Source: Guptibacillus hwajinpoensis
GTDB lineage: Bacteria; Bacillota; Bacilli; Bacillales; Guptibacillaceae
NCBI RefSeq assembly: GCF_020171785.1
Contig: NZ_JAIVAE010000009.1
Coordinates: forward strand, 1 to 64,000
Direction: 5' to 3'
Length of the DNA: 64,000 nt
This document shows, one piece after another, positions 1-64,000 of this stretch (position 1 is the stretch's first letter; every line of letters begins with the position of its first letter). The translations under genes and the position numbers were made by a program. The notes beneath the pieces were generated by a model. That model saw only the letters and a list, made by a program, of their open reading frames with translations, had not been told where the DNA came from and did not search any database.

Positions 1-46
1 TGAGTGCGGAGTGATCCAATAATCTTAGGAATAACCAAACAAAAAA

Positions 47-83
47 GGTTCCGTTCATCAAAAACGATGAACGGAACCTTTTT
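47..83. terminator. Bidirectional intrinsic terminator
   Basis: A 13-bp perfect stem (47-59 with 66-78) closes a 6-nt loop and is flanked by an A-run on the left and a T-run on the right, so it can stop transcription from either side. It separates the minus-strand ytzE-like gene from whatever ends at the left edge of the window. Bases 84-198 between it and the ytzE-like stop show nothing I can assign. Confidence 0.85.
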
Positions 84-198
84 ATCGATTTCAGGCTAGT
101 TATGTCCCAGCCTCTTTCTAATGAGTTAAAAAGCAATGCTTTCAAACTAAATAAAGGCTTTCGTCAGATTGGATCGACGAAAAGCCCGGTGGAGCCTA

Positions 199-420
199 TT
201 ATCCAACTTTAACTCTCTTGCTTGTTATTGTCCAGAATCCTCGGTTTGGGCTTTTGACTAATTCATTGTAGGCCAGTACATTTAAATCTCTTTGAACTGT
301 TCGCTGGGTAATCCCAAACTCTTCAACTAACTCATTTGTGCTGACAGTACCATGCTTGCTAATAAATAAATAGATGGACTTGATACGGGTCATCATACGA
401 TCAGTTGAAGTAATACTCAA
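199..420 (-). CDS. ytzE: Small DeoR-type helix-turn-helix regulator (YtzE-like)
   Basis: This is a stand-alone DeoR-family N-terminal winged helix-turn-helix with no effector-binding domain. The recognition region (GITQRTVQRDLNVL) sits in the middle of the protein, and the whole is about 73 residues, as in B. subtilis YtzE (family recalled from memory). The longest open frame starts at ATG 438, but that ATG has no ribosome site. The bases AGGGAG just inside it place a Shine-Dalgarno 7 nt before a TTG at 420, so I prefer 420 as start. Its position next to pepV and the cysteine synthase matches the B. subtilis order. The regulated genes are unknown. The gene is transcribed away from the K+ channel gene. 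Confidence 0.85.
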   Translation of the reverse strand: MSITSTDRMMTRIKSIYLFISKHGTVSTNELVEEFGITQRTVQRDLNVLAYNELVKSPNRGFWTITSKRVKVG

Positions 421-549
421 AGAACCACTCCCTAACATGTAATCAATGCCTTATCCCTAGCATAAAACGTAACTATTAAAACCATATGAAGGAAACGTTA
501 AGATATACTTAATTTCTACATATTCCTTCGATTTTTCATGAAAGTTTGG

Positions 550-730
550 CTATTTGCTCCGATTAAGACTGGAAGTGATTTCTGGATGTGTTGGGTTCCC
601 CAACTTGGTGTATTGACGAATAGGTCGTACCACTTTCATAAGATAAGCGATTGATTGGCATTATTATTTAATTCCACTCCTACTGCCATTTCCCTCTTTT
701 GGGCCAACTTACACCCCCTCTTTAAAGTTT
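550..730 (-). other. Candidate short transcription unit with overlapping micro-ORFs
   Basis: In the 429-bp interval between ytzE and the K+ channel gene, the minus strand carries a sigma-A-like promoter (731-759). Its predicted start near 724 is followed at once by GAGGGGGTG and a TTG at 707. That frame gives 23 codons (636-707), and its TGA overlaps the ATG of a 29-codon frame (550-639). A third frame of 32 codons (ATG near 656) also has an AGGAG before it, so which frame is used, if any, is open. I do not recognise any of the peptides. The rest of the interval, 421-549 and 760-849, holds only possible promoter sequence for the two flanking genes. Confidence 0.35.
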
Positions 731-759
731 ATTTTACAATAATTCTGTTATTTCGGCAA
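731..759 (-). promoter_or_regulatory. Sigma-A-like promoter
   Basis: On the minus strand TTGCCG (759-754), a 17-bp spacer and TAAAAT (736-731) form a good vegetative promoter. It fires toward the short reading frames at 550-707, not toward the K+ channel gene. Confidence 0.5.
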
Positions 760-849
760 AAAATTTCATTTCGTTTGGCTTAATCTTCCTTAACGAACAT
801 TCCTTTGCTATTCTTAAAGTACGAATACTAGGAGAGGAGGGAGAAACAT

Positions 850-1860
850 ATGTTATTTCGCATTTTTATAAAAAATGCCATTAAATTAAACAATCGTTTT
901 ATGCTAGCTGTCGCTTTCATCCTAGTTGCCGTTAGTACAGTGATCATGCGGCTCATTGAACCAGAGACGTTTCCATCTCTATTCGATTCACTCTGGTGGG
1001 TGATGACAACTGTAACAACTGTAGGATATGGAGACTTCTTTCCTACCACGATCGCTGGAAGAATGTATGCGATGTTTCTCTATATTGTCGGTATTGGATT
1101 AATTGGAGTTGTTATTGGAAAGTTTGTTGATGGCTTTTCAGAGATTAAAAAGCGAAAGGAGGAAGGGAAAATGCCCTATCAAGGAAACGATCATATCGTC
1201 ATTATTGGATGGTCACAAAAAGCTGCATACGCGGTCTCGGAAATTATGGATTCTGATCAATGTGAGATTGTCATTATTGACAAGTTAACAAAAGCTCCAT
1301 TAATTGAAGAGAATATTCACTATATACAAGGTGATGCTGCAGAAGAAGCCACGCTTAACAAAGCTGATATTATGAATGCGAAAGCAGTTCTTATCTTTTC
1401 GGATGATACGATACATGATGCTCTTCTTGCTGATGGAAAGTCACTCATCATTGCTAGCTCAATTGAACGACTTTCAACCGATATACATACAACGGTTGAA
1501 GTAATGAAGGAGGAGCATATAAAGAACTTTACACATGTTCAGGTTGATGAGTTCGTTCTTTCACATGAAGCTGTATCTCGCATGGCTGTTCGATCCGCTT
1601 TTACAAAAGGAATATCAGGTGTGTACTCGCAGCTGCTAAGTAGGGGGCATGGCGATAACTTATATGAAATCGGTGTACAGCAAGAGTGGGGTACATATCG
1701 GGATGCGTTTCAGAGTCTATTGCAACAAGGAGCTACGCTTATAGCTGATGGGGAGCGGATGGATATTAATCGGCGACTGGATGAGTCGATTCCGGAGAGG
1801 GCAAAACTCTTTGTCATTTGTGATCACGAAGTATATGAAAAAATAAAAGGGGTTAAATAA
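850..1860 (+). CDS. Potassium channel with RCK/TrkA-N domain (YugO-like)
   Basis: Two transmembrane helices (about residues 17-35 and 70-92) flank a pore loop with the K+ selectivity filter TVGYGD at residues 57-62. After residue 113 comes a cytosolic RCK (TrkA-N) Rossmann domain. This is the architecture of calcium- or nucleotide-gated MthK/YugO channels, and the length (336) fits YugO. The nucleotide-binding loop reads HIVIIGWSQKA, with W and S where many RCK domains have further glycines, so the ligand may not be NAD. In B. subtilis yugO follows mstX (mistic); no mistic-like frame lies upstream here. The ATG has a strong ribosome site (GGAGAGGAGGGAG). pepV starts 1 nt after the stop and is probably cotranscribed. 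Confidence 0.9.
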   Translation: MLFRIFIKNAIKLNNRFMLAVAFILVAVSTVIMRLIEPETFPSLFDSLWWVMTTVTTVGYGDFFPTTIAGRMYAMFLYIVGIGLIGVVIGKFVDGFSEIKKRKEEGKMPYQGNDHIVIIGWSQKAAYAVSEIMDSDQCEIVIIDKLTKAPLIEENIHYIQGDAAEEATLNKADIMNAKAVLIFSDDTIHDALLADGKSLIIASSIERLSTDIHTTVEVMKEEHIKNFTHVQVDEFVLSHEAVSRMAVRSAFTKGISGVYSQLLSRGHGDNLYEIGVQQEWGTYRDAFQSLLQQGATLIADGERMDINRRLDESIPERAKLFVICDHEVYEKIKGVK

Positions 1861-1861
1861 A

Positions 1862-3271
1862 TTGAATGATGTAAATTGGAAGGAAGAAGTGCTTAATCGA
1901 AAACAATCGTTAATGAATGACTTGGAAGGTCTATTAAAAATTGAGAGTGTTTTAGATGAAGAGAATGCTACAGAGGATGCTCCCTTCGGTTCTGAAGTGA
2001 AAAAGGCGCTTGATTATATGCTTAATCTAGGGAAGCGTGATGGCTATCAAACAAAGAATGTTGAACAGGTAGCAGGACATTTAGAGTTTGGACAGGGTGA
2101 AGAAATAATTGGTATCTTGTGCCACGTTGATGTTGTGCCAGCGGGAAATGATTGGACAACCCCTCCGTTTACTCCTGATGTCCGAGAAGGAAAGATGTAT
2201 GCAAGAGGAGCGATTGATGACAAGGGACCGACGATTGCGGCTTACTGGGCAATGAATATCGTTAAGGAACTTTATCCAGCGCTTTCAAAGCGAGTTCGCA
2301 TGATCGTTGGTACAGATGAAGAAAGCTCTTGGCGATGTGTCGATACCTATTTTATCCATGAAGAAATGCCAACAATGGGCTTTGCACCTGATGCGGTCTT
2401 CCCAATTATTCACGCTGAAAAAGGGATTGCTGACTTTGAATGGATTTTTCCTTTTAATGAAGAAAGGGAGGAAACGTTCGTTCTTTACTCTTTTCATTCT
2501 GGACAGCGTTTGAATATGGTTCCAGATCATGCAATAGCAAAATGTCAGAGTAGTGAAGATCAATTGCTTGACGTCAAAAAGGCATTTGAGCTATTTTTAA
2601 ATGATAAAAACATTAAAGGTATAGCGACACTGGATAAGCAATTAACGCTGGAAATACATGGCGTATCCGTTCATGGGTCTGCTCCTCAAGAAGGTGTCAA
2701 CGCAGCGTTTCGTTTAGCGGAATTTCTGGAAGGGCTGTCGCTTGATCAAAACGGATCTGCCTACATTAACTTTATCACCAAATGGTTACAGGATGATTTT
2801 ACTGGGGAGCGCCTTGGGGTCTCTTTCAAAGATAACATTACAGGGTCATTGACGATGAATGCAGGTACTTTCGAGTATCAAGCGAGCCAACAGGGACGAA
2901 TTGGCATCAATCTTCGCTATCCAGTAACATGTCAGTTTGATCATGTGAAACAAACGTTTGAAAAGGTCACCGGTCCAATGTCAGTGGAGATGAAAGTGGT
3001 TGATCATATGACACCGCATCATGTGCCACAGGATCATGAGCTTATTCAAAAGCTTCAACACGTTTATGAAAAGCAAACTGGCAAAGAAGCTAAGCTTCTA
3101 TCGATAGGTGGGGGGACGTATGCCCGCTCTCTAAATGCGGGGGTAGCATTTGGAGCTCTTTTTGAAGGAAAGCCTCAATTAGCACATCAAAAAGATGAAT
3201 ATGTGGATATCGAGGATTTATTAAAAGCGGCAGCGATTTATGCTGAAGCGATTTATGAACTCGCAAAATAA
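1862..3271 (+). CDS. pepV: Dipeptidase PepV, M20 family
   Basis: This is a cytosolic zinc dipeptidase of the M20A family (PepV; B. subtilis YtjP). It probably cleaves Xaa-Xaa dipeptides with a free N-terminus during peptide utilisation. The sequence shows the metal ligands in their usual order: LCHVDVVP (H88, D90), GAIDDKGP (D119/D120) and VGTDEES (E153/E154), followed by the lid domain and a C-terminal GGGTYAR segment. The length, 469 residues, is normal for PepV. The start is a TTG only 1 nt beyond the channel stop, with AAAAGGGG in the end of that gene as ribosome site. This implies translational coupling of channel and peptidase. A stable hairpin follows the stop. Confidence 0.93.
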   Translation: MNDVNWKEEVLNRKQSLMNDLEGLLKIESVLDEENATEDAPFGSEVKKALDYMLNLGKRDGYQTKNVEQVAGHLEFGQGEEIIGILCHVDVVPAGNDWTTPPFTPDVREGKMYARGAIDDKGPTIAAYWAMNIVKELYPALSKRVRMIVGTDEESSWRCVDTYFIHEEMPTMGFAPDAVFPIIHAEKGIADFEWIFPFNEEREETFVLYSFHSGQRLNMVPDHAIAKCQSSEDQLLDVKKAFELFLNDKNIKGIATLDKQLTLEIHGVSVHGSAPQEGVNAAFRLAEFLEGLSLDQNGSAYINFITKWLQDDFTGERLGVSFKDNITGSLTMNAGTFEYQASQQGRIGINLRYPVTCQFDHVKQTFEKVTGPMSVEMKVVDHMTPHHVPQDHELIQKLQHVYEKQTGKEAKLLSIGGGTYARSLNAGVAFGALFEGKPQLAHQKDEYVDIEDLLKAAAIYAEAIYELAK

Positions 3272-3278
3272 TAGAATG

Positions 3279-3306
3279 AGCGCCATGCCGTTAACGGCAT
3301 GGCGCT
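3279..3306. terminator. Strong inverted repeat between convergent pepV and cysK
   Basis: A 12-bp perfect stem with a TTAA loop (3279-3290 with 3295-3306) lies between two converging genes. There is no pure T-run on either side, only T-rich sequence, so it is a probable rather than classical intrinsic terminator. Confidence 0.6.
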
Positions 3307-3345
3307 GACTAATTACTATTCAAATGTGCTGTCTTTTTTGAGATT

Positions 3346-4275
3346 CTATAGAGAACTGAATAAATCACTTGATAAATAACGTTCGCCAGAATCACATGTC
3401 ATTGTAACAACAACCTGGTTCGGTGATAAACGCTCAGCAACTTGCATCGCCGCATAGACTGCAGCTCCTGAAGATGGACCTACAAGTAATCCCTCTTCCC
3501 TAGCTAATTTACGCGTTACTTCATAGGCTTGCTCATCAGTAATTTTGATAATTTCATCATAGACCGAGGTGTTGAGGATATCAGGTATGAATCCAGGGCT
3601 TGTTCCTACGAGCTTATGTTTTCCGGGTTTACCGCCAGATAAAACGGGTGATCCCTCAGGTTCAACCACGTGCACGGTAAGATCGGGAAAATGTTCTTTT
3701 AAGACTTCACCTGTCCCGGTAACAGTTCCGCCCGTTCCGGCTGTTGAAATAAAGGCTGCAGGAGTGACGCCAAGTTGCTTCATTGCTTCTACAATTTCAA
3801 GCGCTGTTGAAGTACGATGTGCGTCTGGATTTGCCGCATTTTCGAATTGCATTGGGATAAAGCTACCTTTAATGGTTTCGGCAATTTCTTTCGCTTTGTT
3901 AATTGCACCAGGCATTTTCTCAGAAGATGGTGTGAGAACAACTTTTGCACCGTATGCTTTAAGAAGTTTAATACGTTCTTGTGTTGCGTTATCAGGCATG
4001 ACAATAATAGCAGGATACCCTTTAGCGGCGGCGTTCATGGCAAGTCCAATGCCGGTGTTGCCCGAAGTTGGCTCAATAATTGTGGAGCCTGCTTTAAGTA
4101 AGCCATCTTCTTCTGCTTTAGCAATCATACTATACGCTGCGCGATCCTTTACGCTCCGACTTGGGTTAAAGTATTCCAGCTTTGCGTATATTTTTGCGCC
4201 ATTTGGATTCGGGACTCGATTTAATTTGAGGAGGGGCGTATCTCCAATAAGATCGGCCATATTTTCATAGATCAT
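3346..4275 (-). CDS. ytkP: Cysteine synthase family protein (YtkP/CysK type)
   Basis: This is a fold-type II PLP enzyme, O-acetylserine (thiol)-lyase family. The PLP lysine is K43 in SRSVKDRAA, the substrate loop is TSGNTG (70-75), and the glycine-rich phosphate cup is GTGGTVTGTG. The length of 309 fits CysK. Synteny with thpR and pepV points to YtkP rather than to the main sulfur-assimilation CysK, so cysteine synthesis from O-acetylserine is likely but the in vivo substrate is not certain. AAAGGATG lies 8 nt before the ATG. No S-box or T-box leader is visible in the 220-bp divergent interval shared with thpR. Confidence 0.88.
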   Translation of the reverse strand: MIYENMADLIGDTPLLKLNRVPNPNGAKIYAKLEYFNPSRSVKDRAAYSMIAKAEEDGLLKAGSTIIEPTSGNTGIGLAMNAAAKGYPAIIVMPDNATQERIKLLKAYGAKVVLTPSSEKMPGAINKAKEIAETIKGSFIPMQFENAANPDAHRTSTALEIVEAMKQLGVTPAAFISTAGTGGTVTGTGEVLKEHFPDLTVHVVEPEGSPVLSGGKPGKHKLVGTSPGFIPDILNTSVYDEIIKITDEQAYEVTRKLAREEGLLVGPSSGAAVYAAMQVAERLSPNQVVVTMTCDSGERYLSSDLFSSL

Positions 4276-4495
4276 GTAAGCACATCCTTTTCATACAAGT
4301 TAAGGGTCATTTTCATATTAATTGGTCAGTATAGAAAGTGTGGAGATGATGACTCCCGTTAAACGATATTTTCTAATACTGTTCCCCATTATAGCAAAAG
4401 ATAAATCTTTCGTAATAAAATCAAGCTTATGAGTAAAAAAATAAAAGATTATTCAGATTGTTTGATAGAATAGAAAAAGGATAGAAGGAGTGGAC

Positions 4496-5044
4496 ATGTT
4501 GAATACTCACTACTTTATTGCCCTCCCCATCCAACCACATCTTAGAAAGACACTTCAAGAGATTCAAATGAAGACTCATTTAGGATTTTTTAAGCATATC
4601 GTTTATCCTGAAGATTTTCATATTACGGTGGCTTTTTTAGGCGGAGCGGATGAAAGGCAACTGTCAGATTTACATGAAGGTTTACAGAAGGTAGCCAGGG
4701 TCATGCGACCTTTTAATTTAGAAGTGGAGGGGTTACATTATTTTGGTTCCGAAAGTCGACCCCGTGTACTTTATGCAGAGGTGATACGCACGAACCAATT
4801 GGAAAAGCTCCATCAAGAAGTAATCCAATTGTGTCAACTTGCAGGATTTTCACTGAAAAAAAGGGAATACTCCCCACACGTGACACTTGCAAAGAAATGG
4901 TATGACCCTACTAAAGAAATAAAACCAAATTGGCCAACACTTAAACGTGAAAGTCAGGAAGTATCGAGTGTGAAGTTATATCGAGTAACACCCGATGAAA
5001 CCCCAAGGTATAAAGGTGTTGCAACTTATGAGTTCACGAATTAA
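4496..5044 (+). CDS. thpR: RNA 2',3'-cyclic phosphodiesterase (2H family, YtlP)
   Basis: A 2H-phosphoesterase that opens 2',3'-cyclic phosphate RNA ends. Both signature HxTx motifs are present: HITVAFLG near residue 45 and HVTLAKKW near residue 128. The length, 182 residues, is typical. A frame beginning at GTG 4490 is possible, but that codon lies inside the ribosome site AGAAGGAG; ATG 4496 (5 nt spacing) is preferred. The last bases overlap the start of the LrgA-like gene, making a likely three-gene operon thpR-lrgA-lrgB. This grouping differs from B. subtilis, where the two membrane genes are not at this locus as far as I recall. Confidence 0.88.
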   Translation: MLNTHYFIALPIQPHLRKTLQEIQMKTHLGFFKHIVYPEDFHITVAFLGGADERQLSDLHEGLQKVARVMRPFNLEVEGLHYFGSESRPRVLYAEVIRTNQLEKLHQEVIQLCQLAGFSLKKREYSPHVTLAKKWYDPTKEIKPNWPTLKRESQEVSSVKLYRVTPDETPRYKGVATYEFTN

Positions 5045-5408
5045 TAAATACCTTATTATTTCATTACAAATTGGTTTCTTGTTTGGTTTTTATCTAGTGG
5101 GGGGCTATCTTCAAAAAACATTAGCACTCCCTGTTCCCGGTAGTGTTGTAGGGATGCTAATTCTTCTAATCGGGCTTTATCTAAAATGGATTCCGATTCA
5201 ATGGATTTCCCAGGGGGCATCCGCATTATTAAATCATTTACCGTTATTATTTGTACCAGTCACAGTCGGCATCATGCAACATCTCGACTTCTTTAGCGGG
5301 AAGAGTCTCTGGTTAGTTCCAATCGTTCTCGTCAGTACGTGGATTGTAATGGGGGCGACGGGGCTACTTGGTCAGTTTCTGGCTAATCGAAAGGAGTGGG
5401 ATAGATGA
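5028..5408 (+). CDS. CidA/LrgA family membrane protein
   Basis: A small protein of about 126 residues with four predicted transmembrane helices and the family segment LPVPGSVVGMLILLIGL. With the next gene it forms a CidA/LrgA plus CidB/LrgB pair. Members act either in holin-like control of murein hydrolases or as a pyruvate transporter (B. subtilis PftAB); the sequence alone does not decide. The upstream frame to 4995 lies inside thpR, and ATG 5028 has AAAGGTG 8-9 nt before it. The gene overlaps thpR by 17 nt at its start and the LrgB-like gene by 4 nt at its end. Confidence 0.87.
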   Translation: MSSRINKYLIISLQIGFLFGFYLVGGYLQKTLALPVPGSVVGMLILLIGLYLKWIPIQWISQGASALLNHLPLLFVPVTVGIMQHLDFFSGKSLWLVPIVLVSTWIVMGATGLLGQFLANRKEWDR

Positions 5409-6091
5409 TGCTACTGCAAATGTTTTTTTGGTTATTTATCACATTGTTGTTATACGTTGTTTTCCGCCGACTCTATCAGTTATTACCATACCCTTTTATG
5501 ATCCCTGTATTAACGTGTACGGTGGTTCTGGTAGTGGTTTTAACGTCATTTGATGTTTCGTATGATACTTATTTCAGTGGAGGTCAATGGATCGACGCGT
5601 TGCTAGGTCCTGCTATCGTCGCACTTGCTTTTCCTCTATATAAGCAGAGAAAATTATTAAATAAGTTTAAAGTTGAAATTTTTGCAACAGTTGTAACAGC
5701 AAGTCTTCTAGGAATATTGTCTGGATATTGGTTAGCAGTCGTGAGCGGATACAACGAAATGATTGTGTCGACAATTATTTCTAAAAACGTAACCACTCCT
5801 GTAGCGATGGAAGTAGCTAGCATGACTGGTGGACAACCAGCATTTGCTGTTATATTCGTAATGATTGCAGGAATAGGTGGAGCCGTAACTGGTCCTTGGT
5901 TGTTCCAACTTCTGGGCATATCGAACTTTCTTGGAATCGGTATGGCTTTCGGCGGTGCATCACATGCGATAGGTACAGCAAAGGCACTCGAATATGGCGA
6001 GCGAGAAGCTGCAATAAGTTCGATAGGTTTAAGTTTATGTGCCCTGTGCGTTTCGCTTCTTGGACCGCTTTTATTAAAATGGATTTCCTAA
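5405..6091 (+). CDS. CidB/LrgB family membrane protein
   Basis: LrgB-family integral membrane protein of 228 residues. It has the conserved SKNVTTPVAMEVA segment, a glycine-rich AGIGGAVTGP helix and GGASHAIGTAKA near the C-terminus. It starts in an ATGA overlap with the LrgA-like partner, so the two are translationally coupled in equal amounts. The pair probably forms a hetero-oligomeric channel or carrier; pyruvate uptake as in PftA-PftB is possible given the overflow-metabolism genes in this window, but that is inference. No LytTR-type two-component regulator is adjacent. Confidence 0.88.
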   Translation: MMLLQMFFWLFITLLLYVVFRRLYQLLPYPFMIPVLTCTVVLVVVLTSFDVSYDTYFSGGQWIDALLGPAIVALAFPLYKQRKLLNKFKVEIFATVVTASLLGILSGYWLAVVSGYNEMIVSTIISKNVTTPVAMEVASMTGGQPAFAVIFVMIAGIGGAVTGPWLFQLLGISNFLGIGMAFGGASHAIGTAKALEYGEREAAISSIGLSLCALCVSLLGPLLLKWIS

Positions 6092-6120
6092 TTTTTTTTA
6101 TGAAACAAATGTCAAAATGA

Positions 6121-6132
6121 ATTTTCGAAAAT
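6121..6132. promoter_or_regulatory. Perfect 12-bp palindrome upstream of amyX
   Basis: ATTTTCGAAAAT is a perfect palindrome 54 bp before the amyX start. It resembles a CodY box (AATTTTCWGAAAATT) with the central base missing, so the factor that would read it is unclear. Confidence 0.3.
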
Positions 6133-6185
6133 AAGATAGGTAATGGAAAAAGGTTGTAAGCATCTCTGCAAAGGATGGGATTCAT

Positions 6186-8327
6186 ATGATACGAGATTAT
6201 TCTGCATACAAAAAAGTGAGCCAGGCTTTTACAGCATATTGGGATGACTTTCATACCATTACGGTAATGGCTAATATCTCGTTAGATGTTAAGGATGCCT
6301 ACACCCTTACTGATGGCCATTTAGACATTCCGTTTGAAGTAAAAGAAAACTCAAAAATGGGTAAAAAGAGATTAATTTCATTACAAGTTGATCGAGAGTA
6401 CATGCCGGGGAATAATTACTATCTCATTCATTCAAGTGGTGAGACCAGTCTTGTTTTTACAGGAAAAGTTGTTAGAACAGAAATGTTTGATGACCGCTAT
6501 TATTATGATGGTGAATTGGGAGCCCTATTAACTGAAAATGGGACGGTGTTTCGAGTTTGGGCACCTACAGCAACCGAAGTTATCGTTAACATCTATAATG
6601 ATACGTTCCAAAAGATAAAAGAGTTGCCAATGTTGAAGCAAGAGCGTGGTGTGTTTGAAGGATCATCAGCTGAGGTTTCAGAAGGGGCACTCTATACTTA
6701 CAGTGTGAATGTTAATGGTGAATGTCGAGAAACCATTGATCCCTATGCAAGAGCAGCTACTTCAAACTGCAAATTTGGAATGGTGATCAATCCTTCCCAT
6801 ACGAATCCAGAGGGGTGGAACCCTTTCAGTAAACCTTCTTTTGCGAAGCCTTCTGACGCGATCATATACGAATTACACGTTAGAGACTTTAGTGTTCAAG
6901 CCAAAAGTGGATTGAAAAATAGAGGGAAGTATAAGGCATTTACAGAAGAACCGCCTGATAAAGATGGCATTCCAGCAGGGATTAACTATATAAAATGGCT
7001 CGGGGTTACGCATGTAGAACTTCTTCCTATTCAGGATTTCGGTAGTGTCGATGAAATGAAAGTCCCTCCATCCTATAATTGGGGATATGATCCAATTCAT
7101 TATTTTGTTCCAGAAGGTAGCTATTCACTTAACTCTCATGAACCTTACACCCGCATACGAGAAGTGAAAGAAATGATTCAAAATCTTCATGAAAAAGGGT
7201 TAAGGGTTATAATGGATGTCGTTTTTAATCACGTTTATCAACTTCATGCATCCCCATTAGAAAAAATTGTACCTGGCTACTATTTTCGGTTTGATCATGG
7301 GGGAAAACCCTCGAATGGAACGGGGGTAGGAAACGATACAGCTTCTGAAAGAAGAATGATGAGGAAATTAATTGTCGATTCGGTTGTTTACTGGGCAAAA
7401 GAATATGGTATTGATGGTTTTCGCTTTGACTTAATGGGAATTCATGATAAAGAAACGATGAACGAAGTACGCTATGCCCTTGATTGCATAGATCCAACGA
7501 TTCTAGTGTTTGGTGAAGGCTGGCACATGAACACCATTCTACCTGACCATCGAAAAGCAATGAGTGGCAATGCTCGAGAAACCCCTAGAATTGGCTATTT
7601 TAACGACCATTTCCGTGATTCTGTTAAAGGAAAGTTATTTGATACACGCTCCACTGGCTTTGCAAATGGAAACTTTTCAGTTAAAGAAGAGGTAAAGAAG
7701 TGTATAATGGGGAGTGTTGAGGATAAATTTATTACAGCATCTCAGTCCATTAATTATGTCGAATGTCACGATAACCATACGCTTTGGGATCGCTTAAACA
7801 GGAGTCACCCAGGAGTGAGTGAGGAAACTAAGCAGCGTATGCATCGTCTAGCGACGGCCATCACTATTCTTTCACAGGGCATTCCATTCATTCATGCTGG
7901 ACAGGAATTTTTCCGCACAAAGAATGGAGTGGAAGATAGCTATAAATCACCTGATAAAATAAATCGCTTTGATTGGCAGAGAATGAGAGCTGTCCAAGGA
8001 AATGTTAAGTATATTCGAGGGTTAATTTCAATTAGAAAACATTTTGATGCGTTTCGAATGGCTGAACGACATGAGATGAACCGGATTTCCTTTATCGATT
8101 CACCAGGTCCAATCCTTGCATATCGCATTCATCAACAGCACTCGTCTGAATCCATTGTCGTCATTCATAACGGTGGTTTCCATGACGATATTATCGATAT
8201 CGGTGATGGTGAGAAATGGATTCTTGCCGATGGAGAAGTAGCAAGCGTTGAACCAATTAGAAAAACATCAGATAAATTGCTTTCAGTAACGCCATTTAAC
8301 ACAATTATTTTAATAACAAATGATTAA
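6186..8327 (+). CDS. amyX: Type I pullulanase
   Basis: A GH13 debranching enzyme that hydrolyses alpha-1,6 bonds of pullulan and limit dextrins. No signal peptide is present, so it acts in the cytosol on imported maltodextrin or glycogen. An N-terminal beta domain is followed by a CBM48-like module (about residues 115-210) and the catalytic barrel. The GH13 regions are visible: DVVFNHVY, GFRFDLMG with nucleophile D415, FGEGWHM with acid E444, and VECHDNHT with D529; YNWGYDP is the type I pullulanase signature. At 713 residues it matches B. subtilis AmyX. AAAGGATGGG precedes the ATG. A terminator begins inside the stop codon. Confidence 0.95.
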   Translation: MIRDYSAYKKVSQAFTAYWDDFHTITVMANISLDVKDAYTLTDGHLDIPFEVKENSKMGKKRLISLQVDREYMPGNNYYLIHSSGETSLVFTGKVVRTEMFDDRYYYDGELGALLTENGTVFRVWAPTATEVIVNIYNDTFQKIKELPMLKQERGVFEGSSAEVSEGALYTYSVNVNGECRETIDPYARAATSNCKFGMVINPSHTNPEGWNPFSKPSFAKPSDAIIYELHVRDFSVQAKSGLKNRGKYKAFTEEPPDKDGIPAGINYIKWLGVTHVELLPIQDFGSVDEMKVPPSYNWGYDPIHYFVPEGSYSLNSHEPYTRIREVKEMIQNLHEKGLRVIMDVVFNHVYQLHASPLEKIVPGYYFRFDHGGKPSNGTGVGNDTASERRMMRKLIVDSVVYWAKEYGIDGFRFDLMGIHDKETMNEVRYALDCIDPTILVFGEGWHMNTILPDHRKAMSGNARETPRIGYFNDHFRDSVKGKLFDTRSTGFANGNFSVKEEVKKCIMGSVEDKFITASQSINYVECHDNHTLWDRLNRSHPGVSEETKQRMHRLATAITILSQGIPFIHAGQEFFRTKNGVEDSYKSPDKINRFDWQRMRAVQGNVKYIRGLISIRKHFDAFRMAERHEMNRISFIDSPGPILAYRIHQQHSSESIVVIHNGGFHDDIIDIGDGEKWILADGEVASVEPIRKTSDKLLSVTPFNTIILITND

Positions 8328-8366
8328 CACATGAAGATTTCGTCAACGTGTGTTATAATTTTTTAT
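8326..8366 (+). terminator. amyX terminator
   Basis: An 8-bp stem (8326-8333 with 8347-8354, one G-T pair) is followed by a T-run at 8359-8364. The 3' arm also contains a TGTTATAAT extended -10 element. Confidence 0.7.
8351..8359 (+). promoter_or_regulatory. Extended -10 promoter of ytmP
   Basis: TGTTATAAT is a consensus extended -10 element (TGnTATAAT). No good -35 is visible. It would start RNA near 8366, exactly where the paired leader 8369-8432 begins. Confidence 0.45.
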
Positions 8367-8368
8367 TC

Positions 8369-8432
8369 GTAGACGGTTTTTAGCTAGGTCCGGAGAAAAA
8401 ACCGCTAAAAACGCAAAACTTCCAGAATCTAC
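8369..8432 (+). ncRNA. Candidate structured 5' leader of ytmP
   Basis: Two nested helices are visible: an outer 5-bp stem (GTAGA 8369-8373 with TCTAC 8428-8432) and an inner 9-bp stem (8376-8384 with 8404-8412). The inner stem closes a 19-nt loop that holds AGGTCCGGAG and a possible 3-bp GGT/ACC pairing. It lies 19 nt before the ytmP start region. It does not match any riboswitch consensus I can recall, and there is no terminator between it and ytmP, so any control would act on translation or stability. Confidence 0.35.
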
Positions 8433-8451
8433 AAACTAACGGAAATCGAAG

Positions 8452-9261
8452 GTGAAATTGTTGGATAACATTTTAGGCGAAGGCTGGCAGGTTACGCCCG
8501 CTGGCGGAGCGACAGGCGAAGCATACTTAGCTCAATATGGAGACGAGAAATTATTCCTAAAACGGAACTCCTCGCCTTTTCTGGCTGTTTTGTCGGCGGA
8601 AGGAATTGTACCGAAACTTCTCTGGACCAAGCGACTTGAGAATGGAGACGTTATTACAGCCCAAAAGTGGTTGCCGGGGAGAGAACTGAAGTCCCATGAA
8701 ATGAAGCAGCCGCGAGTGGCACAAATGCTTTATAAAATTCATCGTTCTTCAGAACTTCGAAGGATGCTAAATCGTCTCGGGAAAAAACCTCTTTCACCAG
8801 ACGTCATTTATCAAGATTTATTACAAAAGTTTGAGAATCATCATCGAAAAGACGTTGAAGTGATTCGAGCCCTATCTTATCTGGCTGCTAATAAAAATGA
8901 TCTTGAGAACGTGGAAAAGGTTGTTTGTCATTGTGATGTCAATCATAATAATTGGATGTTTAGTGAGGAAGGGAATCTCTATTTAATTGATTGGGACGGA
9001 GCGGTTGTGGCAGATCCTGCATTAGATATAGGAATGCTGCTTTACTGGTACCTTCCGAAAGAGGAGTGGGAAGAATGGCTCACTCATTACGGATTGGAAA
9101 ATACAAAAAGCCTGCGCCACCGCATGTACTGGTATGTGGTAGCGCAGACACTCTTGTCTATCTATTGGTATGATCTTAAAGGATTAAACGGGGAAGTTGA
9201 ATTCTGGAAAAAAGACCTAGAGAATTTAAACCACTATCGACTTATTGATACCGATCAATAG
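8452..9261 (+). CDS. ytmP: Aminoglycoside/choline-kinase-like phosphotransferase YtmP
   Basis: A member of the APH/choline kinase superfamily. The Brenner-type catalytic motif is CHCDVNHNNWMF near residues 163-174 and the metal-binding segment is LIDWDGAVVADPALDIG. The natural substrate of YtmP is not known to me. The start is uncertain: GTG 8452, TTG 8458 or TTG 8461 are in frame. AAGGTG at 8449-8454 best serves TTG 8461 (6 nt), which would give MLDNILGEGW. The gene follows amyX, as in B. subtilis, but has its own promoter signal. Its 3' end overlaps the converging ytzH by 20 bp, and its terminator-like hairpin lies inside ytzH. Confidence 0.88.
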   Translation: MKLLDNILGEGWQVTPAGGATGEAYLAQYGDEKLFLKRNSSPFLAVLSAEGIVPKLLWTKRLENGDVITAQKWLPGRELKSHEMKQPRVAQMLYKIHRSSELRRMLNRLGKKPLSPDVIYQDLLQKFENHHRKDVEVIRALSYLAANKNDLENVEKVVCHCDVNHNNWMFSEEGNLYLIDWDGAVVADPALDIGMLLYWYLPKEEWEEWLTHYGLENTKSLRHRMYWYVVAQTLLSIYWYDLKGLNGEVEFWKKDLENLNHYRLIDTDQ

Positions 9262-9520
9262 TATCAACCCACTGGCTAAGATAAGGCTGGTGGGTTTCTA
9301 TATGGTTTAATAAATTGGATTCTGTTGCTCCAGTAGCGCTATATTGTTGAATCTGACCAAGTACCTGCTTAATCTCTGGCGCAATACCTTCGTTTTGCTG
9401 TAAAGCTGTTGCCAAACGTTGAACTTGCTCACATTCCGAAGATGTTCCTGTGCAATCGATATGATGGTTCTTAAGAATGTCAGCCAGAATAAAAAGCTGA
9501 TCTCGATGTGAGAGTGGCAT
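9242..9520 (-). CDS. ytzH: YtzH-like family protein
   Basis: A 92-residue protein with the YtzH family start MPLSHRDQLFILADILKNH and two cysteines (DCTG, SECEQ) in the first third. The function of the family is unknown. It is soluble, probably helical, with no signal peptide. The ribosome site TAAGGAGG is excellent, but it can pair over 10 bp with TTCCTCCTTA 27 nt upstream in the same RNA (see inverted repeat). The gene converges on ytmP and overlaps it by 20 bp. The CydS-like gene lies upstream on the same strand, separated by a terminator. Confidence 0.9.
   Translation of the reverse strand: MPLSHRDQLFILADILKNHHIDCTGTSSECEQVQRLATALQQNEGIAPEIKQVLGQIQQYSATGATESNLLNHIETHQPYLSQWVDTIDRYQ
9266..9296 (+). 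terminator. Hairpin for ytmP embedded in ytzH coding sequence
   Basis: An 11-bp stem with G-T pairs (9266-9276 with 9286-9296) lies 5 bp after the ytmP stop and inside the 3' end of ytzH. The following bases (TCTATATGG) are a weak T-tract. Confidence 0.45.
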
Positions 9521-9525
9521 GAATT

Positions 9526-9572
9526 TTCCTCCTTATTTGTACTACTAAATAGCGTGTGCATGTAAGGAGGAA
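9526..9572 (-). promoter_or_regulatory. Inverted repeat able to sequester the ytzH ribosome site
   Basis: TTCCTCCTTA (9526-9535) and TAAGGAGGAA (9563-9572) are exact inverse repeats with a 27-nt loop. In minus-strand RNA the upstream copy is a perfect anti-Shine-Dalgarno for ytzH. On the plus strand the right copy would be a ribosome site for an ATG at 9575, but that frame runs into the cydS-like gene on the other strand and is not credible. Confidence 0.45.
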
Positions 9573-9589
9573 TTATGCTATCGCTATAC

Positions 9590-9614
9590 GAAAAAACACG
9601 GATTTCTCCGTGTT
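9590..9614 (-). terminator. Terminator of the CydS-like gene
   Basis: In minus-strand sense AACACGGA, loop GAAA and TCCGTGTT are followed by a run of T. It starts 9 nt past the stop of the 31-codon gene and supports that gene being real and on the minus strand. Confidence 0.8.
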
Positions 9615-9622
9615 ATGGCTTA

Positions 9623-9718
9623 TTATTTTGTATCGCCTTTTGCACCCCATCCGAAAAGCGCAACAATGGAAACAATGATCACAATCCATGGTGCCCACAT
9701 GATAAGAAAGTGTTCCAC
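9623..9718 (-). CDS. Cytochrome bd oxidase small subunit CydS-like micropeptide
   Basis: A 31-residue, single-helix membrane peptide that begins MEHFLIMWAPWIVIIVSIV and ends in a short charged GAKGDTK tail. The N-terminal FLIM-aromatic-AP pattern, one helix and a Gly/Lys end closely resemble CydS, the third subunit of Bacillales-type bd oxidase, as I recall the Geobacillus sequence. A GTG start is preceded by GAGGAGGGTGAAGAA, an excellent ribosome site, and the stop is followed by a clean terminator. No cydAB genes lie in the window, so this would be an orphan copy. It could instead be an unrelated small membrane protein; homology search is decisive. It was found by reading; it is too short for usual gene callers. 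Confidence 0.75.
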   Translation of the reverse strand: MEHFLIMWAPWIVIIVSIVALFGWGAKGDTK

Positions 9719-9893
9719 TTCTTCACCCTCCTCTCTCTCCATATCATAACTGAAATGTAGGGAGTTTCACCACATCATTTTTTACAATTTGACTACTATT
9801 TCATACCCTTTCCACCACCTTTCTATTCTTATGATTTCATGGTAAAATGTCGATTGTGTAAAAACGGTAATTAGACTATAAGGAAGTGAACAT

Positions 9894-10535
9894 ATGCGTC
9901 AACGAAATAAACCCTGGGCAGAAGAAATGTTTGCAGAGCATCCACAATTCGTACCCACCACCCCTTCCGAAAGAAAAGGGAACTGGAAAGACGTCTTTCA
10001 AAATAACAACCCCATTCATCTAGAAGTCGGAACGGGGAAAGGGCAATTTATAATTGGCATGGCGAAACAGAATCCTGATGTGAATTACATTGGTTTAGAA
10101 TTATCGTCAAGTGTTATGGTGTCTGCTTTAGAAAAGTTAATCGTAGAAGATGTGCCGAATGTTCGCTTGCTGAATGAAAACGCACAAGATCTTCAATCGC
10201 TTTTTGAAGAAAATGAAGTAAGCCGCATTTATTTGAATTTTTCAGATCCTTGGCCAAAAAATCGCCATGAAAAAAGAAGACTTACCTATAAAACGTTTTT
10301 AGATTTGTATCGTGTTGTGATGAGCCCGAAAGGCGAAGTTCATTTTAAGACAGATAATCAGGGCTTATTTGAATATTCCCTTCACAGTTTTTCTGCATAC
10401 GGCATGACGTTAAATCATGTAAGCCTTGATTTGCATCAAAGTGGTATGGAAGATAATGTGAAGACTGAGTATGAAGAAAAGTTTTCATCAAAAGGAAGCC
10501 GGATTTATCGGTGTGAAGCAAAATTCAGAATTTGA
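9894..10535 (+). CDS. trmB: tRNA (guanine-N7-)-methyltransferase
   Basis: SAM-dependent enzyme that makes m7G46 in the tRNA variable loop. It shows the SAM site [10 protein letters not shown] near residue 43, the second motif [11 protein letters not shown], and the family signature [16 protein letters not shown] (around residues 117-132). The length, 213, equals B. subtilis TrmB (YtmQ). AAGGAAGTG precedes the ATG. Transcription is probably from the 175-bp interval after the CydS-like gene, which is divergent. A strong terminator begins within the stop codon. Confidence 0.96.
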
Positions 10536-10561
10536 GTCGCTTAGCGCGACTCTTTTTTTTT
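10534..10561 (+). terminator. trmB terminator
   Basis: A 7-bp GC-rich stem (10534-10540 with 10546-10552) is followed by nine T. Confidence 0.88.
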
Positions 10562-10626
10562 GATTCTCATTGAAAGCGATTTCTTTTAGTGAGAAGATAG
10601 ACATAATCGTAGAAAGGGGTTTTGTA

Positions 10627-11469
10627 ATGGAACAGTTACAAGTAGGTACACTATTAATTACGTGGCTTAGAGGTGGGGTTACTCATATGGATGGTGGCGC
10701 GATGTTTGGAGTTGTGCCAAAACCGCTCTGGAGCAAGAAATACCCTGTAAATGAGAAAAACCAAATCGAGCTTCGAACCGATCCGCTGTTGCTTCAATGG
10801 CAAGGCAAAAAGATCTTAATTGAATCAGGGATTGGGAAAGGGAAGTTGACCGAGAAGCAAAGAAGGAACTATGGTGTTGAGGAAGAGTCTGACATTCATG
10901 CTTCTCTTGAAGAGCTATCGTTGTCAGCGGAGGACATTGACATAATCCTTATGACTCACCTGCATTTCGATCATGCAAGTGGCTTAACTGAACCGGATGG
11001 AAATGAGTATAAGTCAACTTTTCCGAATGCCGTTATTTACGTCTCAGAAGTAGAATGGAATGAAATGAGAGAACCTAACATTCGTTCGAAAAATACATAT
11101 TGGAAAGAGAACTGGGAAGCGATTCAACATCAGGTCCAAACATATAAAGAAGCCTATGAAGTGCTTCCTGGTTTAAATTTGTACCATACTGGTGGACATA
11201 GTGATGGTCATGCGATTATCACGCTGGAAGAAGGGGACGAGTATCTCATCCACATGGCAGACCTCATGCCAACTCACGCACACAAAAACCCTCTTTGGGT
11301 TCTGGCATATGATGATTATCCAATGACCTCCATCTATGCGAAAGAAAAGTGGATTACTGAGGCCGTATCTCAAGACGCCTGGTTTATTTTTTATCACGAT
11401 GCTCGTTACCGTGCTCTTAAATGGAACGATTCTTTTGAAATAACGCATGAAGTAAAACGAAATAGCTGA
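10627..11469 (+). CDS. ytnP: Metallo-beta-lactamase fold hydrolase, YtnP quorum-quenching lactonase type
   Basis: MBL-fold hydrolase of 280 residues. The zinc motif is [10 protein letters not shown], and further ligands are HTGGHSDGH and [12 protein letters not shown]. subtilis YtnP is reported as a lactonase that interferes with Streptomyces signalling; the same role here is inference from family and synteny. The frame is open from TTG 10570, but GAAAGGGG places the start at ATG 10627. The gene sits between trmB and the fructose operon, with terminators on both sides, so it is probably monocistronic. Confidence 0.88.
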
Positions 11470-11473
11470 TTTT

Positions 11474-11508
11474 AAGGAAGACTGCCGAACGGGCAGTCTT
11501 CCTTTTTT
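11474..11508 (+). terminator. ytnP terminator
   Basis: A 13-bp stem (AAGGAAGACTGCC and its complement) with a short loop is followed by T6. Confidence 0.9.
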
Positions 11509-11569
11509 AAGTCCAGGTGAATGGAAAACGAGAATTGAGATGTTGAAGAGCTGCGTTATTTGACTGCGT

Positions 11570-11605
11570 TTGAACACTTTTGAATGTTTTTGAATAAAAT
11601 TGAAC
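11570..11605 (+). promoter_or_regulatory. Four tandem TTGAAC/TTGAAT operator repeats
   Basis: TTGAAC, TTGAAT, TTGAAT and TTGAAC begin at 11570, 11580, 11590 and 11600, spaced exactly one helical turn apart. They end 8 bp before the fru -35 box. Tandem direct repeats of this type are what DeoR-family repressors bind, so FruR from the next gene is the likely ligand. Confidence 0.7.
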
Positions 11606-11613
11606 GAAAATGA

Positions 11614-11642
11614 TTGACTTATGAAAGTGCTTTCATTATACT
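11614..11642 (+). promoter_or_regulatory. Sigma-A promoter of fruRKA with internal cre
   Basis: TTGACT (11614-11619), a 17-bp spacer and TATACT (11637-11642). The spacer contains TGAAAGTGCTTTCA (11622-11635), one base off a perfect palindromic cre, so CcpA would block RNA polymerase directly. Confidence 0.8.
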
Positions 11643-11665
11643 ATGAGTAGAAAGTAGGTGATGAT

Positions 11666-12418
11666 TTGTTAAATGCTGAACGTCATTTCATCATTTTACA
11701 AGTTCTTAAAGAAAAGGAAACAGCAACTGTTCATGAGTTAAGTGAAGCAACCGGCGCATCAGTTTCAACAATTCGTCGTGATCTTGTTCAACTCGAAGAA
11801 GAAAATCAGTTAAAACGAATTCATGGGGGCGCATCACTTTTTCGTTCAAAGGGAACTGAACCATCACTTGGTGAAAAATCCACGCAGAACATGGCAGAAA
11901 AAGAGAAAATTGCATCTTATGCAGCTGAATTGGTTAAAGACGGTGACTGCATTTTCCTTGATGCAGGGACAACGACGCAAAAGATGGCTCCTTTCTTACA
12001 ACATAAACAAGTCATTGTTGTTACAAATGGTTACCAGGTTATTGAAAGCCTTCTAGCAGAAGGTATAACAACTTATGTTATTGGTGGGAAGTTTAAATCA
12101 AGAACAGGGGCGATGACCGGAGTTAAGGCACTTGAAAGTATTGAAACGTATCGTTTCGATAAGTGTTTTATCGGGATTAATGGTATTCATGAATCGTTAG
12201 GCTATACAACGGCAGACCCAGATGAAGCCATCATTAAACAAGCAGCGATTAGACTTTCACGCGATGCCTATATTCTAGCTGATTATTCGAAAATTGGTGA
12301 AGCAGCTTTTAGTAAGGTTGCAGATATTGAAGCGTGTACGATAATTACAAATGAGCATCCTGAAACAAATTATGATCAGGTAAGCAAACATACAACAGTA
12401 GAAGTGGTGAAGATATGA
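11666..12418 (+). CDS. fruR: DeoR-family fructose operon repressor
   Basis: DeoR/GlpR family regulator of 250 residues with an N-terminal helix-turn-helix (ATVHELSEATGASVSTIRRD, about residues 18-37) and a C-terminal sugar-phosphate sensor domain containing DAGTTTQKMA. FruR represses fruRKA and is relieved by fructose 1-phosphate or related sugar phosphates. The start is TTG 11666, with GTAGGTGAT before it. The stop overlaps fruK by 4 nt. The gene is the first of the operon and is autoregulated if it binds the repeats upstream. Confidence 0.93.
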   Translation: MLNAERHFIILQVLKEKETATVHELSEATGASVSTIRRDLVQLEEENQLKRIHGGASLFRSKGTEPSLGEKSTQNMAEKEKIASYAAELVKDGDCIFLDAGTTTQKMAPFLQHKQVIVVTNGYQVIESLLAEGITTYVIGGKFKSRTGAMTGVKALESIETYRFDKCFIGINGIHESLGYTTADPDEAIIKQAAIRLSRDAYILADYSKIGEAAFSKVADIEACTIITNEHPETNYDQVSKHTTVEVVKI

Positions 12419-13347
12419 TCTATACAATTACGTTAAATCCATCAGTCGACTATATTGTACGACTGGAGAACCTTAAAACTGGACTCGTTAATACGGTAGA
12501 CGAAGAGATGAAGATCGCAGGGGGAAAAGGTGTTAATGTGACGAAAGTTCTAAAACGCCTTGGACATGAATCAACAGCATTAGGGTTTGTTGGCGGATTT
12601 ACAGGTCAGTTCATTGAACAGTCACTGAAAGAGGAAGCTCTTCATCCTAACTTTATTCATGTAAATGGAGATACGCGCATTAACATTAAGTTAAAAAATG
12701 GAGAAGAAACAGAAATTAATGGTTTATCTCCAGAAATAACTGAAAGTGATATTGAACAATTATTTACTCAACTTTCGCAAACTGTTGCAGGGGATATTGT
12801 TGTTATGGCAGGTAGCGTTCCCTCGAGTGTTGATCAAACAATCTATTCTCGAATTCTTCAGACCCTACCAGATGGCGTACAGGCGATTGTTGATACTAAA
12901 GGAGAAGCATTAAAAGAAGTAGTAAAAGCAAAACCGTTTCTAGTAAAACCGAACCACCATGAACTAGGCGATATATTTGATGTTGACATTACTTCAGTAG
13001 CGGAAGCGGTCAAATACGGTAAGAAAGTTCAAGAAATGGGCGCAAAAAACGTGATTGTTTCATTAGCAGGGGATGGAGCTGTATTGGTTACAGCTGAAGA
13101 TGTTCTTTTTGGCAACGTTCCAATCGGTAAAGTACAGAATTCAGTTGGAGCAGGGGATTCAGTAGTAGCTGGTTTTCTTAGTAAATACATCGAAACTGAA
13201 AACTTGAAAGAAGCATTCCAATCGGGGATCGCTGCAGGAAGCGCGAGCGCATTTTCAACTGGTTTCTGTACAGCAGAAGAAGTTCAAGAGTTAAGAAAAC
13301 AAATTACGGTTAAGACTTATGATGATATGGGAGGTCGGGGAATATGA
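12415..13347 (+). CDS. fruK: 1-phosphofructokinase
   Basis: PfkB-family sugar kinase of 310 residues that converts fructose 1-phosphate to fructose 1,6-bisphosphate. The N-terminal substrate motif is GGKGVNVTKVL near residue 39, and the ATP/anion-hole motif with catalytic Asp is VGAGDSVVAGF near residue 245. It starts in an ATGA overlap with fruR and ends in an ATGA overlap with fruA, so the three products are translationally coupled. It converts the product of FruA, which keeps the inducer concentration low. Confidence 0.95.
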   Translation: MIYTITLNPSVDYIVRLENLKTGLVNTVDEEMKIAGGKGVNVTKVLKRLGHESTALGFVGGFTGQFIEQSLKEEALHPNFIHVNGDTRINIKLKNGEETEINGLSPEITESDIEQLFTQLSQTVAGDIVVMAGSVPSSVDQTIYSRILQTLPDGVQAIVDTKGEALKEVVKAKPFLVKPNHHELGDIFDVDITSVAEAVKYGKKVQEMGAKNVIVSLAGDGAVLVTAEDVLFGNVPIGKVQNSVGAGDSVVAGFLSKYIETENLKEAFQSGIAAGSASAFSTGFCTAEEVQELRKQITVKTYDDMGGRGI

Positions 13348-15251
13348 GAATCACAGAATTATTAACAAAAGAAACAATGATTCTAAACCTTGAAGCGGAT
13401 TCGAAAGATCGTGTTATTAATGAGCTATCTGAAAAACTAGAGAGAGCAGGCAAATTACAGGACCTTAACGCGTTCAAAAAAGCGATACATGCGCGTGAGA
13501 AAGAGAGTACGACTGGTATTGGAGAAGGTATAGCCATTCCTCATGCCAAAACAGCAGCAGTAAAGGCACCAGCGATTGTGTTTGGACGTTCTAATGCGGG
13601 TATCGATTATCAGTCTCTTGACGGTCAGCCGGCGCACCTGTTCTTTATGATTGCTGCGACTGAAGGTGCAAACCAAACGCATCTAGAAGCGCTATCAAGA
13701 CTATCTTCATTCTTAATGGATAACGAATTCCGTAAAGGGCTTCTTGAAGCGAGAACGGAAGAAGAGGTGTTGCAAGCATTTGATCAGAAAGAAGAAGAAA
13801 ATGCTGATGAAGATGAAGTGGAAGAAACAACTGAAGTTACTGGGAAAATATTAGCAGTTACAGCATGTCCTACGGGTATTGCCCACACTTATATGGCTGC
13901 GGATGCACTGAAAGCGAAAGCATCTGAAATGGGCTATAGTGTTAAAGTTGAAACAAATGGATCAGGGGGCGTGAAAAATCGTCTAACTGACGAAGAGATT
14001 GAAAAGGCACCAGGTATTATTGTTGCGGCAGATACAAAAGTAGAAATGGATCGATTTAAAGGAAAGAAAGTAATCGAAGTTCCAGTAGCAGAAGCCATCC
14101 GAAAGCCGGCTGATTTACTAAAGCAAGCAGCAAACGGTGATGCTCCGGTTTATAAATCTTCTGGATCATACGAAGATCAAATCAGTGAGAAGAAAAACGA
14201 AAGAAAAGGAAAGCAGTCCGCATTCTATAAACATTTAATGAACGGTGTTTCGAATATGCTACCGCTCGTTGTTGGTGGAGGTATTTTGATAGCCCTTTCA
14301 TTTATCTTCGGTATTAACGCTGCAAATCCAGATGATCCAAGTTACAATGCATTTGCAGCAGCACTAAGCACCATTGGTGGTGGAAATGCCTTTGCTCTTA
14401 TGATTCCAGTCCTCGCAGGATTTATCGCAATGAGTATTGCCGATCGTCCTGGTCTTGCTCCTGGTCTCGTTGGTGGTTTAATGGCTTCTACAAACGGCGC
14501 TGGTTTTCTAGGTGGACTTATTGCAGGTTTCCTTGCTGGTTACGCTGTTCTTCTTTTGAAAAAGCTTTTCTCTGGACTTCCACAATCCCTAGAAGGGTTA
14601 AAGCCGGTTCTTCTATATCCTTTGTTTGGTATCTTTATCACAGGAATCATTATGTTGTATGTTGTAATTGAACCTGTAGGAGCTTTAAACACAGGGCTAG
14701 AAAATTGGTTAAGTGGAATGGGTACGACGAATAAGCTTCTACTAGGCTTAATTCTTGGTGGTATGATGGCAGTTGATATGGGTGGTCCAATCAATAAAGC
14801 AGCATTTACATTCGGTATTGCGATGATTGATGCAGGTAATCTAACGTATCATGCAGCAATCATGGCAGGAGGTATGACGCCACCACTTGGGCTTGCTCTT
14901 GCAACAACGCTATTTAAAAATCGCTTCAACAAAACTGAGCGTGAAGCAGGCAAAGTCGCTTATGTGATGGGGGCTTCCTTCATTACAGAAGGAGCAATAC
15001 CATTTGCAGCAGCAGATCCAGGACGAGTAATTCCTTCTATTATTGTTGGGTCATCTGTAGCAGGCGCATTAACAATGTTGTTTAATATAGCTTTACCAGC
15101 ACCGCATGGCGGAGCGTTTGTTATCTGGTCTGTGAATAACATCTCATTAACTCATATTCTTCTCTATATCCTAGCTATCGTCATTGGTACAATTATCACA
15201 GCTTTGATGGTTGGTATACTAAAAAAATCTAAACCACAAGTACAAGCATAA
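13344..15251 (+). CDS. fruA: PTS fructose transporter subunit EIIABC
   Basis: A single 635-residue fructose-specific PTS permease with domains in the order A-B-C. EIIA carries phosphohistidine H67 in AIPHAKT. EIIB carries phosphocysteine C175 in AVTACPTGIAHTYMAAD. The EIIC membrane domain runs from about residue 290 to the end, with SFITEGAIPFAAADP as the substrate-site loop. An acidic linker (about 148-165) joins A and B. It imports fructose as fructose 1-phosphate. It is the last gene of fruRKA and is followed by a terminator. Confidence 0.96.
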   Translation: MRITELLTKETMILNLEADSKDRVINELSEKLERAGKLQDLNAFKKAIHAREKESTTGIGEGIAIPHAKTAAVKAPAIVFGRSNAGIDYQSLDGQPAHLFFMIAATEGANQTHLEALSRLSSFLMDNEFRKGLLEARTEEEVLQAFDQKEEENADEDEVEETTEVTGKILAVTACPTGIAHTYMAADALKAKASEMGYSVKVETNGSGGVKNRLTDEEIEKAPGIIVAADTKVEMDRFKGKKVIEVPVAEAIRKPADLLKQAANGDAPVYKSSGSYEDQISEKKNERKGKQSAFYKHLMNGVSNMLPLVVGGGILIALSFIFGINAANPDDPSYNAFAAALSTIGGGNAFALMIPVLAGFIAMSIADRPGLAPGLVGGLMASTNGAGFLGGLIAGFLAGYAVLLLKKLFSGLPQSLEGLKPVLLYPLFGIFITGIIMLYVVIEPVGALNTGLENWLSGMGTTNKLLLGLILGGMMAVDMGGPINKAAFTFGIAMIDAGNLTYHAAIMAGGMTPPLGLALATTLFKNRFNKTEREAGKVAYVMGASFITEGAIPFAAADPGRVIPSIIVGSSVAGALTMLFNIALPAPHGGAFVIWSVNNISLTHILLYILAIVIGTIITALMVGILKKSKPQVQA

Positions 15252-15259
15252 TAAGTGAA

Positions 15260-15287
15260 AGAGGCTCCGTATGGGAGTCTCTTTTTC
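15260..15287 (+). terminator. fruRKA terminator
   Basis: A 9-bp stem (15260-15268 with 15274-15282, one G-T pair) followed by T5. Confidence 0.85.
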
Positions 15288-15439
15288 TTATTTATGAAAT
15301 AACGGGGCATTTGAAAAGTTGGTGTAGTAGCTTGGTTTTCCACTTTATGTTAAAAATATAGTGCCGATTAGAAGGGATGAGAGAGCGTGAGAACCGATAT
15401 ATGTCCATCTCATTCATACAGTTTCCCATGAGATTTAAA

Positions 15440-15453
15440 TGATAACGTTTTCA
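15440..15453 (+). promoter_or_regulatory. Cre-like site between fruA and proC
   Basis: TGATAACGTTTTCA differs from the cre consensus TGWAANCGNTNWCA at one position. It lies 43 bp upstream of the proC -35 box, so it could affect proC. The rest of the 316-bp gap between fruA and proC holds the fru terminator and the proC promoter. Confidence 0.4.
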
Positions 15454-15495
15454 CTTAGTTTCTTGCGCTTATGCTTATTTCTTATGGCTAAAAGG

Positions 15496-15524
15496 TTGAA
15501 GGTCTAATGATGCAGTGTTAGTAT
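15496..15524 (+). promoter_or_regulatory. Sigma-A-like promoter of proC
   Basis: TTGAAG, 17-bp spacer, TAGTAT; the coding start is 44 bp downstream. Confidence 0.5.
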
Positions 15525-15567
15525 AAATGACCGTAGATGATTTTTCGGAAATCCAAAGGAGGCAATC

Positions 15568-16410
15568 ATGCTAGAAAATAAAACCGTAACGTTTATCGGA
15601 GCGGGTTCAATGGCAGAGGCAATGGCTGCAGGAATGATTGAGTCAGGTACTATTGAACCTGAACGTATTATTATGACAAACAGAAGTAATGAACAACGTC
15701 GTCAGGAGCTAATGGAAAACCACGGCGTATTGGCGACGCAAAGCATAGAATTCGCCGTTCGTGAGGCTGATGTTGTAATCCTTGCAATGAAGCCTAAAGA
15801 TGTTGAACGTGCACTAGAAGGGATCGAGAACTTTATCACGAATGATCAACTTCTCTTATCTGTTCTAGCGGGCGTACCATCCTCCTATATTGAGGAGCAA
15901 CTGGATGGAGAACAACCAGTCATCCGCGTTATGCCAAACACATCAAGTATGATTGGGAAATCTATTTCTGCTTTAGCAGCAGGCACACATGTAAGTGATG
16001 AGCAGGTTACAATTGCTCGCGCGCTAATACGTTCTATTGGTGAGACAGTGGTTATCGAAGAAGAGCAAATGGACGTATTTACAGGCGTTGCAGGAAGCGG
16101 GCCCGCTTATATTTATTATATAATAGAGAGTCTTGAGAAAGCTGCCATTGAAGGTGGTATTGAAACAGAAACTGCTCGAAAAATGGCTGTTCAAACGGTA
16201 CTAGGTGCCGGAATGATGGCAGAGCAATCTGAAGATTCGCCTTCCGCACTAAGAAAAAAAGTAACTTCACCAAATGGAACTACTCAAGCTGGTCTTGAAG
16301 CTTTGTATGATAATGGTGGCGGAGAAGCTTTTGTAGCAGCGGTTGAAAATGCAGCTACACGCTCAAAAGAAATTAGTACTCAATTCAATAAAAAACCAGT
16401 AACTCAGTAA
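15568..16410 (+). CDS. proC: Pyrroline-5-carboxylate reductase
   Basis: Last step of proline synthesis: NAD(P)H-dependent reduction of pyrroline-5-carboxylate. The Rossmann loop FIGAGSMAEAMAAGM is at the N-terminus, and the dimer/substrate segment DVFTGVAGSGPAYIY near residue 168 is intact. The length is 280. B. subtilis has several paralogues (ProG, ProH, ProI), so the exact orthologue is not assigned. The ribosome site AAAGGAGG is strong. It has its own promoter and terminator and is probably monocistronic; no other proline genes are adjacent. Confidence 0.94.
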   Translation: MLENKTVTFIGAGSMAEAMAAGMIESGTIEPERIIMTNRSNEQRRQELMENHGVLATQSIEFAVREADVVILAMKPKDVERALEGIENFITNDQLLLSVLAGVPSSYIEEQLDGEQPVIRVMPNTSSMIGKSISALAAGTHVSDEQVTIARALIRSIGETVVIEEEQMDVFTGVAGSGPAYIYYIIESLEKAAIEGGIETETARKMAVQTVLGAGMMAEQSEDSPSALRKKVTSPNGTTQAGLEALYDNGGGEAFVAAVENAATRSKEISTQFNKKPVTQ

Positions 16411-16436
16411 GAACCGGTGCATACCGGTTCTTTTTT
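16411..16436 (+). terminator. proC terminator
   Basis: An 8-bp perfect stem (16411-16418 with 16423-16430) followed by T6. Confidence 0.9.
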
Positions 16437-16599
16437 GTTATGAAATGAATCGTAAAGGGTAAACGTAATTTAAACGCGGTTGGATGATCTGTCCCTCATT
16501 TCCTCCTATTGGATGTCTTTTTCTACAAAATGTTAGTAGAATAATAGATGGAATATGATATGATAAGAATTGGATAATTTGTTTGATAGAGGAGGAAAA

Positions 16600-17142
16600 A
16601 TGATGAAAAAAGGAATTTTTGCACTTCTTGCTGTATTTTTAATCGCATTTCCTTTCGCGGGAACAGCAGTACATGCTGAAGCGGATGTTAGTGATGAAGT
16701 AAAGAAGGGCGTAGCTAGTTATCTTGGGGAAGAACACTATGACTATGACAAAGGTTCTCTTAAAGTTGTAGACGCAGAAAATCTTGAAGTGGACAGCTCA
16801 GCAGATAAGGAATTTAGCAAAGTCTCAATGATGCTAGTAGAGTTTACAACAGTTCGTGACAACATTTTCTTTGAAGATCATACACAGGTCCTTTTCTATG
16901 ATACAGAAGCCAATGCAATCATCCCAGATTCCAAAGTATTGGATATTGAAAAAGCGAAGGAATATAAAGATAGTCACGCAGATGTTACAGGTGAACACCT
17001 TCACATGAGCGTCATTCTTTTCCTAAGTGCGATTATGCTTGTTGGTCCAATCCTTCTTGCTTACTTATGGACTAAAAATAAGTATTCAACACTTCGTTTT
17101 AAATTGCAAAATAACGTTTACGACACGAATACTACTTTTTAA
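16600..17142 (+). CDS. Unknown membrane-anchored extracytoplasmic protein
   Basis: I do not recognise this 180-residue protein. It starts with a clear signal peptide (MMKKGIFALLAVFLIAFPFA, likely cleaved after AHA-type HAEA near residue 28). A mainly acidic extracytoplasmic domain of about 110 residues follows, and one transmembrane helix near residues 140-160 (SVILFLSAIMLVGPILLAYLW) leads into a short basic tail. Signal plus C-terminal helix gives a type I membrane topology. Two ATGs stand in tandem at 16600 and 16603 behind GAGGAGG. It sits alone between proC and the converging ytzB, with a terminator after it. Confidence 0.8.
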   Translation: MMKKGIFALLAVFLIAFPFAGTAVHAEADVSDEVKKGVASYLGEEHYDYDKGSLKVVDAENLEVDSSADKEFSKVSMMLVEFTTVRDNIFFEDHTQVLFYDTEANAIIPDSKVLDIEKAKEYKDSHADVTGEHLHMSVILFLSAIMLVGPILLAYLWTKNKYSTLRFKLQNNVYDTNTTF

Positions 17143-17162
17143 TTGACCCAAATAAGACAGCA

Positions 17163-17191
17163 AAATCCCCGTGCCTTGTGCACGGGGATTT
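17163..17191. terminator. Bidirectional terminator
   Basis: A 12-bp perfect stem (17163-17174 with 17180-17191) between the unknown secreted protein gene and converging ytzB. A-rich on the left and moderately T-rich on the right. Confidence 0.75.
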
Positions 17192-17220
17192 CTAGTATAA
17201 TGCTTGTAAATAGTGATTTT

Positions 17221-17535
17221 TTACTGAGCCTGTAATTCCACTAATGTACCTGTTTCTGCATCCACCATAAAATCAAGCTGCTGAAGATCACCTTCTTTTT
17301 CGCAGGTTAAGCCTCCTGCATAAACAGTATAAGGAAGATTGAATTTCTCTACTGAATCCGTTTTCATATGAATCCATGACCCTTTAACCGTATAGACGGG
17401 TTTTACAGCACCCTTAACTGCTTTTAACGCTTTTTCAGGTGAAATATACGTTTTTTTTGAAGCGATTGTAGACACTGTAATGGCTGCGGCTCCTGCACCA
17501 ATTAGTGCTCCAATTAACAAATCCTTTGTTCTCAT
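17221..17535 (-). CDS. ytzB: PepSY domain protein YtzB
   Basis: A 104-residue protein with a glycine/alanine-rich N-terminal helix (LLIGALIGAGAAAITVSTIA) that acts as signal or anchor, followed by one PepSY-type domain with the ISPEKALKAVKGAV helix and a C-terminal MVDAETGTLVEL strand pair. PepSY domains occur as inhibitors or partners of exported proteases; the specific role of YtzB is unknown. It is transcribed away from ytoP. Ribosome site AAGGGAG is about 11 nt from the ATG, a little far. Confidence 0.85.
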   Translation of the reverse strand: MRTKDLLIGALIGAGAAAITVSTIASKKTYISPEKALKAVKGAVKPVYTVKGSWIHMKTDSVEKFNLPYTVYAGGLTCEKEGDLQQLDFMVDAETGTLVELQAQ

Positions 17536-17682
17536 TGCTTACGAATCTCCCTTCTTCAAGTGGGCAATTTGTTTTCCATCTATAGTATATCTGAATTTCT
17601 CACTTGGACCAAATGTTTCTATCGAAAATCCACGACACTAGCAACAAGCAACCAGATTCGATACAATAGGAGGAGACGAACG

Positions 17683-17706
17683 ATGGAAGGGGATACATAT
17701 GAATAA
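17683..17706 (+). CDS. Possible 7-codon leader ORF overlapping ytoP start
   Basis: ATG 17683 has a better ribosome site (AGGAGGAG, 8 nt away) than ytoP itself. It reads seven codons to a TAA that lies 3 bp inside ytoP in another frame. Ribosomes ending here would reach the ytoP ATG directly, so coupling is plausible. It is too short to call with confidence. Confidence 0.3.
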
Positions 17707-18766
17707 AGAAACGTTGACGCTTTTTAAAACATTAACGGAACTACAAGGTGCACCCGGTTTTGAGCATGATGTTAGAAAATTCGTAAAAAGTGAAATTAAT
17801 AAGTACACAGATGAAATTATCCAAGATAATCTTGGAAGTGTTTTTGGGGTTAAACGAAACGATGGGCCACGTGTCATGGTCGCTGGTCATATGGATGAAG
17901 TTGGATTTATGGTAACATCCATTACTGAAAATGGCATGTTGCGTTTTCAAACCCTTGGAGGTTGGTGGAGTCAAGTTCTTCTTGCTCAGCGTGTCCAGGT
18001 CATGACAAAGAACGGCCCAATTCCTGGTGTGATTGGATCAATCCCACCGCATTTACTTGATGATGCGACTCGTAATAAGCCAATGGCAATTAAAAACATG
18101 CTTATCGATATTGGTGCTGACAACAAGGAAGATGCCGAACGTATTGGCGTTAAGCCAGGACAGCAAATCGTCCCGGTATGCCCTTTCACCCCCATGGCTA
18201 ATGAGAAGAAAATCATGGCAAAAGCTTGGGATAATCGTTACGGGGTAGGTTTAGCGATAGAACTATTGAAAGAACTTCAAAATGAAGAGGTACCGAATGA
18301 GTTGTATTCTGGGGCTACGGTTCAAGAAGAAGTGGGCTTAAGAGGTGCACAAACCGCAGCAAATATGATAAACCCGGATATTTTCTATGCACTGGATGCA
18401 AGTCCGGCGAATGATATGACTGGAGATAAGAATGAATTTGGTCAGCTTGGTAAAGGAGCACTTCTACGGATCTATGATCGCTCGATGGTGACCCACCAAG
18501 GTTTAAGAGATTTTATCTTGGATACGGCTGAAAGTAATGAAATTCCTTATCAGTATTTTATCTCTCAAGGAGGAACGGATGCCGGGCGTGTTCATCTGTC
18601 CAATAATGGGGTTCCTTCCGCAGTAGTAGGAATTTGCTCAAGATATATTCATACCTCTTCTTCAATGATTCACATCGATGATTATGCCGCTGCAAAAGAA
18701 TTAATTATAAAATTAGTGAAATCAACAGATCAGGCAACGGTAGATAGTATTAAAAGCAACGTGTAA
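17699..18766 (+). CDS. ytoP: M42 family metallo-aminopeptidase YtoP
   Basis: Cytosolic M42 (glutamyl aminopeptidase/tetrahedral aminopeptidase) enzyme of 355 residues. Metal and catalytic residues are visible: AGHMDEVG (His/Asp ligand), [17 protein letters not shown] (catalytic Glu pair), ALDAS and the final IHTSSSM loop. It probably trims peptides in the cytosol. GGAAGGGGAT precedes the ATG; a 7-codon frame with a stronger ribosome site overlaps the start. A weak terminator follows. Confidence 0.92.
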
Positions 18767-18770
18767 GTAC

Positions 18771-18794
18771 AAGGGGCCGAAGAGGCTCCTTTTC
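18771..18794 (+). terminator. ytoP terminator
   Basis: An 8-bp stem (18771-18778 with 18784-18791, one G-T pair) ending in T4. Confidence 0.6.
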
Positions 18795-18833
18795 TTATGA
18801 GCACTTTTTATCAAGTAGATGGAGGGATGTTGT

Positions 18834-19337
18834 GTGAATCATTTAGTAGTTGGATCTACGAACCCGGTGAAAATAAACGCAGTGAGAAACCATTTTGTCG
18901 GTGAGGTCATAGGGGTGGATGTGGATTCTGGTGTTGCCGATCAACCATGGGGAGACGAAGAAACGCTTCTTGGAGCGAAACAACGGGCGAGAGCTGCATT
19001 GGCAATAAGTCAGAGCGAAATAGGGATCGGTCTTGAAGGTGGAGTTCAGATTATTGAAGAGAAATTATACGTTTGCAATTGGGGAGCTCTTGTTGATAAA
19101 AATGGCATAGAAGTAATTGCAGGTGGAGCAAGGTTTCCACTTCCTGATCATATTAAAAAAATGCTGGAGGAAGGAAATGAATTAGGTCCTGTTATTTCCG
19201 AGTATGCTAGTCGAGCGGACGTAAGCAAAAAAGAAGGCGCCATTGGGATTTTTACCAACGGCACCGTCTCAAGAACCGACATGTACGACCATCTTGTATC
19301 TCTACTTATCGGTCAATACCAATTTCAAATGCGTTAA
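18834..19337 (+). CDS. DUF84 inosine/xanthosine triphosphatase-like protein
   Basis: YjjX/DUF84-type NTPase of 167 residues that would hydrolyse non-canonical nucleotides such as ITP and XTP. The N-terminal GSTNPVKINAVRNHF segment and the central IGLEGGVQ strand with acidic residues are family hallmarks. The open frame begins at ATG 18819, but that ATG is part of the ribosome site; GGAGGG is well placed for GTG 18834. The last 4 bases overlap the converging ytoQ stop. No neighbour shares its pathway. Confidence 0.85.
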   Translation: MNHLVVGSTNPVKINAVRNHFVGEVIGVDVDSGVADQPWGDEETLLGAKQRARAALAISQSEIGIGLEGGVQIIEEKLYVCNWGALVDKNGIEVIAGGARFPLPDHIKKMLEEGNELGPVISEYASRADVSKKEGAIGIFTNGTVSRTDMYDHLVSLLIGQYQFQMR

Positions 19338-19780
19338 TTCGTTTCGAAAATATAAGATAATGCTTTTAAAGCCTGGTCTGTGTTTTCAACAGTAACTTGA
19401 GCTTTGTTTGAAAGTTCTTTTAGTGGGTGATGAAGGGATTCAGGGCGAATCAGAATAAGTGGTTTCTGAAGAGCGATCGCCGTAGCGGCATCCATCGCAC
19501 TGTTCCACTGTTTATAATTCTCACCAAAAAGTGCAATGACTACGTCTGATTTATGAAGTAAAACGTGAGTTCGCAGGTTGTTGATTTCAGAAGCAGCTTC
19601 ATCCTTTAGAATTTTATTAGGTTGTTCGCCTTTAATTTCTTCGCCAATGTTGTCTGAACGATCATGACTTTCCATAGGTCCAACAAATTGAATAGGCAAT
19701 TCCATTTTAATAGCGTTTTCTTTCAGTTCATTTCGCCAATCATCGTGAATTTGTCCAGCCAGATAAACCGTCAATTCCAT
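19334..19780 (-). CDS. ytoQ: YtoQ family protein
   Basis: A 148-residue cytosolic protein of the YtoQ family. It contains TVYLAGQIHDDWR at the N-terminus, and SDVVIALFGENYKQWNSAMD resembles nucleoside 2-deoxyribosyltransferase folds. Enzyme activity is not established; a nucleotide-related function would fit the converging DUF84 NTPase but is inference. Strong ribosome site AAAGGAGG. It converges on the DUF84 gene with a 4-bp overlap and is divergent from the EIIC-like permease. Confidence 0.85.
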   Translation of the reverse strand: MELTVYLAGQIHDDWRNELKENAIKMELPIQFVGPMESHDRSDNIGEEIKGEQPNKILKDEAASEINNLRTHVLLHKSDVVIALFGENYKQWNSAMDAATAIALQKPLILIRPESLHHPLKELSNKAQVTVENTDQALKALSYIFETN

Positions 19781-19949
19781 CAGTAGTGCCTCCTTTAAAA
19801 TGTTTACGCCATTATTGTAGCATGGTTTTTTCAGTTATTCCCAGTAAATAGATTAGGGGGAAAAGTTTGACCGTTTAACCTATTCATGAAGTTGGTGGAA
19901 GAAATATGTGTATACTAAGACAAGATAATCCATTTGAAAGGAGAAACAG

Positions 19950-20963
19950 ATGAAAGATTTTTTACATCAGAAAAACATTACGCTTTCTCCGCGTGTGTAT
20001 TTTATAACCGCGCTTAGCTATATGGCGCTTGGCCTCTTTTCATCGTTAATTATTGGCTTAATTCTTAAAACAATTGGTGAGCAAGTTTCTACGCTTTCTT
20101 TTTTAATCCCAATGGGAGAACTCGCAATGAGCTTAATGGGGCCAGCCATTGGGGTCGCGGTTGCCTATGGTTTAGGAGCACCTCCACTCGTATTGTTTGC
20201 AGCTATACTTGCAGGTGCAGCTGGAGCCGGACTTGGTGGTCCTGCTGGTAGTTACGTTGCCGCCATTGTGGCTTCTGAAGCAGGAAAGCTTGTTTCGAAG
20301 TCAACTAAGTTAGACATTATTGTGACGCCGTTAATAACAATTTTTGCTGGTTACGGAACGGCGGCTCTCATTGGACCGGGGATTCAGTCAGTCCTTACTA
20401 ATTTCGGGTCTCTGATCATGTGGGCAACGGAGCAACGACCGATTATTATGGGGATTATTGTTGCAGTGCTTATGGGACTTGCTCTTACTGCGCCTATTTC
20501 AAGTGCTGCAATTGCCATCATGCTTGGATTAGAGGGCATTGCAGCTGGGGCAGCGACGATCGGCTGTGCCGCTCAGATGATCGGCTTTGCTGTAAGTAGC
20601 TATCGCGAAAACGGGGTAGGAGGGTTAATTGCCCAGGGAATTGGTACTTCGATGCTTCAGGTTGCAAATATTGTGCGTAATCCGTGGATTTTGCTTCCAC
20701 CAACGGTAGCTGGTGCCATCCTTGCTCCAATTGGAAGTGGTTGGCTTTCTTTGTTAAATAATTCTTCCGGTGCTGGAATGGGAACAAGTGGCTTCGTTGG
20801 ACAAATTATGACGTTTAACGTGATGGGGACTGGTGGCGACATTTGGCTAGCGATTGTTATGTTGCATTTTATTGGACCAGCCATAATAAGTCTGTTAATA
20901 TCCGAAGTAATGAGGAAAAAAGGACTTATTCGTCCTGGAGATATGAAGATACAAACAGATTGA
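19950..20963 (+). CDS. Stand-alone PTS EIIC-like membrane protein
   Basis: A 337-residue hydrophobic protein with about nine transmembrane helices, rich in Gly/Ala. It matches the EIIC type found without EIIA or EIIB domains (PTS_EIIC_2 class). No phosphorylatable Cys or His domain, no PTS partner gene and no sugar kinase is nearby, so PTS transport is doubtful; it may be a phosphorylation-independent transporter. Repeated segments such as [18 protein letters not shown] and [18 protein letters not shown] suggest an internal duplication. ytpP begins 17 bp after its stop and is probably cotranscribed. Confidence 0.78.
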
Positions 20964-20979
20964 AACAAGGAGGTTCATC

Positions 20980-21294
20980 ATGAAGAAATTTGAAAAACAT
21001 GAAGAATATTTAGAAGCAATTAAAGAAGGGAAATCGGTACTTCTTTTTTCTGCAGATTGGTGCCCGGATTGCCGAGTGATTGAACCATTTCTACCAGAGC
21101 TAGAAAAAGAATATAGCGAGATGGATTTTTATTACGTTGATCGTGACGATCATATTGAGCTATGTCAGGAAATGGACATCTTTGGTATTCCGAGCTTTGT
21201 TGCATTTAAAGATGGAGAAGAAACTGGACGCTTTGTAAGTAAGATGCGAAAAAGTAAAGAAGAAATAGAAGAATTTCTTACAAGTGTGAAATAA
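20980..21294 (+). CDS. ytpP: Thioredoxin-like protein YtpP
   Basis: A 104-residue thioredoxin fold protein with active site WCPDC (C28, C31) and the cis-proline loop GIPSF. Cytosolic disulfide reductase, substrates unknown. The ribosome site AAGGAGG is strong. It is the second gene after the EIIC-like permease, and a terminator separates it from ytpQ. Confidence 0.92.
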
Positions 21295-21308
21295 CGAACG
21301 ATCCATGG

Positions 21309-21341
21309 AACAAAGCTATGCGTCGCATAGCTTTGTTTTTT
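21309..21341 (+). terminator. ytpP terminator
   Basis: A 12- to 13-bp stem (AACAAAGCTATG with its complement) and T6. Confidence 0.88.
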
Positions 21342-21397
21342 AATTCGTTCGTTTCATGGTATGATAAGGTGACATCTTCGTATAGGGTGGTGAAAAT

Positions 21398-22195
21398 ATG
21401 GAACCAAAAGATCTGAAAAAATTGCTCGAAAAACGGCTTCAGCAAGAAGATCGCGAGCTTACATACAATCAAAAAGAAGAAAAACTAAGAGTAGAAGACC
21501 GTTCCACAGGAAAAGGAATGAGTCTTGGACTTAAAGGACTCGCTGCTAAGTATGAAGAACGTGGTGAGAAGGCCCTTGAAGAAGTGGTCCATCACGTTGA
21601 GGAGACGCTCAAGGTAATGAAAGAAAAGCACGAATTAACAGGTAAGGAAAATCAAATTTTTCCAGTTATTCGCTCTGGTTCATTTGCATCTGAGACAGAA
21701 AGCGGGGTTCCGTTTGTATTTGAAGAGCATACTGCTGAAACGCGGATTTATTATGCGCTTGATCTCGGGAACTCCTATCGACTCATTGATCAAGAATGGC
21801 TAGAGAAAGAAGGTTGGACAAAGGAAGCGTTGCACGAGGTTTCGTTGTTTAATTTAAGAGGGTTATCGACCGAAGTGAAATCAGATACAGTCGCCGGTAA
21901 TACGTTCTACTTCTTGAATACGAACGATGGCTACGATGCAAGTCGGATCTTAAATGATACTTTACTCGAACGAATGGCTAAAAAAGCGAAGGGTGAATTG
22001 GCCGTAGCCGTTCCTCATCAAGATGTTTTAGTATTCGCCGATATTGAGAATGAACGTGGATACGATGCTCTTGCTCAGTTAACCATGCACTTCTTTTCAA
22101 GTGGACTAGTTCCCGTAACCGGTCTACCGTTCATGTATGAAGATGGAAAGTTAGAACCAATCTTTATTATGGCTAAAAACAAACCTAAAAAATAA
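21398..22195 (+). CDS. ytpQ: DUF1444 family protein YtpQ
   Basis: A 265-residue cytosolic protein of the DUF1444 family, named from family pattern and position between ytpP and ytpR. It is rich in Glu and Lys at the N-terminus (coiled-coil-like, first 80 residues) and has a more globular C-terminal half. There is no recognised catalytic motif. GGTGG serves as ribosome site. It stands 27 bp before the ytpR start and is probably in one transcript with it. Confidence 0.82.
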   Translation: MEPKDLKKLLEKRLQQEDRELTYNQKEEKLRVEDRSTGKGMSLGLKGLAAKYEERGEKALEEVVHHVEETLKVMKEKHELTGKENQIFPVIRSGSFASETESGVPFVFEEHTAETRIYYALDLGNSYRLIDQEWLEKEGWTKEALHEVSLFNLRGLSTEVKSDTVAGNTFYFLNTNDGYDASRILNDTLLERMAKKAKGELAVAVPHQDVLVFADIENERGYDALAQLTMHFFSSGLVPVTGLPFMYEDGKLEPIFIMAKNKPKK

Positions 22196-22222
22196 TCACT
22201 GTTGAAAAAGGAGTACAGTATA

Positions 22223-22831
22223 ATGAATATGTTTTACAATAAAGAAGGCGTTGGAGATACTTTAATTGTTACTTTAGGCAGTACAGAAAGAGAAGATAAG
22301 GCTGTTGAGCGTAACGACAATGTTGCCCGAATCTATAGTAAAGAAACAAACCAAACAATTGGCTATAATGTTTTTCATTTTTCTTCCATTCATGAGCTAT
22401 CAAGCAATGGTGTTGTAGACGAAAATGAAGAGCTTGTAACAGCAGTCAATCATGCCATTAAAGAGAGTAGTTTTCAAGATGAACTCGTCTATGATCCTTC
22501 TCCTAAATTTGTCGTTGGTTATGTAGAAGAAATGGAAAAACATCCAAATGCCGATAAATTGAATGTTTGTCAGGTGAATGTTGGAGAAGAGAGACTTCAA
22601 ATTGTTTGTGGTGCTCCAAATGTTGACCAGGGCCAAAAGGTCGTTGTAGCGAAAGTTGGCGCTGTGATGCCATCAGGTATGATTATTAAAGATGCGAGTT
22701 TACGTGGAATTGAATCAACTGGTATGATTTGTTCTGCTAAAGAGCTTGATTTACCAGATGCTCCGAAAGAAAAAGGGATTCTTATCCTTCCGGATGATTA
22801 TGAAGTTGGTTCTGAATTCAAAGCCTACTAG
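22223..22831 (+). CDS. ytpR: tRNA-binding-domain protein YtpR
   Basis: About 202 residues. An N-terminal DUF4479-type domain is followed by an OB-fold tRNA-binding domain like that of PheT (segment VGYVEEMEKHPNADKLNVC, then IVCGAPNV and GVMPSGMIIKD-type loops). It resembles a free-standing PheT N-terminal domain, and the specific function is unknown. The frame opens at TTG 22202, but AAAAAGGAG lies after that codon and fits ATG 22223, which gives the usual family length. A 24-bp palindromic terminator follows. Confidence 0.88.
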   Translation: MNMFYNKEGVGDTLIVTLGSTEREDKAVERNDNVARIYSKETNQTIGYNVFHFSSIHELSSNGVVDENEELVTAVNHAIKESSFQDELVYDPSPKFVVGYVEEMEKHPNADKLNVCQVNVGEERLQIVCGAPNVDQGQKVVVAKVGAVMPSGMIIKDASLRGIESTGMICSAKELDLPDAPKEKGILILPDDYEVGSEFKAY

Positions 22832-22853
22832 AAAATTTTCTAGTAGGTTTTTT
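22824..22853 (+). terminator. ytpR terminator
   Basis: A fully self-complementary 24-bp sequence (22824-22847) overlapping the stop codon, followed by T6. Confidence 0.88.
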
Positions 22854-23026
22854 CTTTCGTATAAATCGGGTATAGGGTATATTGAACTTATTTTTACTGT
22901 TTTAGACGAAGAACTACTTTTTTTTACGAAAGATTTTAGAAACAGCCTTACAATGATAGGGGATTTTCCGATAAAATAGAAGAATAGCGCGATCTAAAAG
23001 GGCTTAATTAGAAAAGGTGATTGTAA

Positions 23027-25786
23027 TTGGATAATAATTGGTTTAAGAAAGTATGGAGTAAGCTATTTGATATTGAAGAGGAAGAGGAGACTGGACAGAG
23101 AGATAATGAGGCAAAAGAAACGAAATCTTTAAAAGAACGTACGGATCGAAAACATTCCATCGGGCGGATGGAGAGTGCGAATCGAAAAAATGAAGCTAGA
23201 ATTGTTCATCAATATCCCAGAGAGGGAAATTTCCGTTTTCCATTAATTCCTGATCAGTCAAATAACCAAACAAAAAAAGAAAATAGAAAAGAGTCAAATT
23301 ATCCGAAAAAAGAGCAGGGGACCTCAAATAGGACTAGGCCAGAAAAAAAGAATGAGAAGTTAGCCCCGTCCAAAAAAGAAGGTAATGCAAGGAAAGTAAT
23401 GAGAGATGGGGTATCGGATAAATCGGAGCCAGTAGCTAATAAGAAATTTTCTGGAGTCAATTTTAAACCATCCGAAATCCCTTCGCCCATTTATGGGTTT
23501 AGTAAACGTCCCGTTGCTGAAAAAATGGAGGATGCAGCCAAGAAGTCGAATCCTAATCCGCGATATACGTCTCTTGACAAAAGTGATGTAATCGACAAAC
23601 TTATCCAAGAACCAGTGCCTTTTTCTTTAACTGAAGAGGAGAGTACGGTCTCTCGCTTAGAAAACGTGCACAGTGATCAAGAATCTCCTCAAATGAACGA
23701 AGAAGCGTTAACATCTGTAGAAAAAATGCCTGTTGATCAGCAGGAGACGGTTATGCGAGAAGAAGACAAGAAGACAGGTTTTGGAGTGCAAAGTGATATA
23801 TCCCACGATCATAAGATGGAAGAGGAGAACCTATTTCTCGATGAGTCTCTAATGAGTGACGTCCAAGAAAGTTCCCGCATTTACAATGACGCTATAGAGG
23901 GAAACGAAACAGTAAATGAACAAGATGAAGTAATTGAAGCTGAGATTAATGAAGAGATCAATGAAGTAATCAACGAAGAACCTATCATAAGTGGATCTGA
24001 AAATGAAGTCTTAGAAGCGGATGACTCTATTAGTTTCAACCAATCGGGTACGCATGAACATGCTCAGGGAAATGATGAAGAATTGGCAAGCCTGAAGGAG
24101 CCAGCCTTCGAGGAAGAACGAGTACCTGAGCACAATGTTTCGGAACAGCAGCAAGAGTTGACGCAGAGTAAAGATAGTATGTTAGAGCAAGAAGTGGAAC
24201 AAGAACAAGAAACGCCGGAACCAATCATGTCTGTTCAAGATCAATCTCATAAACAAGGTCGAAAAGAGGAAAGTCGTCCTAAACCTCAGGTGCCTTATAA
24301 TGTGATGATGTTAGCGAACGATCGTCGTCATGTAACGAAAAAGCCCGTAACTGGTGCTGATTATAAACTTCCTCCGATATCGCTTCTAGATATTCCTCCA
24401 CGAAATGAAGGTAGTGATGATCAGTGGCTTGAAGAACAGCGGGAGTTATTAGAATCAACTCTTGCCAATTTTAACGTTCAGGCAAAAGTTGTTGGAGCGA
24501 CGATGGGCCCAACGGTTACTCGTTTTGAAGTTCAGCCAAGTCCTGGTGTTAAGGTGAACAAAATTACGAATTTAAGCGATGATATTAAACTTAGTCTAGC
24601 TGCACGAGACATCCGGATGGAGGCACCTATTCCTGGGAAAAATGCCATTGGAATTGAAGTTCCAAATCCTACGAGTAAGCCGGTCTTTATTCGTGAAATT
24701 GTACGAAGCGGAGCTTTTCAAACGGAAGGTTCTTTATTAAATGCTGCACTTGGTTTTGATATAGCTGGGGAAGCAAAAATAACAGACATACAGAAAATGC
24801 CACATGGTCTTATTGCTGGCGCTACGGGATCAGGTAAAAGTGTATGTATCAACTCTATATTAGTTAGCTTGTTACTTAAAGCAAATCCTAACGATGTGAA
24901 AATGATGCTAATTGATCCAAAAATGGTTGAGCTTGCACCATATAACGGTCTTCCACACCTGGTTACTCCAGTAATTAATGACGTAAAAGAAGCGACTACT
25001 GCACTGAAGTGGGCAGTCGATGAAATGGAAGAGCGATATGAAAAATTTGCAGCTGCAGGTGTACGTGATATAAAGCGCTACAACGAGCGAGCGATTAACC
25101 ACGGTGAGCCTCAGCATAAACTACCTTACATTGTTATCGTGATCGATGAACTAGCTGATTTAATGATGGTATCTCCCCAAGATGTAGAAGATGCTATTTG
25201 TCGCATTGCTCAAAAAGCAAGAGCGTGTGGGATTCATCTGTTAGTTGCAACCCAAAGGCCATCAGTTGATGTTATTACAGGGTTAATAAAAGCAAACATT
25301 CCAACTCGAATTGCTTTCTCAGTATCATCTCAGATTGATTCAAGAACTATCCTAGATACGAGTGGGGCGGAGAAGCTACTTGGAAAAGGCGACATGCTTT
25401 GTCTAGAGAATGGCTCATCAAAACCTGTCCGTTTGCAAGGAAACTTTGTATCAGATGAAGAAATTGAGCGAGTGACTTCATTTGTACGTAAACAAAGGAA
25501 GCCTAACTACTTAATTAAGAAAGAAGATTTAATGAAAAAGCAGCAGTATGATGATCTAGAGGATGATTTGTTTGAGGAGGCATGTATGTGGGCACTTGAA
25601 CAAGGTCAAGCTTCATCTTCTGCTCTGCAGCGTCGTTTTAGAATTGGATTCAACCGCGCAGCAAGACTCATTGAGATGATGGAAGAGCGCGGGTTGGTTT
25701 CTGAAGCAATGGGAAGTAAGCCACGAAGTATTTTAATGAGTAAAGCTGATTTTGAAGAAGCATTCTCAAAAGATATGCACGTCTAG
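23027..25786 (+). CDS. sftA: DNA translocase SftA (FtsK/SpoIIIE family)
   Basis: Septum-associated DNA translocase that clears chromosome ends from the division plane. The C-terminal half holds the hexameric motor: Walker A GATGSGKS (598-605), Walker B IVIVIDELADLMM, and a C-terminal gamma winged helix (last ~70 residues, SALQRRFRIGFNRAARL) that reads KOPS/SRS polarity sequences. Unlike SpoIIIE there is no transmembrane segment; the N-terminal ~420 residues are basic and then very acidic low-complexity linker. Total 919 residues, close to B. subtilis SftA. The start is TTG 23027 with AAAAGGTGAT. A terminator overlaps the stop. Confidence 0.93.
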   Translation: MDNNWFKKVWSKLFDIEEEEETGQRDNEAKETKSLKERTDRKHSIGRMESANRKNEARIVHQYPREGNFRFPLIPDQSNNQTKKENRKESNYPKKEQGTSNRTRPEKKNEKLAPSKKEGNARKVMRDGVSDKSEPVANKKFSGVNFKPSEIPSPIYGFSKRPVAEKMEDAAKKSNPNPRYTSLDKSDVIDKLIQEPVPFSLTEEESTVSRLENVHSDQESPQMNEEALTSVEKMPVDQQETVMREEDKKTGFGVQSDISHDHKMEEENLFLDESLMSDVQESSRIYNDAIEGNETVNEQDEVIEAEINEEINEVINEEPIISGSENEVLEADDSISFNQSGTHEHAQGNDEELASLKEPAFEEERVPEHNVSEQQQELTQSKDSMLEQEVEQEQETPEPIMSVQDQSHKQGRKEESRPKPQVPYNVMMLANDRRHVTKKPVTGADYKLPPISLLDIPPRNEGSDDQWLEEQRELLESTLANFNVQAKVVGATMGPTVTRFEVQPSPGVKVNKITNLSDDIKLSLAARDIRMEAPIPGKNAIGIEVPNPTSKPVFIREIVRSGAFQTEGSLLNAALGFDIAGEAKITDIQKMPHGLIAGATGSGKSVCINSILVSLLLKANPNDVKMMLIDPKMVELAPYNGLPHLVTPVINDVKEATTALKWAVDEMEERYEKFAAAGVRDIKRYNERAINHGEPQHKLPYIVIVIDELADLMMVSPQDVEDAICRIAQKARACGIHLLVATQRPSVDVITGLIKANIPTRIAFSVSSQIDSRTILDTSGAEKLLGKGDMLCLENGSSKPVRLQGNFVSDEEIERVTSFVRKQRKPNYLIKKEDLMKKQQYDDLEDDLFEEACMWALEQGQASSSALQRRFRIGFNRAARLIEMMEERGLVSEAMGSKPRSILMSKADFEEAFSKDMHV

Positions 25787-25800
25787 TGCATATCTTTTTT
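25771..25800 (+). terminator. sftA terminator
   Basis: A 10-bp stem (25771-25780 with 25786-25795) that includes the last codons and stop of sftA, followed by T6. Confidence 0.85.
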
Positions 25801-25802
25801 AC

Positions 25803-25831
25803 TTGTTTTATGTAGCCTGGTTCTATATGAT
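25803..25831 (+). promoter_or_regulatory. Sigma-A-like promoter of the NAPRTase gene
   Basis: TTGTTT, 17-bp spacer, TATGAT, directly after the sftA terminator and 101 bp before the next start. Confidence 0.45.
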
Positions 25832-25931
25832 AAATAGTGTTAAGCTAATGTTAAATTATAGTCAGATAAGTGAATGGTTGAACATAGAGAGCTCACATTC
25901 GAATGACGAAACTACTTGAAGGAGCCCCATT

Positions 25932-27029
25932 ATGAAAGAAATTGAACTTAAAATGCAAGGGAAAATAAAAAGACTTACAAACCGCACGTTTAAATTTGAT
26001 GAACGCGTAGGTGAAGGCTGGTTTTCCGCAGTTTACTTTCTTAAAACATGCGAAATTGTGGAAGAGTTTAAACCAGATAATATTGTGACGATGCAGTTTT
26101 TTCAAAAGCACGATGCCGTTCTTTGTGGTTCAGATGAAGCAATTGCTCTGATTAAAACATTTGCAAAGGATCCTGATTCACTTGAAATTGATTCTCTTAA
26201 AGATGGAGATAAAATTTCTCCGTTTGAAACGGTACTGAAAATTAAAGGACCTTATCAAAACTTTGGTTTCCTAGAAGGAATTATTGATGGTATTCTGGGC
26301 AGAAGAACATCAGTAGCGACGAATGTTTATCATGTAGTAAAAGCAGCTCGATCATCAGGGATACAAAAACCAGTTATTTTTATGGGCGATCGTGATGACC
26401 ACTATACGCAACAAGCTGGTGATGGATACGCATCCCATATTGGCGGTTCTACTGCTCAGGCAACGCATGCGATGAATGAATGGTGGGGTAAAAGAGGTAT
26501 GGGGACAATGCCACACGCTCTTATTCAATTGTTCAAAGGTGATGTGGTTGAAGCTTCGAAAGCCTACTATGCGAAATATCCTGAAGATGAATTAATTGCG
26601 CTGGTGGATTACAACAATGACGTCATCACAGACTCATTGAAAGTGGCAAGGGAATTTGGTGACACATTAAAAGGTGTTCGAGTCGATACTTCCCGTACAA
26701 TGGTTGATCAGTATTTCTGGAGAAACCCTGACGTTTTAGGAACATTTGATCCAAGAGGGGTAAATGCTGAATTAATCTTTGCTCTAAGAGAAGCCCTTGA
26801 TCATGAAGGATTTAATCATGTCAAAATTGTCGTTAGCGGAGGATTTACTGAAGAAAGAATCAGAACGTTCGAATCTCAGAATGTTCCTGTTGATATTTAT
26901 GGTGTAGGTAGCAGTTTGCTTAAAGTGGATATTGGGTTTACTGGAGATAATGTGATTCTTGATGATGAACCCGAAGCGAAAGCTGGCAGAAAATATCGAC
27001 ATAATCCACGTTTAGAGCGTGTTGAATAA
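25932..27029 (+). CDS. Nicotinate phosphoribosyltransferase, short form
   Basis: Makes nicotinate mononucleotide from nicotinate and PRPP in NAD salvage. At 365 residues it is much shorter than the ~490-residue PncB/YueK type and resembles the compact, archaeal-like form. Visible features are the phosphate-binding region KIVVSGGFTEERIRTF and the GVGSSLLK loop near the C-terminus, the FLEGIIDGILGRRTSVATN segment and HIGGSTAQATHAMNEWW. In B. subtilis this gene is not at this site as far as I recall, so it looks like a local insertion between sftA and murC. It has its own promoter and terminator. NAD kinase (57285) is the only other NAD gene here. Confidence 0.85.
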   Translation: MKEIELKMQGKIKRLTNRTFKFDERVGEGWFSAVYFLKTCEIVEEFKPDNIVTMQFFQKHDAVLCGSDEAIALIKTFAKDPDSLEIDSLKDGDKISPFETVLKIKGPYQNFGFLEGIIDGILGRRTSVATNVYHVVKAARSSGIQKPVIFMGDRDDHYTQQAGDGYASHIGGSTAQATHAMNEWWGKRGMGTMPHALIQLFKGDVVEASKAYYAKYPEDELIALVDYNNDVITDSLKVAREFGDTLKGVRVDTSRTMVDQYFWRNPDVLGTFDPRGVNAELIFALREALDHEGFNHVKIVVSGGFTEERIRTFESQNVPVDIYGVGSSLLKVDIGFTGDNVILDDEPEAKAGRKYRHNPRLERVE

Positions 27030-27037
27030 GCAATAGG

Positions 27038-27064
27038 AGACAGGAACACAGTCCTGTCTTTTTT
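27038..27064 (+). terminator. NAPRTase terminator
   Basis: An 8-bp stem (27038-27045 with 27052-27059) followed by T6. Confidence 0.85.
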
Positions 27065-27099
27065 GCGCCCGTAGGACCAATTTAGTTTCATGAAATTTA

Positions 27100-27129
27100 T
27101 TGTAGACCTGTCTCTCTTTCTGCTATAAT
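27100..27129 (+). promoter_or_regulatory. Sigma-A promoter of murC
   Basis: TTGTAG, 18-bp spacer, TATAAT preceded by TGC (extended -10). The murC ATG lies about 95 bp downstream. Confidence 0.6.
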
Positions 27130-27224
27130 GTAGTATTGAAAAGAAATGCAGCGCATACTTGTAATAACATCATATACTAAAAAAAGGTTAAGCGGAGAAG
27201 AAATGAAAGTGTGGAGGTTCTGAA

Positions 27225-28529
27225 ATGACTATATATCACTTTGTTGGCATTAAGGGATCCGGGATGAGCGCTCTTGCACAAATCCTTAGCGACATTGGAT
27301 ACAGTGTACAGGGTTCAGACGTAGAGAAGAGATTCTTTACACAGGAGGCTTTAGAGCAAAAAGGGATTACTATTCTTCCATTTGGAGAAGAAAACATTAA
27401 AGAAAACATGACGATTATTGCTGGTAATGCATTTGATGATCAGCATGAAGAGTTAGTGCGAGCAAGAGAAATGAACCTTCCTGTCTATCGTTACCATAAA
27501 TTTCTTGGCGACTTTATTCAAAAGTTCACTAGTATTGCTGTAACTGGTTCTCATGGTAAGACATCCACCACTGGTTTGTTATCTCACGTGGTTGGAGCAG
27601 CAGAACCAACATCGTATCTTATCGGAGATGGCACTGGTAGCGGAGTGAAAGATAGCCAATATTTTGTTTTTGAAGCATGTGAATACCGTCGTCACTTCTT
27701 ATCATATCAACCTGATTATGCAATTATGACGAATATTGATTTTGACCATCCAGATTATTTTACAGATGTGGATGATGTATTTTCGGCATTTCAAGAAATG
27801 GCTATGCTTGTAAAGAAAGGCATTATTGCATATGGTGATGACTCTTACTTGCAGCAGATTCAAACAAAAGTGCCAGTTGTCTTCTATGGCTTTGATGATC
27901 AGAATGATTTTCAAGCGACAAATATTAAAATAGATGAGAACGGTACTACCTTTGACGTTCATGTTCGTGATGATTATTACCGCACGTTCCAGATTCCAAT
28001 GTTTGGGAAACACAACGTGTTAAACGCTTTATCTGTCGTAGCGCTCTGTCACTATGAAAATCTTTCAGGGGATATCGTGGCGGCTCAACTAGCAAATTTC
28101 AAAGGGGTTAAGCGAAGATTTACTGAAAAGGTAGTCGAGGGCCAAATCCTCATTGACGATTACGCCCATCATCCAACTGAAATTAAAGCGACAATTGAAT
28201 CTGCTCATCAGAAATACCCGAATCGTGAAGTAGTGGCCATTTTCCAGCCTCACACTTTTACGAGAACAAAAACGTTTTTAAATGAATTCGCGGATGTTTT
28301 AAAAGAAGCAGACGTTGTTTATTTATGCGATATCTTTGGTTCAGCACGAGAAGATGCGGGTCAATTATCGATTGATCAGCTGATTGAAAAAATTCCAAAT
28401 GCGCATATGATCTCAGAAGAATCCATTCAGCAATTAAATGAGCATGAAAGTGGCGTCCTTCTTTTCATGGGAGCTGGCGATATTCAAAAGTATCAAGCAG
28501 CTTATGAAACAGAAAAAGCATCTATCTAA
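27225..28529 (+). CDS. murC: UDP-N-acetylmuramate--L-alanine ligase
   Basis: First amino-acid-adding ligase of peptidoglycan precursor synthesis, cytosolic. The N-terminal UDP-binding loop is [13 protein letters not shown], the ATP site is [10 protein letters not shown] (about 106-115), and the Mur-ligase [10 protein letters not shown] and YAHHPTE segments are present. The length, 434, is standard. As in B. subtilis it is outside the main mur-fts cluster, next to ytxGHJ. GGAGG precedes the ATG. It is followed by its own terminator, so it is separate from ytxGHJ. Confidence 0.96.
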
Positions 28530-28560
28530 AAGAAAAGGCTCTTATGCCTTTTCTTTTTTT
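28528..28560 (+). terminator. murC terminator
   Basis: AAAAGAAAAGGC and its complement form a 12-bp stem beginning at the stop codon and ending in T7. Confidence 0.85.
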
Positions 28561-28619
28561 GCTTAAATACACAAATTTGCTTAGTAGATCAAGGAGATTG
28601 TGTTATAAAAAAAAATAAA

Positions 28620-28646
28620 AAAGGAATAATGAAACTTGTAACGAAT
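28620..28646 (+). promoter_or_regulatory. Sigma-H-type promoter of ytxGHJ
   Basis: AAAGGAATA (28620-28628), 11-bp spacer and AACGAAT (28640-28646) match the sigma-H consensus RNAGGAWWW-N11/12-RNNGAAT at every fixed position. The B. subtilis ytxGHJ operon is known to use sigma-H and sigma-B. A clear sigma-B promoter is not visible; GGGTAG at 28660 lacks a matching -35. Confidence 0.7.
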
Positions 28647-28763
28647 TTATTATGGTGTAGGGTAGTAAAGTAGACTCATTTTTCACTCATATGTGAAATG
28701 ACAAACTTGTGTTTACTAAAGTCCAATGAAGGGAACAGATGGAGAAAAGGGAGGTGCCAGTAC

Positions 28764-29207
28764 ATGGAGATTATTCTTTACTTAAGCGTTGCTATTATTG
28801 CGATTGCATTTGCAGTTTTAGTTTATTTCGTAGCGCAAACATTGAAATCTTTGAAAGATACGCTAAGTAACACAGCAAAAACACTTGATAGTCTTGAAAA
28901 ACAAATGAATGGTTTAACAACCGAAACCACAGCACTGCTACATAAGACAAATTTACTTGCCGAGGATATTCAGGGTAAATCTGAAGCTCTGGACACAGTC
29001 TTTGTGCAAGTGAAAGAAGTTGGAACATCACTTGGAAAAATGAATCATTCTCTAAAAAATATTACCGGTAAAGTTACCGATGAAGCTGAACGTCAATCTG
29101 AGCAAGTTACAAAAGTGGTTCAGTGGGGAAATGCTGCTATGCAAATTTGGCAAAAATGGCAAGTGAAAAAGAAAGCAACTGATCAATATGTTGATTCAAA
29201 ATCATAG
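28764..29207 (+). CDS. ytxG: DUF948 membrane protein YtxG
   Basis: About 147 residues with one N-terminal transmembrane helix ([20 protein letters not shown]) and a long cytosolic coiled-coil-like segment ([20 protein letters not shown] and onward). First gene of the stress/sporulation operon ytxGHJ; molecular role unknown. The open frame extends upstream to 28698, but GGGAGGTG points to ATG 28764, which also gives the usual family length. ytxH starts 12 bp after its stop. Confidence 0.9.
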
Positions 29208-29219
29208 GAGGTAATTTAA

Positions 29220-29636
29220 ATGTCTGACAACAACATTAATACAAAAGATTTTATCATTGGTTCACTAATCGGTGGAATTGTAGGGGCTGCTGCCGCACTA
29301 CTTTCAGCACCTAAATCTGGTAAAGAGCTTAGAAGCGATCTTAACCAACAAGCAGGAGCAGTAAAAGAAAAAACGTCACAATTCCGTGACTCTGCAGTAG
29401 AGCGTAGCACGGACTTTGCTAATCGTGCGAAAGAAAAATCTTCAACTATCTACAAACAAGTATCTGATCAGTCAAACAACCTTGTTTCAAAGATTAAAGA
29501 TCGTAATCTGGAATCTGAAGAAAACGAAGCCCTTCATACTCAAGCAGATGCAGATGTAGAGAGCTTCCAGCAGGATCTTAATGATCACTTTTCCGAAGAA
29601 GAACCAGCTTCAATGGAAAACCCTACGAAGCCATAA
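29220..29636 (+). CDS. ytxH: YtxH domain general stress protein
   Basis: A 138-residue YtxH family protein with a glycine-rich N-terminal helix (FIIGSLIGGIVGAAAALLSA), the conserved PKSGKELR motif and a charged amphipathic tail typical of desiccation/stress proteins. Membrane-associated; molecular role unknown. Second gene of ytxGHJ, with ribosome site AGGAGG. A long inverted repeat separates it from ytxJ. Confidence 0.9.
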   Translation: MSDNNINTKDFIIGSLIGGIVGAAAALLSAPKSGKELRSDLNQQAGAVKEKTSQFRDSAVERSTDFANRAKEKSSTIYKQVSDQSNNLVSKIKDRNLESEENEALHTQADADVESFQQDLNDHFSEEEPASMENPTKP

Positions 29637-29642
29637 GTGAAA

Positions 29643-29694
29643 ATTACAAAATGAAAAGAAGAAGCTTAGTGCTTCTTCTTTTTCATTTTGTAAT
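29643..29694. terminator. Long inverted repeat between ytxH and ytxJ
   Basis: Arms of about 23 nt (29643-29665 and 29671-29694) pair almost completely around a 5-nt loop, with an inner GAAGAAGC stem and T-run. It could partly terminate and so lower ytxJ relative to ytxGH, or protect RNA ends. Confidence 0.7.
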
Positions 29695-29740
29695 GAATTC
29701 TTTATAATGGAACTATAGCTATTTGAAAGGAGAGAGTTTG

Positions 29741-30076
29741 ATGCCAATTACAAAACTAACAACCTCTGATGATTTTAAGCGGGTTAAAGAGGATCATTCA
29801 CAATTTATCGTATTTAAAAATAGTACTACGTGTCCAATAAGTGCTCAAGCATTTGAAGAATTTGAAAAGTTCTCTGAAGATGTGGCGGAAGAAGTATATT
29901 ATTTAAATGTGCAAGAATCACGCCCATTATCGACTGAAATTGCGGATACGTTCGGAGTGAAGCATCAGTCGCCTCAAGCGCTTGTATTTAATGGAGGCGA
30001 AGTGGTTTGGAATGACTCCCATTGGAGAATTACTTATACTTCTTTGACCGATGCTGCAAAGCAATTTCTAAAATAA
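29741..30076 (+). CDS. ytxJ: Bacillithiol-system redox protein YtxJ
   Basis: A 111-residue thioredoxin-fold, monothiol bacilliredoxin-like protein. The single active cysteine is C31 in NSTTCPISAQA. It would act with bacillithiol under stress. The frame opens at 29723, but GAAAGGAGAG fits ATG 29741. Third gene of ytxGHJ; the inverted repeat before it may tune its expression. Confidence 0.9.
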   Translation: MPITKLTTSDDFKRVKEDHSQFIVFKNSTTCPISAQAFEEFEKFSEDVAEEVYYLNVQESRPLSTEIADTFGVKHQSPQALVFNGGEVVWNDSHWRITYTSLTDAAKQFLK

Positions 30077-30102
30077 ACGGCTTCATAAAGCCGTTTATTT
30101 TT
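30071..30102 (+). terminator. ytxGHJ terminator
   Basis: A 13-bp stem (30071-30083 with 30088-30100) overlapping the ytxJ stop and ending in T. Confidence 0.85.
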
Positions 30103-30152
30103 TACTAACATAGTTTAATGCTTAAAAGCGTTTAAGAATTAAAAGAAAAGTA

Positions 30153-30181
30153 GTGACATTTTATTTTTCATCGTATATAAT
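30153..30181 (+). promoter_or_regulatory. Sigma-A promoter of aroA
   Basis: GTGACA, 17-bp spacer, TATAAT; start codon 38 bp downstream. Confidence 0.6.
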
Positions 30182-30218
30182 AACCCTAATCACTTAAACA
30201 GATAGGAGTGGAGATATT

Positions 30219-31319
30219 ATGGCTAATATCCAAATTGATGAGTTGAGAGAGAAATTAGACGAGATTAACCTACAGCTGCTTGATTTAATTAATGAGCGTG
30301 CTGAAGTGGCGAAAGAGATAGGTAGAGTAAAGAAAGCACAGGGGATTAATCGTTTTGATCCTGTCCGAGAGCGTAAGATGCTTGATAAGCTTACAGAGAA
30401 AAATGGTGGGCCGTTTGATAATTCCACTCTTCAGCATATTTTCAAGGAAATTTTTAAGGCAAGCCTTGAGCTACAGGAAGATGATCACCGTAAAGCGCTG
30501 TTAGTTTCAAGAAAACGCCAGCCCGATAACACAGTCATTGATATTAGAGGCGAAAAAGTTGGAGACGGCGGGCAAGTTCTTATTTCAGGACCATGTGCTG
30601 TTGAAAGCTATGAGCAAGTTGCAGAAGTGGCAAAAGCTGTTAAGAAGCAAGGATTTAAAATGCTTCGTGGTGGTGCTTTCAAGCCACGTACATCACCATA
30701 CGATTTCCAGGGACTTGGCGAAGAAGGGTTAAAGATTCTTAAGCAAGTTGCTGATGAGTACGATCTTGCAGTTGTAAGTGAAATCGTTAATCCAGCAGAT
30801 ATTGAAACAGCAGTAAAGTACGTTGATGTTATTCAAATTGGAGCACGTAATATGCAGAACTTTGAATTGCTTAAAGCAGCAGGTTCTGTTGATAAGCCTG
30901 TACTACTTAAGAGAGGTTTATCTGCTACCATTCAGGAATTCATTAATGCTGCAGAGTACATTGTTTCAAACGGAAATACGCAAGTGATGCTTTGCGAAAG
31001 AGGCATTAGAACATATGAAAAAGCAACACGAAACACGTTAGATATTACAGCTGTACCGATTCTTAAGCAGGAAACTCATTTACCGGTTCTAGTTGATGTA
31101 ACGCATTCAACTGGACGTAAAGATCTATTATTCCCAGCAGCAAAAGCAGGCCTTGCGATCGGTGCCGATGGTATTATGGTTGAGGTTCATCCTGATCCTG
31201 CAGTGGCGCTTTCAGATGCTGCTCAACAGTTAGATATTCCACAGTACGAACAATTTGTTGAAGATCTAAAAGCTAGTGGATTATTTAATCCAGCAAAAGT
31301 TACGCCTTCTACTATTTAA
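30219..31319 (+). CDS. aroA: Bifunctional DAHP synthase / chorismate mutase
   Basis: First enzyme of the shikimate pathway, condensing PEP and erythrose 4-phosphate. Residues 1-85 are a chorismate mutase type II domain ([20 protein letters not shown]) that confers feedback control by chorismate/prephenate. Residues ~105-350 are the AroA(beta)/KDO8P-synthase-like DAHP synthase barrel, with [19 protein letters not shown] and [10 protein letters not shown]. At 366 residues it matches B. subtilis AroA (AroG). Own promoter and terminator; no T-box seen. Confidence 0.95.
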
Positions 31320-31333
31320 GTAGAAGGTTTTTT
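31305..31333 (+). terminator. aroA terminator
   Basis: A 9-bp stem (31305-31313 with 31319-31327), including the stop codon, followed by T6. Confidence 0.88.
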
Positions 31334-31586
31334 GTTGTATCTATTTCAATAAGTGGGATAGGTTGGGAATAAAAGAGCAGAAGAGTGTTATCATATGTAA
31401 TAATCAAGACAAATAGCATAGTGTTATCATTTTATGTATGAAATTTATGCTTATATGAAGCAAAAAAGCGTTAAATATGCTATCTTTAATACAGTATCTA
31501 CTTGTGAAATATCCTACATACCAAATGTAGCCAATTTTGCATGGAGCATAACAACGGATTAGTGTTAGTCGATATAAGGATTTGGT

Positions 31587-31615
31587 TTGCAGTCAAACGG
31601 ATAGTATCGTATCAT
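31587..31615 (+). promoter_or_regulatory. Candidate ccpA promoter
   Basis: TTGCAG, 17-bp spacer, TATCAT, 41 bp before ccpA. The remaining part of the 337-bp gap (31334-31586) is A/T-rich with no frame or structure I can support. Confidence 0.4.
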
Positions 31616-31656
31616 TAAGTAAATTAAAGTCCGTAAGAGCATGAAGGAGGATCATC

Positions 31657-32667
31657 GTGAATACAACGATTTATGACGTAGCGAAAGAAGCAGGAGTATC
31701 GATGGCAACTGTATCAAGGGTTGTTAATGGCAATCCTAACGTAAAGCCTGCCACCAGAAAAAAAGTATTAGAAGCCATTGAAAGACTAGGATATCGACCA
31801 AATGCGGTCGCAAGGGGACTTGCTAGTAAGAAAACGACTACTGTAGGCGTTATTATCCCTGATATTTCTAGTATTTTCTTTGCTGAGCTTGCTCGTGGTA
31901 TTGAAGACATTGCGACAATGTATAAATACAACATTATTTTGAGCAATTCAGATCAAAATAAAGAAAAAGAAATTCATTTGCTTAATACGATGCTTGGTAA
32001 ACAAGTGGATGGGATTGTTTTCATGGGCGGTAAAATTACCGAAGAGCATGTAGAAGAATTTAAGCGCTCCCCCGTACCAATTGTGCTAGCTGCAACGCTT
32101 GAAAAGAGTCAAGAAATTCCTTCCGTTAATATTAATTATCAGAAGGCCGCTTTTGAGCTTGTCGCTAGCTTTATTGAAAAAGGTCATAAAAAAATTGGTC
32201 TTGTTAGTGGACCTTTGGAAGATCCAATTAATGGCGAAGAGAAATTTCTTGGGTACCGCACAGCTCTTGAAGATGCAGGAATGGCGGTTGATGAAAACTG
32301 TGTAGCGATAGGTGACTATACGTACGATTCTGGTATTGAAGCGATGGAAGGATTCTTAGAGCTAGACGAGAAACCTACTGCCATTTTCGCAGGTACAGAT
32401 GAAATGGCTCTTGGCGTTATTCATGCAGCGCAAGATAATGGATATAATGTACCGGAAGATTTTGAAGTAGTCGGATTTGATAACACTAGGCTTGCGACCA
32501 TGGTTCGTCCAACGCTTTCTACAGTAGTTCAACCAATGTACGATATCGGTGCTGTTGCGATGCGTCTACTAACGAAATTAATGAATAAAGAAACAGTGGA
32601 AGAGCAAACTGTTGTATTGCCACACCGTTTGCAACATCGCAATTCTACAATTCATAACGAAGAATAA
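31657..32667 (+). CDS. ccpA: Catabolite control protein A
   Basis: LacI-family master regulator of carbon catabolite control, 336 residues. The helix-turn-helix [20 protein letters not shown] and the hinge helix [11 protein letters not shown] are canonical, followed by the periplasmic-binding-protein-like domain that contacts HPr(Ser-P). It binds cre sites; five cre-like sequences lie in this window. The start is GTG 31657 behind AAGGAGG. It is convergent with acuABC, as in B. subtilis. The motPS genes found next to ccpA in B. subtilis are absent here. Confidence 0.97.
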
Positions 32668-32692
32668 AAAACGAGCCTGTGGCTCGTTTTTT
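32666..32692. terminator. Bidirectional terminator of ccpA and acuC
   Basis: AAAAAACGAGCC, a 3-nt loop and GGCTCGTTTTTT: usable from both converging genes; it touches the acuC stop. Confidence 0.88.
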
Positions 32693-33844
32693 CTATTGAT
32701 TCGTAATTTGATAAAGCGCTCGCTCACAAGTGAGTTTATTCTTCTCTGTAATCTCTTGTTTTCTTGGAATAGGCTCATATAAATCAGGCTTATCATGCCA
32801 ATTTTCAGGAAGTGTAAGGGGAGAACGGGCATTCCATCGATCTAACCACTGTTGTGGTAATCTTCCCGTTATTGATAGCCCTTTCATTTCAAGCCAAATC
32901 CTTGACCACGCTCTTGGTACTACCCGCCAAATATCATATCCCCCTCCACCAACAGCAATCCACTTACCATCACAATATTCGTGTGCAAGCTGATGAGCTA
33001 ACTTTGGAATAAATTCATAGCTTTTCATCGAAACAGAAAGATGTGTTAAGGGATCATAGTAATGGGCATCAGCTCCATTTTGAGTTAAAATCACATCTGG
33101 TTTAAAAAAGTCGATTACTTTTCGAAAAGAGGCTTCATAAACTTCTTGGAATGATTCATCCTCAGTAAATGCATCAATTGGAACATTAAAGGAAAATCCA
33201 TATCCTTTTCCCTGTCCTTTTTCATTAATGTTTCCTGTTCCAGGGAATAAATAGCGACCAGTTTCATGAATCGATAGGGTGCAAACTTCAGGATCGTCAT
33301 AGAAAGCCCATTGAACCCCATCACCATGATGAGCGTCCGTATCGACATAAAGCACTTTTGCACCGTATTTCTTCTTCATATATTCAATAGCAATGGAGCT
33401 ATCATTATAAATACAAAAGCCAGATGCTTTTCCTCTAAATCCATGATGCAGTCCACCGCCTACATTGAGCGCATGATCAGATTTTCCGGTCATAACGGCA
33501 TCAACAGCTGTTAGCGTACCACCAACTATGAGAGCACTCGCTTCATGCATATTTGAAAAGATGGGCGTATCTTCAGTACCTAGCCCATAGTTCGCTGCGA
33601 TGGACGAAGCTAAACTTCCTTTCCCAGCTTTTTTCACTGCGTCGATATACGCTGGGTCGTGGATTAGAGCAATTTCATCATCTGTTGCTATTCGAGGCGC
33701 AATTACATCTGAATCGTTTAGAGCCTTCATTTCAGTAAGAAGGTCCTGAGTGAGTTTAACACGAATATGATTGAAAGGGTGATCATCACTAAATTTATAG
33801 TTTAGATAATCTGAGGAGTAAACAAAAACAGAATCGCACGTCAT
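32693..33844 (-). CDS. acuC: Acetoin/AcsA deacetylase AcuC
   Basis: Class I/II histone-deacetylase-fold, zinc-dependent lysine deacetylase of about 383 residues. The zinc site is visible as DTDAHHGDGVQWAFY, preceded by GGGLHHGF and followed by QNGADAHYYDPLTHL. AcuC removes the acetyl group put on AcsA by AcuA and so reactivates acetate use. The open frame reaches 33871, but the ATG at 33844 overlaps the acuB stop in ATGA and gives the family length; it lacks a strong ribosome site, consistent with coupling. Last gene of acuABC. Confidence 0.93.
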   Translation of the reverse strand: MTCDSVFVYSSDYLNYKFSDDHPFNHIRVKLTQDLLTEMKALNDSDVIAPRIATDDEIALIHDPAYIDAVKKAGKGSLASSIAANYGLGTEDTPIFSNMHEASALIVGGTLTAVDAVMTGKSDHALNVGGGLHHGFRGKASGFCIYNDSSIAIEYMKKKYGAKVLYVDTDAHHGDGVQWAFYDDPEVCTLSIHETGRYLFPGTGNINEKGQGKGYGFSFNVPIDAFTEDESFQEVYEASFRKVIDFFKPDVILTQNGADAHYYDPLTHLSVSMKSYEFIPKLAHQLAHEYCDGKWIAVGGGGYDIWRVVPRAWSRIWLEMKGLSITGRLPQQWLDRWNARSPLTLPENWHDKPDLYEPIPRKQEITEKNKLTCERALYQITNQ

Positions 33845-34488
33845 CTTTGAACACCCGGCATGCTCGGCCAAAGAACCTCATAACCTTCCTTTTTGATATC
33901 TTTGATAACCGAAGTTGGATTCATTGTCTGAATGCGAAAAACGATATTTTTGTATTTTTCATCGTGACTACATGGATAAACAAGCACACTAATGATGTTA
34001 ACATTACGCTTTTTAATGATTTGTGTGATATCGGCAAGTTGTCCAGAAACGTTAGCTACCTGAACTTCAATATGTGAACTCGGCTGATGTGCACCTGTCA
34101 ATAGGATAAGCGTATGTAACATGTCTGTCTCAGTTACCATACCGATTACTTTTCGGTTATCAACAATGGGAATGGAACTAATGCGCTGTTCGTAAAAAAT
34201 TGTCGAGATCTCTTCAACGAAATCTAGTGGGTGAGCTGTAATCACATCTTTCTTCATAATAGAGGAAAGATGTGATTGTAACACTTCTTTGTTCGGACTT
34301 GAGTCAAGAATAGATGGACTAGCATCTTTAATATCTCGATCTGAAACAATACCAGCCAGCTCTCCTGCGCTATTTACGATCGGAAGGTGACGAATATTTT
34401 TTTCTCTCATTAGTTTAATTGCATCTGCAATGGTTTGATTCTCTTCAAGTGAAAAAACATTTCGATTCATAATTTCTTCTATGACCAA
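33841..34488 (-). CDS. acuB: AcuB, CBS-pair and ACT domain protein
   Basis: 215 residues: two CBS repeats (about residues 1-60 and 75-135) and a C-terminal ACT-like domain. CBS pairs bind adenine nucleotides, so AcuB may sense energy state for the acetate system; its exact role is not established. It starts at TTG 34488 with AAAGGAG 9-10 nt before it. It overlaps acuC by 4 nt and lies 22 bp after acuA. Confidence 0.9.
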   Translation of the reverse strand: MVIEEIMNRNVFSLEENQTIADAIKLMREKNIRHLPIVNSAGELAGIVSDRDIKDASPSILDSSPNKEVLQSHLSSIMKKDVITAHPLDFVEEISTIFYEQRISSIPIVDNRKVIGMVTETDMLHTLILLTGAHQPSSHIEVQVANVSGQLADITQIIKKRNVNIISVLVYPCSHDEKYKNIVFRIQTMNPTSVIKDIKKEGYEVLWPSMPGVQR

Positions 34489-34510
34489 CTTGACTCACTC
34501 CTTTGCAAAC

Positions 34511-35143
34511 TTAATACATGAAGCGGTTATGAAATCGGAGACGATCAAAAGCTTGAATAGAGTCCTGGTTAATCCTCGTCCCAATTCGTGCCATTAAACA
34601 ATTTGCTGGATGAGAGCTAATTTCTGGATCGTCCGTGGCATACCATTCCAATCCTCCAGCATTCATCATTTTCTCCATGACTTTACGGTAATCCCATACA
34701 GATAATCCAGTTCCTTTAAGATCCCAATGCCAATAATATTCGGTCGTAATCACAATGTAATCGTTCATAGCATCGTCCATAAAGGAAGTTTTAAGGAGGC
34801 TTTTGCCTACTTTAGCATTGCGATATTTTGGAATAACCTCAATCGCTCCTAATTCAATTAAATCTTCCATTTTCCCTTCTGACCAGCGTTCAAGAGGATC
34901 GGGATAAAGAAATGTAACATAGCCTACTATTGTTTCTCGTTCTCTCGCTACAATAATCCGTCCTTCAGGAAGTCCAGCTATTTCAACTAGGGCTTTATGC
35001 TGCTGCTCAGGGGGACGAAATGCGACAAGATCTTTATGTAAATGATAGGATGCAAGGCGATCGGGGGTGATCGGGCCTTCAATAATTAGTTTTCCATGTG
35101 GCGTATTCCACTCAATTGCATTATACGTCTTATGATGTTTCAT
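34511..35143 (-). CDS. acuA: Protein acetyltransferase AcuA
   Basis: GNAT-family lysine acetyltransferase of 210 residues that inactivates AcsA by acetylating its catalytic lysine. The GNAT core is seen in ELGAIEVIPKYRNAKVGKSL (acetyl-CoA loop, about residues 98-117). First gene of acuABC, divergent from its target acsA, with AAAAGGTGG before the ATG. A TATAAT -10 (35184-35179) and the cre at 35201 lie upstream. Confidence 0.93.
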   Translation of the reverse strand: MKHHKTYNAIEWNTPHGKLIIEGPITPDRLASYHLHKDLVAFRPPEQQHKALVEIAGLPEGRIIVARERETIVGYVTFLYPDPLERWSEGKMEDLIELGAIEVIPKYRNAKVGKSLLKTSFMDDAMNDYIVITTEYYWHWDLKGTGLSVWDYRKVMEKMMNAGGLEWYATDDPEISSHPANCLMARIGTRINQDSIQAFDRLRFHNRFMY

Positions 35144-35178
35144 CTAGTCACCACCTTTTAATAATGGTCTCAATTCTT

Positions 35179-35184
35179 ATTATA
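35179..35184 (-). promoter_or_regulatory. Candidate acuABC -10 element
   Basis: TATAAT on the minus strand, 35 bp before the acuA start. The -35 region (TTACAT or TTGAAA, at non-ideal spacing) overlaps the cre at 35201-35214. Confidence 0.4.
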
Positions 35185-35200
35185 CATGAAACGAGGTGAA

Positions 35201-35214
35201 TGTAAGGGGTTTCA
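35201..35214 (+). promoter_or_regulatory. Cre-like site in the acuA-acsA divergon
   Basis: TGTAAGGGGTTTCA differs from TGWAANCGNTNWCA only by G for C at position 7. It lies between the two divergent promoters, where CcpA control of acsA and acuABC is known in B. subtilis. Confidence 0.6.
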
Positions 35215-35239
35215 ACGTTATTTTTTGAAGTTTTGTCAT

Positions 35240-35270
35240 TTGTTAAAAAATTAGGAATTTATGTTATACT
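35240..35270 (+). promoter_or_regulatory. acsA promoter
   Basis: TTGTTA, 19-bp spacer, TATACT with an extended TG (TGTTATACT). The acsA ATG is 39 bp downstream. Confidence 0.6.
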
Positions 35271-35308
35271 AACAGGGAAAGACATGAAGGAGAAGGAGGA
35301 GATTACTT

Positions 35309-37024
35309 ATGGAATTGAAACCGCTTTCTGCTACATTGGGTAATCATAATTTACAGGACTATGAAGCTACATACGAGAATTTTGATTGGAAAGACGTGGA
35401 GAAAACATTTGCTTGGAGTGAAACAGGGAATGTTAATATGGCCTACGAAGCAATCGATAGGCACGCTGAGTCCGATCGTAAAAACAAAGTAGCCCTTTAT
35501 TTTTCTGACCCAACACGCGATGAGAAGTATACGTATAGTGAAATGAAATCAATGAGTAACAAAGCTGGAAACGTACTAAAAAAAGTGAATGTTGAAAAAG
35601 GGGACCGGGTCTTTATATTCATGCCAAGATCTCCAGAGCTATACTTCATTCTTTTGGGAACGCTTAAACTTGGTGCGATTGCTGGACCGCTTTTTGAAGC
35701 TTTTATGGAAGGTGCGGTGAGAGATCGGCTTGAGGATAGTGAAGCAAAAGTACTCGTCACAACTCCTGAATTACTCGAACGCATACCAGTTGATGAGCTT
35801 CCGAACCTTGAAAGCGTTGTGTTAGTGGGAGAAAACGTAAAAGAAGAAGGACCATATATTGATTTTTATAAGCATTTTAAGTCAGCAGATAAGAAGTTGA
35901 AAATAGAATGGGTTGACCGTGAAGATGGTATGATTCTTCATTATACATCAGGGTCCACAGGTAAGCCAAAAGGCGTTCTTCATGTTCATAATGCGATGGT
36001 CCAACACTATCAAACAGCGAAATGGGTACTTGATCTAAAAGAAGATGATGTCTATTGGTGTACAGCCGATCCTGGTTGGGTAACCGGAACATCTTATGGT
36101 ATTTTTGCTCCATGGCTCGCTGGAACATCGAACGTCATTCGTGGCGGTCGCTTTAGTCCAGAAGATTGGTACGGAACGATCGAAAAATATGAAGTAACTG
36201 TATGGTATAGTGCACCTACCGCATTCCGTATGCTTATGGGAGCGGGAGATGAGATTGTTAAGAAATTTGATCTTTCATCTCTACGCCATGTTTTAAGTGT
36301 CGGAGAACCGTTGAATCCAGAGGTTATTAAGTGGGGAAATCAAGTACTTGATCTTCGCATTCATGACAACTGGTGGATGACGGAAACGGGCGCGCAGCTA
36401 ATTAGCAATTACCCATCTATGGAAATAAAGCCAGGATCAATGGGTAAACCGATTCCAGGCGTGCACGCGGCGATCGTCGATGATCAAGGGAATGAACTAC
36501 CAGCTAATCGAATGGGGAACCTAGCGATTAAGAAAGGCTGGCCATCGATGATGCGGGCAATCTGGAATCGTCCTGAGAAATATGAAAGTTATTTCTTAAA
36601 AGGAGACTGGTACGTATCTGGCGATTCAGCTTATAAAGATGAAGATGGCTACTTCTGGTTCCAGGGGCGTGTGGATGATGTGATTATGACTTCAGGTGAA
36701 AGAGTCGGTCCGTTTGAAGTTGAAAGTAAACTAGTTGAACACAGGGCTGTTGCTGAAGCAGGTGTTATTGGTAAACCAGATCCTGTTCGAGGGGAAATCA
36801 TTAAAGCCTTTATTGCATTGAGAGATGGACATGAGCCATCTGATGAGCTTATGGAGGAGATTCGTAACTTTGTGAAAAAAGGTCTCGCTGCTCATGCAGC
36901 ACCTCGAGAAATTGAATTTAGAGATAAACTTCCGAAAACAAGAAGTGGTAAAATTATGCGTCGTGTGCTAAAGGCGTGGGAGCTTGATTTACCTACTGGA
37001 GATTTGTCAACGATGGAAGATTAA
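35309..37024 (+). CDS. acsA: Acetyl-CoA synthetase
   Basis: AMP-forming acetate:CoA ligase, 571 residues. The ATP loop is HYTSGSTGKPKGVLH, the adenylate motif is DNWWMTETGAQ, and the C-terminal catalytic lysine is K548 in KTRSGKIMRRVL. The corresponding lysine of B. subtilis AcsA (K549 as I recall) is the site of AcuA acetylation, and acuA is divergent from this gene. It scavenges acetate when preferred carbon is gone; the cre between the two operons fits catabolite repression. Ribosome site GAAGGAGG. A bidirectional terminator follows. Confidence 0.95.
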   Translation: MELKPLSATLGNHNLQDYEATYENFDWKDVEKTFAWSETGNVNMAYEAIDRHAESDRKNKVALYFSDPTRDEKYTYSEMKSMSNKAGNVLKKVNVEKGDRVFIFMPRSPELYFILLGTLKLGAIAGPLFEAFMEGAVRDRLEDSEAKVLVTTPELLERIPVDELPNLESVVLVGENVKEEGPYIDFYKHFKSADKKLKIEWVDREDGMILHYTSGSTGKPKGVLHVHNAMVQHYQTAKWVLDLKEDDVYWCTADPGWVTGTSYGIFAPWLAGTSNVIRGGRFSPEDWYGTIEKYEVTVWYSAPTAFRMLMGAGDEIVKKFDLSSLRHVLSVGEPLNPEVIKWGNQVLDLRIHDNWWMTETGAQLISNYPSMEIKPGSMGKPIPGVHAAIVDDQGNELPANRMGNLAIKKGWPSMMRAIWNRPEKYESYFLKGDWYVSGDSAYKDEDGYFWFQGRVDDVIMTSGERVGPFEVESKLVEHRAVAEAGVIGKPDPVRGEIIKAFIALRDGHEPSDELMEEIRNFVKKGLAAHAAPREIEFRDKLPKTRSGKIMRRVLKAWELDLPTGDLSTMED

Positions 37025-37028
37025 AGAA

Positions 37029-37072
37029 CAAAAACAGCCTGTAGCAAAGTTTGCTACAGGCTGTTTTTTATT
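37029..37072. terminator. Bidirectional terminator of acsA and the PBP gene
   Basis: AAAACAGCCTGTAGCAAA and its near-complete complement with a short loop, A-run left and T-run right; it overlaps the stop of the converging PBP gene. Confidence 0.88.
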
Positions 37073-40000
37073 CCGTATTATTGCTTGTATTAGTGGAACT
37101 ATTAGCGTTATTTTCGCTATTTGCCCCGTTAGAATTGGTATTGCTACTATTATTGGAGTTGTTACTGTTCTCATTTTCTTCTGTACTATCACTATTTTCA
37201 GTATTAGCACCATCTTCGTTTGAAGAGGAATCTTCTGGATTACTTGATTCATCTTCTTCATCCTCTGTAGTTTCCTCATTCTCCGTGTTACTGTTTTCGG
37301 AAGTTTGATCATTGCCTTCGTCTGATTCAGGCTTTGGTTCAGGTTTCTCTTTAGGTTCAGGCTTTTCAGACCAATCTCCACTTGTTACTTTAGCAGAAGC
37401 TCCTGATTCGTTACCAGCTACATCAACCGCTGTAACGTAATAAGCATAAGAACCAGAAGGGATGTTGAATGAGCTACCATCAGAAGATTTTATACTTCCC
37501 AGCTTCGTAAAGGAACTGCTCCCGTTCGAAGCTCGGTATATGCGGTATCCAACGATATCACTTTCACCTGAGGCACTCCAATTTAATGTTGATCCATTAA
37601 TTGAAAGGCCGCCAACTGCGCCTGGTTTTTTTCCATTTTCCGAAGCAATAGTGCCTTCGGAAACAATATTCAGGTTCCTAAATTCAGATGGTAGAAGTGA
37701 TGCAAGATCGACTCCGGAGAAGTAATCTTCTTTAATCATCACTCCGCTGGACACGAACTCTTCTGGAGTGGAGCTAAGCGCTTGATACGTATTACCATTC
37801 ATTACTACGTAACGTCCTTCAGTGAGGCTGTCATCCACTTCAGTCGGTACGTATTTAGCGTTAAATAGGTCAGTTTGGACAAGACCAGCTTTCTGACAAA
37901 GGTCAGATGCAAGCTTCCCTGAAATCCCACAGAAAGAACGTTTTACAATACCGGTTGGCATTTTGAAAGGTTCTTCTGGGTCCATTATTTCTGGTTTTTT
38001 ATCATAAGCAGCATTAGCAAATAATGCCCATAAGTTTTTATTTCTATTGGCATATTGACTATCCATACTGATTTGTTTATCGTATCCAGTCCATACACCT
38101 AGTGAAACATTAGGATTAACTGCTACAAACCATGCATCATAATAGTCTTGTCCTGTACCAGTTTTTCCAGCCCAATCAGAAGAGAATTTCAGTTTGTTTG
38201 GAATGTCTTGGGCTGTCCCTTGATTAACTACGTCACGCATCATATCAATCGTTAGATACGCTGTTTGAGGGCTAAAAACTTCGACTGGTTCTGGCTTTTG
38301 TTCAAAAATTGTGTTTCCGTCTCGGTCAACTATTTTATCAATTAAGTATGCATCGACAAATTTCCCACCATTAGCAAATGTACCAAAAGCATTGGTGTTT
38401 TCTTCTACACTTACGCCACGTTGAAGTGCTCCTATGGCCATCGATGGGTTTGTTCTGTCATCAAGTGTCATTGTACTAAAGCCCATTTTCACTAAATAGT
38501 CTGTTGCTTCAACAGGGTTCATTTTATTGTAAATACGAACTGCAGGAACGTTGTATGATCTTTCCAATGCTTTTCGGGCTGTAACAAGACCATGGTAATT
38601 CGATGAATAGTTACCAGGATTATATCCCTCTTTGATCGGTAAATCTGGCACAATGTAGCCAGGCTGAACTTTTCCTACTTCCATTGCAGGAGCATAGTCA
38701 AGCAATGGTTTCATCGTAGAACCATTTGAACGATAAGCCCCAGTAGCATGGTTAAGTTCTTCTTCTGCAAAATCTCTCCCACCAACGAAAGAAAGAATCT
38801 TTCCAGTTTCATTTTCGATTAAGATACTACCCACTTGCATGGGGAATTCTTTGTTTTCGAGTTCTCCTGTCTGGGAGTTTTGCACGGAAATTGTTTTCGA
38901 ACTTTGAAAGTAGCTTCCATTTTCTAAAACTTTATCTCTGGCTGCATTCATAGATTCATAAATATCTTTGTCTATTGTTGTGTAAATTTTGTATCCATTT
39001 TTTCGGAGTTCCTTCTCAGCATTGCTCATAAATTCGATGAAGACATCGGAATTTTCTTGAACTTCTTCCCATTTTAAATCCATTTTCTTAGCTATTTCTG
39101 TGGCAGATCTTCCAGTAACATTAGCGTCATAAGTTATTTGGTTATAATAGTCCACACTCTTCGCAAGCTTCTCTCCATCATATCCTTCTTCATCAGCGAT
39201 CTGCTCGGCAAGAACGCGTTTCGCACGATCTTCAATCTCAAATGTAAGGTATGGGTATTTCTCAACTGGCGAAGGGGAAGATTTAGTTAGGTTTTTTTCA
39301 ATATCGTATTCAAGGGCCTTGTTGTACTCATCTTCGGTAATCGTTTCTTCTTGATACATGCGATAAAGAACAAATTCCATCCGGTCGATTCCAGCTGAAA
39401 GATCTTCCTTTTTCTCACCCGAGTTTGTAAAAGGGGTGTATGTATAAGGGTTTTTGGGAATACCTGCAATAAAAGCAGCTTGTGGCAAGTTTAAATCACT
39501 AGCATTGACGCCGAATATGCCTTGTGACGCTGCTTGAACGCCTGCGATATTATTACCAGAAGCATTACGTCCGTAAGGAACAATGTTAAGGTATGCTTCT
39601 AGAATTTCTTCTTTATTAAAGAAGTTTTCCAATCGAAGCGCGAGCAACATTTCTTTTGCTTTTCGTTCAAATGAAACTTCTCTCGTTAAAATTTGGTTTT
39701 TAACAAGCTGTTGCGTGAGGGTGCTCCCACCACTGCGGTCTTCTGAATTTGTAACTTCTTGCAGTACAGCTCGCCCGATTGCTTTAGGAACAATGCCATC
39801 ATGATCGTAAAAGTATTCATCTTCTGTGGAAATGACCGCCTTTTGTAGAAGAGGAGAAACGTCTTTTAACTCAACTTCTTTTCGCTCAATATCAGAACGG
39901 AAGTTTCCAAGAAATACGTCTCCAGCAAAGTAGACCTCGCTGGTTTCTTCGTAGTTATAAACGTCACTCTTCATCTCATCGTAAGAGCGAATCGGTTCAT

Positions 40001-40199
40001 CTTTTACAAGCGATGCAAAATATCCAGCACCAACGCCACCGGCGAAAAATGTGCCCATAAGACCAATTACTATAAAGATCAGAAAAAGATTCCAAATAAC
40101 TTTATAGGCAATTCTGGAGCCGGATAATATGTTGTATTCTTGTAATCTATCAATGAACGCGTTCCACTTCTGCCTGATAGTAGAAAAAAGCTCTCGCAT
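37068..40199 (-). CDS. Class A penicillin-binding protein (PBP1A family) with FN3 domain and Asn/Ser/Glu tail
   Basis: Bifunctional peptidoglycan synthase of 1043 residues. Short cytosolic N-terminus, one transmembrane helix (~36-60), GT51 glycosyltransferase with catalytic E126 (ISTEDEYFYDHDG) and GGSTLTQQLVKN, then a transpeptidase with nucleophile S494 (STMK), SYN in ERSYNVPAVR, and KTG in KTGTGQDYYDAW. A fibronectin type III-like module lies at ~860-945. The last ~95 residues are Glu/Pro, then Asn/Ser rich and probably disordered. B. subtilis PonA has a similar plan but lies elsewhere, so this may be a paralogue. Ribosome site GAGGGGG. Monocistronic between terminator and tyrS leader. Confidence 0.92.
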   Translation of the reverse strand: MRELFSTIRQKWNAFIDRLQEYNILSGSRIAYKVIWNLFLIFIVIGLMGTFFAGGVGAGYFASLVKDEPIRSYDEMKSDVYNYEETSEVYFAGDVFLGNFRSDIERKEVELKDVSPLLQKAVISTEDEYFYDHDGIVPKAIGRAVLQEVTNSEDRSGGSTLTQQLVKNQILTREVSFERKAKEMLLALRLENFFNKEEILEAYLNIVPYGRNASGNNIAGVQAASQGIFGVNASDLNLPQAAFIAGIPKNPYTYTPFTNSGEKKEDLSAGIDRMEFVLYRMYQEETITEDEYNKALEYDIEKNLTKSSPSPVEKYPYLTFEIEDRAKRVLAEQIADEEGYDGEKLAKSVDYYNQITYDANVTGRSATEIAKKMDLKWEEVQENSDVFIEFMSNAEKELRKNGYKIYTTIDKDIYESMNAARDKVLENGSYFQSSKTISVQNSQTGELENKEFPMQVGSILIENETGKILSFVGGRDFAEEELNHATGAYRSNGSTMKPLLDYAPAMEVGKVQPGYIVPDLPIKEGYNPGNYSSNYHGLVTARKALERSYNVPAVRIYNKMNPVEATDYLVKMGFSTMTLDDRTNPSMAIGALQRGVSVEENTNAFGTFANGGKFVDAYLIDKIVDRDGNTIFEQKPEPVEVFSPQTAYLTIDMMRDVVNQGTAQDIPNKLKFSSDWAGKTGTGQDYYDAWFVAVNPNVSLGVWTGYDKQISMDSQYANRNKNLWALFANAAYDKKPEIMDPEEPFKMPTGIVKRSFCGISGKLASDLCQKAGLVQTDLFNAKYVPTEVDDSLTEGRYVVMNGNTYQALSSTPEEFVSSGVMIKEDYFSGVDLASLLPSEFRNLNIVSEGTIASENGKKPGAVGGLSINGSTLNWSASGESDIVGYRIYRASNGSSSFTKLGSIKSSDGSSFNIPSGSYAYYVTAVDVAGNESGASAKVTSGDWSEKPEPKEKPEPKPESDEGNDQTSENSNTENEETTEDEEDESSNPEDSSSNEDGANTENSDSTEENENSNNSNNSSNTNSNGANSENNANSSTNTSNNTE

Positions 40200-40287
40200 T
40201 CCTATACCCCCTCAAATTAATCCTATTTATTATAGCATATGTCGTCGAGATTTGTATAAACTGGTAGGGATTTCAGTAGGCTTAGAA

Positions 40288-40316
40288 TTGACATGGTTTT
40301 CCGTTTGTGATATTAA
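40288..40316 (+). promoter_or_regulatory. Sigma-A promoter of tyrS
   Basis: TTGACA (consensus), 17-bp spacer, TATTAA followed by T. It lies just upstream of the T-box leader. Confidence 0.75.
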
Positions 40317-40322
40317 TTTAAA

Positions 40323-40590
40323 TAGTGTTTTTTAATGAACGACATGCTTTGATTGGACAAAGTAGCGTTTTTCTCCCTTTTTCAGAGAGCTGGTGGTCGG
40401 TGAGAACTAGCATAAAGGAAAATGTGAATTACCTCCATGAGCTTCTAATGGGAAAGACAACGTCTGTGTAGCATTAGACGGTTCAGACCGTTATTCTGAC
40501 TGAGTGGAAGAAAGTATGCTTTCTTCAACAAGGGTGGTACCGCGATCAAACTCGTCCCTTTTTTAGGGATGGGTTTTTTTATGTTTTAAA
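40323..40590 (+). ncRNA. Tyrosyl T-box riboswitch leader
   Basis: A complete T-box leader. AGAGAGCTGGTGG (40384-40396) is the stem I AG-bulge/loop region, GAATTACC carries the specifier TAC (Tyr, 40430-40432), and AGGGTGGTACCGCG (40531-40544) is the T-box that pairs with the uncharged tRNA acceptor end. A terminator hairpin with T-run lies at 40551-40583. Uncharged tRNA-Tyr would stabilise the antiterminator and allow tyrS transcription. Confidence 0.95.
40551..40583 (+). terminator. T-box regulated terminator
   Basis: CTCGTCCCT and AGGGATGGG pair (two G-T pairs) around a short T loop and end in T7. The 5' arm overlaps the region used by the antiterminator. Confidence 0.85.
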
Positions 40591-40637
40591 AACTTTTAAA
40601 CGGAAATACTACACGATTAACAAAGGGAGTCGATGAC

Positions 40638-41903
40638 ATGCACATTTTAGATGAATTAGAAGCAAGAGGCCTGTTAAATCAGGTGACCGATAGAGAAGGT
40701 CTTGAAAAAGAGTTGTCTAACAACCGAATTGCGCTTTATTCAGGATTTGATCCAACAGCTGATAGTCTTCATATTGGACATTTGTTGCCAGTCCTTGCGC
40801 TTCGTAGATTTCAGCTTGCAGGGCATACGCCGATTGCGCTTGTTGGTGGGGCAACCGGACTTATTGGGGACCCAAGTGGCCGTTCGAATGAGCGTACGTT
40901 AAATTCCGAAGATATTGTAAAAGAGTGGACCAATAAATTACAGGGGCAACTAGCGCGCTTTTTAGATTTTGGTACAGAAGCGAATGCTGCAAAAGCTGTA
41001 AATAACTTTGATTGGATCGGCGAATTGAATGTGATTCCATTTCTTCGCGATGTAGGAAAGAACTTTGGTTTAAACTACATGCTTGCGAAAGATTCGGTTA
41101 CATCACGTCTCGAAGCTGGAATTTCTTTTACCGAGTTTACTTACATGATTCTTCAATCATATGACTTCCTTCAACTTTATCGTAAAGAAAATTGTCGCTT
41201 GCAAATTGGGGGTAGTGATCAGTGGGGAAATATCACGGCTGGTCTTGAATTAATTCGTAAAGAAGAAGGAAGCGAAGAATCGACGAAAGCATACGGTGCA
41301 ACGTTTCCGCTTGTTACGAAAAGTGACGGCTCCAAGTTTGGTAAGTCAGAAGGTGGCGCAATCTGGTTAGATGCTGATAAAACATCTCCTTATGAATTCT
41401 ATCAGTTCTGGATTAATACAGATGATCGCGATGTGGTAAAGTTCCTAAATTACTTTACATTCTTAAGTATCGAAGAGATTAAAGAAATTGAGTCGAAGCA
41501 TTTAGAATCTCCAGAAAAAAGAGAAGCACACCGTACACTTGCTGAAAATGTAACAAAGCTCGTACATGGAGAAGAAAAGCTTCAGCAGGCGATCAATATT
41601 TCGCAAGCTCTTTTTAGTGGAGATATTAAGCAATTAACAGCTGAAGAAATCCGTTTAGGGTTTAAAGATGTGCCATCCTATCAAGTAGAAGATCAAGAAA
41701 AAGGATTAATTGACTTGCTTGTAGAAGCTGGAATTTCATCTTCTAAGCGTCAGGCAAGAGAAGATGTGAAGAATGGCGCCGTTTATATTAATGGCGAACG
41801 CTGTAAGGAAATAGACAAGGTGATTTCAGAAAGAGATCAAATTGAAAATCAATACGTGATTATTCGAAGAGGAAAAAAGAAATACTTCCTTCTCACCTAT
41901 TAA
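40638..41903 (+). CDS. tyrS: Tyrosyl-tRNA synthetase
   Basis: Class I aminoacyl-tRNA synthetase of 421 residues. The HIGH motif is at 45-48 (SLHIGHLLPV) and the KMSKS equivalent is KFGKS at 233-237. SDQWGNITAG and the C-terminal S4-like domain (~355-421, SSKRQAREDVKNGAVYING) are typical of TyrS. Regulated by the T-box with specifier TAC. Ribosome site AAAGGGAG. A terminator separates it from converging rpsD. Confidence 0.97.
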   Translation: MHILDELEARGLLNQVTDREGLEKELSNNRIALYSGFDPTADSLHIGHLLPVLALRRFQLAGHTPIALVGGATGLIGDPSGRSNERTLNSEDIVKEWTNKLQGQLARFLDFGTEANAAKAVNNFDWIGELNVIPFLRDVGKNFGLNYMLAKDSVTSRLEAGISFTEFTYMILQSYDFLQLYRKENCRLQIGGSDQWGNITAGLELIRKEEGSEESTKAYGATFPLVTKSDGSKFGKSEGGAIWLDADKTSPYEFYQFWINTDDRDVVKFLNYFTFLSIEEIKEIESKHLESPEKREAHRTLAENVTKLVHGEEKLQQAINISQALFSGDIKQLTAEEIRLGFKDVPSYQVEDQEKGLIDLLVEAGISSSKRQAREDVKNGAVYINGERCKEIDKVISERDQIENQYVIIRRGKKKYFLLTY

Positions 41904-41913
41904 TTGTTAATAG

Positions 41914-41943
41914 AGAGATGCTCGATAGGAGCGTCTCTTTTTT
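41914..41943 (+). terminator. tyrS terminator
   Basis: A 10-bp stem (41914-41923 with 41929-41938, one G-T pair) and T6. Confidence 0.85.
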
Positions 41944-41970
41944 GTATAAACCAATGTTGCTTTTGAACAT

Positions 41971-41999
41971 AAAAAAAACCCCCGGAACAAATTCCGGGG
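41971..41999 (-). terminator. rpsD terminator
   Basis: In minus-strand sense CCCCGGAA, loop and TTCCGGGG are followed by eight T, 12 bp after the rpsD stop. Confidence 0.9.
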
Positions 42000-42011
42000 A
42001 GTTGAAACAGC

Positions 42012-42614
42012 TTAACGAGAGTAGTACTCAACGATAAGAGCTTCAGTGATTTCAGCAGGAAGTTCAGAACGCTCAGGAAGACGAGAGAACGTACCTTCAA
42101 GCTTATCTGCATCGAAAGTAAGGTATTCTGGAACGAAGTTGTTTACTTCGATTGCTTCTTTGATGATGTCAAGGTTGTTAGACTTCTCACGAACGCTGAT
42201 CACTTGACCAGTCGCTACGCGGTAAGAAGGAATATCAACGCGTTTGCCATCGACAGTGATGTGGCCGTGGTTAACTAGCTGACGAGCCTGACGGCGAGTG
42301 CGAGCTAGACCTAGACGATAAACAAGGTTATCAAGACGAGCTTCAAGAAGAATCATGAAGTTCTCACCGTGAACACCTTTCATTTTACCAGCATCATCGA
42401 AAAGACGACGGAATTGACGCTCAGTCATGCCGTACATGTGACGAAGCTTTTGCTTCTCTTGAAGCTGAAGTCCATATTCAGAAAGCTTTCTACGCTGGTT
42501 AGGTCCGTGTTGACCTGGAGCGTAAGGACGCTTTTCCAATTCTTTACCTGTACCACTTAGAGAAATACCAAGACGACGAGAAATTTTCCAACTTGGTCCT
42601 GTATAACGAGCCAT
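42012..42614 (-). CDS. rpsD: 30S ribosomal protein S4
   Basis: Primary 16S rRNA-binding protein of the small subunit, 200 residues, starting [16 protein letters not shown]. The S4 RNA-binding domain ([20 protein letters not shown]) begins near residue 91. It has no zinc-binding cysteines, i.e. it is the C-minus form. The frame continues upstream to 42698, but AAAGGAGG and homology fix ATG 42614. It is monocistronic, with an S4-type autoregulatory leader. It converges on tyrS. Confidence 0.98.
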
Positions 42615-42799
42615 AATTAGCTCCTCCTTTATACCATTATTATTGGTATAAAATAAAAACAGTGTCGTGATTCCGGTTTGCGCACATTGTGTTTTCACAC
42701 GCCTTCACCTCGACAGCCGGAGGGTACGCGGCGTACCTATTAAAAGGAACACAATGAAATCGCAGCCCGTCACGCTGCTGCCCATTCTTATTTTACACA
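42615..42799 (-). ncRNA. S4-type autoregulatory leader of rpsD
   Basis: A 185-nt structured leader. Helices visible in minus-strand RNA are GCAGC/GCTGC near the 5' end, the hairpin GGTACGC/GCGTACC, and a 9-bp long-range stem CATTGTGTT (42756-42748) with AACACAATG (42693-42685). The small TATACCA/TGGTATA hairpin (42650-42644 with 42636-42630) lies immediately before the ribosome site. The B. subtilis rpsD leader is known to bind S4 and block translation; this arrangement fits, though exact structural identity was not checked. Confidence 0.75.
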
Positions 42800-42805
42800 A
42801 ATGCA

Positions 42806-42834
42806 ATTGTAACTCTTTCGGATGGAGATGTCAA
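42806..42834 (-). promoter_or_regulatory. rpsD promoter
   Basis: On the minus strand TTGACA (42834-42829), a 17-bp spacer and TACAAT (42811-42806): a near-consensus promoter expected for a ribosomal protein gene. Confidence 0.85.
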
Positions 42835-42903
42835 CTATAGTAAGGATTAGACGGATAAGAAGATGTCAATGATCGATTGAAGAAGATAATTCCCTCTTCA
42901 CCT

Positions 42904-42923
42904 TATAATTGAAAACGCTTACA
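42904..42923 (+). promoter_or_regulatory. -10 element and perfect cre of the gamma-lyase gene
   Basis: TATAAT (42904-42909) is followed at once by TGAAAACGCTTACA (42910-42923), which matches the cre consensus TGWAANCGNTNWCA at all positions. CcpA bound there would cover the transcription start. A TTGAAG 21 bp upstream is a poor -35. Confidence 0.8.
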
Positions 42924-42959
42924 ATGGAAGTGTAATGTGTGATTTTATAACAGGGGGTT

Positions 42960-44141
42960 ATGACTTTGGGAGAGCAACGTTTTGAGACAAAAACAATTCA
43001 TGATGGATATGATTCTAAATCTCATCATAATAGTTTAGCATCACCGATCTATCAAACATCCACTTTTACATTTGAAACAGCAGAAGCTGGTGAAAGAAGG
43101 TTTGCTGGTGAAGAGCCTGGCTACATTTATTCAAGACTTGGAAATCCTACTGTTCGAATGTTGGAAGAGAGAATTGCTTCTCTTGAGAATGCGGAGGGTG
43201 GTTTAGCTTTTGGTTCAGGCATGGCAGCTGTTTCTGCTGTTCTTATGTATCTTGTAAAGTCGGGAGATCATATCCTTTGTTCTGAAGGAGTGTACGGGTG
43301 CACGTTTGGATTACTTAAAATGTTAGAAGAGAAGTTTGCGATCGAGCATGACTTGCTTCCACTTGATTCATTTGAAGAAATACAACAAGCTATTCGCCCA
43401 AATACAACGGTTATCTATATAGAGACGCCCATAAATCCAACATTGAAATTAATTGATCTTGAAATGATTTCTTCAGTAGCAAAGAAAAAAGGAATCACGG
43501 TTGTAGTAGATAATACATTTTCTACGCCTTATCTACAACGCCCTCTAGAATTTGGTTGTGATATTGTTTTGCACAGCGCTACGAAGTATATCGGAGGTCA
43601 TGGGGATGTCGTGGCGGGACTGGTTGTAAGTGATAAGGAGACAATTACTGCCATTGCAAAGAGTACACAAAAAGATATCGGAGGAATTCTATCACCGTTT
43701 GATGCATGGTTACTCCTTCGGGGATTGAAGACTCTCCCAATTCGGATGGATCGTCACTGCTCAAATGCTCATAAAATCGTTCAAAAGTTAATCGAGCATC
43801 CATCAGTAACGAATGTGATGTATCCAGGAAGAGAGGAATCGCCCTCTTTTCTAATTGCACAAAAGCAAATGAAAAGCCCGGGAGGATTAATTAGCTTTGA
43901 AATAAATGGTGGTAAACTAGAAGCACAAAATTTTATGAATCGGCTAAGAATGATAAAAATTGCAGTTAGTCTTGGAGATGCTGAAACGCTTATTCAACAT
44001 CCAGCGACGATGACACATGCAGTGGTTCCTGAAGAAGAGCGAAAACGGATGGGCATTAGTGAATCGCTTATTCGTCTTTCGATTGGACTTGAAGCATGGG
44101 AAGACATTTGGAGGGATATCGAACAAGCGCTTGAAAAATAA
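42960..44141 (+). CDS. Methionine gamma-lyase / cystathionine gamma-synthase family PLP enzyme
   Basis: Cys/Met-metabolism PLP enzyme of 393 residues. The PLP lysine is K209 in HSATKYIGGHGD, and YSRLGNPTVRMLEERIASLE and ETPINPTLKLIDL are family motifs. A cysteine (C116 in GVYGCTFGLL) near the active-site Tyr is the feature that favours methionine gamma-lyase over cystathionine lyases, so methionine breakdown to methanethiol, ammonia and 2-oxobutyrate is the best guess. ATG 42960 is only 2 nt from GGGGG; TTG 42966 would be better spaced. It is controlled by a perfect cre and converges on the fRMsr gene. Confidence 0.85.
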   Translation: MTLGEQRFETKTIHDGYDSKSHHNSLASPIYQTSTFTFETAEAGERRFAGEEPGYIYSRLGNPTVRMLEERIASLENAEGGLAFGSGMAAVSAVLMYLVKSGDHILCSEGVYGCTFGLLKMLEEKFAIEHDLLPLDSFEEIQQAIRPNTTVIYIETPINPTLKLIDLEMISSVAKKKGITVVVDNTFSTPYLQRPLEFGCDIVLHSATKYIGGHGDVVAGLVVSDKETITAIAKSTQKDIGGILSPFDAWLLLRGLKTLPIRMDRHCSNAHKIVQKLIEHPSVTNVMYPGREESPSFLIAQKQMKSPGGLISFEINGGKLEAQNFMNRLRMIKIAVSLGDAETLIQHPATMTHAVVPEEERKRMGISESLIRLSIGLEAWEDIWRDIEQALEK

Positions 44142-44142
44142 A

Positions 44143-44178
44143 AAAACCGTCCAATGGAGGTCTCCATTGGACGGTTTT
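44143..44178. terminator. Bidirectional terminator
   Basis: A 17-bp perfect stem (44143-44159 with 44162-44178) with A-run left and T-run right, between two converging genes. Confidence 0.9.
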
Positions 44179-44221
44179 TATCACTACTTAAAGTTCTTAT
44201 AGATGAAGATTAAACTTGGTC

Positions 44222-44707
44222 TTAAAGGTAGTCTTGCAATGCTAGTGTGAATTTTTCTAAATACTCTTGGTCCACTTCATCAAAGCGTCCAACTTCTGGG
44301 CTGTCAATATCAAGAACGCCAAGAAGTGCCCCATTTGTAAAAATAGGCACTACAATTTCAGATTGAGACGCAGCGTCACAGGCAATATGTCCTGGGAACT
44401 CATGGACATTCTCAATTCTCATTGTTTTGCCTTCCTTGGATGCGGTGCCGCATACGCCTTTTCCATTCTGAATTCTGACACAAGCGGGTAGCCCCTGAAA
44501 TGGACCGAGAACAAGTTGATCGGTTTCTTTTTCGTATAAATAAAAACCTACCCAGTTCACATCTGATAAAAACTGATTTAATAATGCAGAAGCATTTGCA
44601 AGGTTGGCTAGCTGATTCGTCTCGCCATCTAGCAGTGCTCTTAATTGTTTAATTACCATTTGATAGTCTTTTTCTCTTTTACCTGAATAGGATTCGACCT
44701 CAAACAT
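44222..44707 (-). CDS. ytsP: Free methionine-(R)-sulfoxide reductase (GAF domain, YtsP)
   Basis: A 161-residue GAF-domain protein. Cysteines C76, C86 and C110 have the same +10 and +24 spacing as the catalytic cysteines of E. coli and yeast fRMsr (recalled), in ACVRI, GVCGTA and HIACDAA contexts. It therefore probably reduces free Met-(R)-sulfoxide rather than acting as a sensor. The converging neighbour is a methionine gamma-lyase-like enzyme, so both act on free methionine. Confidence 0.9.
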   Translation of the reverse strand: MFEVESYSGKREKDYQMVIKQLRALLDGETNQLANLANASALLNQFLSDVNWVGFYLYEKETDQLVLGPFQGLPACVRIQNGKGVCGTASKEGKTMRIENVHEFPGHIACDAASQSEIVVPIFTNGALLGVLDIDSPEVGRFDEVDQEYLEKFTLALQDYL

Positions 44708-44857
44708 GTCAAAACACCTCTTCCTTAACTCGAAATTATGATAATCATATCAAATCTTGTTGAGGAACACACATATTTTGTCGCACGATTATTAAAGGAA
44801 TGGAGGACCAATTAACGAATGAGTTACTAAGAACGAACTAATTGGAGGTGGTTCCTA

Positions 44858-45511
44858 GTGAAACAGGAGCGAGATACAGGATCGAAGCGAAGTGTCATCC
44901 AGGCCGCCATTCAACTCTTTAACACCAAAGGATTCCACGGTACTTCAGTTCGTGATATTGCGAGTAAAGCAGAGGTGAACGTTGCGCTAATCTCTTATTA
45001 CTTTAACGGTAAAAAAGGATTAGCTGAGTTTTTAATGACTTCTTTTCTTGAAGGATATGTAAAAGAGATTGAAGCTGCATATCAACAGCTTGAAGGGCAC
45101 TCAGCAAAAACATGTCTTATTGAAGCAATTGAGCGTGTGATGGAATATCAGTATTTGAATAGACAGTTAGCTCGATTTGTTCACCGAGAGATCACATTCG
45201 ATTCTGTTCTTGTTCGTGAAATTATGACCACTTATCTGGCGAAAGAAAAGTATTATTTCACTAGGATTTTAGAAGTGGGTTTTGCGAGAAAAGAGTTTCG
45301 CCCTCAACCCATTGATTATATTGTGATGCAAATGAAAGGGATGCTTTCGATGCCTTTTTTACACCCACAATATATTCTCGAAGTGCATCATATTCAACCG
45401 AATGAACGTTATTTTATTGAAAAATATAACAAGCAGTTATATCAGTGGATTCAGTTAACTGTTTGTAAAGAGAAGAAGTGGGGCGAGCGCCCGCTTGTTA
45501 TGAATGGTTGA
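44858..45511 (+). CDS. refZ: TetR-family regulator of FtsZ placement RefZ (YttP)
   Basis: TetR-type DNA-binding protein, 217 residues. The N-terminal helix-turn-helix VRDIASKAEVNVALISYYFNG is at about residues 29-49. In B. subtilis RefZ binds sites near the origin and influences Z-ring position at sporulation; assignment rests on synteny (between ytsP and hisJ) and family. GTG start with GGAGGTGG. Its 3' end overlaps the converging hisJ by 14 bp. EzrA, another FtsZ regulator, is two genes away. Confidence 0.85.
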   Translation: MKQERDTGSKRSVIQAAIQLFNTKGFHGTSVRDIASKAEVNVALISYYFNGKKGLAEFLMTSFLEGYVKEIEAAYQQLEGHSAKTCLIEAIERVMEYQYLNRQLARFVHREITFDSVLVREIMTTYLAKEKYYFTRILEVGFARKEFRPQPIDYIVMQMKGMLSMPFLHPQYILEVHHIQPNERYFIEKYNKQLYQWIQLTVCKEKKWGERPLVMNG

Positions 45512-46331
45512 TTCTATTTGGCTTTTGGAGCACATGAGTGATCAGCCGATCTGCTCCCTGACCAATCCCTTTTGCACTATGGGCATCTGAGCCATAGACG
45601 AGAGGGATTTCTCGTTTTAGCGCTTCTTTGACGACTTGATCGCTTGGATAGGGTTCTTCGCAAAGTGGTTTCACTGTACCAGCACCATTGTAATCAAGAG
45701 AATAGTTGTGATCTTTAATCGCAATAAGAATAGTAGCTATTTCGCTTTGAAAATCATTTTTAACTGGATATTTTTTCTGGAATTTATTTGCAAGTGTCAT
45801 ATGGCCAATACGAGTAGGCTTGTAAGTTCCTAATTCGGATTTAACGGACTTTAGCACAGTTTCATAATATTTTTTATGAACCATTTCAACCGAACCTAAC
45901 GCTTGGATCAAGTCATTAAATGCTTCTGGGCTATAGTCCAAGCATGTATAGAAATCGCCGTGTTTAATAAAGTGGACGGAAAGAATGGCGTCATCTAGAA
46001 GTGGACCAACTGAATCAAGTAATTGTCTAGTTTCTTCCTCATAACCCTCAATATAATCAACTTCAAGTCCGCTATTAATTTCAATTACACCCTTATACTT
46101 TTCTTTCAGTTGTTGAATGGAATTAAAGTAACGATGAACGTCTCCCCATTTCATCCCGCTGTCTTTGTCTGGTACAGGATCAGTAAAGGTGTTAGGGAGG
46201 GGGGCGTGTTCTGTAAAAGTCATTCCTTTATAACCTGCTTGTATTGCTGCTTCTACGTACTCTTCAAATTGATCACTGGAGCCGTGTGGGCAAAAAGGAG
46301 AGTGGATGTGTCCATCATATGAAATATTCAT
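45498..46331 (-). CDS. hisJ: Histidinol-phosphatase, PHP family
   Basis: PHP-domain metal-dependent phosphatase of 277 residues for the penultimate step of histidine synthesis. The metal-ligand motifs are DGHIHSPFCPHGS, TFTEHAPL, GLEVDYIEGYE and YGSDAHSAKGIG. It is away from other his genes, as in B. subtilis. AGAAGGTG precedes the ATG. 3' overlap of 14 bp with refZ. Confidence 0.93.
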   Translation of the reverse strand: MNISYDGHIHSPFCPHGSSDQFEEYVEAAIQAGYKGMTFTEHAPLPNTFTDPVPDKDSGMKWGDVHRYFNSIQQLKEKYKGVIEINSGLEVDYIEGYEEETRQLLDSVGPLLDDAILSVHFIKHGDFYTCLDYSPEAFNDLIQALGSVEMVHKKYYETVLKSVKSELGTYKPTRIGHMTLANKFQKKYPVKNDFQSEIATILIAIKDHNYSLDYNGAGTVKPLCEEPYPSDQVVKEALKREIPLVYGSDAHSAKGIGQGADRLITHVLQKPNRINHS

Positions 46332-46554
46332 TCTAAAGCACCTTCTTTCAAGTAATGAAAAAGTTTATAATATAATCAAGGATTTTAGCTGTCGAATATT
46401 GAATTTATTTAGTCAAAGAGGTAATTACATGGTATCATAAAAACATTAATGAATTTCCTACATATTTGTTTATAAAAGATCTATATCTGATGATTTAGCC
46501 TGCTTAATTAGCATGTATATATAAATTGATGATGTGGAAGAAGGGGTGCTTCCG

Positions 46555-48252
46555 TTGGAGTATATTGTCATTGCGATTATTTTACTGGTTGCCGTCATAT
46601 TATATGGCACTTTTGCTAGAAGAAAAATATACAATGAGATCGATCGTCTAGAAGAATGGAAGATTGATATATTGAATAGACCTGTAACTGATGAGATCTC
46701 GAAAGTAAAGGGATTAACAATGTCAGGGCAAACGGAAGAGAAATTTGAGAAGTGGCGTGAAGAATGGGACGAAATTGTTGCCGTTAAACTTCCTAATCTA
46801 GAAGAACAGCTCATGGATACAGAAGAAGCTGCGGAGAAGTATCGCTTTCGAAAAGCGAACTCGACTCTCGTTGAAACGCGCGAACGGTTAGAGCAAATTG
46901 AAAAGCGAATTGAATTAATGTTGGAAGATATCAATGAACTTGTTTCAAGTGAAGAGCAAAACCGAACGGACATTATTTCTGTCCAAGAAGTGTTTAGGGA
47001 AGCTAAGCAACGGCTATTATCTCAGAACCGTTCGCTTGGAAAGGCTTATCCAACGCTTGATGCAGAGCTTGATGAGCTAAAGCAGAATCTTAAGCATTAT
47101 GAACAGCTGACAGAAGAAGGGAATTACCTTGAGGCAAGAAGTGTACTTATGGAAATTCAAGAGCGGTTAGCAGCTGTTCAGGATAAAATTACTGTAACAC
47201 CCGAATTAATCGCGTTAGTTCATACGCAAATACCTGCTCAATTGAAAGAGCTTGAAGATGGTACTTCTGCGATGGCATCTGAAGGTTATGTTCTGGATCA
47301 TTTGGAAATTCAGGATCACATCGAACAGGTAGAATCAGACCTCGTACGTTTTGAATCTGCCATCGAGAAGACTGAAGTTCAAGAAATGAAAACTGAGATC
47401 GATTCGGTACGAAGAAGTATTGAAGGACTATATGACCAATTAGAAGCAGAGGTAGATGCAAGGCACCTCGTTACTGAAAAAGTAGAAGAGATTGAACATG
47501 AATTGTTCAAAACAAATTCTTATCTTCAGGATTTACAGGAAGAAACGAACGTTGTGCAACTAAGCTATCGGTTAGAAGAACAAGAACTAAACATGATAAA
47601 AGATATCGAACTGAAAATTTCAGATATGCATATTCGCTTTAATGCTGTTCGTGAAGCGGTAGATGGTAATCAACAAGCGTATACGAGTCTTGCTGAGTCA
47701 GTGTTTTCTCTAAAAGAAGACCTTGCAACGATTGGTCATGAAATGCAGATTCAAAAAGAAAACTTGCACATGCTTAGGCGAGATGAGCTTAAAGCACTTG
47801 ATACAATTAAAGATCTGAAGCGGAAGTTAATCGAATCTAGAAGAATGATGAAATTAAGTAATTTACCAGGTATACCTGAGTCTTATCTTGATGGCTATGA
47901 ACTAGCTGAAGACATTATTATCGAATTAAGTGAACGCCTTTCAGACGTACCGCTTGATATCTATCAAATTAATGAAGTGTTAGCTGACGCGGAACGTGCG
48001 GTTGAGCACAGCACGGAAATTACAAAGAAACTTGTCGATGACGCTATCTTAACAGAACGTTTGATCCAGTTTGGGAATCGTTATCGTGGGAAGCATCGAA
48101 GTGTGGATGAATTGCTACAAAAAGCAGAAGATCACTTTAGACAATATGAGTATGATGATGCCCTATCTACAGCTGAAGCTGCAATTGAAAAAGTAGATCC
48201 ACAGGTGCTTCAAACTCTGAAAAATGATGTAAGAGAACCTGTTAAATCGTAG
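46555..48252 (+). CDS. ezrA: Septation ring formation regulator EzrA
   Basis: Membrane-anchored negative regulator of FtsZ assembly, 565 residues. One N-terminal transmembrane helix (IVIAIILLVAVILYGTF, residues ~4-20), followed by spectrin-like helical bundles throughout and a conserved C-terminal QYEYDDALSTAEAAIE. The frame begins at 46534, but AAGGGGTG and homology place the start at TTG 46555. Monocistronic, with a terminator. Confidence 0.95.
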   Translation: MEYIVIAIILLVAVILYGTFARRKIYNEIDRLEEWKIDILNRPVTDEISKVKGLTMSGQTEEKFEKWREEWDEIVAVKLPNLEEQLMDTEEAAEKYRFRKANSTLVETRERLEQIEKRIELMLEDINELVSSEEQNRTDIISVQEVFREAKQRLLSQNRSLGKAYPTLDAELDELKQNLKHYEQLTEEGNYLEARSVLMEIQERLAAVQDKITVTPELIALVHTQIPAQLKELEDGTSAMASEGYVLDHLEIQDHIEQVESDLVRFESAIEKTEVQEMKTEIDSVRRSIEGLYDQLEAEVDARHLVTEKVEEIEHELFKTNSYLQDLQEETNVVQLSYRLEEQELNMIKDIELKISDMHIRFNAVREAVDGNQQAYTSLAESVFSLKEDLATIGHEMQIQKENLHMLRRDELKALDTIKDLKRKLIESRRMMKLSNLPGIPESYLDGYELAEDIIIELSERLSDVPLDIYQINEVLADAERAVEHSTEITKKLVDDAILTERLIQFGNRYRGKHRSVDELLQKAEDHFRQYEYDDALSTAEAAIEKVDPQVLQTLKNDVREPVKS

Positions 48253-48279
48253 CTCTCCTTTCGAGGAGAGCTCTTTTTG
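48251..48279 (+). terminator. ezrA terminator
   Basis: An 8-bp stem (48251-48258 with 48265-48272) overlapping the stop codon and followed by CTTTTT. Confidence 0.85.
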
Positions 48280-48327
48280 TGGAAAGATCTCCCTTTTGGT
48301 TCATTTCAGTGAATGATCATTTAACAA

Positions 48328-48362
48328 AAGAGAAAGAACGCAGGCGGATAGCCTGCGTTCTT
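48328..48362 (-). terminator. braB terminator
   Basis: A 12-bp stem (48334-48345 with 48351-48362) just after the braB stop on the minus strand, followed by a T-rich tract. Confidence 0.85.
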
Positions 48363-48365
48363 GAA

Positions 48366-49685
48366 TTACGACGCTTGTTTAGTTGTTCTGGAGAGTAAGA
48401 GGCCAATCACAGCGCCTCCAATGGCTGGGATAATCCATCCTACGCCTTCGCTATAAAGCGGCAGTGTTTGCATGACACTCATACCCGGCAAAGTGATTCC
48501 CGCTCCTTCTAGAGCATTTGGCACGCTAATGAAGACTGTTAAGATAATCGCTCCCCTATAAACATAGTGGTGAATTGAAAAAGCATTATCAATAAACGTT
48601 AGAAAAATTAAAACAATAGCGATCGGATAAATGGCGATTAAAACTGGTAAAGTAAACGTAATAAGCTGTGTAAGACCTAGATTCGCAACGAATGTACTAA
48701 ATAGTGTAACGACTAGAATAACGGTTTTGTAGGAAAGCTTTGGATATGTTTTAGAAAAATATTCTCCGCAGGCGGTTACGAGCCCTACAGATGTGGTTAA
48801 GCAGGCGAAGGTAATCGCAGCTCCAAGCAAAAGTGTTCCTAATGAGCCAAATAAGTAGCTAGCAATACTCGATAATATTGCTCCTCCGTTATTTGCGGAT
48901 CCAACAAGGTTCGTGCTTGTTGCACCGATATACGCTAATGAAAGATAAATGGCCGTTAATCCAATCGCTGCAAGAATGCCCGCTTTTAGTACAGCAATTG
49001 AAACATTTTTGCGATCAGAGACACCTTTATCGTTGACAGCTTGTATCACAACGATTCCGAATACAAGGGCAGCAATTGCGTCCATTGTAAGATATCCTTC
49101 GATAAAGCCTTTAAAGAACACGCCGCTCCTATAATCAGGTGAAGGCGTAGATAAAGGTCCAGGAGGATTTGTAAATGCTCCAATAATAAGACTACCTAAA
49201 ACTAAAATTAAAAGTGGGGTTAGTATTTTGCCGACTCGATCCACTAACCTTGTCGGGTTCAATGATAACCAGAATGTTAACCCGAAGAAAATAAGAGTAT
49301 AGAGAAATAAAGGCAATCCATTTACGTTTGTAGAGTCATTTAGAAATGGCACAACGCCGATCTCGAAAGCTACAGTACCCGTGCGCGGTATTCCGAAGAA
49401 TGGGCCGATTGCAAGGTAGAGAATGGCAGTGAAAATAAGTCCAAATAGCGGATGTACTTTCGATGCGATATCCCTTAAGCTTCCACCTGTTAATCCAATA
49501 GCAGTTACGCCAAGAAGTGGTAAGCCGACACCTGTAATAAGGAAGCCAGCTGTGGCGGTCCAAATGTTTTCACCTGCAGAGTTTCCAAGCGCTGGAGGAA
49601 AGATCATATTTCCGGCTCCTAAGAAGAGCGCAAATAGCATTAATCCGATCGTCAATGTGTCTTTATTCGATAATTTAAGTTTCAT
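48366..49685 (-). CDS. braB: Branched-chain amino acid transporter (LIVCS family)
   Basis: A 439-residue, about 12-helix sodium- or proton-coupled carrier for Leu, Ile and Val. The N-terminal LFALFLGAGNMIFPPALG and GFLITGVGLPLLGV segments are hallmarks of the BrnQ/BraB family. The frame extends to 49703, but AGGAGG fits ATG 49685. Position next to ezrA and the cysteine desulfurase matches BraB. A CodY-like box lies about 100 bp upstream. Confidence 0.93.
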   Translation of the reverse strand: MKLKLSNKDTLTIGLMLFALFLGAGNMIFPPALGNSAGENIWTATAGFLITGVGLPLLGVTAIGLTGGSLRDIASKVHPLFGLIFTAILYLAIGPFFGIPRTGTVAFEIGVVPFLNDSTNVNGLPLFLYTLIFFGLTFWLSLNPTRLVDRVGKILTPLLILVLGSLIIGAFTNPPGPLSTPSPDYRSGVFFKGFIEGYLTMDAIAALVFGIVVIQAVNDKGVSDRKNVSIAVLKAGILAAIGLTAIYLSLAYIGATSTNLVGSANNGGAILSSIASYLFGSLGTLLLGAAITFACLTTSVGLVTACGEYFSKTYPKLSYKTVILVVTLFSTFVANLGLTQLITFTLPVLIAIYPIAIVLIFLTFIDNAFSIHHYVYRGAIILTVFISVPNALEGAGITLPGMSVMQTLPLYSEGVGWIIPAIGGAVIGLLLSRTTKQAS

Positions 49686-49781
49686 AATTGCCTCCTGAAT
49701 CAACTGTTTAACATGTCCTAATTTTCGGACTTCATATTAACACAATTAATCGACGAATCATAACGTTTCTTTTAATGATTA

Positions 49782-49796
49782 ATTATTCTGACTATT
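49782..49796. promoter_or_regulatory. Candidate CodY box upstream of braB
   Basis: ATTATTCTGACTATT matches 11 of 15 positions of AATTTTCWGAAAATT. braB is a known CodY target in B. subtilis as I recall. The match is modest, and A/T-rich DNA gives such matches by chance. Confidence 0.35.
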
Positions 49797-49967
49797 TTCC
49801 TTCTGTGCGCATATGGAATGAAACGACTTTGGTAATATCAACCATAGGTGAAAAGGTTTTAATCCGATTGTTCCTTCTCATCAAGATAGAATAGTTGATT
49901 TGGTAATTACATTAACCTATGGTAAGATTATTAGTTGGAAATAAAAGATGACTGAAGGTGTCATAAT

Positions 49968-51107
49968 ATGATTTATTTGGATAATAGTGCTACTACGAAG
50001 CCGTATAACGAAGCGCTCGATGCTTTTCGTACAGCGTCTGAAAAGTTTTTTGCAAATCCTTCTTCTCTTCACCGAAAAGGAGGAGAGGCTGAAAGGTTGC
50101 TTCGGCAAGCAAGGTCAAGCATTGCAGAGTTACTGCACGTTAAAATAAATGAAGTTATATTTACTTCAGGTGGAACAGAAAGTAATAATCTCGCTATCAA
50201 AGGAACAGCATTTCAGTACATGAACCAGGGGAAGCATCTGATAACTAGTTGCATTGAACATGCCTCTACCTTAGAAGCATTTCGACAACTTGAATTATTA
50301 GGATTTTCAGTAACCTATTTGTCAGTTGATCAAGATGGGAAGGTATCTTTAGATGAGCTAAAAAATGCACTCACTCCTGATACCATTCTTGTTTCCATTA
50401 TGCATGTGAATAATGAACTGGGCTCAATTCAACCTATTAAAGAAATCGGACATCTGATTAAGCAGAAATCACGTGCTCTTTTTCATATTGATGATGTCCA
50501 GGGGATTGGAAAAGTACCACTTGATTTCAATGATGTTCAGGCCGATTTGGTTTCGTACTCAGCTCATAAATTTCACGGTCTTAAAGGAAATGGTTTATTA
50601 ATTAAACGAGAGAAGATCACTTTGCTTCCCCTCCTCTCTGGTGGAGGACAGGAAAGGGAAATTCGCTCCGGTACGGAAAATGGCCCGGGAATTGTTGCGA
50701 TGGCAAAGGCTCTCCGCTTGTATTTAAATAGAGCAAAAACACAAAAACGAATGCTCGAAACTTTAAGAACGCATGTGTTTGCAGAGCTATCAATAATCGA
50801 GGGAATTGAGCTAAATAGTTCAATGTCTGGTGCTCCACATATTGTGAATTTTTCAGTTCCTGGTATTAAACCTGAAGTATTAATTCATGCGCTCGAGGAA
50901 AAAGAAATTTATGTTTCTACGCGTTCCGCATGTTCATCAAAAACGGCTGAAATAAGCCATGTATTAGCGGCAATTGGTTTAACTACGATACGTGCAAGAT
51001 CTGCTATTCGAATTAGTCTTTCTTTTGAAACGACTAAAGAGCAAATTGATATATTTCTAAACGAACTGCAAACTGAAGTACCAAAACTAAAACAAGTAAT
51101 GAGGTAA
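49968..51107 (+). CDS. nifZ: Cysteine desulfurase (IscS/NifS-like, NifZ)
   Basis: PLP enzyme of 379 residues that takes sulfur from cysteine as a persulfide. PLP lysine K201 in SAHKFHG; sulfur-carrying C322 in STRSACSSK. Only 5 bp separate it from thiI, so it supplies ThiI with persulfide for tRNA 4-thiouridine. The position before thiI matches B. subtilis NifZ. GAAGGTG precedes the ATG. Confidence 0.93.
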   Translation: MIYLDNSATTKPYNEALDAFRTASEKFFANPSSLHRKGGEAERLLRQARSSIAELLHVKINEVIFTSGGTESNNLAIKGTAFQYMNQGKHLITSCIEHASTLEAFRQLELLGFSVTYLSVDQDGKVSLDELKNALTPDTILVSIMHVNNELGSIQPIKEIGHLIKQKSRALFHIDDVQGIGKVPLDFNDVQADLVSYSAHKFHGLKGNGLLIKREKITLLPLLSGGGQEREIRSGTENGPGIVAMAKALRLYLNRAKTQKRMLETLRTHVFAELSIIEGIELNSSMSGAPHIVNFSVPGIKPEVLIHALEEKEIYVSTRSACSSKTAEISHVLAAIGLTTIRARSAIRISLSFETTKEQIDIFLNELQTEVPKLKQVMR

Positions 51108-51112
51108 TAGCT

Positions 51113-52309
51113 ATGTATGATCACATCATCCTTCGCTACGGTGAAATTTCTCTAAAAGGAAAAAACAGAAAAGGCTTTATTACATCTTTGAAAAAAAGAG
51201 TGAAGCAAGTATTGGCGGATTATCCGGCAATTGAAGTACATCAATCTTTTGATCGAATGATTGTGAAACTAAATGACGAGGACCCAGAACCAATTTTAAT
51301 GAAACTTAAAACAATTTTTGGGATTCATTCTTTAAGTGTGGCTATAAAGACAGACCACGATATTGATTTGATTAAAGAAAAAGCCTTACAGCTAGTGAAA
51401 GATCAAATGGGCAACGAAAGTATGACGTTTAAGGTAACGGTTAGAAGGCCATTCAAACAGTTTCCGCACCGATCGCAGGATATGAACCGCGATATTGGAG
51501 GATATGTTTTAAGTAACACAGAGAAATTGACTGTTGATGTACACCATCCTGATATGGAATTGAAAGTAGAAGTGAAGCAAGATGGCGCTTATCTTAGCTG
51601 CAATAATTCCGAAGGCGCAGGTGGATTGCCAACTGTACAAGACAATAAAGTGATGCTAATGCTGTCTGGGGGCATTGATAGTCCTGTTGCAGGCTATCTT
51701 ACTATGAAACGAGGCGTAAAAGTTGAAGCTGTTCATTTTCACAGTCCTCCTTTTACAAGTGAACGTTCGAGACAAAAAGTGGAGGATCTTGTAAAAGTTC
51801 TGTCCCGTTATGGTGGAGATATTCGCCTTCACATTGTTCCGTTTACAAATACGCAAAAAGCGATTCAAAAGGAAATGCCAGATAACTATAGCATGACGAT
51901 TATGAGAAGAATGATGATGCGCATTACAGAAAAACTTGCTGAGAAAAATAATGCTTTGGCCATTGCAACAGGAGAAAGTCTTGGCCAGGTTGCGAGTCAA
52001 ACAATTCAGAGTATGAATACGATTAACGAGGTAACAAACTACCCGGTATTAAGACCGCTTATTTCGATGGATAAAATTGAAATTATGAGAATTTCAAGAG
52101 CGATTGATTTGTATGACATCTCGATTCGCCCTTACGAAGACTGTTGTACGGTATTCTTGCCTGAAGCTCCAAAAACAAAGCCGAAACGTGAGCATGCGAA
52201 TAAATTTGAACAATACTTGCCAATTGAGGAACTTGTTGAGGAAGCGGTAAATGGTGTTGAAACGATCCTCATTAAAGAAAAAGACGATTCTTTTGATGAA
52301 TTGCTTTAG
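51113..52309 (+). CDS. thiI: tRNA 4-thiouridine synthetase
   Basis: A 398-residue ThiI with an N-terminal ferredoxin-like/THUMP region (~60-165) and a PP-loop ATP pyrophosphatase domain, SGGIDSP at 185-191. The C-terminal rhodanese domain of E. coli ThiI is missing, as is usual in Bacillus, where the adjacent desulfurase gives the sulfur directly. It makes s4U8 in tRNA. Cotranscribed with nifZ; GAGG ribosome site. Confidence 0.95.
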   Translation: MYDHIILRYGEISLKGKNRKGFITSLKKRVKQVLADYPAIEVHQSFDRMIVKLNDEDPEPILMKLKTIFGIHSLSVAIKTDHDIDLIKEKALQLVKDQMGNESMTFKVTVRRPFKQFPHRSQDMNRDIGGYVLSNTEKLTVDVHHPDMELKVEVKQDGAYLSCNNSEGAGGLPTVQDNKVMLMLSGGIDSPVAGYLTMKRGVKVEAVHFHSPPFTSERSRQKVEDLVKVLSRYGGDIRLHIVPFTNTQKAIQKEMPDNYSMTIMRRMMMRITEKLAEKNNALAIATGESLGQVASQTIQSMNTINEVTNYPVLRPLISMDKIEIMRISRAIDLYDISIRPYEDCCTVFLPEAPKTKPKREHANKFEQYLPIEELVEEAVNGVETILIKEKDDSFDELL

Positions 52310-52346
52310 ACTTCCAACATTTTACCCCAATGCCATAAGTTATTGA

Positions 52347-52376
52347 GAATAGCACCTTCTTGTCTATCACATGATA
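52347..52376 (+). promoter_or_regulatory. Sigma-G promoter of the SASP gene
   Basis: GAATA (52347-52351), 18-bp spacer and CATGATA (52370-52376) match the sigma-G consensus GHATR-N18-CATNHTA exactly. It gives forespore-specific expression. Confidence 0.8.
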
Positions 52377-52398
52377 TGGGCAAGGAGGTGAATAACTT

Positions 52399-52593
52399 AT
52401 GGCAAACACAAACAAACTTGTGGTACCTGGTGTACAACAAGCTTTAGATCAAATGAAATATGAAATTGCTTCTGAATTTGGTGTAAATCTTGGACCTGAC
52501 TCAACTTCACGTTCAAATGGTTCAGTTGGTGGCGAGATTACAAAACGTCTTGTACAGCAGTCTGAACAGCAGTTCGGAGGATACTCCAAATAA
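52399..52593 (+). CDS. sspA: Alpha/beta-type small acid-soluble spore protein
   Basis: A 64-residue DNA-coating protein of the forespore that protects spore DNA. The germination-protease cleavage region YEIASEFGV and the C-terminal [12 protein letters not shown] helix are canonical. Very strong ribosome site AAGGAGG. Sigma-G promoter and its own terminator. Its presence shows the organism makes endospores. The name follows position next to thiI; other SASP paralogues probably exist elsewhere. Confidence 0.95.
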
Positions 52594-52610
52594 TTGAATA
52601 AATTGGCTTG

Positions 52611-52643
52611 GAGGAAGATGCGTGTGCATCTTCCTCTTTTTTT
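52611..52643 (+). terminator. sspA terminator
   Basis: An 11-bp perfect stem (52611-52621 with 52626-52636) and T7. Confidence 0.92.
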
Positions 52644-52698
52644 AGTTGGTTCATCCTCAGTGAAGTTATAATTGTCGCTACCGTAATATGTGAATAGA

Positions 52699-52727
52699 TT
52701 CAAAACTTTCTCATTTTTGTGTATAAT
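52699..52727 (+). promoter_or_regulatory. Sigma-A-like promoter of ytcI
   Basis: TTCAAA, 17-bp spacer, TATAAT; 30 bp before the start codon. Confidence 0.55.
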
Positions 52728-52757
52728 ATAACTATTACATAATAGAGGAGGCACACT

Positions 52758-54335
52758 ATGCAAGACTTAATTGCACCAGATCATTATAATTTAACAAGCG
52801 AAATGGAGCGCTTTATTTCTAACGAAGACAAGGTTGCTTTAAAATGGCGAAGCGATCAAGGTCAAGAGCAAGAAATCACATATAAGCGTTTATTTGAAAT
52901 GGCGAACCGCATTGCTGGCGCTTTAACAAATGAAGGGTTAGCACCCCAGGATCGCGTTCTTATTATGATGCCTAGACTAATTGATACATACGCTGTCTAC
53001 ATTGCCTGTTTAAAAGCAGGTCTTGTTGTTATTCCCTCCTCGGAAATGCTGCGAAAGAAGGATTTGGTTTATCGAATCAATCATTCAGAAGCGAAGGCGG
53101 TTATCTGTGAATCACAACTGACTGAAGCGTTTGCAGGTGTAGAGGCAGATGCACCCTCACTAAAATGGAAGTTTAGTGTAGGAGAGGAGAAGGAAGGCTG
53201 GATTTCCCTACTTCAAAAATCCGAAAATGAAAGCGCTTCTTTTGAAGGCGTGAAAACAATGCGTGATGATATGGCATTTCTTTCCTATACTTCAGGTACG
53301 ACTGGAAACCCGAAAGGTGTGGTGCATAGCCATGGGTGGGCCTATGCTCACCTAAGAACATCTTCTTCCTCCTGGCTTGATATTCAGGAAGGTGATCAAG
53401 TATGGGCAACTGCAGGGCCTGGCTGGCAAAAGTGGATCTGGAGTCCATTTGTTGCTACATTAGGTAGTGGAGCTACAGGATTCTTATACAGCGGTAAATT
53501 TGATCCTGAAGCGTATTTAGGTTTTCTTTCTCAATATGATATTAATGTGCTATGTTGTACGCCAACAGAATACCGATTAATGGCCAAAGTGGATGGTTTG
53601 GATCGCTATCAGTTACCTGCTCTTCGAAGTGCAGTCTCAGCAGGAGAGCCACTTAACCGGGAAGTGATTGACACGTTCAGAAAGTATTTTAACATCGATG
53701 TAAGAGACGGCTATGGTCAAACGGAAAATACGTTGCTTGTTGGTATTTTAAAAGGAATGGAAGTAAAACCAGGATCGATGGGGAAACCAACCCCAGGCAA
53801 CCAGGTAGAAATTATCAATGAAGAGGGAGAACCGGTTCAAATTGGGGAAGTTGGCGATATTGCCGTGCATAAAGATGTGCCAGCTCTCTTCAAAAAGTAC
53901 TATCAAGATCAAGAGCGCACACAAATGGCATACAGAGGAGATTATTATTTAACAGGGGATAAAGCATCTAAAGATGAAGATGGCTATTTCTGGTTTGAGG
54001 GCAGAGGGGATGACATCATCATTAGTTCCGGCTATACGATTGGACCTTTTGAAGTAGAAGATGCTCTCGTGAAACATCCAGCCGTTCAAGAATGCGCTGT
54101 TGTGGCAAGTCCAGATGAAGTAAGAGGGAATATCGTCAAAGCTTACATTGTATTAAAAGATGCGAGTCAGGCAGGAGATGCGCTAACTCGAGAGCTTCAA
54201 GATCACGTGAAAGAGTTGACGGCTCCGTATAAATACCCTCGAAAAATTGAATTTATTGAAGAACTTCCAAAGACAACGTCCGGAAAGATAAGAAGAATTG
54301 AACTTCGTCAAAAAGAAACGCAGGGAGCTTCATAA
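52758..54335 (+). CDS. ytcI: Acyl-CoA synthetase, AMP-forming (YtcI/MbcS type)
   Basis: ANL-superfamily acyl-CoA ligase, 525 residues. ATP loop SYTSGTTGNPKGVVH, adenylate motif DGYGQTENTLL, C-terminal catalytic lysine in KTTSGKIRRIEL. It resembles medium/branched short-chain acyl-CoA synthetases (MbcS) more than AcsA, so branched-chain fatty acid precursors are a plausible substrate, but that is inference. Own promoter, ribosome site GAGGAGG, bidirectional terminator. Confidence 0.88.
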   Translation: MQDLIAPDHYNLTSEMERFISNEDKVALKWRSDQGQEQEITYKRLFEMANRIAGALTNEGLAPQDRVLIMMPRLIDTYAVYIACLKAGLVVIPSSEMLRKKDLVYRINHSEAKAVICESQLTEAFAGVEADAPSLKWKFSVGEEKEGWISLLQKSENESASFEGVKTMRDDMAFLSYTSGTTGNPKGVVHSHGWAYAHLRTSSSSWLDIQEGDQVWATAGPGWQKWIWSPFVATLGSGATGFLYSGKFDPEAYLGFLSQYDINVLCCTPTEYRLMAKVDGLDRYQLPALRSAVSAGEPLNREVIDTFRKYFNIDVRDGYGQTENTLLVGILKGMEVKPGSMGKPTPGNQVEIINEEGEPVQIGEVGDIAVHKDVPALFKKYYQDQERTQMAYRGDYYLTGDKASKDEDGYFWFEGRGDDIIISSGYTIGPFEVEDALVKHPAVQECAVVASPDEVRGNIVKAYIVLKDASQAGDALTRELQDHVKELTAPYKYPRKIEFIEELPKTTSGKIRRIELRQKETQGAS

Positions 54336-54363
54336 AATAAGACATCAGATCTTATAGGTATAT

Positions 54364-54399
54364 AAAAGAAGAGGACCATTTTTTTGGTCCTCTTCTTTT
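54364..54399. terminator. Bidirectional terminator of ytcI and murG paralogue
   Basis: A 14-bp stem (54364-54377 with 54386-54399) around a T-rich loop; it touches the stop of the converging gene. Confidence 0.88.
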
Positions 54400-55466
54400 T
54401 AATTTGCGATGCTTTTAATCAATGACTCGATTTTATTCGCTTGATCTCCGGCATTATCTTGCTCCATTGCTTTTAAGTAAGTTGACCGTTTCTCATAAGT
54501 TTCGCGTACTAATCGTAAGAAAGAAGCGTCAGTTAAATCTTCTTCTAACAAAACGTTAGCATAGCCCGATTTTTGAAATGATTGAGCATTTAAGATTTGG
54601 TCACCTCTACTCGCTGCTCTCGATAGTGGAATGAGAAGCATTGGTTTCTTAAGCGCAAGAAATTCAAAAATTGAATTCGATCCAGCCCTAGAAACGATTA
54701 AGTCGGCCATTGCTAATAGATCAGGAAGTTCATCTGTTACATATTCAAATTGTTTGTAACCTTTCATTTGAAGTGACTCATCAACCTGCCCTTTACCTGT
54801 AAGGTGAAGGATATCGAAAGTTTGTAGCAACTGATCGAGCTGGTTACGAACCGATTCGTTGATCCGCTTTGCTCCTAGACTACCTCCCATAATAAGCATT
54901 ACTGGTTTTGTGCCACTAAATTCAGCGAACGAGAGTCCTTTTGATCGGTTCCCGCTTTTTAATTCATCTCGGACAACCGCCCCAATGTATTCTGCTTTAT
55001 TCTCAGGAAGATGTTTTACAGTTTCCGGAAAAGTGGTGCACACTTTTGAGGCGAAAGGAATCGCTACTTTGTTAGCAAGCCCAGGAGTTAAATCAGATTC
55101 ATGAATAATGACAGGTACGCCATTCATTTTTCCTGCAATGACTACAGGGACAGAAACAAATCCACCTTTTGAGAAAATAACAGATGGTTTTTCTCGTTTA
55201 ATGATGGAGAAAGCTTCTCCGACGCCTTTAATGACTTTAAAAGGATCTTTAAAGTTATTCCAGTCAAAGTATCTTCTTAACTTTCCGGTTGCAACGTGAT
55301 GATACGTAACGCCTTTAACAGGTTCAATAAGCTGACGTTCAATCCCTTTTTCAGATCCGATATAATGGATATCCCAATCTTCTTCTAAGAAACGGGGGAT
55401 AAGAGCTAAATTAACGGTAACGTGTCCGGCTGATCCACCGCCTGTAAATAAAATCTTCTTCTTCAA
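54399..55466 (-). CDS. MurG-like UDP-GlcNAc:undecaprenyl-PP-MurNAc-pentapeptide transferase paralogue
   Basis: GT28 glycosyltransferase of 355 residues resembling MurG, which makes lipid II on the inner membrane face. The first glycine loop reads [16 protein letters not shown] instead of the classical GGGTGGHxxPALA; [11 protein letters not shown] and [21 protein letters not shown] match the donor-site motifs. The S/A-for-T/G substitution marks the second MurG group known in several Bacillus species. Its location outside the mur-fts cluster suggests a paralogue, perhaps with a sporulation or envelope role. A canonical murG elsewhere would settle this. The start is ATG 55466 with only a modest upstream GGTGAGGAAATCACG site. 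Confidence 0.85.
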
Positions 55467-55632
55467 CGTGATTTCCTCACCTTCAACAATTGTCTTGCAC
55501 TTTCTTTTAGATATTCTTATTGTATCATGATTGAAAAATCAACCAAGAGTTTGAAGAAAAACCAGAAGATTCACAGTTTATAATAGGAATGATACAATAA
55601 GCTCACAAATCGCATAAAAGGGGAGAACATCA

Positions 55633-57225
55633 GTGGGAACGCTTTGGTTTGGTGGAAAGATCTATACGCTTGAACATGAAAAAGAAACAGTAGAAGCTGT
55701 TTATACAGAAAATGGCCGAATAAAAAAGGTCGGGTCTAAATCAGAACTTACCTCAATGTTCGGAAAAGAAATGACGGCACAGTATGATTTGAAAGGGAAT
55801 GTGATGATTCCTGGATTTGTCGATAGTCATCTTCATATGATTGGGCACGGGGAAAAGCTTCTTCGCCTTGATTTATCGGAAGCTCTTTCTGCTGAAGAAA
55901 TGAAACGTCTCCTTGAAAAAAAAGTAGATGAAATTGCCTCATTTGAGTGGGTGATTGGAGAAGGTTGGAATGAAAACAACTTTCAGGATCGAAAAATCTT
56001 TCATCGTGACGAATTGGATGAGATTGCGCCTAATCATCCGATGATGCTAACAAGAGTATGTCGACATGCAATTCTTGCTAACTCTATTGCGCTCGACCTT
56101 GCGGGGATTACGGATGATACGCCTGACCCTGAAGGTGGCGTGATTATGCGTGATAGTAACGGGAGAGCAACTGGATATTTACTTGACCGTGCACAGGAAT
56201 TAGTTAAGAATGCGATGCCTGAGGCAAGCATCGAGTTTCTCGAAAAAGCGCTCTCGTGTTCAGTAGATGATCTTGTTGCACAAGGAGTGACAGGTGGTCA
56301 TAGTGAAGATTTAAACTATTACGGTGGATTTACGCGTACGTACGAAACCTTTTTGAATGTGATCAATGGTCAGCGCAAATTCAGAGCGAATCTACTCGTT
56401 CATCACGGAGTTATCGAAGATATGCGAAAACAGGGGCTGGGCTTTGGCGATGGAACGAACTATGTTGAACTTGGTGCAATGAAGATCTTTGCTGATGGGG
56501 CGCTGGGAGGACGTACGGCATTGTTAAGCCATCCATACAATGATTCCCCTGACACATCAGGAGTTGCCATTCACAGCATTGAAGGGCTGACAGAACTTGT
56601 GAAGAAAGCGAGGTCGCATGACATGCCGGTGGCCATTCATGTCATTGGTGATCTAGCTCTTGAATATGCCATTGAAGCCATTGAACAGTACCCTGCTCCA
56701 TTCGGGTTGAGAGATCGTCTAATTCATACGCAAGTAATGCGCGAAGATTTGTTAAAGCGATTAAAAGAACTTTCAGTTATTCTCGATATCCAGCCAAGAT
56801 TTGTCGCTTCAGACTTTCCGTGGGTAATTGAACGTCTTGGAGAAGATAGAATGGGAATGTCCTTTGCGTGGAAAACCCTTCTTGAAAGTGGAGTTCCCAT
56901 TGCAGGTGGATCAGATGCGCCAATTGAACCTGTCAATCCATTACTAGGTATTCATGCAGCTGTTACACGGAAACGACCTGAAGAATCTCATAGTGGGTAT
57001 TATCCTGAACAAAAATTGTCGGTGTTTGAGAGTGTCTCTCTTTTTACAAAAGGTAGTGCGTTTGCTATTGGAAGAGAGCATGAGAGAGGTATGATTAAAG
57101 AGAACTTTGTTGCGGATTTTACAGTTTTAGATCGTGATATTTTTCACTGTGAGCCGGACCTTATACTTGAAACAAAACCGGTCATGACAGTTGTGGATGA
57201 AACGGTTGTGTATGAAAAAATCTAA
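55633..57225 (+). CDS. ytcJ: Amidohydrolase family protein YtcJ
   Basis: A 530-residue metal-dependent amidohydrolase of the YtcJ/exoenzyme-regulatory AepA-like group. Metal ligands appear in GFVDSHLHMIGHGE near residue 62, AIHVIGD, and the terminal SDAPIEPVNP. The substrate is unknown. GTG start behind AAAGGGGAG. It ends at a bidirectional terminator shared with the NAD kinase gene. Confidence 0.88.
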   Translation: MGTLWFGGKIYTLEHEKETVEAVYTENGRIKKVGSKSELTSMFGKEMTAQYDLKGNVMIPGFVDSHLHMIGHGEKLLRLDLSEALSAEEMKRLLEKKVDEIASFEWVIGEGWNENNFQDRKIFHRDELDEIAPNHPMMLTRVCRHAILANSIALDLAGITDDTPDPEGGVIMRDSNGRATGYLLDRAQELVKNAMPEASIEFLEKALSCSVDDLVAQGVTGGHSEDLNYYGGFTRTYETFLNVINGQRKFRANLLVHHGVIEDMRKQGLGFGDGTNYVELGAMKIFADGALGGRTALLSHPYNDSPDTSGVAIHSIEGLTELVKKARSHDMPVAIHVIGDLALEYAIEAIEQYPAPFGLRDRLIHTQVMREDLLKRLKELSVILDIQPRFVASDFPWVIERLGEDRMGMSFAWKTLLESGVPIAGGSDAPIEPVNPLLGIHAAVTRKRPEESHSGYYPEQKLSVFESVSLFTKGSAFAIGREHERGMIKENFVADFTVLDRDIFHCEPDLILETKPVMTVVDETVVYEKI

Positions 57226-57253
57226 TTTGTCTTATTCACCTTTAAACCAATAC

Positions 57254-57282
57254 AAAAGCGCCGCATAGTTTGCGGCGCTTTT
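57254..57282. terminator. Bidirectional terminator of ytcJ and nadF
   Basis: A 12-bp GC-rich stem (57254-57265 with 57271-57282), A-run left, T-run right. Confidence 0.9.
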
Positions 57283-57284
57283 CC

Positions 57285-58082
57285 TTAAAGAAAACTTCTT
57301 TGCACTTTATGCCAAAAAGAATTGTTCTTAAGCTTAACAGTTTTGATGCGTTTTTCTGGGATATGGATTTGAATTTCTTTAGCATGTTGTATGCTCATCG
57401 CTTCATTATCGATACCGATAACTGGATAGTCATTGCCATCTTGAATGACTTGAAGCGTAAGCGTTCTCTCATCACTTAATAAAAATGGAGAGCCAAGCGT
57501 CCGGTAATGATTATTGTTAAGTGATGCAAGTTCGCTTACTTGCATACAAGCAAGTTTAGGATCTACCACAGCACCATTAACGGATTTATTATATGCCGTA
57601 CTTCCTGTTGGAGTGGAAACAATGAGGCCATCTCCCCGAAACGTTTCAAAGTGAAAATCTTCTACGTATACTTCCATAGCAAGTGTTTTAATAATTGATG
57701 ATCGAATGGTGCATTCATTCAAGCAATAGAAAGAGGATTCGTTGTTTACCATTACTTCTATTGTCGGATAACGCCGTACTTCAATACCTTCTGATAAAAT
57801 GTCATCCACCATATTTTGGATGTTGTCGATATGGAAATCACAATAAAACCCTAGCTCACCCGTAGAAATACCGACATAGAGACAATCTTCACGAAAGCCT
57901 GTTTTTCTAACCGCTTGAAGAAAAGCTCCGTCTCCCCCGATACTAGCGATAATGCTCGCCTCTTCAGGAGTTTCTACAATATGAAAATCATTTTTTTCTG
58001 CAAGTGCCTTCAAAGGTTCTACTTTTTCCAGGATTTCTTTTGTCTGCTTGTAGAAAAAAAACAAATTACGTCGATTTGGCAT
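57285..58082 (-). CDS. ppnKB: NAD kinase (second Bacillus type)
   Basis: Makes NADP from NAD and ATP. 265 residues with the NAD-kinase signature GGDGAFLQA near residue 69 and the NEC/TGSTAYNKS nucleotide loop (NEC near 140, TPTGSTAYN near 175). B. subtilis has two kinases; synteny with ytcJ and sppA points to the PpnKB/NadF copy. Strong ribosome site AAGGAGG. The divergent 283-bp interval to sppA (58083-58365) holds no ORF or structure I can support. Confidence 0.93.
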   Translation of the reverse strand: MPNRRNLFFFYKQTKEILEKVEPLKALAEKNDFHIVETPEEASIIASIGGDGAFLQAVRKTGFREDCLYVGISTGELGFYCDFHIDNIQNMVDDILSEGIEVRRYPTIEVMVNNESSFYCLNECTIRSSIIKTLAMEVYVEDFHFETFRGDGLIVSTPTGSTAYNKSVNGAVVDPKLACMQVSELASLNNNHYRTLGSPFLLSDERTLTLQVIQDGNDYPVIGIDNEAMSIQHAKEIQIHIPEKRIKTVKLKNNSFWHKVQRSFL

Positions 58083-58365
58083 TTGAATTCCTCCTTGTCC
58101 AACTGTTAGTCCTTTTTACTTTAACACTCTCTCTTTTTAGAAAAAAGAAAAAATTGAATTTAATTCCCTTTAGAAGGCGTTAGAACGATTTTAAAATGGT
58201 GTGAGAAGAACAGTACTTATTCTATCCAATCGAATTGTACTAAATCTGTTTCCGTACATTTATGAAGTGCGCTTCCTTATTTTGTATGGTATTCTCAAAA
58301 ATATGAAACCAATAACTTGGTCTCATCGTACATAAGATAGCATCAGGATATAGAGGAGGCTTACT

Positions 58366-59361
58366 ATGAATGGAAAACGATGGATTGCATTAGGTATTAC
58401 AGTAGTTCTCATCATCGTATCACTTGGTTTTAATTTTGTTTCAAGTCTTGCATTTGGCGGGTGGCAAGAAGAAATGAATACGACAGACCAATTTGCTGAG
58501 ACAGTTATTGAAGAAGGGAGCAGCTCGAATAAAATCGCCGTTCTTAATGTGGAAGGTGTTATTCAAGATACAGGAACGAATACTAGCTTCCTACCGCAGG
58601 CAGGATACAACCACGATATATTTATGAAACGGTTAGAGCATGCTGCGGAAGATAAGAGCGTCAAAGGAATTATCTTAAGGCTGAATACGCCAGGCGGTGG
58701 TGTTGTAGAAAGTGAAGAGATTCACGATAAACTTTTGGAGATCAAAGAAAAAACGGATAAACCGATCTACGCTTCAATGGGAAGTATGACAGCTTCTGCA
58801 GGTTATTACATTTCTGCTCCGACAGATAAAATTGTAGCAAGTCCTTCTACAATTACAGGTTCAATTGGAGTAATCATGCAATCAATGAATTATGCAGAAT
58901 TAGCTGAAAAAGTTGGTGTGAAGTGGGAGACGATTAAGAGCGGTCCTCATAAAGATATCATGTCACCGAGCCGAGAAATGACTGAAGAAGAGCGAGAGAT
59001 TTTACAATCAATGATTGATAACTCATATGATCAGTTTGTTCGAGTCGTGAGTGAAGGTAGAGGAATAGATGAAAGTAAAGTCCGTGAACTTGCTGACGGT
59101 AGAATATACGATGGAAGACAAGCGAAAGAAGTAAACCTTGTAGATGATCTTGGTAATTTAGAAGATACAATTGAAGGAATGAAGAAAGATCTTGGGGATA
59201 ACAAACTACAAGTTGTTCAATATAAGCAAAACCTTGGTTTTAATTCATTATTTGAAATGACAGCTGCAAAACTCATGGGGCCCGACAAAGATCTTTTAGG
59301 CATTCAGCAGCTTCTATCAACGCCGCAATCCCCTGAGTTAATGTATATATATTCTGAATAA
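58366..59361 (+). CDS. sppA: Signal peptide peptidase SppA
   Basis: Membrane-anchored serine protease with Ser-Lys dyad, 331 residues. N-terminal transmembrane helix (ALGITVVLIIVSLGFNFVSS), catalytic Ser in GSMTASAGYYISA (~residue 145) and Lys in ETIKSGPHKDIMSPS (~residue 199). It degrades cleaved signal peptides on the outside of the membrane. Ribosome site GAGGAGG. yteJ follows 13 bp later; in B. subtilis YteJ modulates SppA. Confidence 0.94.
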   Translation: MNGKRWIALGITVVLIIVSLGFNFVSSLAFGGWQEEMNTTDQFAETVIEEGSSSNKIAVLNVEGVIQDTGTNTSFLPQAGYNHDIFMKRLEHAAEDKSVKGIILRLNTPGGGVVESEEIHDKLLEIKEKTDKPIYASMGSMTASAGYYISAPTDKIVASPSTITGSIGVIMQSMNYAELAEKVGVKWETIKSGPHKDIMSPSREMTEEEREILQSMIDNSYDQFVRVVSEGRGIDESKVRELADGRIYDGRQAKEVNLVDDLGNLEDTIEGMKKDLGDNKLQVVQYKQNLGFNSLFEMTAAKLMGPDKDLLGIQQLLSTPQSPELMYIYSE

Positions 59362-59374
59362 GGAGGCAGGCAGA

Positions 59375-59848
59375 ATGGAGGAAACAATGAGTATGACTGC
59401 CCCTCCCGCATCGGTAGACACAGAAGCGAGGCACGCACGTTATGCGGGCTTCTGGATGCGTTTTTGGGCATATTTAGTTGACGTTATTGTGGTAGCAAGT
59501 TTGAATGGCATTCTGATCACACCTCTAATCAGAGGATTTGACTTACCAGCAACAGAACCGGCCATTTTACCTTTACAGGCCATTCTAACAGGAATTGTTT
59601 ATTATATGTATTTTATTTTAATGACAAAATTTTTGTCTCAGACACTTGGGAAAATGCTTTTCGGATTAAAGGTAGCGTCCCTTAATAAGACGAAGTTAAC
59701 CTGGGGAACGGTTATTTTTAGAGAAGGTATTGGTCGATTTATAAGCAAGACGATTTTATTTGTAGGTTTTCTTGTCGTGGCCTTCACCAAAAAGAAACAG
59801 GGCATTCATGATTTGTTTGCTGAGACGACTGTTGTACATGAAAAATAA
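59375..59848 (+). CDS. yteJ: RDD family membrane protein YteJ
   Basis: A 157-residue RDD-domain protein with three predicted helices. Conserved ARYAGFWMRFWAYLVDVIVV, and a KFLSQTLGKMLFGLKV segment before the last helix. Cotranscribed with sppA and likely its partner. Ribosome site AAGGAGG. A terminator follows. Confidence 0.92.
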   Translation: MEETMSMTAPPASVDTEARHARYAGFWMRFWAYLVDVIVVASLNGILITPLIRGFDLPATEPAILPLQAILTGIVYYMYFILMTKFLSQTLGKMLFGLKVASLNKTKLTWGTVIFREGIGRFISKTILFVGFLVVAFTKKKQGIHDLFAETTVVHEK

Positions 59849-59863
59849 AATCTCCTATTGAAT

Positions 59864-59895
59864 AAACCTGCCCATTTTGGGCAGGTTTATTTTAT
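59864..59895 (+). terminator. sppA-yteJ terminator
   Basis: A 10-bp stem (59864-59873 with 59879-59888) and a T-rich tract. Confidence 0.8.
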
Positions 59896-59946
59896 ACTCT
59901 AATTTTTTTGGTCTCTTACAAAAAAATAAAAGGAGAGAGATGTTTA

Positions 59947-60546
59947 GTGATTATTGCGATCGCTGCTATTCTTTTACTCTTAATCATCACATCCTTACCT
60001 CTTATTATTTTTTCGACTGTAAGAGTAACGGTGATTATGGAACATTCTTCAACGGTGGAGGAACTTCAGATAGCTGTGAGAGCGCTTTTTGGACTTGTCG
60101 TCTATGAAACGACTATTCCCTTAATCGAGTTATTTGAAGAGGGGGAAGAAACTGTCAAAAAGAAGAAGAAAGAAAAAGGGCTTAAAGGGGAAACGAGGGA
60201 ATTGGTTCAGGTATTAAAAAAAGCATTTCGTGCCAGGAAGTCGTTCTTATTTTTCTTGAAACGAGTACGTTTTAAAAATGTTCAATGGGAAACCAATTTC
60301 GGTGCGGGGAATGCTGCCAGTACAGCTGTCTTTGCTGAAATTGTAATGAACGCGAAGGTAGCAATTTTTACGCTTCTATCTCACTACTCAAACCTTCATA
60401 CAATTCCTCAACTTATTGTCACGCCAATCTATGAAAATAAAACAATTCAAACATATATGAAATGCATGATTACGTTCAAACTGGGGCATGCTATGATCGC
60501 GGTAATTAAATTGATGAAGTCTCAGAAAAAGTTGCAGGAGGCTTAG
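59947..60546 (+). CDS. ytfI: DUF2953 membrane protein YtfI
   Basis: About 199 residues: one strongly hydrophobic N-terminal helix (IIAIAAILLLLIITSLPLII), then a basic central region and a DUF2953-type C-terminal half (WETNFGAGNAASTAVF). Unknown function; in spore formers it travels with ytfJ. The frame opens at 59908, but AAAGGAGAG fits GTG 59947. ytfJ starts 28 bp downstream, so the two form an operon. Confidence 0.85.
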   Translation: MIIAIAAILLLLIITSLPLIIFSTVRVTVIMEHSSTVEELQIAVRALFGLVVYETTIPLIELFEEGEETVKKKKKEKGLKGETRELVQVLKKAFRARKSFLFFLKRVRFKNVQWETNFGAGNAASTAVFAEIVMNAKVAIFTLLSHYSNLHTIPQLIVTPIYENKTIQTYMKCMITFKLGHAMIAVIKLMKSQKKLQEA

Positions 60547-60574
60547 CGGTTTAGTAAGTGAAGGAGGAAAACAC

Positions 60575-61120
60575 ATGTCTGAACATCCAATTGAAGGATT
60601 AATGCAAACGGCAATGGAAAATTTGAAAGATATGATTGATGTAAACACCATTATTGGTGATCCGGTCGAAACTCCAGATGGGAGTGTTATTTTGACGGTT
60701 TCAAAGGTTGGATTTGGATTTGCTGCTGGTGGTAGTGAATTCATGTTGAAACAACAGTCCAACCAGCAGGGCCAAAGTAAAGGGGAGCCATTTGGCGGCG
60801 GAAGTGGTGGAGGAGTTTCCATTACCCCTATTGCTTTTCTAATCGTCCGTGCAGGGGATATAAAAATGATTCATCTGGACAATACAACACATCTTTACGA
60901 GAGACTACTTGACCTTGCACCACAGGCTATTGAAAAGGTACAAAACATCCTTCAAAATATGAATCAGAACTCGAATGGAAATAAGCACCAAAAGAATCAA
61001 CAAGGTCAACAAAGTCATCAGAACGGTTCAGGATCATCAAGACAAAGCTCTCAATCCAAACATCTCTTCCGAGGACAGCAAAGACATCAAGATGACAATA
61101 AGCAAGATCTCGATTTTTAA
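60575..61120 (+). CDS. ytfJ: Sporulation protein YtfJ (GerW family)
   Basis: A 181-residue GerW/YtfJ family protein. Conserved IEGLMQTAMENLKDMIDVNTIIGDP start, glycine-rich FGGGSGGGVSITPIAFLIV centre and a Gln/Asn/Ser/His-rich tail of ~45 residues. In Bacillus it is a spore component; in B. cereus GerW affects dipicolinate-dependent germination. Second gene after ytfI; terminator follows. Confidence 0.93.
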   Translation: MSEHPIEGLMQTAMENLKDMIDVNTIIGDPVETPDGSVILTVSKVGFGFAAGGSEFMLKQQSNQQGQSKGEPFGGGSGGGVSITPIAFLIVRAGDIKMIHLDNTTHLYERLLDLAPQAIEKVQNILQNMNQNSNGNKHQKNQQGQQSHQNGSGSSRQSSQSKHLFRGQQRHQDDNKQDLDF

Positions 61121-61148
61121 GCTACTTTATTATGAGGTAGCTTTTTTT
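61119..61148 (+). terminator. ytfIJ terminator
   Basis: A 7-bp stem (61119-61125 with 61137-61143) starting at the stop codon and ending in T8. Confidence 0.82.
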
Positions 61149-61236
61149 TGTAGCTGCTGATTTCTTGAAATCTACTGGTTACACCTATATGATGAAGTTA
61201 GTCGTACATACGACCAATTATAAAGGAGGTATGAAC

Positions 61237-61734
61237 ATGGCTAACATTACATTTAAAGAAACGCCAATGACGCTTTTAGGTGAAGAAGTAAAAGTTGGTG
61301 ACAAGGCTCCTGATTTTACTGTGCTTGCAAATGATCTATCTGAAAAGACGCTTGAAGATTATCCAGGTACTCGTCTTATTAGTGTTGTACCATCTCTTGA
61401 TACAGGTGTTTGTGATGCTCAAACACGTAAATTCAATGAAGAGGCCGCAAAACTTAACAACGTAAAAGTATTAACCATTAGTGCCGATCTTCCATTTGCT
61501 CAAAAACGCTGGTGTGGTGCGGCTGGTATTGAGGATGCGATTACCTTATCAGATCATCGAGATCTTTCATTTGGTAAAGCATTTGGCGTAGCTATGCAGG
61601 AACTGCGTTTGCTAGCAAGAGCTGTGTTTGTTGTGAATCGTAACGGTGAGGTTGTGCACACGGAGTACGTGAGTGAAGCTACGAATCATCCTGATTATGA
61701 TGCGGCTCTAAATGCTGCAAAACAAGCGGAATAA
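61237..61734 (+). CDS. tpx: Thiol peroxidase
   Basis: Atypical two-cysteine peroxiredoxin, 165 residues. Peroxidatic C59 in [12 protein letters not shown], resolving C93 in KRWCGAAG. It reduces H2O2 and alkyl peroxides with thioredoxin. The frame extends to 61165, and ATG 61231 touches the ribosome site, so ATG 61237 (AAAGGAGG, 7 nt) is chosen. Own terminator. Confidence 0.95.
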
Positions 61735-61751
61735 TACATCTCCTACGAATA

Positions 61752-61786
61752 AAGGACTTCGATGACTTCATCGAGGTCCTTTTTTG
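61752..61786 (+). terminator. tpx terminator
   Basis: A stem of about 13 bp (61752-61765 with 61768-61781) with a tiny loop and T6. Confidence 0.88.
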
Positions 61787-61908
61787 CACGTTAGGTGATC
61801 GCGTTTTAGCTAGTTTCATGCAGAGAAGACGTGGGTTTCACATCTATCATTGTTGCGAAAGAAGTCAAGACTGTTTACAATAGGGACGAACTGATAGGAG
61901 GCCAATTA

Positions 61909-62901
61909 ATGTCTGAGTTAACTGTAGAAAATTTATATAACGTGTTAGATGAATCAACACTTGTTATTCAAAATAAGTTAGAGATGTCTTATCTTGAAGC
62001 GCTGGTCGAGACAGGTTTAAATATATTTGAAAATAAAGTCCTTCAAGAAGAACTAGATGCTGATACGGTTGTACGCCTTAAAAATCTGTATGACGCTTGT
62101 AGTCTTGATGGAGCGGAACAGGAGACAGTGCGGAAAGGTATTCAACTGGCCCTGCTTAAAGGAATGAAAAAAGGTATTCAACCTCACCATGCAATGACAC
62201 CAGATAGCGTGGCGCATTTAATTGGGTATCTTGTGAAAAAATATAAAGAGGTTCTAAATCTTGATCATATGAAGATTCTTGATCCTGCTGTTGGTACAGG
62301 GAATTTGCTAACGTCAGTCCTCAATCAATTGGATGGAGAGAACGTAGAAGCGTATGGTGTAGAACCCGACGATCTACTCTTGCACCTTGGATTTGTTAAT
62401 GCTAACTTGCAAAAGCATCAGGTGGAATTTCTTCATCAGGATAGTGTGAAGCCACTCTACATTCCTCAAGTAAATACTGTAGTGACAGATTTACCTGTCG
62501 GATATTACCCACACGAAGAGGCAGCTGCGAAATATGAGTTGAAAGCGGAAGAGGGCATGTCTTATGTTCATCATCTCTTGATCGAACAAAGTTTAAACAT
62601 GACGGAAGACTCCGGTATGCTTTTCTTTATGATCCCAAACTTTCTCTTTGGAGATGATGGTGCAAAGCAAGTAAGAAATTTGCTCAACGATCGGTCTGTT
62701 ATTCATGGCATTATTCAGTTGCCAACTAGCTTGTTTGCCAATGAATCACAGGCAAAAAGTATCCTGGTTACTCAGAAAAAAGGGGAACACACGTTAAAAC
62801 CTAAGCAAGTGATGATGGCGAAACTTCCGTCGTTCTCAAATCGTGAAGCAATGCTGAACATGATGCAACAAATCAATGGTTGGTTTTCACAGCTTTCTTA
62901 A
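61909..62901 (+). CDS. ytxK: DNA-methylase-like SAM-dependent methyltransferase YtxK
   Basis: 330 residues. The helical N-terminal part is followed by an N6-adenine-methyltransferase-type Rossmann core with motif I DPAVGTGNLL (~residues 124-133). Motif IV, NPPY/F in active enzymes, reads DLPVGYYP here, so adenine methylation is doubtful. YtxK is linked to competence in B. subtilis (recalled). The frame opens at 61831, but AGGAGG fits ATG 61909. It precedes ackA as in B. subtilis. Confidence 0.9.
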   Translation: MSELTVENLYNVLDESTLVIQNKLEMSYLEALVETGLNIFENKVLQEELDADTVVRLKNLYDACSLDGAEQETVRKGIQLALLKGMKKGIQPHHAMTPDSVAHLIGYLVKKYKEVLNLDHMKILDPAVGTGNLLTSVLNQLDGENVEAYGVEPDDLLLHLGFVNANLQKHQVEFLHQDSVKPLYIPQVNTVVTDLPVGYYPHEEAAAKYELKAEEGMSYVHHLLIEQSLNMTEDSGMLFFMIPNFLFGDDGAKQVRNLLNDRSVIHGIIQLPTSLFANESQAKSILVTQKKGEHTLKPKQVMMAKLPSFSNREAMLNMMQQINGWFSQLS

Positions 62902-62945
62902 CAGAAGTGAAACGTTTACAAATCTGAATTGGCGGAATACTTGAA

Positions 62946-62960
62946 TGTAAGCGGTTTTCA
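62946..62960 (+). promoter_or_regulatory. Cre-like site upstream of ackA
   Basis: TGTAAGCGGTTTTCA reads like a cre with one extra base between the halves. It lies a few bases upstream of the -35, where CcpA activates ackA in B. subtilis. Confidence 0.55.
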
Positions 62961-62962
62961 TC

Positions 62963-62992
62963 TTGAATAAAGTAATGGTCGATGTTTAAATA
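62963..62992 (+). promoter_or_regulatory. Candidate ackA promoter
   Basis: TTGAAT, 17- to 18-bp spacer, TTAAAT/TAAATA. RNA would start about 63000 and carry a hairpin near its 5' end. Confidence 0.5.
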
Positions 62993-63007
62993 ATAAGAGT
63001 GCTAAAG

Positions 63008-63033
63008 ATAGAAGGGTCTTACCCTTCTATTTT
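63008..63033 (+). terminator. Hairpin in the ytxK-ackA interval
   Basis: A 10-bp perfect stem (63008-63017 with 63021-63030) and only TTT before CG. It may end ytxK transcripts or act in the ackA leader as a weak attenuator or RNA-stabilising 5' hairpin. Confidence 0.5.
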
Positions 63034-63075
63034 CGTGTCGTATTCTAATTTTATTGAATTAAAGGAGCTGTCACA

Positions 63076-64000
63076 TATGGCGAAAATAATCGCAATCAAC
63101 GCCGGTAGTTCTTCGTTGAAGTTTCAACTATTAAATATGCCGGAAGAAACTGTTATCACTAAAGGACTCGTGGAGAGAATCGGCCTTGATGACGCCATTT
63201 TTACAATAGAAGTGAACGGTGAAAAGAAAGAAGAAATTACTGATATTCCTGATCATGGAGTTGCGGTTAAAATGCTTCTAGATAAGCTGATTAGCTTCTC
63301 AATCATTTCTTCTTACGATGAAATTGAAGGTGTTGGACACCGTGTGGTTCATGGTGGTGAGAAATTTGATGACTCTGCATTGATTACGGATGATGTACTA
63401 GCTAGCATTGAAGAAGTATCAGAACTCGCTCCATTGCATAACCCTGCTCACCTTGTTGGGATTCGTGCATTCCGTGAAATTCTACCAGATGTTCCATCTG
63501 TAGCCGTATTTGATACAGCTTTCCATCAGTCTATGCCTGAGCAGTCGTTCCTATATAGTCTCCCTTACGATTATTATAAAGATTATGGAATTCGTAAGTA
63601 CGGCTTCCACGGTACTTCTCACCAGTATGTATCAGAGAGAGCGGCAGAGATGCTTGGTCGCCCGCTTGATCAATTGCGTCTCCTTTCTTGCCACCTTGGT
63701 AACGGTGCGAGTATTGCAGCTATTCAAGGCGGAAAGTCAATTGATACATCAATGGGCTTCACTCCACTAGCTGGTGTAACAATGGGAACTCGTTCAGGTA
63801 ACATTGACCCTGCTTTGATTCCATTTATTATGGACAAGACTGGTCAAACAGCAGAAGAAGTTATGAATACATTGAATAAGAAAAGTGGTCTTCTTGGAGT
63901 GTCTGGTTTCTCAAGTGATCTTCGCGATATCACTAGTAAAGCAGAAGCTGGAAATGAACGTGCTGAATTAGCACTAGAAGTATTTACTTCTCGTATTCAT
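63076..64000 (+). CDS. ackA: Acetate kinase (partial, cut by window edge)
   Basis: ATP-dependent acetate kinase, the overflow arm from acetyl phosphate to acetate. The first ~308 codons are present and the C-terminus runs past the right edge. Signature 1 [13 protein letters not shown] is at the N-terminus; [30 protein letters not shown] and [10 protein letters not shown] are intact. Ribosome site AAAGGAGC. Preceded by a cre-like activation site, a promoter and a hairpin. Confidence 0.97.

Follow-up and report, generated by a model that had tools for sequence, protein, structure and literature searches.

A cydS gene apart from cydAB, between ytzH and trmB in Guptibacillus hwajinpoensis, and its likely Geobacillus-type bd oxidase partner

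Gene content of the ytzH-trmB interval

The window (the whole stretch of 64,000 nucleotides analyzed) carries a 31-codon gene on its minus strand, translated as MEHFLIMWAPWIVIIVSIVALFGWGAKGDTK, with a GTG start at 9718-9716 and a TAA stop at 9625-9623 (Table 1). The original prediction, made from the DNA letters, described such a gene with an AGGAGG ribosome site and a terminator 9 nt past the stop, and all of these were seen at 9623-9718. Its placing between ytzH and trmB was borne out by profile matches for both neighbors. The terminator comprises an 8-pair stem (9614-9595) and a TTTTTT-rich tail beginning about 9 nt past the stop. An ATG further upstream in the same frame would give 39 aa; this start is present in the window, but was rejected as it is not conserved in the genus. 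Separately, a conserved stretch upstream of ytzH (9530-9560, TGCACACGCTA...TAGTAC) was found in 12 of 14 congeners.

Table 1. Coordinates of the genes and signals at the locus, and of the cydAB pairs of the same genome
Feature	Position	Strand	Description and evidence
cydS, 31 codons	9623..9718	minus	single-helix CydS-family peptide
Ribosome binding site, AGGAGG	9727..9732	minus	8 nt before cydS GTG; read from sequence
Candidate cydS promoter	9743..9770	minus	TATGAT -10 and weak GTGAAA -35; consensus scan and congener alignment
Intrinsic terminator of cydS	9595..9614	minus	AACACGGAGAAATCCGTGTT then T-rich tail; sequence and congener alignment
ytzH	9242..9520	minus	neighbor and synteny marker; PF14165, 96 bits
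trmB	9894..10535	plus	neighbor and synteny marker; NF001080/TIGR00091 over cut-off
cydAB pair	C9:117387		ythAB-like; nearest pair, about 107 kb from cydS, same contig
cydAB pair	C7:207603		canonical; other contig
cydAB pair	C2:299445-301798		Geobacillus-type; other contig

Family assignment and conservation in the genus

The 31-residue peptide matched the Pfam CydS family (PF22282) at 46.9 bits against a cut-off of 25 (hmmscan). It also matched 5doq_C, the CydS chain in the solved bd oxidase of Geobacillus (phmmer, E = 6e-4). Both matches bear out the resemblance to CydS stated in the original prediction. The CydS hallmarks are present: a length of about 30 aa, one hydrophobic helix and an M-x-x-FL-x-x-x-AP N-terminus. 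CydS of Geobacillus thermodenitrificans (PDB 5DOQ chain C, PF22282) has the same length, the same single helix and the same M-x-x-FLIM-aromatic-AP start. A search of the NCBIfam profiles returned no CydS model match, and no match to the CydX/YbgT family was obtained at E up to 1 (hmmscan, Pfam and NCBIfam). TatA/TatE was likewise rejected, with sub-threshold NCBIfam matches only (9.9-11.2 bits vs. cut-offs of 53.9-102).

Conservation was assessed in 14 genomes of the genus, among them Pseudalkalibacillus (now Guptibacillus) hwajinpoensis, P. spartinae and Alkalihalobacillus macyae. The ORF was intact in 14 of 14, in the same ytzH-trmB gap and preceded in every case by a Shine-Dalgarno-like site; the terminator was kept in about 12 of the 14, and the TATGAT -10 element in most. 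Codon changes were mostly synonymous (pN/pS about 0.035-0.27), and the non-coding flanks had diverged, unlike the frame, on which purifying selection acts in all 14. A chance ORF is ruled out by the 46.9-bit match, the frame intact throughout, the mostly synonymous changes and the diverged flanks together. The gene is very short and begins with GTG or TTG in some strains, as might be expected of a decaying relic or a spurious ORF, but selection on the frame, the conserved ribosome site and terminator, and the intact copies in all congeners make that reading extremely improbable. The gene is a genuine cydS.

Distribution among genera

Conservation of the peptide and its frame had been set beforehand as a point on which the original prediction could fail, and the prediction survived. 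Besides the congeners, ytzH-linked cydS was recovered in further genera, giving 20 genomes in five genera (beyond the window genus: G014 (P. caeni), G066, G031, G075, G384 and G176). The displaced copies from other genera scored 42-46 bits against PF22282, and the CydS core motif is retained in the ytzH-linked copies. All displaced CydS have Trp at residue 8, where operon-encoded CydS usually have Tyr, Ile, Val or Ala. Trp at this residue was also seen in two operon copies from Paenibacillus.

The C2-type oxidase subfamily was present in 20 of 20 genomes with ytzH-linked cydS, their CydB being about 75-100% identical to that of the window genome. Over both genome samples, a Geobacillus-type CydB (called at E below 1e-100) was found in 106 of 107 CydS-positive genomes. 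The lone exception (G092) aligns to a congener (G053) on both flanks of its missing cydAB, and its cydS was therefore left behind by a deletion. The stranded gene (L228, G092:C1:3474500-3480500, at about 1886-1966 on the minus strand) lies beside a permease gene, cydAB having apparently been deleted from a cydABS operon. Within the first genome set, 25 genomes had no Geobacillus-type CydB, many of them with a ythAB-like CydB, and CydS was found only in G092.

The stable ytzH/trmB synteny in 20 genomes could also be taken to mean that a membrane peptide was recruited to a function outside bd oxidases, for example one linked to ytzH or trmB. However, ytzH was present in 81 of 101 genomes, most of them with no CydS peptide beside it, so that cydS tracks the CydAB subfamily and not ytzH; it also has its own terminator and keeps the CydS core motif. 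We consider such recruitment very unlikely.

Several further arrangements were observed. In G192, cydS precedes cydA. Two tandem CydS-family ORFs follow one cydB in G081 (L108/L010, G081:C5:15838-16061). In G019 (L104, G019:C6:63775-63831), a peptide of 28 aa, MNVVPLFIVLFSLLILFLWGSTDSQRFK, comes after a second and more distant CydB; the peptide scored 21 bits against CydS (below the cut-off) and is possibly a diverged CydS. Weak CydS matches, among them those in G042 and G032, were judged on inspection to be due to chance.

cydAB pairs of the genome and the likely partner

No cydAB was found within the 64-kb window, as the original prediction had stated. Searching the rest of the genome for cydAB or ythAB and for a second cydS returned three cydAB pairs, none adjacent to cydS, and a single CydS over the PF22282 cut-off. 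The nearest pair, on C9, is labeled ythAB-like from its protein sizes and neighborhood, by comparison with B. subtilis. Compared with 5doq_A, the subunit solved with CydS, CydA scored 598 bits for the C2 pair, 392 for C9 and 184 for C7, and C2 CydB scored 417 bits against 5doq_B; among solved structures, CydA and CydB of G. thermodenitrificans (5DOQ) are nearest to the C2 pair. A Geobacillus-type CydAB is thus encoded in the window genome.

A place directly behind cydB is the usual rather than a defining context of CydS. It was occupied by cydS at 27 of 27 C2-type loci of relatives (in one of them, L018 of G066, cydAB itself is broken), including that of the closest CydS match (G026/L013), whereas the window cydS lies between ytzH and trmB. 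No small membrane ORF follows the C2-type cydB in the window genus; the next gene starts with LKKQFAVIGLGRFGGS, and we take it from its sequence to be trkA/ktr-like. In the one-contig congeners (G007 and G010), cydS is about 1.4 Mb from the C2-type cydB. Two irregular loci were also noted. One congener (L051, G004:C4:463181-464195) has its C2-type cydB split between two frames near the 3' end and keeps the displaced cydS. In G066, a Geobacillus-type cydAB is broken and is followed by an intact cydS (L105/L018, G066:C12:15000-18500); the same genome has the displaced cydS and, in addition, an intact cydAB of the C2 type.

By homology and co-occurrence, the C2 CydAB is the most likely partner of the displaced CydS. 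The peptide might instead have gone over to another partner, such as the ythAB-like oxidase on C9 or the canonical CydAB on C7: both oxidases are present in the window genome, no small-subunit gene was recognized beside either pair, and the C2-like CydAB subfamily can exist with no detectable CydS. However, G075 and G384 have ytzH-linked cydS and no ythAB-like CydB, the only one of the 25 first-set genomes with CydS and no Geobacillus-type CydB is the deletion leftover in G092, and C7 CydA is only distantly related to the CydS-bearing type. A switch of partner is accordingly unlikely. The original prediction had offered two alternatives, a small subunit encoded far from its complex or a related peptide with another partner; the first is the better supported, by the co-occurrence and by the phylogenetic tie to a cydAB subfamily whose relatives have operon-encoded cydS.

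Phylogeny of CydAB and apparent loss of CydS

In a maximum likelihood tree of concatenated CydA and CydB, the C2-like subfamily formed one clade (UFBoot 94), with genomes carrying ytzH-linked cydS at the base of both of its subclades (support 97 and 77). No cydS was linked to the C2-like cydAB in G029 or in the 23 sequences of a derived crown. Profile searches of 24 genomes of this kind recovered only a separate operon copy in G023, and no diverged cydS was found in the CydS-less branch, either in the ytzH-trmB gap or behind cydB. CydS appears to have been wholly lost in this related branch. One relocation and two losses would be the simplest history that fits the tree, a reading partly dependent on the node of support 77. 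Since no CydS is detectable in a derived branch of the same CydAB subfamily, displacement probably preceded loss.

Positions conserved in CydS-bearing oxidases and altered in the CydS-less crown were compared between subunits, a test chosen after the pattern had been seen. They made up 14 of 243 in CydA vs. 2 of 171 in CydB (P = 0.019 at thresholds of 0.75/0.35; P = 0.045 and 0.097 at two other settings). Control clades showed no excess in CydA, and some had an excess in CydB (opposite sign). The strictest altered positions of CydA, with helices assigned by hydropathy, were L35 and W42 (TM1), G244 (end of TM6), I295 (Q-loop region) and L335 (TM7). In the structure, CydS contacts TM1, 5, 6 and 7 of CydA (PMC8951039). 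It is suggestive only, given a modest and threshold-dependent signal, that these changes mark the CydS interface.

Upstream regions of cydA and cydS

The sequence TTGTGATACTTGTCACAA lies upstream of the C2-type cydA and, over the extent of the examined loci, is conserved within the genus; a perfect TTGTGA-N6-TCACAA precedes cydA in the window genus and in G014, G176 and G384. We take this palindrome to fit Rex sites and, in its core, Fnr sites, as known for these Bacillota regulators. No Rex/Fnr operator was found in the cydS upstream regions, where the best site had 3 mismatches and most had 4 or 5. From this difference, CydS would be under control separate from that of cydAB, and its supply probably does not follow that of CydAB, which is redox-controlled.

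Discussion

The window gene is, with good probability, the relocated CydS of a Geobacillus-type bd oxidase, acting in trans with the C2 CydAB under separate control. Its product would be the one-helix accessory subunit of a cytochrome bd quinol oxidase of the Geobacillus type, with a short Q-loop. The move of cydS, from its place after cydB to the interval between ytzH and trmB, would have happened in an ancestor that the window genus shares with several related genera. At its present place cydS has a ribosome site and a terminator to itself, and probably a promoter as well. By homology, the peptide is expected to insert in the membrane, pack against CydA of the C2 oxidase and help heme or complex assembly, as is thought for Geobacillus CydS. 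More tentatively, cydS may through its displacement have escaped the redox control that acts on cydAB, so that CydS became a subunit dosed on its own and possibly facultative; the CydS-free bd oxidase of the sister branch would have arisen by way of this intermediate, while CydA changed in compensation. We regard this extension as possible but somewhat doubtful.

Separately encoded subunits have precedents, and a displaced CydS therefore varies a known theme. CydH/CydY (ynhF) of E. coli bd-I is likewise a one-helix subunit encoded apart, outside the cyd and app operons (PMC8951039); it differs from CydS in its position in the TM1/TM9 cleft of CydA, belongs to another sequence family and is proteobacterial. 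Orphan CydX homologues, as in Cellvibrio japonicus, place an accessory gene away from cydAB in a few genomes (PMC4325964), although the resemblance of CydX to CydS is described as one without homology (PMC13189123). Migration of small-subunit genes has been suggested (PMC5322542). A literature search of open-licence papers found no report of a displaced CydS.

Searches for small subunits are often confined to the neighborhood of cydB and therefore miss displaced copies, so that some oxidases may be wrongly called two-subunit. Since one oxidase subfamily shows the series of operon-encoded, displaced and absent CydS, the contribution of CydS is directly testable, and the same series would also allow testing of how a membrane complex loses a subunit.
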